From NCBI GenBank assembly GCA_025526995.1, contig JAHLKG010000049.1, positions 1-24,905 of the forward strand: a DNA stretch of 24,905 nt, read 5' to 3'. Positions 1 through 24,905 of this stretch are shown here, piece after piece. This DNA comes from Powellomyces hirtus. Lineage: Eukaryota; Chytridiomycota; Chytridiomycetes; Spizellomycetales; Powellomycetaceae. The position numbers and the translations under genes were made by a program. Under the pieces are notes generated by a model. The model was not told the DNA's origin, did not search any database, and saw nothing but the letters and a program-made list of their open reading frames with translations. Positions within the stretch are counted from its first letter, which is position 1; each line of letters opens with the position of its first letter.

Positions 1-1
1 C

Positions 2-424
2 GGTGCGGCGTCAGCTCCCATCGGTCAAACAAAGACTGAGACCCTCAATAAAGCCATAGCAGCGTTAGCCGAAGCCGGATACACGGGCCTGTCCCCCCGC
101 GATCTGACGCGATTGCGCGCCGAGTCGCCCGAAGACGACGAAGTTCTCCACGTCATGGCCGCCTCGCACGCCTACTTTCGCGTCGCATGTCGGCGGTTCA
201 GCGACAACATCCCCATGAACGTTGACTTTCATTTCCTGTCGCGGTTCGCCGAGATGCTGGAAAAGGAGCTGGTGGCGCGTCTGGGCATTTTGGAAAAGGA
301 CAATGCGGCCGTGGACCATATGTTGCAGGAAAACAGGTTCGTCGCGGAACGCAGACGCGCGCTCGAGGAACAGCGGAAGCGGCTTGAAGGCGTGTGGCGC
401 AGTTTACATGAGTTTGGCTTTTGA
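2..424 (+). CDS. Dynamin-superfamily GTPase, C-terminal GED (3' partial gene)
   Basis: The frame is open from the window edge (base 2) to a TGA at 422-424 and encodes the last 140 residues of a larger protein. The sequence matches the GTPase effector domain of dynamin-like proteins: a helix with HVMAASHAYFRVACRRFSDN, then IPMNVDFHFLSRFAEML, then a charged coiled C-terminal helix (AERRRALEEQRKRLEGVW). The spacing is most like the Mx/large fungal dynamin branch rather than Vps1/Dnm1, because the usual VPKAI segment reads IPMNV. GED helices form part of the stalk and bundle that drive self-assembly and membrane remodelling. The GTPase domain lies outside the window, so the subfamily and cellular site cannot be settled. 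No intron is needed in the visible part. Confidence 0.7.
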   Translation, partial: GAASAPIGQTKTETLNKAIAALAEAGYTGLSPRDLTRLRAESPEDDEVLHVMAASHAYFRVACRRFSDNIPMNVDFHFLSRFAEMLEKELVARLGILEKDNAAVDHMLQENRFVAERRRALEEQRKRLEGVWRSLHEFGF

Positions 425-1208
425 ACATATCGGAAGCGAAAGGATCTGGGCATCACAAGAAGTACGGCGATTTGGCAAGGACTGATACAAAGTGGGGTAG
501 TGAGCAGGTCCGCGCGCGCGCGCGCGGTTAGTCCAGATCCGTAGAAAACCCTGGAATTGATCCCGAATCAGATCCTTCAGTAGTAGGTGAAGGAATGTAG
601 TATACCAATTTTAATTCCAATGTTTGTGCAAGCTGGCATGTGACATCTGCCACACGATGTTTGGGCATATGCGCCTTTGTTGCACGGTTGCTCCCCGCGA
701 GCCCAACCAACCCCCAGATGGATCCGCAACTTGGCTGCTGCCCTGACTTGAGATGATGACGGATGCGCGGCTCAAGTCCTGGGAAAGGCAGAGCAGTCCA
801 CTGTGGTCCAAGATTGAATCATTGGATTTGCTGGGCGGAGGGAGGCGCGATGACCCCTCCACCCCTCACCGGTGTGTCAAGATTCTGGTTTTGGCCACAA
901 GAAGCTTTTGGCGTGCTGCTGCAATTTGAAAAGTTACTCTCCCGAGTCTTCCTGAATATAAAGTGACAAACTAATTGTAATTTGAAAAAATATTTGACTT
1001 GTCATGGCTCAATTTGAGTAAATTATGTATGTGATTTTTTTCAGTGAGTACACATTTTAGCAGCAAACCAGTTCTAAAAATTGTAGTTTGGATGCTATAA
1101 AAACTTTGATTTGCAAAATTCCCACAGAAATGTGATTACATACAACTTATCTTTTTGTTCAGTTGTTGCAAAATGTTTTTAACGATCTAGCTGAATTTTT
1201 TTCAACGT
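425..1208. other. Intergenic between dynamin-like gene and METTL16; no gene seen
   Basis: No convincing coding sequence is seen here. It contains an uninterrupted (CG)8 dinucleotide run at 511-526 and a distinctly AT-rich block at about 950-1210. It should hold the two converging 3' UTRs. The short ORFs here have no recognisable protein features. Confidence 0.5.
511..526. repeat. (CG)8 dinucleotide repeat
   Basis: Sixteen bases of perfect alternating CG lie 87 bases after the stop of the dynamin-like gene. Alternating CG is a classic sequence able to form left-handed DNA; any role here is unknown. Confidence 0.9.
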
Positions 1209-1274
1209 TCATTTGACGATATCCCCAAATTGTAAGATTCTCTGTTTGCAAGATCTCCTATTTACAATGGGGCG

Positions 1275-1358
<84 letters not shown>

Positions 1359-3386
1359 GGGGGGGGGGGTGGGGGGTGGGAGGGGATGGGGGGTTTGGTG
1401 GGGGGGTGGGGTGGGGGGGGTTTTGTTTTTTTTTTTTTTTTTTTTGTTTGTTTTTTTTTTGTTTTTTTTGCTTTTTGGTTTTTTTTCTTTTTTTTTTTTT
1501 TTTTGTGTTTTTTTTTTGGTTTTTTTGGGTGCTTTTCCCTGCTCTTCCTTTGTTGGTGTGTTGTTTATCCGCCTCTCACCCCTCCTTTTCATTCTCTCTC
1601 TCTCTTTTCGTTTCTCCTTTTTTTCTTCCTTCTTGCTTCTTCTCCTCCCCCTCTTTGCGGTTCCGTCATCATCCTTGGCATGGGACGTTTCGCACGGCGG
1701 TCGAGTGAATCCTGTGCTACCTGCGCCGCTTGCTGTCTCGTCGTCGTTTGCTCGCGCTGGGAAGATGTCGCGGGTTGCGCTGCGTCTGTGGGGGTCGGAG
1801 CCAGCTGCTGGGTCTTGTGCGTTTCGGTGACTGGCACCCATGGTGTCGACGATTTGGTTCTCGTTCAAACCCGTTTCCTTTTTCCGCTTTTGCTTCTTCC
1901 GTTGCTTGGTGCTCGGCGGCGGCGGCGGTGGATCTTGCGAATCTGAAATCTTTGATGCCGTCTCTGGATGTTTCACTTCTGCTTCCGGGGCCTTTGACAA
2001 GGGCGAGGCAATATGATTTGGATCGTCGGAATGTGGGTTTCGCACAACAGATGCGTCCCCGGAATCCCCACCCGTTATTCCAAACCTGCCCTCTCCAACC
2101 GCATCGTCATCACGGCTCGCCAAATGCACAAACGTCCACGCAACGACCCACCGGACCGTTTTCGCCTGCCGCAAGGTCCTGACGACCCACCTCACGCCGT
2201 CCAACTCCCGCAGCGCGTTCTCAATCACCGCAATATCATCTTTCCGCCCCACCAACGACGTGTACCAGCCCACCCGGTCGCGCATGTGCGGTTGGCTGGA
2301 CTCGGCGAGCATGTGCAAGATAAACGCGGCTTCCCCGCCCGCGGTGATCATCTCGGCCGCCGAGCCCGTGCAGATGGCCCGTGGGGCCGCTGCTTTGGTG
2401 GACCGCGCGAGAGCCATTTGGGAGGCGCTTTCGTAGAACGGAGGGTTGCACATTGAAAAGCCGTATCTTCATTCATGTGGATTAGTACGGCGGCCTTCAT
2501 CATGGAGAAATCACCTTCCGCTCTCTTCGGTTGATTGACACATACCGTTCTTTACTGAAATCATCAAGAAGCTGGTGCGGAAACAACGCCTCGGTTTCAT
2601 TCATGACCACCTTGACGCGGTCGTGCATTTTGTTTAGGGCAATATTGGCCGTTGCATACGAGATGCTGCGAGGATCTATATCTACTCAAACACGCTCCAT
2701 GTTTCAATACCGGGGAGCGATTACAATTACACCCCTACTGGCAGAAAGACGTACCCAGCGCGAGCATCTTCCAAGTCTCATTCTTCCTGCATGCGAGAAG
2801 CGGGTATATACATGATGCGCCTGTTCCACTATTTGTGAGTCAAGAAGCGGTCTTCCGCAAACGAACCAGCCGAGGCGGGCGGGACCGTGTGTTTTTTAAT
2901 TTTCGTTTTCAACTCACATGTCGATCCCATGGATAGGTGATGCAGATCCCGCCGGGCCCGTTTCTTCCAATAAATCTTCAATCGTCAGCACATAGTCGAG
3001 CCGATTCGGGACCTACGGTATCTCACAGAAACCAGCCTATCAGCGTTTCAAATGCGCAAGGGCAAGCGCGCTTCCGCGAACGCTCCATACCGGTGGACAT
3101 AAACTGTCAAGCGGGATCTCCAACCGCAGGCCAAACCCCACCCACAACAATGCACAGGTCAGTTCTCGTAATGCTTTGGGGTCTCTAAAGTCTATTCCAG
3201 GCCATCCAGCTCGGTTGGTGCGTACGCTGCGCGAGGGGGGAAGAGAGTGCTGGGTTAGTTTCTATTTTGAAAGGAGGCAATGGCATAGAGGTTGGAGACT
3301 GCAACGTACTGTGGCCGAAGATGCTCATATTGTGCTGCTAGCTGGACAAAGTCGGGTCTGTCGCTATATGGATTGCGCTCGTGCAT
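1209..3386 (-). CDS. METTL16: METTL16-type U6 snRNA/mRNA m6A methyltransferase, six exons
   Basis: The product is an S-adenosylmethionine-dependent RNA N6-adenine methyltransferase of the METTL16/RlmF family. In other eukaryotes it modifies U6 snRNA and, in animals, SAM synthetase mRNA. My exons are 3386-3310, 3226-3091, 3012-2918, 2828-2755, 2681-2546 and 2466-1209; the phases join perfectly (nominally 591 aa). The start ATG gives MHERNPYSDRPDF, matching the human N-terminus MHARNRYKDKPPDF. The SAM-binding motif GIDIGTGASCIYPLL is near residues 101-115. The catalytic motif NPPF is at residues 180-183, almost the same numbering as in human METTL16, and TVRWVVAWTF follows later. The vertebrate C-terminal VCR domain is not recognisable. 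Beyond the methyltransferase domain the protein is charged, then lysine-rich, then poly-proline, where the frame crosses the homopolymer tracts at 1278-1540. The true C-terminus is therefore doubtful, while the N-terminal 300 residues are secure. The start lies 338 bp from the end of the same-strand PEX26 gene. Confidence 0.88.
1278..1357. repeat. 80-nt uninterrupted G homopolymer
   Basis: Exactly 80 consecutive G are seen, followed by a further G-rich stretch with few T up to about 1420. On the minus strand it lies inside the nominal 3' end of the METTL16 frame and is read as poly-proline. This may be a sequencing or assembly artefact, or a real unstable G-rich tract able to form quadruplexes. 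Confidence 0.9.
1421..1640. repeat. T-rich then C/T-rich low-complexity tract
   Basis: Long T runs interrupted by single G or C up to about 1540 grade into a pyrimidine-rich stretch up to about 1660. Read on the minus strand this gives lysine-, then lysine/arginine-rich peptide in the METTL16 frame. The step from pure G to nearly pure T is unlike anything else in the window. Confidence 0.85.
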
Positions 3387-3724
3387 TGTAAGCTGACCGG
3401 AAAGTTTGAAATGAAATGCTTGAATTTGCGAAGGTGGAGAGCTATTGGTGGCGCAGCTGTTAATTGGACTCCTTATGCGGCAAATGAACAGTCAAGTCAC
3501 CTATGATTGACGGACAGGCGCAAACCAGCGAATTCCAAGTACTGCCATTCATTACACGTCTCGCGCACATGCACGTCCAAAGTCAACAACGCAGTAATAT
3601 ATGAGACCCAAAAAAAAAAAAGAAAAAAAGAAACAAGTCTAAAAGAATAGAAACTATATACATCCTTCTGGCCCATTGCCTCGGGGATGCCAAAGCGTGG
3701 CAGGGCTTCTAGAACGCGCTGCAT

Positions 3725-4911
3725 CTACAATGTCTGCATATTAAAGCCCATTTTCACTGTGGTATATATCTTGTCGCGAAGGACCGCAGCCGCTCGTCCG
3801 ACCGGCGTATTCTTCAGTTGCTGGGTGAGGCGCGATATCACAAATGCGAGGAGGAGCAAGACAATGGCAGGGGAAATGCGTCTAGCGAGGGTTGTGAAGC
3901 GGTGGATGCTGAGGTCGCGTTTGGTGATGGTTGGTTTGGCGATTGGCCTTTGTGTGATGTTGCTGGGGGCTGGTGACCTAGCGGTTGGTGGAGCGGTGGT
4001 GGATGGACTAGCAGAAACTTCGTTTGCGATTGGTGATGGTGATGTTGGAACAATGACCGACGGCTGCGTTACTGGCGGCTGCGTCTGCACGGATTCGACA
4101 GGTTTCGGCACTGAAGCACCGTGTCCAGCTGGCACTGAGCTGTCGTTACCGGTTTGCCCGTCCGTTCGTTTTATCTTCTGAACCTCCAATTTCTCAAACA
4201 GCTTCTACTCATCGCAGGTTAGCCTTCCACATCAGAAACGATGTTCGTCGACCTTCTTTTCTCTCCCACTTCCACTCTTTTTCTCACCTGTTTTACCTCC
4301 GTACTCAGCACCTCATTCCACTCCAAAAAGTCTTGCGCGCTTTCCCACTCCTCCAAGCTCGGCAACACATGGAGACAATACAGTTCAATGACTCGTTCAT
4401 AATGCCCCCGCAATTCCGCCTCTTGCGTGTTTAGCAGGGTATCATAGTAATCATCGCCCCGTGAAGCAAGCCAGTGTTCAATGACGGTCTTTGACTCGGC
4501 GGGAAGTTTACAGGCTTGGAGGAGTAATATGCTGTAGAGGGCGGAGAATCAGCACCTAGCACAAACACCAAAAACACACGAGCTGTTTCAACTGGTGTTG
4601 AGAGTGGAAGCCTACCCAGCACACAACACTTCCGCCGGTAAGTTCTCCACCACCCCACCATACAGCATCACGACATGATCCCAGTCCTCCCGACGGTCCG
4701 CGGTCGTTTCCCGCAGAGCAGCTACCCTCAGATACAAAATCACCAGCAAGTTCCGCCTTGCTTCTACAATGGTCGGATCATCGCTTATAGCAGTGAGCTG
4801 TTTGCGAGACAGCTTGTAGGCGTCGCCGAAACGCTGCTGGATGTAGAGGCGGGAGAGTCGCCGAATGGTGTGATCTAGCAGATTTTGTTGGGATGGTGTT
4901 TCCCCGTTCAT
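3725..4911 (-). CDS. PEX26: PEX26-like tail-anchored peroxisome biogenesis protein, three exons
   Basis: Exons 4911-4616, 4531-4288 and 4204-3725 join in phase to give 339 aa, close to human PEX26 (305 aa). PEX26 (Pex15 in yeast) is the peroxisomal membrane anchor for the Pex1-Pex6 AAA ATPases that recycle the import receptor Pex5. Residues about 20-175 are helical and follow human PEX26 in order: RFGDAYKLSRKQL, then WDHVVMLYGGVVENLPAEVL, then ILLLQACKLPAESKTVIEHW, then HYERVIELYCLHVLPSL. A Pro/Ser/Thr-rich linker (about 195-275) leads to one hydrophobic segment (SPAIVLLLLAFVISRL, residues about 291-306) and a short basic tail. This is the topology of a tail-anchored protein. The acceptor before exon 3 (tag, then AAG CTG TTT) removes a frame break and keeps the helix going. 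The call rests on remembered family similarity and topology. An unrelated tail-anchored TPR-like protein is the main alternative. Confidence 0.68.
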
Positions 4912-5252
4912 GGTATTTAGCCCGGCCGGTGTGAATATTCTGCAGGGTCTCCTCTCTTCTCTCCAGTTTCTGATGTGAAGTCTGCTGTCTTTCCTTCCTT
5001 TGTGGAATCTGTGCTTTGCAGGGAAGGCGGAAAGCTGTCGGAAAGTGGTGTTACTCTTGAGGATTCTGGTGCACTGTTGGTCCTGTTGGTATTGACTTCA
5101 TGTCGTCAGCAATGCACGTGTCAAAATGACAGTGTTCGCAGCAAAGCTACGATTTCGATGCCGTCAAAGCATACATCGCTACCTCTCTCTCTCGGCGGAA
5201 AAGACCCGTAATCTTGAGGCTAGGAAAGCTGCGCTCCCGCAGTAGTTGCGTC
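4912..5252. promoter_or_regulatory. Shared divergent promoter region of PEX26 and METTL4
   Basis: This 341-base gap separates two divergent ATG codons, so it must hold both 5' UTRs and promoters. It includes a CT-rich block (4944-4970). I see no certain TATA box and no convincing additional exon. An ORF across 4975-5211 has no recognisable features. Confidence 0.5.
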
Positions 5253-7073
5253 ATGGTATCCCAAGTTCAATTTGCTTCCGAGTACGGGTGGGTTTTACAT
5301 CCCCATAAAGCGACAATAGGCGAAGGATGGCATTGGCCAGCATCGACATACATGGTGTCCGAACCCTATTTCGGAGCGTCCCGAAAGTCCCAGCAGTCAA
5401 CTGTTCAGCCAGCCGCCGGAACCCTGCCGCTTGACCAAGCGCCAGATGCGACACCACACACAAATGCTCACAAGCGCAAACGAACCCGCAAAAAAGCAGT
5501 GCAGCCAAGCACTGCGGTTGATATTGCTGCTGTAGAATCTTACAGCCAAATCCGAGAATGGCTGTTTCTGGCGTATGAGAGTCTGGTTTCGGCACCGGGC
5601 GGGTTTCCCCTGGACGTGGATGGCCGCGTCAGTACAGAGAGTGGACAGGCTGCTGCCCCCGCGCAAGATACTGTGGAAGAGCTTGATTTCATAAAGTTCA
5701 GGGAATTGGCGGATATATCCGGGTCAGCGAAGTATTCCCTTCCCGATGACGAGGAGGCGGACGCAGATTCCAACCAATATCCCATTCTGACTGTTGATGG
5801 TGGGCAGTCTCCCGTGCCGCAACTCTTTGCACTAGTTGAATTTGGCGTTTATTCCCTGTTTTGCATTTTACACCTTCCCCCCTCAGATCTCTCAGAGGAT
5901 GTTAGCGACATTTTCAACACTGTAGTCTCGAATCCGTCCACCGGATGCAAGACCATGTCCTTGTTCGGTCATTCGTATATAATACCCGCCCAATCATCAT
6001 TCATCATGTCAGATCTGGCGAAAGCGCCACGGTTGCTGAACACACGTATGAATGAAATTGGATGCACTGAAATTTCTTGCAATAGTTTCCCTTCATTTAC
6101 TTTTGTCGCACTTTTCTTGTCTCTTTTGATGACTTCTTCTTCTTCTGCAGTTGACCCGTTTGATCTCATCGTGATGGACCCACGTATGTAGTTCTTTGTT
6201 TCGGTCTCATCGGGCCTCATCGGACGCTACTACTAGATCCTGACCCCAATTGCGTCTCGGAAATAGCATGGCCCAACAAAAGCGTACGAAGGTAACCATC
6301 TGATGAAGACGTGAGGGGGCTGCCGTCTTCACGCAATTGAACATCACGTAAAATCCATCAGAGCAGGCCAGTACGGTGACATTGACGTCTACGACCTCTT
6401 CCAAATACCGTTGAAGAACCTGCTGGCGTCCGGTGGCTACGTCGCGGTATGGGTGACCAACAAACTCAAATTCCACAAGTTTGTGCGGGAAAAGCTGTTC
6501 CCGTCGTGGGGTGTTCAGTGGGTCAGCGAATGGTATTGGATCAAGGTAACGACGAAAGGGCAATGGGTCATTGATCCTGACAGGTACAGTTCATTCTGAT
6601 TTCGAGCAATGTTTGTAACTTCTCGATTTCTATTGACGTCTACGATTGTAAATGTTGTCTGGTAGCGTGCATCGGAAGCCTTATGAAGTGGTAAGACATC
6701 TCACAAATGTGCTGTGCGGTGTGGTACGAGACGAAATGCTCACATTGATGCTCCTTCCGCCAGCTGATAATAGGGAGATCACCAAGCTCGCTGGATGAAC
6801 ACCCGATACCGGAGAAACGGGCCATCTGCACTGTGCCAAGCAAGCAGCATTCGCGAAAACCTTTTCTTGACGGTAAGTATTGACGCCCATGCCCGCAAAG
6901 CTCTCACGCACGCTGAGGTATTGACGCACGCTTGCATAGACGTCCTTGCTCCGTATCTGCCGTCCAACCCGCGGAAGCTTGAACTGTTTGCCCGCAACCT
7001 GCTTCCGAAATGGACATCGTGGGGAAATCAGGTGCTCAAGTTCAATGATGTGCAGTACTTGAGTCAGAAGTAA
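5253..7073 (+). CDS. METTL4: METTL4-type MT-A70 N6-adenine methyltransferase, seven exons
   Basis: Exons 5253-6045, 6151-6183, 6267-6291, 6362-6583, 6666-6690, 6764-6872 and 6940-7073 join in phase (446 aa; human METTL4 is 472 aa). The family methylates N6 of adenine in U2 snRNA (m6Am) and has been linked to DNA 6mA. The N-terminus GWVLHPHKATIG resembles human METTL4. Later come KRKRTRKKAV, then LFGHSYIIPAQSSFIMSDL, then the catalytic block DPFDLIVMDPPWPNKSVRR with DPPW at residues 274-277. After that follow VAVWVTNKLKFHKFVREKL, HRKPYEVLIIGR, KRAICTVPSKQHSRKP and LELFARNLLPKWTSWGNQV, all in family order. Three exons are very short (33, 25 and 25 nt). The chosen ATG is the first in the open frame; the frame is open further upstream only with non-ATG codons. 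An additional in-frame intron ending at the cccccctcag near 5886 is possible but has no good donor. The gene ends 98 bp from the convergent AlkB gene. Confidence 0.9.
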
Positions 7074-7171
7074 GCGAGTTGGGAGCAACGTGAACCGTGT
7101 ACATGATCGGTGCGCTCGTTTCGAGCTTAGAGCAGCAGTGTTCGTTGAACACGATTTTGCGCGAGCCCTCT

Positions 7172-8013
7172 TCACGTTTTGGTCCGGAACGTCAGAGACA
7201 CTCGTCGCCCGCGCTCAATCGTATGCCCATTGTGCATCTCAACCTCCTCTTTGCTGATTCCGTGCTTGTACTTGTATCGGGCATCATCTCTGAGCACGAG
7301 CAACGACCGTGGTTCTATTAAAAAAAAAAGTGTATCAGACATGTGGCGCGTAATTACGATCTGTAGCGGATTGGTAAGAATCAATCATACGTAATATAAC
7401 GTGGGTAGCATCTCCGGTATCTACTTTTGTGAACGTCATTATGCACGGTGAGCATAGGGACAGAGACGTGACCGTTGGACCAAACGACGGGGCATCAACA
7501 TGCGGCATGATCCTAATGCAAAACAGAGCACATGTGAGCCAAAACCACCTCTGTTCCGTCACAGGACCTTCATGTGAACATAGTCCATACCCCTGTCCTC
7601 TATCGTACTCATTCACCAGCAACAAGTCCGGCGGGGCCTCTGGGAAAATCCCACAGCTCTGCATCCGCTGCACAACTCCATCCAGAAAAGGCGGGAGAGG
7701 GCCCAAGTCCTTCTCGATGGTACGTGTGCGGAATGAGAATTGGTATCCAAACTGTTGCGTTCGCCGTCGCAGTTCCGGGTTCGGCTCAATGCCGCGGCCG
7801 CCCCATGGTAGGCTGTCGAGCTGTGCTAGAAGCTGTGAAGCTTCCTGGGAAAGGCGAGAATAAATATTACGGAGTTTAACGCAGGAATGCGGTGAATGTC
7901 GATACACATACCTCCTCGGAAATGAATTCTTCGAGGAGTAGGAGTCCCGAGACTTTTTTCCATTCTTCTGTCCCAGCTCCTGTAGCCACAGCTTCGTTTC
8001 CGCCCACCGCCAT
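7172..8013 (-). CDS. ALKBH8: ALKBH8-like AlkB Fe(II)/2-oxoglutarate dioxygenase, four exons
   Basis: Exons 8013-7912, 7844-7591, 7512-7391 and 7314-7172 join in phase (206 aa). AlkB-family enzymes oxidise alkylated or modified nucleobases in tRNA, mRNA or DNA. The iron site is H123 and D125 (GQGIMPHVDAPSFG) plus H177 (YKYKHGISKEE). R197 and R203 in GRRVSLTFR fit the 2-oxoglutarate-binding Rx5R pair. The substrate-lid region RRTQQFGYQFSF and the strands SLSLCSPCIMTF and LQPRSLLVL are closest to the AlkB domain of ALKBH8. The RRM and the C-terminal tRNA methyltransferase domain of animal ALKBH8 are absent, so it is a stand-alone oxygenase; ALKBH4/6/7-like function cannot be excluded. The start is uncertain: 8013 is the first in-frame ATG, but the frame is open back to a stop near 8211, so an upstream exon could exist. 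Confidence 0.82.
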
Positions 8014-8899
8014 TTGCCTTCGTCGGGCCCTTCGTGTGTTGCGATGCACAAATGCTTGACTGTGGTCTCTCGCTTTTTCCTGAAGTGGCTGTGCGTTGAA
8101 GATTTGGCGGGGGATGTGGCTTTGCAAATGTGGCGCAATGCGCAAGCGCGCTTGTGGCCGCCCGGCGAATGAGAGAGCGGTATGAGTGGGCGCCTTCCAG
8201 TAGATTGTCTAGGCCGTTGAATTAGATTGAGTCAGTAGGAGAATGATGGCTTGTGCGTAAAACACAATGGCGAGTACACTCATAGTTCTTCGCGGCTGTT
8301 TGCATTTGGACGCGGGCTATTTTACACTTGAGGAGGTTTTAGGGTCGGTTCCGTGTAGTTCTTGATGTGGGCGCTGACGGGCCCGGGGAAGCTCATAAAA
8401 GCGCAGACGTAGACGGGCGGAGTCGGGGAGATGAGGAAGCGTCATGCATGGCTTCACTCTGTTTTGTCCCTGCGTCCTCATTTGATCTCTGGCGAGCATG
8501 GAAACCATGATTGGCGGCAAAAGCAATGCCAGCATATTCATGGCGAACAAGATAGCGCCATGCGCGTCCAATCTATCTTGCACATGTTTGGACGTCGTGA
8601 TTGTCAAGTGTTGCATCCACGACTGTATGTACAGGACCACACATCGCCAGTGTGCGCGATTATCGTAGTAGTGTCCAGGTGCGCTTCAGCCATAATGGGA
8701 AAGTCCCGACATCCAGCAAGAGAAAGAACAGAAAAGGAAGCGTCGGCCTGTGTCTTGCACATCACCTGGTAGATAGAGCGTACACCTCTTATAGAGAAAT
8801 ATGGCGACGGAATGTCATATCACAACAAAATGAAAATGTCTAATGCGTGTCAGTTCACAGCTTAGAAGATCTTTTAACTGTACCAATCCTTGCTGACAA
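8014..8899. other. Upstream region of the AlkB gene; no certain gene
   Basis: This region should include the AlkB promoter and 5' UTR. On the minus strand a frame is open from a stop near 8688 to a TAG at 8317. It encodes one hydrophobic segment (AILFAMNMLALLLPPIMVSML) and then a basic tail, but it has no ATG near its beginning and no family resemblance, so I do not call it a gene. Confidence 0.4.
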
Positions 8900-9806
8900 T
8901 AATCAGTCAGTCCCCAATACCATCACATTTACCACTCTTCAACGGCGGGATCCTGGGCTCTTATGACGCGGGGCACTACCCCTGGTTGACCATCAACGGC
9001 ACTCACAAAGCAATCTCCACATTTAGCACCGAACACCGATTGGAATTGCATATCGTGGCCCGACTCGTATACACCCTGGTTGAAAGCGAACCGCAAATTC
9101 CAAGCCTAACCATTGAGCAATTGACTGCGCCAAATGCTGGTTGTTGGAGTTGATGAGAAGGAAAGGGGAAATTGGGTTTGCGTTTGTCACGGACGAAAAT
9201 CTCAAGAATGAGTTTGTGAGTAAAATTTTTAGTGGGCTGTAGTAGGCCGATAAGTCAGCTGTTTCATGGGTGTTTGGGAGATTGTGGTAGAATCAATTCA
9301 TGGTGATAATGCAACGTGGTGCGGAGTATTGTGGTAAAATCAACCTAAACATGGTGATGTAAGGTAGTACTCATATTGCGTTTTGATACAAGTCATTACT
9401 TCGAATGCCTTAAGGCGCAGAGATATCACACCCGTGTTCTGCCGCCGGGAGGCGAGACTACTGGCGAGCACGCTGGCCATGGAGATGTGAAGCGGAGTTC
9501 CGCTAGCGGCGATCAAAGGAGTGCTTCAAAACCGTAAGCCACGGCGGACGCGCACCGGAACTAAACGAAACGCGCACGCGTGTCTGGATGCCGGCTAGGC
9601 TCTGATTTTTTCCGTGACAGATAGCGGCATTGTATTTGAAGGACGGCGATGTATCCTTCCCCGCGCTCGTCACCGACAAGGTCGTCAAAGATACCATCTC
9701 ACTTCAAGATTCAAAAAAAAAAAGAAGGAACCACATAACGTTCTTACGCTCGGAAGGTAGAGGTTTGATCTTGGAACAGACCACTTTGCCATTTAGTCGG
9801 CGGTAA
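8900..9806 (+). pseudogene. Frame-broken remnant of an unidentified protein-coding gene
   Basis: Several pieces look coding but do not join into one frame. Piece one (about 8906-9135) reads PLFNGGILGSYDAGHYPW, then EHRLELHIVARLVYTLVESE and LTIEQLTAPNA. The smooth continuation LLELMRRKGEIGFAFVTDE (9141-9215) lies one frame off, as if one base were missing near 9137-9140; it ends at a good donor (GTGAGT at 9216). A third piece near 9418-9490 (REARLLASTLAMEM) meets a TGA. A fourth starts after a ccgtgacag acceptor at 9620 and reads IAALYLKDGDVSFPALVTDK, then a lysine-rich tail to about 9806. I do not recognise the family. Either the gene is decaying or the sequence has indel errors; the pieces could also belong to more than one gene. 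Confidence 0.4.
9281..9365 (+). repeat. Imperfect tandem duplication, period about 48 bp
   Basis: The string attgtggta(g/a)aatcaa followed by catggtgat occurs at about 9283 and again at about 9331 with small differences. It lies in what would be an intron of the broken gene. Confidence 0.6.
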
Positions 9807-10003
9807 CTTGGAGGGGACGAGCCAAGTCATGTAAACGGTACGTGCCAACTGGAAAGCAAATGAATGTGAAAGAAGCTTACTCATCAATTATAATAGGTAA
9901 ACAGCAACAGTCAGTTGGGGGAGGTATAAGTCAAAAACCAAGTGCGACCTGCGCACTGAGTACAGGAGAAGCCAGAGCACAATCCCAGAAACTTTTGTTG
10001 GTG
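9807..10003. other. Intergenic, no feature seen
   Basis: This short gap lies between the broken gene and the convergent GPCR stop codon. Nothing recognisable was found. Confidence 0.4.
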
Positions 10004-11393
10004 CTAGGATCTCATCTCCGAGTGCTCTGTAACGGCCACTTGACCCGTTGACATCTCGTTGCTGCCAGGGGGCGGTTGGCATCGATCCCGATCCATCATG
10101 ACGTACGTGTCGGGGTGGGTTCTCCCACTTCTGGAGCGGAAGCCGCCTCCAGCGCTTCGCTCATTACTGCTCTGGAGGGATGCTTTCCCGGCGAGCTGCA
10201 TGCGGTAGATCCAAAAGTAGGCGAGGAAGTTGACGAACCCTCTCATAGGGGACATGAGGGTCTGCGCCAACGAGAGCGGGAAGAGCGGGGTTCCGACGGA
10301 CATGTTGTAAAATCGGTTGAGGTTGGAAGGGGTCCACACGATGATGAAGGCGGTCATGTAGGCAAGCGCGGTGCGGGCAAACGCAACGCGGTATCGACTG
10401 AGGGTGTTATCTGTCGAGCCTCTTCTGCAAATGGGGTATGTTAGTTTTGTCGCTCCAAAGAAGGGAAAGACCGTTCTTCTACTTACTGTTCAAGATCTTT
10501 CGAGGCAGTCCAGATAACCCTTCCGACCAAAATGTATGAAATCAAGTTGAAGAGGAAAACAGCCCAGAGAAAGGCGTAGAAGAATCCGATTTCGTACTCG
10601 TGGTACTCGGACGTGATCCAGCACCACCTGCACGACGAAATCAGTCAGCATGACTATTGCTAAACGCCCCGACACCTTTAAAACTCACAATGTGGAGTCG
10701 CCGTAAATCTTTCCGCGTGGCCCTTTGATGAAGAGAGGGCCCAAGGAAAAGATCAAAGGCCAACCGTACGCAAACAGCGCAAGAGGCAGCTCATTTTTGC
10801 GAATCGTGTCGGTTCGACCTCTGAAGAACACGACTTGCAAGAAAGTCTGGTGAGTGAACAGTCGAAGACGCCGGAAAACTAACCATGGCCGGCTTGCGTG
10901 TCGTGAGCGCGACTCACCTAGCAGCAAATTGGAAGCCAGAATGGCAGTCCATGTCAAGGAGGAAAGGTCGCCTTCTTGCATAAGTGCGGCCTGAGCTTGG
11001 CAAAGAGCGTTATCTTCACCTTGTTCCACTGGCCTGGTACCAAGAAGTTCGAGAAATATAATGAGTGAGTGAAAGTCCTCGCGTTGTTGCAAATGGCAGC
11101 TTTCCTGCATACCATCGACCCAAGAATTTGGCGGACGCGGAGAGCAAGTCACTTGTGGCCATAAAGATGATTAGGCGAGCGGTGGGGTTTCTCGCGGCCT
11201 TTGGGTTGAGGATGAAGAACTGTGACGTTGAAAGAAGGATGATGTTTAAGCACAATTAGACGCAGCAAGACACACATAGGCCTGCACCGCGCGCACGCAC
11301 CACATAGATTGAGAGGACTCCCAAGACCGATAACGAGGCCGAAACGCGGGCCACCCATTGCAGCACCGAGAACTGTTCTGGCGTGAACGCCAT
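10004..11393 (-). CDS. Seven-transmembrane receptor, cAMP-receptor/Git3-like GPCR, six exons
   Basis: Exons 11393-11301, 11219-11113, 11033-10918, 10833-10689, 10627-10487 and 10424-10004 join in phase to give 340 aa. Seven hydrophobic segments are visible at about residues 13-34, 46-66, 90-109, 120-141, 166-192, 219-241 and 248-274. TM2 carries RLIIFMATSDLLSA and TM3 the segment LSSLTWTAILASNLLLVVFF. A WCWI motif (residues 155-158) before TM5 would pair with Cys78 in the usual loop disulfide. These are hallmarks of the Dictyostelium cAMP-receptor-like class, which includes the fungal Git3/GPR1-like nutrient receptors. The C-terminal tail after about residue 280 is polar and Ser/Arg-rich and is a plausible site for phosphorylation. 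Exon 4 is taken from the acceptor ttgcaag because the nearer caccag would break the frame. Ligand and coupled G protein cannot be read from sequence. Confidence 0.82.
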
Positions 11394-13299
11394 AACTGGG
11401 CGGAGATGCTAATGGCGTATTGACGCGGGCAGTAGAGTTGAGTTTGAAAAACAAGTGCGGACAGCGACCGTGGGAGAGAACAGAGCGGTCGTTTGCTACT
11501 CCGCAACGATACATATATTATCATGCGTTGGGGTCTGGGTCCCCGAATAGTGTAAGTGTAGAAATATACTCTCGGTAGGTCATCAGTAGATTCAACACAA
11601 CGCTGCAACGGCTCAGAGGGCCACCCCCCCGTCGTTCTCTAGTCAGGCCGCTCCAACCCAGCACAACACAAGATTGTGACCAGCTAACCCCCTACCAGCT
11701 TTGCGCGACTTCGTGGGGGGAAAAACTTGAACAGCAAAAGGGGCGAAGCGTCACAGAGAAGTCGCAGGTCTCAAGATCTCAAAACTCTCATTTGCGGCGT
11801 GGCTTTTCGCAAGTGTCTGTGACAGTCAGACGCGCCTTGTGGAACACGAACACCTAAATTGGGGGGATCGAGTTCTAGGCTCTCATGATGGTGATATGGC
11901 ATTGACCGCCATTATTGAGTGGCATCGACCGCAGAGCAATACGACTCCTCAAAGAGACGAATGGCCCCGGTGTGACATTACATTTGTCGCTGCCCTCCCT
12001 CCTCACTCACTCCCGCAATCACCCGTTGGTAAAGCGCCCCCACTCAGAGCAGGCAGTGATGAAAAAACACCATGGGCCTCGGGACCAGCAGAAATAAGCG
12101 AAACCCAAAAATAAGCAAGGCAGACAGTAGAGTGTACCGCGCCCGAAGCAAAGGTGCAATAAACGTCACGGTAACAAGGGTATAAAAAAAGTAGTACTTT
12201 TTTGAGGGGCGAACAGAACATGCGAGTGAAAGACACGACCAATCGGGTAACTCCATCTTCCTCCTTTGTTTTGCCTTGTGTTGGTTACGTTCGATCAAGA
12301 ATCTGAGCCATCAAATTGAATCTGAGAGAGGACAAACGCCAACTTGGACCCTCAGCTTCAAGTGCTACACCTCCGGGCGGTCCCGACTCCTCGCCAGTGC
12401 TCCAGGCTGAAACGACTGGCTCTAAGGAGTGATGTCGTGTTTTGGCATGGATGGAGGAGTTGAACGTCTGAGATACCGAGGTGGTGGCCCATTACCGATC
12501 TCGGAGATTTACAGGGCAGATCACCGCAGTCACACCACACACGTGTTTGAAACAACAGTTGTCGTCTAATTGACTTGAGTTGATGTGTGAAATGCTACTT
12601 ATAGGCTGAGGGCTTAGACAAGAGCCAACCGATCAAAAGAGAACAAATGCCCAATTTTGAGTGAGAGAACAAAGGGCGAGACTTTTTGACAAGCGCGCGT
12701 GATGATGACTCGCGGATGCGTTATTCTGTTAGTGATGAAGAAAGAAGACGGCGGTGGAAGACGGAGGGCAGGAGGGGCCGGGCCGAAAGGCGGAAGAAAG
12801 TTGTGATGTCGTCGTCAGAGTGTTCAGTCGGCCAAAAAGTTCAATCCCGCCCCGTTGACGAGTTGACGTCGCTTGGCGGTTTTATCCTTATCTCACCAAT
12901 GCGGTAATGCCCCAACCATCACCCGGCTTTACATATACAGCGACAGAACAACGGGCGGGCACAAAGGAGTAGCAACCCATCGCTTTGCACACGCTTGCAA
13001 TATTTTTGGTGTTCATATTCATCAGCGAACTTCCGCCATTTTTACTTCGCCTCCTTCGTGTTGTGTTCGTGTCGGGCTGGTCTTTGTCGTGAAACACTCT
13101 CGCTAGTGCCGCCTTTCTTCCGTTGAACCTCTTTCGGAGCCCCTCACAGGAGTGCGGAGAAGCTGGTGGCGATTCTCGCGCCGACGACAAGACTTCTATA
13201 TCACTGCTAGACCCCGATTGCCCGTCTCCCAGTAATATTGAAAATTTTATGCGGACTTGCTAGTTGAGCTCAATCACCGATACTTTGGACACGGACACA
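11394..13299. promoter_or_regulatory. 1.9 kb divergent intergenic region between the GPCR and SKT5
   Basis: No supported gene lies here, although several shadow ORFs exist. It is the largest region without any gene candidate in the window, and both flanking genes read outward, so both promoters lie in it. A TATA-like AT stretch (acatatattatcat) lies at about 11511-11525, upstream of the GPCR. A tttatccttatctc stretch near 12880-12893 resembles GATA-type elements. An acatatacag stretch near 12931 lies on the SKT5 side. These site calls are by eye only. Confidence 0.4.
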
Positions 13300-15228
13300 A
13301 TGACCAGACCAGAACATAGACCGGACCCACACCACTCACGGTCGCAAAGCACCTCAATAAACCTTCGTCCTCCGCTACCCCCACCACCTGGAAGACAGAA
13401 GGACCACCACCATTCTAAATGGGAATCACCAATGCAGCACCAACACAGAGCTACGCCTTCCACCCACTCGAAGGGGTCGTCTTCAAGATCGTCGTTCCGC
13501 AACTCGTTGGATGGAGAGTCATACCGACCGCCTCGTGCAAACCGACTGTCACTCTCTGCGTCGCCAGTGCCCGACTTTCTTTGCCCACCCGATAAATCTG
13601 CTCCTGCACCACTTCCGAGCAGTGGTGGCGATCAAGCGAAGCAGACCTACATCCACGGCCACTATGAAGAAGTGGGAGCTCGCGCGCTGCGGAAGCTGAC
13701 GAAGCCGCCGCGAGTTCAATGCGTTGCTCCAGCGCCTGGTCGGCCAGCGTTGGAAGATCACCGAGCGGCTTCAGCGCCTGTGTTGCAGAAAAAGAGCTCC
13801 AACGATCAAACACATCCACCGCCATTGGCGGGACCACTCGCCCCATATATGCGACGTGGGCGGAGCAGCAGTGGCGCAAGTATGACGAGCAGTGAAGACG
13901 AACACGCAGATTCCTCCAATCCGAACTCTATATTCAAGCTCAAGCACTCTGACGATCGCCTACAGACACAAATACGGATTATCGAAACCATCGATCAGCT
14001 GAAGCACGCTGCCACGCTGGCCACCACTCGGCATGCGGGGATGAAAGGGACAGTAGCCGAAGCTATGGAAGCCCGCTTCGCCTACGCCAAGTACCTGGTG
14101 GAAAATGTCCGACATCTGGAGATGGGCCAAAAGGAGCATCTCGACGAAGGGCTGCAGATGCTCAAGACACTCAGCCGGGAAGGCCATGCCGATGCCCAGT
14201 TCACGTATGCCAGTCTTCTCATCACGGGCGTCCCCGGCACCCACACCCGCCATCGACCTGACTACGAACAGGCATTCCCACTGTATCTCAGTGCAGGAAA
14301 ACGGGGTCATGCCGATGCCTGCTACCATGCAGCCTTGTGCTACGAGCATGGACGAGGGACGAACGCACCGCCGGACCCAGTTCAAGCCGTCAAAAAGTAC
14401 CGCAAAGCTGCCATTCAGCACCACCCGGGAGCCATGTACCGGCTCGGAATGGTCCTGGCGAACGGAGAGCTCGGTCAACCGCGAAACATGACGGCATCAG
14501 TCAAATGGTTGAATCTTTCGGCGCGCTTCGCGACCGCAAAGCACCCGCACGCACTTTATCAGCTAGCACTGCTCCATGAGCACGACCCTGCGGCGCTCAA
14601 CGGACACGTCGACGGAGAGCGCGCCTTTGAGCTCCTCCGTCGGGCCGCAGAGCTCGGTCACGTTCCTTCTCAGGTCAGACTAGGCCACTTGTATCAATTC
14701 GGCGAGCTCGGCGCCGCTATCGACCCCGAAAGTTCTATCCGATACTACTCGCTTGCAGCCCAGAAGGGCAGCGCGGAAGCCATGTATGAGCTCAGCGCGT
14801 GGCACTTTACCGGCGCCGAGGATCCCGTACACCACACCGTCATCTTACCCCCCAACGACCAAGAAGCCTACATTTGGGCCCGTAAAGCCGCCGAAAAGGG
14901 CCTCCCGCAAGCGGAATACGCCGTGGGATTCTACACCGAGTCCGCCATCGGCGTGCCCCGCGACATGGACGAAGCGCTATGTTGGTACACCATTGCCGCA
15001 ACCCACGGCGACGACCACGCCGTTGCAAGACTTAAAGGCTCCGACCCAACCAGTCCGGCCGACCCAAGCATCCTGGCCGCCGTGGCTGACGTTGGCGACC
15101 CTGTGGAAGGGCATGATGGCAAAATCCGCCGTGAAGGCTTTAATCGCCTCTATACCGTTCGTGCATACAAGCGCGTGAAAAACCAGATTGTGGAACGCAG
15201 GAATCTGCGAAAAGCCGGTGGACTGTGA
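13300..15228 (+). CDS. SKT5: SKT5/CHS4-type chitin synthase regulator with Sel1 repeats
   Basis: A single uninterrupted exon encodes 642 aa from the ATG at 13300; upstream codons in the frame are non-ATG until a TAG at 13261. Residues 1-210 are disordered (Pro, His, Ser). From about 212 to 590 there is a solenoid of Sel1-like repeats, recognisable by copies of the pattern A-x-Y-x-L-A-x-x-x-x-x-G: for example MEARFAYAKYLVENV, ADAQFTYASLLITGV, ADACYHAALCYEHGRGT, GAMYRLGMVLANGELG and SAEAMYELSAWHFTGAE. The order and spacing match fungal Skt5/Chs4, which binds and activates a class IV chitin synthase at sites of polarised growth. Yeast Chs4 ends in a prenylated CaaX box; this protein ends in NLRKAGGL, so membrane attachment by that route is absent. 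It is the only long intronless gene in the window. Confidence 0.85.
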   Translation: MTRPEHRPDPHHSRSQSTSINLRPPLPPPPGRQKDHHHSKWESPMQHQHRATPSTHSKGSSSRSSFRNSLDGESYRPPRANRLSLSASPVPDFLCPPDKSAPAPLPSSGGDQAKQTYIHGHYEEVGARALRKLTKPPRVQCVAPAPGRPALEDHRAASAPVLQKKSSNDQTHPPPLAGPLAPYMRRGRSSSGASMTSSEDEHADSSNPNSIFKLKHSDDRLQTQIRIIETIDQLKHAATLATTRHAGMKGTVAEAMEARFAYAKYLVENVRHLEMGQKEHLDEGLQMLKTLSREGHADAQFTYASLLITGVPGTHTRHRPDYEQAFPLYLSAGKRGHADACYHAALCYEHGRGTNAPPDPVQAVKKYRKAAIQHHPGAMYRLGMVLANGELGQPRNMTASVKWLNLSARFATAKHPHALYQLALLHEHDPAALNGHVDGERAFELLRRAAELGHVPSQVRLGHLYQFGELGAAIDPESSIRYYSLAAQKGSAEAMYELSAWHFTGAEDPVHHTVILPPNDQEAYIWARKAAEKGLPQAEYAVGFYTESAIGVPRDMDEALCWYTIAATHGDDHAVARLKGSDPTSPADPSILAAVADVGDPVEGHDGKIRREGFNRLYTVRAYKRVKNQIVERRNLRKAGGL

Positions 15229-15608
15229 TGAATATGTCCTGTTCGGGAAGCGGTTTTGTTTACCTTTTACATCCTCGCTCATCTAATAGAAATCATTTAA
15301 TATCTCGCAAACTTTGTGTAGGCAATTGTCTTCCCTTGACTAATTGCCTCCGTTTAGTGACGAGACTCTCTCCTGGAGCTAGCCGCTCAAGCAGATGTAT
15401 ACTTGTCGGAGGTGGCACACAGGAGGATTTCATGCTTTTAGATGATTGAAGACATCCAACTTTGAGTGTGTCCGTGCCTACCATTTTAGATCTACCAGAA
15501 AATATGCTCTCTCCTCTCGTCTCCTCCTCCAATCTTCTCCCTGCTTTCCAAAACATATTTTCGGTACCCTGCACACGCCAAAGGTTGGTGGCGGGAATAT
15601 ATTTTGGT
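15229..15608. other. 3' flank of SKT5; no gene seen
   Basis: This is probably the SKT5 3' UTR and terminator. There are no conserved coding features. Confidence 0.4.
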
Positions 15609-15998
15609 CTACGGCCCACTATGGCCCCAATGCTGGGCTAAACTGGTGGGACCGGAGGAACAAGGAGCCTGCCGCGGCCCAGTCCAACGTGCTGCCGCTG
15701 CGAGCGATGGAACAGCATATGTAGTTCGGGGATGATGGAACCTAACTGGGGCATTGCATGTCCCCTGCCCCTCCTGCCATCGGGATCTGGCCTGCCTGGA
15801 CTCGGAAGCAAACGGTGAGATGTTGCAATCTCTAGCCGTTCGCAGCAGTCTTTGCAGTACCGGATGCTTGGCGTCTGTGTCCCAGGCGACCCGCACCGTA
15901 CCTCCACAAGGCTCCGGTATCTCCGGCAGGCGTCGCGTCATCGTCGACGACGAAACCACGTACAGAACCCCCCACACCCCCAACCCGAACAAGATCAT
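15609..15998 (-). CDS. Possible small single-pass membrane or secreted protein
   Basis: An ATG-started frame of 129 codons begins with a hydrophobic segment (MILFGLGVWGVLYVVSSS) that could be a signal anchor or signal peptide. It continues with TMTRRLPEIPEPCGGTVRV and a basic, cysteine-containing remainder. Codons in the first 60 positions favour G or C in the third position, which supports coding. The last third is compositionally different and may be intron or UTR. No family was recognised, and overlapping frames on the other strand are equally open, so this is tentative. Confidence 0.33.
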   Translation of the reverse strand: MILFGLGVWGVLYVVSSSTMTRRLPEIPEPCGGTVRVAWDTDAKHPVLQRLLRTARDCNISPFASESRQARSRWQEGQGTCNAPVRFHHPRTTYAVPSLAAAARWTGPRQAPCSSGPTSLAQHWGHSGP

Positions 15999-15999
15999 A

Positions 16000-16984
16000 T
16001 ATCACAGCGTTTTCACCTTTATTTGCAAAGGTGGACCCCCAAGTCCATATGAGCCCAAAGAAAGGGCTCACAAGTGTTTATTCAATTAGATCCATCTTGG
16101 GCCGGGCTCCCAGGCTGCTACACGGCTCCAACCGCTACCATATCCCAAATTCCAACAGCACTACCATACATAGCCTCGGGGGGAACCATGTCGCGACGGG
16201 GAGCAGAATAGGATGTGAAGAATCGGCACGGGAGAAAAAAGTGGGGAAGTGCGCGCCTTTTATAGAGTTTGGGGTTACGACAGAACTGCGCCCGCAGTCC
16301 TGCTTGGCCAAGCGGTCAACTTCACCTTGCCTCTTATCTGGTTCAGCGCAGCGCACCAGTTCGAATCAAACGGGCAAAAAGACGGGCCAACAGTTTTCGT
16401 AAGCCGCGCAGACGATTGCCCCCGTCACAGACAAAGAACTACACAGCCGCCTACATGCTGTAGAACTGCATGCGAAACCAAACACAAGCCTTGCTTCTTG
16501 TGCACGCAGAAAACCAGGTCGCACTGCGTTTCCTGCAGCTCCGTACTGACCATTGCCGTACGGATGGCCCCTCGCCATCTCGGAGTCGCAGAACACGCGT
16601 GGGAAACATTACGTCAGGTGGCTTGGCTAGCGGCTTTGCGACAACTTTGTGGACCCTGCGCGTTATTGTTTTTTGCGGAGCTGTTGGCATTTCGGATTGA
16701 GCATGATTGCTGGGACCCTTTTTTTTTGCACTGAGCATTCAATTGATACTGCGGATCCAACGGGCAGGTAGGACAGTGAAGGCCGCTGGTTTCCGTTCCG
16801 TTAGGAATATGCATAACTGCTATGCTTTTGCTGTGGCATTTCGCACTCAGGCTGAGTTTTCATTTCATGGTGCAAATGAACAAGCTGAGTAGACTGCATG
16901 GTCCCGTCATACCGTGGCAGGCCGCTATACTGTAGCAAGCTGCTATGGTCAAACTCCAAAATAGTGTCACCACGAAAAGGAAGA
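16000..16984. other. Gene-free stretch upstream of the duplicated promoter
   Basis: ORFs on both strands overlap each other and none has an ATG start together with plausible protein features. A tRNA-like B-box sequence (agttcgaatc) and A-box-like tggccaagcggt are present near 16306-16370, but they do not fold as a tRNA. Confidence 0.4.
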
Positions 16985-17057
16985 TTTGAGATGGAGACTC
17001 CTCGCCTTCGCGCGTAGACTCTACAGTACGTTCGCAAACCCGGTGCCTGGGCCAGAG

Positions 17058-17065
17058 TATTTAAG
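17058..17065 (+). promoter_or_regulatory. TATA-like box, distal copy
   Basis: TATTTAAG lies in repeat copy A, identical in context to the proximal copy. It would drive a transcript starting further upstream, with copy B as leader. Confidence 0.45.
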
Positions 17066-17199
17066 CATGGCTCTGTCTTCCTCGTCCCTGCCTTTGTAAA
17101 TCAATCACCCCACCGTTTGAGATGGAGGCTCCTCGCCTTCGCGTGTAGACTCTACAGTACGTTCGCAAACCCGGTGCCTGTCCGGTGCCTGGGCAAGAG

Positions 17200-17207
17200 T
17201 ATTTAAG
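17200..17207 (+). promoter_or_regulatory. TATA-like box, proximal copy
   Basis: TATTTAAG lies in repeat copy B, about 70 bp upstream of the ATG at 17275. It is followed by a CT-rich stretch (ctctgtcttcctcgtccctg) typical of fungal transcription start regions. Confidence 0.55.
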
Positions 17208-17274
17208 CATGGCTCTGTCTTCCTCGTCCCTGCCTTTGTAAATCAAAACCCCACCGTCCCCTCTTCAGTCCAAG

Positions 17275-18096
17275 ATGCTTCTCCAAACCCTTAGCTCCTT
17301 GTTGGCCATCGCCTCTCTTGCCGTTTCCCAAGTCGCTGCTGTCCCCAAGGCCCCAACTCTGTTCCCTATTGGTCCACCCTGCCGTAGCGTTGACAGCAAG
17401 GACAACCTCGACGTTAAAGGGTGTTCGGCGGTAATCCTGTAATATGCCGAGTGTAAGGCTGCCCGCCAAGCTGCCGGCTGTCTGATCGACACCGGAGACT
17501 CGGACTGGGACGTGCAATACAATAGCTTTGCTCCCAAGGGCGTCAGGTATTGCCGGACCTGCCCCGGAAATGCCTTCCTGGACATCACCACCACCCACAT
17601 CACTTCCCTCCAACCGTACGACTTGGAACCCATCGCGAGGTCGAGCGGCATCGCTACGCTTGAACAGCCAGCTTTTACCCAAGCATGCATGAGCTCCTGC
17701 GCGGTTACGGCGGGCGTCTTGTACAACCGTGTCGCCAGCGGTTACGCGGGGTTCTGCGCCTGCGACAACATGAATGTTGCCAGCATCACCATTGCTCCAA
17801 AGCTGCCCTTCACGCCAATCCGAGTGCCCACAATCCCGCCGTCAAAGCCGGATGCCAACGCGGTTCCCAACCCCGCCGGTCCCAAATCACTTGTTCCCAC
17901 CCCCGCCGCTTCCAACGCACCCGCACCCACCCCCGCCGGTCCCAAGGCACCCGCACCCACCCCCGCCGCTTCCAACGGACCCATTGCCACCCCAGTTGCT
18001 CTCGCGACTGTGCCCAGCAGCGGACGCACTACCGTCGCTTCCACTTTCATTTCAACCGTCATTGGTTCCGTAGCCATGGTTTGCATGTTAGCATAG
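17275..18096 (+). pseudogene. Secreted, probably GPI-anchored cysteine-containing protein with in-frame stop
   Basis: From the ATG at 17275 the frame runs to a TAG at 18094-18096 (273 codons) but is broken by a TAA at 17440-17442 (codon 56). Before the stop there is a clear signal peptide (MLLQTLSSLLAIASLAVSQV, cleavage expected after VAA) and PCRSVDSKDNLDVKGC. After it come AECKAARQAAGCLIDTG, CRTCPGNAFLDI, ACMSSCAVTAGVLYNRVASG and YAGFCACDN. The cysteine spacing and the final C-A-C-D-N recall WSC-like cell-wall domains, but this is tentative. Then come a Pro/Ala-rich repeated stalk and a hydrophobic C-terminus (STFISTVIGSVAMVCMLA) fitting a GPI signal. The reading is smooth on both sides of the TAA, so one base change, a sequence error or readthrough are all possible. 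No intron of normal length removes the stop while keeping frame. Confidence 0.62.
17869..17994 (+). repeat. Minisatellite coding for the Pro/Ala stalk
   Basis: Units reading roughly PTPAGPKAPA and PTPAASNAPA alternate, with the DNA unit cacccccgccggtcccaa or cacccccgccgcttccaa recurring at about 27-bp spacing. It lies between the cysteine-containing domain and the GPI signal, where an extended wall-spanning stalk is expected. Unit number is likely to vary between strains. Confidence 0.75.
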
Positions 18097-18344
18097 ATAG
18101 TTTAGACACGTAGCTATCTTCATACCGATAGAGAAGCGAGCTCGTAGATTCGCAGTGTTGTTTAGAATCAATTCAGCAGCCGCATCCAAAATGCGGAATC
18201 CGATGTCTGAAACTTTTGATACCTAAATATCTCCATTGATGCGCGGCCTCACAGCTCCAATGTATCTAAGATTGCGATTTTGTTCTGTTTGCCAATACAC
18301 AGCCCAAACTGGTTGAAGAACGTCAACATCGTTTTGCACATTTT
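18097..18344. other. Convergent 3' UTR interval
   Basis: This gap lies between the stop of the GPI protein and the stop of the Nudix gene. No gene is seen. Confidence 0.4.
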
Positions 18345-19293
18345 TCATGTCCGTAAGCTCATCCCGCACGCAAACGAATACAGCCGTGAATCAATGCGAA
18401 GGCCCGCGCATTGTGTCTGCAGATCTGCAGGGAATTACGGAAATGTTAAAAAGCAATCATCATTAAGGTATGCCAATAGCGTCGGGGGGCAATGGTGTGG
18501 CTGGAAGACCAGATGGGAGCCTACCATGCAGCGTATCAAGAAGTCCGAGTAATGGCATCGCAACGGTTCGCAGACTCCACTCGTCATCTTCGCGCGCCGG
18601 CTGTGGAGCGCGGTTTACATCACTATCCGGATCAATCTGAGCCGCTTGTTCAGAACATATGCATATATCCGAACATTGGTCGAATAACTCTACACCTACA
18701 TCAACAGTAACCATACGCGAACAGCTGCTAGTAATCCCCGGCTCATACGTTATCGGCGGCCCGACTGACAGGATCGTGCCGCAATAGCCGGTTTCCTCCT
18801 TCAGTTCGCGCCCGGCGGCGAGTTCTGGGGATTCGCCAGCGTCAACGAGTCCCGAGGGAAACTCCAACGTCCATTTTTGCGTCGGGGGACGGAATTGGAG
18901 TACGAGCAAGATGGTTGGGACGGGTGGAAATTGGAGCGGTGACGTGCTGGCGCGGATAATGGCGACCACGTCCACGGCTGTTGTCGCACGTTATGGGATC
19001 AGAATGCAAAGAGAATCTGACAAGAATGTAGGATATACAGAATACACGCATTTCACAGCCCTACCATCAACATCATCGGGGCTCTGTATCGCCTTCTCCT
19101 TCTGGTGCGTCCTCTGCACCAGTTCCCATGTCCGCCGGGTGCCCGACGGGTCCGGAAACGATGCTTCCACCAACTGCAGCCATTTTGGCGAGGACAGAGG
19201 TGAAAAGGAGACGGTGGGTACACACGTCAGGGCTGCCGGAACGTTGGCGGCACTGAGGATGCCAGCTGGGGGTTGGGGTGTGTGTGGTGGCAT
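18345..19293 (-). CDS. NUDT5: NUDT5-like Nudix hydrolase (ADP-sugar pyrophosphatase), three exons
   Basis: Exons 19293-19065, 18977-18525 and 18424-18345 join in phase to give 253 aa. The Nudix box at residues 119-141 is complete: G-x5-E-x7-R-E-L-K-E-E-T-G-Y, which binds Mg2+ for pyrophosphate cleavage. Around it the order matches NUDT5: SGTRRTWELVQRTHQKEKA, then VLQFRPPTQKWTLEFPSGLVD, then PGITSSCSRMVTVDV, and at the end the last exon IDSRLYSFACGMSL (human VDARVYSYALAL). NUDT5-type enzymes hydrolyse ADP-ribose and other ADP-sugars. The start is well supported, since a TAA codon lies directly before the ATG in frame. An insert of about 15 residues after the Nudix core (near residues 165-180) is longer than in human NUDT5 and could be an unrecognised intron. 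Confidence 0.85.
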
Positions 19294-19572
19294 TTAGGGT
19301 CCTGGGTGGGATATTGACAGGGGACACTGTCAAAATGAGCCACGATTCTGGGACGCCAAGCCACCTGATGACACATCGCCCAGGCGACAAGGTTTCCTTC
19401 CCCACGCCCGAACGGCTGTTTCGACTTCCAAACGTGAAGATTTGTGAGTTCCCGAAACGCCGCAGCGGATTTCATCCCTACGCTGTCATTTTCGGCCCCC
19501 AGATAAATATCACAAGGGAGACTGAAGCCCAACCCATCCTTATTTTCACAACACCACCACTACACGAAAAAC
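19294..19572. promoter_or_regulatory. Short divergent promoter of the Nudix and PP1-inhibitor genes
   Basis: Only 279 bases separate the two divergent ATG codons, so both core promoters are in this interval. No TATA box was recognised. Confidence 0.5.
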
Positions 19573-20585
19573 ATGCCCAAAGGCATCTTGAAGCATTCCG
19601 CCGACGCGGAGGTGCCAACAAGAGGGTGAGTTTGGGGCTTGACCGACCCACCCACTAAACTTCCCACCAGACAATCGGTTTTGCATATCTCCTTATGTTT
19701 CCTGCTCTGATGGATGCTGCCGGCTGTTGTTTAGGATTAAGTGGGATGAAGACAATCTAATGATCACCGAGGCGCAAAAGGGCGGCACAATGAAGATCGA
19801 CGAGCCCAAGACCCCGTATATTCGCTACGACTCTGCAAACGACATGTTGTTGGGAAGCACCGGTATGTCCTGGACATGGGCTATCTCTTGACTGCTCAGA
19901 GTTTTATGTTTCTTGCCTGACGATATTGCCGCTAGGCAGTGTTCCGCCGATGGAGCTCTCAACAGCGATAGACAATGCCAAAGCACAACAGCAGGCGGAA
20001 AGTGTGGCTGGGAACGAGGCGCAGGGTGCCACTAGACAGCGAAGGGTGTCGGTTGATGAGTGGGATGATGATGCAGATGAGGAGAACATGGATCCGGAAG
20101 GTTCGTAACAGGCTGTACCAAACTCGGTTCATCACGTCCACTGATAACCTGATGTCTTTTTGAAAGAACTGGAAAAGCATCGCAAATTCGAAGCACTCCG
20201 CGCCTCGCACTACAACATGAAAGCAGCGCTTAAAGGCACTGGGACGCGCAAAGGCAGGGACCCATCACCTATTCCAACAGCAACCGACGGCAACGACGCC
20301 GACGATAATGACGACGATGAAGACGAAGACGACAACGACAACGACGATACAGACAACAACAACGATGAGCAGGAAAGCGACCCACTTGGCGCTGAGACAT
20401 TCGACTTGGAAATGGACGCGGACGATAATAACGATGATGGGGACGATGGCGATGAAGGTCCGAATATCGGCGGCCTCCGCTTAACCCCACAGCACACTGT
20501 CTCCCATAATACCGTCATCCCCCTTGATTCCGTCGCGCTCCATCGAGCGAGTCATCCCCACCAGCCCCACATGGATCTTTCCTGA
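19573..20585 (+). CDS. GLC8: Protein phosphatase 1 inhibitor-2 homologue, four exons
   Basis: Exons 19573-19625, 19735-19862, 19936-20100 and 20167-20585 join in phase to give 254 aa. Inhibitor-2 (IPP2/PPP1R2; Glc8 in yeast) binds the catalytic subunit of PP1 and modulates it. The three interaction regions are in order. KGILK at residues 3-7 is the SILK-type motif. GIKWDEDN at 18-25 corresponds to the KSQKW region. KIDEPKTPY at 38-46 contains the Thr-Pro that is the GSK3/CDK phosphosite in the family. Then comes [17 protein letters not shown] (117-133), where the HYN motif contacts the active site. The last exon contains a long Asp/Asn/Glu tract (about residues 155-215), more acidic than in most homologues. 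The donor of intron 3 is GTTCGT, weaker than the others, but the splice restores the family sequence exactly. Confidence 0.88.
20298..20460 (+). repeat. GAC/GAT/AAC trinucleotide-like tract coding for Asp/Asn
   Basis: An imperfect trinucleotide array inside the last exon of the PP1 inhibitor gene encodes nearly only Asp, Asn and Glu. Such arrays commonly change length by slippage. Confidence 0.7.
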
Positions 20586-21131
20586 AAGCGGGCCGTCCAT
20601 GTGTATATCTTTGTCTCCCGTCTGTGAGTGCATATCCCTTCAGTGTGGGTTGACTGATCCCGTGCTCCTTGTATTTTAAATCATAATTTGTGTGGAACGT
20701 GAGGCGTGGGAATGACGGATATCTAAAACAATTGGTCTTGTCGAATGCCAAGGAAAGTTTTCCACGGTTTTCCACCGTGAGATCACAGGTAGTAATGGTG
20801 CTTGCAGCAATAGCAATGAACACGACCCGGTATGATCCTGCTGCATGCGATGCGTGAGAGTACCCATTCTCTCCCAAGCGTTCCCGTCATTTCCAGATAG
20901 GCATTCCAATCTTTGTTTTTTGGTTCTTTCCTCTAAACATGAGTGTCCGTTCATATGCGATAGATGCAGTCGTGCTATATAAAAAAAAAAGTAATCGCCG
21001 AGGTCCTAAATACAGAACAAATTTACGTCGCCCTCAGTGTGGTGGCGCATTTGAAAGGGGTTATGAATGGGGGTAGTGGCCGCGCGAAGTCGTTAGCGCT
21101 CATTGTCGCTCGTTCGTTGTAGCAGTTGGGT
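20586..21131. other. Convergent 3' interval between PP1 inhibitor and Ras2
   Basis: No gene is seen. An A10 run sits at 20981-20990. Confidence 0.45.
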
Positions 21132-22257
21132 TTACAGTATCGTGCAAAGTTTCTTCTTTTGCTTCTCCCCCGGACGTGTGGTGCCGTTCTTCAGATGTCG
21201 GATCATCCGTACCACATTGTAGAACGCCCTGATAAGAGAATGGCATCAGTATCACGAGCACAGGAGAATGGAGAGAAACGATTTTGACGCACTTGTCGAC
21301 GTTTAGACACGTTTTCGCAGAAGTCTCCATGAACTCGCAATGTAACCTCCGCGCCATATGCTGCCCTTCTTCTTTGGAGACTTCTCGTTCCGCTACTTTG
21401 TCGCATTTGTTTCCGATCAGCATCAATGGGACCTGTTGTTGTTGAATAAGAGTTTAAGCGGTCAGAAATCCGTTCCATCATCTAACGCAACATAAACATC
21501 GTTCGCCAATGATAAGTACAGAGTCAGTATCCTTGACACGGGTTATTTGCTGCTTGAATCGCTCAACGCGCTCGAATGTGCTTCGTGATGTTATCGAATA
21601 GACAAGAAGGAAACCTTCGCCGTCCCGGATCCATTGGTCACGAAGTCTAAACAAGATGTGCAACGATTGAGCAAAGTTCGCGCCAAAAAAAAAGCGTGTC
21701 ATGATCTAATCCAACTTACGCGGTATATTCCTCCTGTCCAGCAGTGTCAAGAACTTCCAAAATGCAAGGTTGGTCATCGATGACGACCTGTTTCCGGTAC
21801 GAATCTTCTATAGTTGGATCGTATGTCTGCAAACATTGCCACGAAAATATTATCAGCACTTGCCGCCTAACATGAAAATTAGAGGCTATGGCATCAAACT
21901 CACCTCTGCACGATAGGAAAAGAACGAGAACGATTACGAGACATTGTTATTACATGGTGGATCCCACTCACAAACGATTCGTAAGGCTGGTACACAGAGC
22001 CTGGAGACTCACCAACAAAGTGATTCAGACACAACTAGAAAACACAACAGCATTCCGATTAGCATGGAATTCACAGACTCTCTTCAAAAGGGACGGAAAA
22101 GGATCCATACCTGGATTGTGAGAGCTACGGCACAAGGAGGTGAGGGAAGACAGAACGGTGAGCCAAGGAACCCGCGAAATGCGAGTGAGTCGTATGTGTA
22201 CACACCAGTTTTCCCAACACCACCGTCCCCCAGCACAACCAATCTATATAGCGTCAT
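21132..22257 (-). CDS. RAS2: Ras2-type small GTPase, eight exons including a 2-nt microexon
   Basis: Exons 22257-22206 (52 nt), 22124-22111 (14), 22034-22013 (22), 21905-21904 (2), 21826-21720, 21646-21520, 21432-21293 and 21228-21132 join in phase to give 186 aa. Ras switches between GTP and GDP to control growth and morphogenesis at membranes. The joined protein is numbered like human Ras up to the NKxD motif: GDGGVGKT 10-17, [11 protein letters not shown] 32-42, DTAGQEE 57-63 and NKCD 116-119. ETSAK follows one residue later (144-148). The segment ALTIQLCLNHFVETYD is typical of the fungal Ras-2 group. It ends in a polybasic stretch plus the CaaX box CTIL, whose final Leu predicts geranylgeranylation. 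The fourth exon supplies only the AG of Glu30 (GAG). All seven introns are GT-AG and 64-107 nt. No other canonical splice combination that I found gives an intact effector region. Confidence 0.9.
21904..21905 (-). other. RAS2: Putative 2-nt microexon (AG) of the Ras2 gene
   Basis: On the minus strand the context is tcctatcgtgcag, then AG, then gtgagtttgatg: a good acceptor and a consensus donor two bases apart. The preceding exon ends in a lone G after Val29 and the next begins with ACA (Thr31), so exactly two bases are missing and AG makes GAG (Glu30). Flanking introns would be 107 and 77 nt, both in the local range. Direct splicing would give a 186-nt intron and a frameshift. Confidence 0.78.
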
Positions 22258-22610
22258 GATGGCTCAGAAGCTCGGGAGAGAGTGTTCTGCAAAGTGTCTA
22301 GTGTATGTTCTGTTGTAAAGACGTGGGGTTCCGCTGGGGAGGCTCTATTCCTTTTTCCTGTGGCAACTTCGAAGTGGCGACGCGGCGGGAATGTCAGGTT
22401 TAGTGATGAGGGAAGGCGAGTCACAGATACGAGTGGAAAGACGTCTTGTAGGTGTGAGGCAGCAGGTTCTAAGGGCGGTTGTGATAGGTGGTGGTTTCGG
22501 ATGGCGGGTTTTTAGCGGATTGAGATCTGGAGGGACGGTGCGGGCGGGGAGAGGGGAGGCGAGGGCAGGACGGGTGAGGTGGTGGTGACGGGGCGTACAA
22601 ACGGCGCAGG

Positions 22611-22645
22611 CAGTCAGTCAGTCAGTCGGTCGGTCTGTCGGTCAG
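22611..22645. repeat. Tetranucleotide (CAGT/CGGT)n microsatellite
   Basis: Perfect CAGT units at the left end grade into CGGT/CTGT variants on the right. It is upstream of the Ras2 gene. Confidence 0.85.
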
Positions 22646-22833
22646 CAAGCCCGACTTTGTTACTTATGGACTTGGAATAGGATGCCTACCGTAGTCGTCG
22701 TCTGAGTAATCTTGTAGTTGTTTCGTTCAGCTGGTGGCACGCGTTCTCTTCTGTGAGATGATGGAATTGCGTTGTGAAGCGCAGAGTGCAAAGACAGACC
22801 CAAAAAGGCGCACAACCACAAAAGCCAAAAGCC

Positions 22834-22890
22834 AAAAGCAACTCGCGACGGGATCCTGTCTCACATAAAAGACCAAAAAGCAACTCGCGA
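22834..22890. repeat. 15-bp direct repeat
   Basis: The string aaaagcaactcgcga occurs at 22834-22848 and again at 22876-22890, 42 bp apart. Each copy is preceded by cca-rich sequence. Confidence 0.8.
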
Positions 22891-23232
22891 GAGAATTCTA
22901 TATACAGCACTGGTGGGGTGCAACATGCCACACGGCGCACTCGATCTGACCGTTCAATAAAACCTCCCTTTGGAGCAGCTTGTGTTACTTGCGGTAAGAG
23001 TTCCACCCTCGATGCAGCTAATAATTATAAACAACTGGGCCACCCGCATATCCCCGCCATCAGCGGAGCATTTCAATGTATTCTAAGTGGTTTTTACTCC
23101 GAACAACATGGTCATCCAAAAATTGAGTAAACTATGAAAAGTGGCGCGCTACGCTTCATGCTACACAACACTATGCTCTCTATGTTACATACATCCTCAA
23201 CGCATCATGTCATGGTACGCCGGGGGTCACAA

Positions 23233-24905
23233 TCAGAAATTGCAGCCAGAAGACAACACATCAAACATGTTGTTGCTGGGAGCTGCCGCTGGTCGCGGTC
23301 TTGTCATGGGCGTTTTGCGCAATGTCGTGCGCTTCTTCTTCCGCGCAAGACCCGTCCCAGACGGCCCGTAACTCATCACAGCTTCCATCTGCTCTTCTAT
23401 GCCGTCGGTGGCGGCCGCGTAGATGGCTCGGTAGGTTGTGATTCTCCCCGCTGTCAGCTGCTGCTCACTGACAGTACCGTCGCATCCTCCAACGTTCAAC
23501 ATCCGCTGGTATGCCGCACCCCCTTTGGCCATGACCATGCATCGATGGAATTCCAACCCATCCAAACAACCCCAATTAGCATCTTGCTCAATCCCACCAA
23601 CATCACCTTGTGACGCGGGTTCGGCTTGTTGTCCAATGAGCAGCGATTGCGCAAGAAGCATGTTGCAATACAGCACCGTCTCCATCTGAGCAGCCAAGCG
23701 GTGCAAAGAATCCCGTGTCGGCCTGCAACTGCTGGCGTTTTCCTGCAATTCCGATCCCGGCTGTGCGCCAGTTCGCTTCTCTAAGGATAATACGCCGGCA
23801 CATATGATGGCTATGATTTCGTAATTGGCGATGGGCTGGTCTCGCGAGAACAGGTCTTGAATCAGATATCGCACTGAGATGGCGAGCGGAATCAGAAACG
23901 GATCCAACGTTCGCATTCCCGGGCCGTCAGCGGTAAGCACTCGAAAGTATATGGTCCGACGCACAGCGACGGACGCATCCAAAAACTTATCGCTCGTACG
24001 CGATCGGTCTGGCCCCAAGGCGCTTTGCACAAAGCTGTGGAACTCGGCGAATGGCACAGGTTCGACATTTTCGGAAACAAGCCGCTCCGCTCGTCGCAGA
24101 TACTCCTTGATCTGCAGACTACCGGACTGGTAATCGGCCCACAGCTGCCGATCTATGGGAAAGACGCCCCAGAGTCGATCATTGTCCGGAGGCTGGCAAG
24201 ACCAAGCAATGATGCCGTAGATCCATCTGCGCAGCGGGCGTGACACCTCCCACACAGATCGACGAGCCACATTTTCCAGGTACGGCGAGCACCAGAATAT
24301 CCGCTGTGTGGCCACTTCGGCAAGTCGGAATTCGTACATGCCATTCCGCACGAGATTCAAGATTGTTGAAGTGGCTTCAGAGTCGCCTTGAACACCCTCG
24401 GAATATTGAGCCACTGCAAGTTTCAAGGAGTTCCGCAGATCGTCCTTGAGAGCCCCGGGATTCAATGGAGCAATGACGGCATCTACCGCATCATATGCGG
24501 ACGTGAGATGATTTAGAGATTGCAAGATCTGGATCACCTTCGTGATCCGCATAAAACCCCTCAGCTTTGGATTTAGCAAATCCAAGTGTCCAGCAAGCGC
24601 TTGGTTAACGCTCGAGATATAATCGCATCCACCCAACGCGGCCAGCACAGGAAGAAGGATCGGGTTTATCCCCAGCGACTTAGATGTATCGGCCCGCTTG
24701 TAAATCTGTGCATGCAGGGCCCCCTCGCTCCAAGATAGTGTGTCAATCGGTATGTATCCCGTGAGTAGCGGCGGGGTGAGTGGTTCCGTGGATGGTGGCG
24801 GCTCTATTGTGTGAATGAAGAAGTCACTGTCGAGGGATATGATGGGTGCGTTGTCACGTCTCGCCTGGTGCGCCAGCGCCATGTCTGCCTCTCCATGAGG
24901 ACATT
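23233..24905 (-). CDS. ASTE1: Asteroid/ASTE1-like XPG-FEN nuclease family protein (5' partial)
   Basis: The frame is open from the window edge to a stop at 23233-23235 (about 556 residues visible, the N-terminus missing). The first visible residues CPHGEADMALAHQARRD and IISLDSDFFI correspond to the XPG-I acidic motifs (EAD, then D-S-D). These are followed by GYIPIDTLSW and LLPVLAALGGCDYI, which match Asteroid-homologue proteins. Members of this group (human ASTE1) are structure-specific DNA nucleases that act in genome maintenance. The remaining roughly 400 residues are helical and poorly conserved, with a basic segment (ARKKKRTTLRKTPMTRPR) near the end and a terminal NNMFDVLSSGCNF. No intron is needed in the visible part. 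Confidence 0.78.
   Translation of the reverse strand, partial: CPHGEADMALAHQARRDNAPIISLDSDFFIHTIEPPPSTEPLTPPLLTGYIPIDTLSWSEGALHAQIYKRADTSKSLGINPILLPVLAALGGCDYISSVNQALAGHLDLLNPKLRGFMRITKVIQILQSLNHLTSAYDAVDAVIAPLNPGALKDDLRNSLKLAVAQYSEGVQGDSEATSTILNLVRNGMYEFRLAEVATQRIFWCSPYLENVARRSVWEVSRPLRRWIYGIIAWSCQPPDNDRLWGVFPIDRQLWADYQSGSLQIKEYLRRAERLVSENVEPVPFAEFHSFVQSALGPDRSRTSDKFLDASVAVRRTIYFRVLTADGPGMRTLDPFLIPLAISVRYLIQDLFSRDQPIANYEIIAIICAGVLSLEKRTGAQPGSELQENASSCRPTRDSLHRLAAQMETVLYCNMLLAQSLLIGQQAEPASQGDVGGIEQDANWGCLDGLEFHRCMVMAKGGAAYQRMLNVGGCDGTVSEQQLTAGRITTYRAIYAAATDGIEEQMEAVMSYGPSGTGLARKKKRTTLRKTPMTRPRPAAAPSNNMFDVLSSGCNF

Follow-up and report, generated by a model that had tools for sequence, protein, structure and literature searches.

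The window analysed here, a 24,905-nt stretch of DNA from the chytrid Powellomyces hirtus, raises the question of whether a Ras gene is spliced through an exon of only two bases. An earlier note had proposed such an exon, AG, in a ras2 gene on the minus strand. We find that this 2-nt exon, as predicted from the sequence, is very probably real. Its place is the switch I region of Ras, which borders the effector-binding loop and extends into it.

Structure and product of the ras2 gene

Joining eight coding exons on the minus strand (22257..21132) gives a complete Ras2-type GTPase of 186 residues. The exons measure 52, 14, 22, 2, 107, 127, 140 and 97 nt, the last including the stop, and are arranged as follows (percentiles refer to splice-site scores among 56 local introns from small-GTPase loci of the same genome).

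Exon 1, 22206..22257, minus strand: 52 nt, ATG at 22257
Intron 1, 22125..22205, minus strand: 81 nt, gtgtgt..tag; donor at the 32nd, acceptor at the 9th percentile
Exon 2, 22111..22124, minus strand: 14-nt microexon, CTCTCACAATCCAG
Intron 2, 22035..22110, minus strand: 76 nt; donor at the 75th, acceptor at the 84th percentile
Exon 3, 22013..22034, minus strand: 22-nt microexon, ending in phase 1 after GTT G
Intron 3, 21906..22012, minus strand: 107 nt, gtgagt..gtgcag; donor at the 50th, acceptor at the 18th percentile
Exon 4, 21904..21905, minus strand: predicted 2-nt microexon AG, completing GAG for Glu30
Intron 4, 21827..21903, minus strand: 77 nt, gtgagt..tttgcag; donor at the 88th, acceptor at the 27th percentile
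Exon 5, 21720..21826, minus strand: 107 nt, switch I to switch II
Intron 5, 21647..21719, minus strand: 73 nt; acceptor at the 20th percentile
Exon 6, 21520..21646, minus strand: 127 nt
Intron 6, 21433..21519, minus strand: 87 nt, weak sites
Exon 7, 21293..21432, minus strand: 140 nt
Intron 7, 21229..21292, minus strand: 64 nt
Exon 8, 21132..21228, minus strand: 97 nt with the stop TAA at 21134-21132; CTIL end

Exon 3 ends in CACTTTGTTG at 22013, followed by gtgagt, and exon 5 begins tttgcag/ACATACGAT at 21826. The strings and coordinates that the earlier note gave around the microexon were all verified on the minus strand, as were its 14-nt (22124-22111) and 22-nt (22034-22013) exons, and a direct count in the joined product places Glu at residue 30, where the note had put it. 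Of all the gene's introns, intron 6 has the weakest sites: among local introns its donor gtactt ranks at the 2nd percentile and its acceptor caacag at the 4th.

Ras proteins carry a P-loop, switch I, the motifs DTAGQE, NKCD and ETSAK, and a C-terminal CaaX box, and all of these are present in the spliced product, which ends in the CaaX box CTIL. A profile search matched product residues 5-165 to positions 1-161 of the 162 in the Pfam Ras profile PF00071 (194.4 bits, E=1.2e-57, cut-off 21.6), which places the protein in the Ras family and upholds that part of the earlier assignment. An alignment with KRAS spans residues 1-185 and is gap-free through switch I. The Ras2 type is probable; the name itself we take from fungal Ras2 sequences, which contain NHFVETYDPT. 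The same genome holds L011, L030 and L024, genes separate from ras2 that we presume to be Ras1-like, Rap/Rsr1-like and Rho-type, respectively; the best query for L024 was RHOA. Judged by its predicted product, ras2 is a functional-looking Ras-family GTPase gene, probably of the Ras2 type.

The contig that holds the window (C49) is a near-identical second copy of part of contig C9 (about 359.75-384.42 kb), and is either a redundant haplotype contig or an assembly duplicate. The two are 99.9% identical over window positions 1-1300 and 1586-24901, and a low-complexity tract between them (1301-1585) differs in length. Comparison of the window with C9 also brought out a tandem duplication of about 130-140 bp at 16985-17257, whose copies are about 90% alike. 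The window further contains a plus-strand gene at 13264-15228 whose product has a long low-complexity N-terminus and Sel1 repeats (Pfam Sel1 E=3.6e-36), a minus-strand open frame at 18463-18975 with a NUDIX domain (Pfam E=8.3e-12), and a long G- or C-rich low-complexity tract at 1213-1830 with poly-Gly and poly-Pro open frames on both strands. The rRNA pieces found were all degenerate: L053 carries a MITE-like insert of roughly 400 bp (about 82-485) in a degenerate 18S rRNA 3' end, with ends that by eye resemble inverted repeats of about 45 bp, and L054 holds a further partial 18S piece (323-496).

Support for AG as a 2-nt exon

We wrote a spliced protein-to-DNA aligner that uses a generic splice-site score and was given no microexon information, and compared homologous proteins drawn from PDB chains and from the genome's own paralogs. 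KRAS as the query returned the same eight-exon structure, AG included, with the last exon shortened by the end of the query. For the 5' part of ras2, 8 of 14 queries gave identical junctions with the AG exon (KRAS, RHEB, CDC42, RAB1 and the genome's own L011, L014, L025 and L030). The split between queries largely tracks relatedness: all six Ras-family queries chose this structure (KRAS, RHEB, L011, L014, L025, L030), as did 2 of the 8 others. RAB6 took the AG exon inside a different structure, and RHOA, RAB5, RAB7, RAB11 and RAN (5/14) yielded other structures in which AG is unused. When the microexon acceptor was blocked, the six Ras-family scores dropped by 10.4 to 19.8, that of CDC42 by 5.3 and that of RAB1 by 2.8. 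A 2-nt exon completing codon 30, as the earlier note had it, is the best gene model, and the aligner chose AG unprompted.

The predicted exon has canonical borders (gtgcag|AG|gtgagt). For local reference we built a splice-site model from 56 of 61 introns at 21 small-GTPase loci of the same genome; five introns entered neither this model nor the position table, three that exceed 500 nt and two that measure exactly 45 nt, the shortest the aligner accepts. The 56 introns have 55 GT donors and one GC donor, and their acceptors are CAG (32), TAG (21) and AAG (3). Their median length is 76.5 nt (quartiles 69 and 124, 95th percentile 228). The introns flanking AG, which the note had called local in size, are of normal length at 107 and 77 nt, and both lie inside the middle half of this distribution. 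Among the 56, the microexon's acceptor ranks at the 18th percentile, on the weak side, and its donor at the 88th; weak-side acceptors also occur at ras2 introns 1, 4, 5 and 6 (9th, 27th, 20th and 4th percentile). A YTRAY branch-point-like motif is absent from ras2 introns 1, 3 and 5, and CTRAY is absent at 8-60 nt from the acceptor in 35 of the 56 local introns. Small exons were also returned elsewhere in the genome: a 20-nt internal exon at L028 (read as Rac-type), a 22-nt internal exon at L023 (best query RAB7), and at L020 a 1-nt exon next to an 858-nt intron, which we take to be an aligner artefact.

With the exon 3 donor and the exon 5 acceptor fixed, enumeration left exactly one 2-nt exon candidate, AG. 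Compared with the products of skipping and retention, AG is required to keep the conserved switch I motif in frame, and the predicted mRNA across the junction that bears Glu30 reads GTTGAGACATAC.

We then measured how readily such an exon arises by chance. The 186-nt span between exons 3 and 5 was dinucleotide-shuffled 20,000 times. An AG-NN-GT of any kind appeared in 7,764 of the shuffles, and a 2-nt exon coding for D or E at residue 30 in 1,869. Both sites of such a D/E-coding exon reached at least the 5th percentile of local introns in 215 shuffles, and at least the observed strength in 2. Out of 300 shuffles given to a permissive aligner, 145 yielded a 2-nt exon of some kind and 2 reached the real score. 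A 2-nt rescue alone is thus cheap, and the case rests on the quality of the sites and on the residue encoded. A sample of 369,810 strand-bases, drawn from the window and 16 stretches of contig C1, held 16 D/E-coding 2-nt exons whose two sites each reached at least the 5th percentile. One sampled site had the observed scores, and since the window is part of the sample, that one is the ras2 locus itself. The strict motif YAG-AG-GTRAGT is rare genome-wide and without excess: a scan of 29.26 Mb, both strands included, gave 36 occurrences, of which the assembled copies of the ras2 locus account for two, against 64 occurrences of its reversed control, and its expectation is about 6e-5 per 186-nt span (95 eligible positions). 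A pattern search for a related locus gave 2 matches in viral contigs and 51 in genome contigs, with no confirmed relative among them. We consider it highly likely that the ras2 pre-mRNA carries AG as a constitutive 2-nt exon between introns 3 and 4, and that these would be removed sequentially.

Splicing route and alternative readings

Introns 3 and 4 are of ordinary length, so each is recognisable as a unit, and each would be recognised by intron definition as an ordinary short GT-AG intron. Two bases leave no room for the U1 snRNP of intron 4 alongside the machinery that acts at the intron 3 acceptor; given these known footprints, removal would be sequential, with either intron going first. 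Either order would join GTTG-AG-ACATAC and give Glu30. We infer splicing through AG, the order of removal and constitutive use from the gene model, the site strengths and the rarity of the arrangement, which can be read directly in the DNA.

The earlier note had suggested a ratchet-like mechanism, a suggestion that finds no support in the letters of the locus. From -3 to +6, the intron 4 donor reads GAGGTGAGT whether or not intron 3 has been removed; the G of GAG|gtgagt comes from the end of intron 3 beforehand and from exon 3 afterwards. As the first splice leaves this context unchanged, it rebuilds no site, and a ratchet is not required; since either order leads to the same product, stepwise splicing is plausible on steric grounds alone. 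ras2 resembles recursive splice sites and RS-exons in having a donor at or a few bases from a junction, with two rounds of splicing there (PMC6224609). At a recursive site, typically in a long intron, the first splice recreates the donor at an exon of zero or near-zero length; in ras2, ordinary introns (107/77 nt) flank coding bases, the donor is not recreated, and the total span is just 186 nt. In a zero-length reading, with the second AG (21904) as the acceptor, the acceptor scores below all 56 local acceptors.

Among inclusion, skipping and retention of either or both introns, inclusion is the sole predicted route to Ras. Retention of intron 4 gives a product of 35 residues, of both introns 66, and of intron 3 71. 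Skipping, which the note had said would destroy Ras, would indeed do so: if the donor after exon 3 pairs with the acceptor before exon 5, over 186 nt, translation meets a stop in exon 5 after 46 residues. The note had gone on to suggest an on/off control. An exon included under some conditions, with Ras2 switched off by the 46-residue truncation, would fit this early stop and a 186-nt skip intron that lies within the local length range (95th percentile 228), and regulated microexons have a precedent in Trichoderma (PMC11121469). Folding of the region around the microexon revealed no local RNA structure beyond that of shuffles (z-score -0.03), Rfam gave 0 matches in the window, L033 and L035, and the strong donor is what constitutive use would lead one to expect. 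We regard regulated inclusion as unlikely, and the on/off control as speculation. An RNA structure that brings the splice sites together was rejected on the same z-score.

A second alternative replaces the two introns and AG by one intron. The earlier note had held that only AG keeps the reading frame, which overstates the case: among single introns of at least 40 nt from exon 3 to exon 5, 42 GT-AG, 8 GC-AG and 7 AT-AC introns are in frame and stop-free over the tested stretch, so frame by itself does not compel a microexon, though the 42 canonical introns damage switch I. No single GT-AG, GC-AG or AT-AC intron in the enumeration yields NHFV-(D/E)-TYDP. With any dinucleotides allowed, exactly one does, a 184-nt intron (22012 to 21829) that would use a non-canonical GC acceptor. 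Intron 4 ends in the letters of the microexon, AG, and the mRNA made through the microexon is therefore identical, letter for letter, to that made through the GC acceptor, as is the protein. It follows that cDNA reads across GTTG-AG-ACATAC, which the note had offered as a test, would confirm Glu30 and not the 2-nt exon, as they cannot separate it from a GT..GC intron with its acceptor at 21829. An RNA in which intron 3 is retained and intron 4 removed would read gtgcagAGACATAC, and in the reverse case exon 3 would be joined to AGgtgagttt. We consider the GC acceptor very unlikely, since the second step of splicing requires AG and the strong CAG-AG-GTGAGT within the same span would be left as an unexplained coincidence. 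The AG ending of all 56 local introns does not count as separate evidence against it, as the aligner permitted AG alone.

A single 190-nt intron from a donor GTTGGT at 22016 would be canonical (GT-AG) and in frame, giving NHF-TYDP with residues 29-30 absent and switch I two residues shorter. With the microexon blocked, the aligner took this intron when L025 of the same genome was the query; with KRAS it combined the donor at 22016 with a 6-nt exon (NHF-FD-TYDP). That donor, TTT|GTTGGT, scores at just the 4th percentile among local donors, with a gtgagt of median strength 4 bases away, and the intron deletes two residues where KRAS, L011, L014 and L030 show no deletion; we find it extremely improbable. 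A sequence or assembly error, with the true exon 3 ending GTTGAG|gtgagt before a single long intron, is scarcely to be believed: putting the bases back would give a textbook donor at that very position, and the assembly does contain a redundant contig at this locus, but the two assembled copies match over the entire gene and an error would not create the strong intronic CAG-AG-GTGAGT that is present. The ras2 region is 100% identical between the copies over 1,301 bp, which disfavours a local error to the extent that the copies do not share reads.

Possible origin, precedents and significance of the predicted 2-nt exon

On KRAS numbering we compared the intron positions of ras2 with those of the 21 small-GTPase loci. 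L024 has an intron (CCTGAA|gtatgt) at the same position and phase as intron 4 of ras2 (after codon 30, phase 0), and the position of intron 6 (after codon 108, phase 0) is common to L030 and L019, the L019 alignment being weak (score 207.5). The position of intron 3 (codon 30, phase 1) is found at none of the 21 loci. Overall, 2 of 7 ras2 positions are shared; with 47 of about 507 slots occupied, about 0.65 sharings are expected, so the overlap is not significant and suggestive at most, and we rejected it as proof of age. We also rejected intron 3 as a repeated introner-like element, its matches being the two ras2 copies only (E up to 0.001). Introns 3 and 4 showed no match longer than 6 bases to each other among the ten best listed, the shared gtgagt included.

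Two origins are possible. In one, a second intron would have arisen two bases upstream of an older phase-0 intron after codon 30; in the other, the exon would have lost its terminal AG, with an intronic CAG-AG-GTGAGT recruited to restore the frame. The intron pattern fits either an older intron 4 with a later intron 3 or such an AG rescue, and GTTGAG|gtgagt minus AG is exactly the present GTTG|gtgagt. The exon junction complex sits about 20-24 nt upstream of a junction. If rescue occurred, exon 3 would have retained its gtgagt donor after losing the terminal AG, and the 14- and 22-nt exons may leave no space for this complex, which in human cells is reported to repress a donor beside a fresh junction (PMC6224609). 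Nelson and Syed proposed a rescue scenario for the Fusarium 1-nt exon (PMC12940212). A combined history, in which an ancestral intron after codon 30 was followed by loss of AG from exon 3 and rescue by CAG-AG-GTGAGT, with the tiny upstream exons being permissive, is one we entertain as a doubtful conjecture. Were it true, the run of tiny exons would be mutually permissive, and Ras2 dosage would depend on the arrangement.

Exons this tiny are very rare, yet some have been described, and ras2 can be set beside them. A 1-nt exon in Fusarium CYP621A is called the first for a fungal gene in the paper that describes it, which also cites exons of 2-5 bp from Arabidopsis, Drosophila and humans (PMC12940212). 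A 1-nt exon is known from Arabidopsis APC11 (PMC4674806), and 1-nt exons from plant APC11 and VPS55 (PMC8831610). Like that of CYP621A, the ras2 exon is ultra-small, lies within a conserved motif of a fungal gene, is required for phase, and has AG/GT borders inside what looks like an over-long single intron. The Fusarium exon is 1 nt, the centre of a glycine codon in a P450, and is backed by 20 Fusarium orthologs and 18 SRA reads (PMC12940212), whereas the ras2 exon is 2 nt, lies in a Ras gene and is predicted from sequence. With the plant APC11 and VPS55 exons it shares the character of a coding mini-exon whose loss shifts the frame or alters the protein (PMC4674806, PMC8831610). Those plant exons, by contrast, are verified by cDNA or RT-PCR, in APC11 also by base substitution in a minigene, and are kept across land plants, with VPS55 found with and without its exon in some species (PMC4674806, PMC8831610). 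Xlr2 of Trichoderma virens likewise has a fungal microexon in a regulatory gene; unlike ras2, it is a transcription factor gene whose microexon is included in a glucose-dependent manner (PMC11121469). The excerpted text of PMC13149111 and PMC8042270 holds nothing on 2-nt exons, and no Ras gene with a microexon was among the matches listed in the open-licence literature, as judged by titles and the starts of abstracts. With 1-nt exons published and no Ras microexon among these matches, the kind is known and the ras2 case appears new.

If real, AG would count among the smallest known exons of signalling genes, and the spliceosome would cope with splice sites two bases apart at a place where errors truncate Ras. 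Because the microexon has the same letters as the next acceptor, RNA-seq aligners may give a false GT-GC junction and annotation may miss the exon; for ras2, an aligner would probably report a 184-nt GT-GC intron (22012/21829). An apparent GT-GC junction of this kind would be a searchable signature for further cases.
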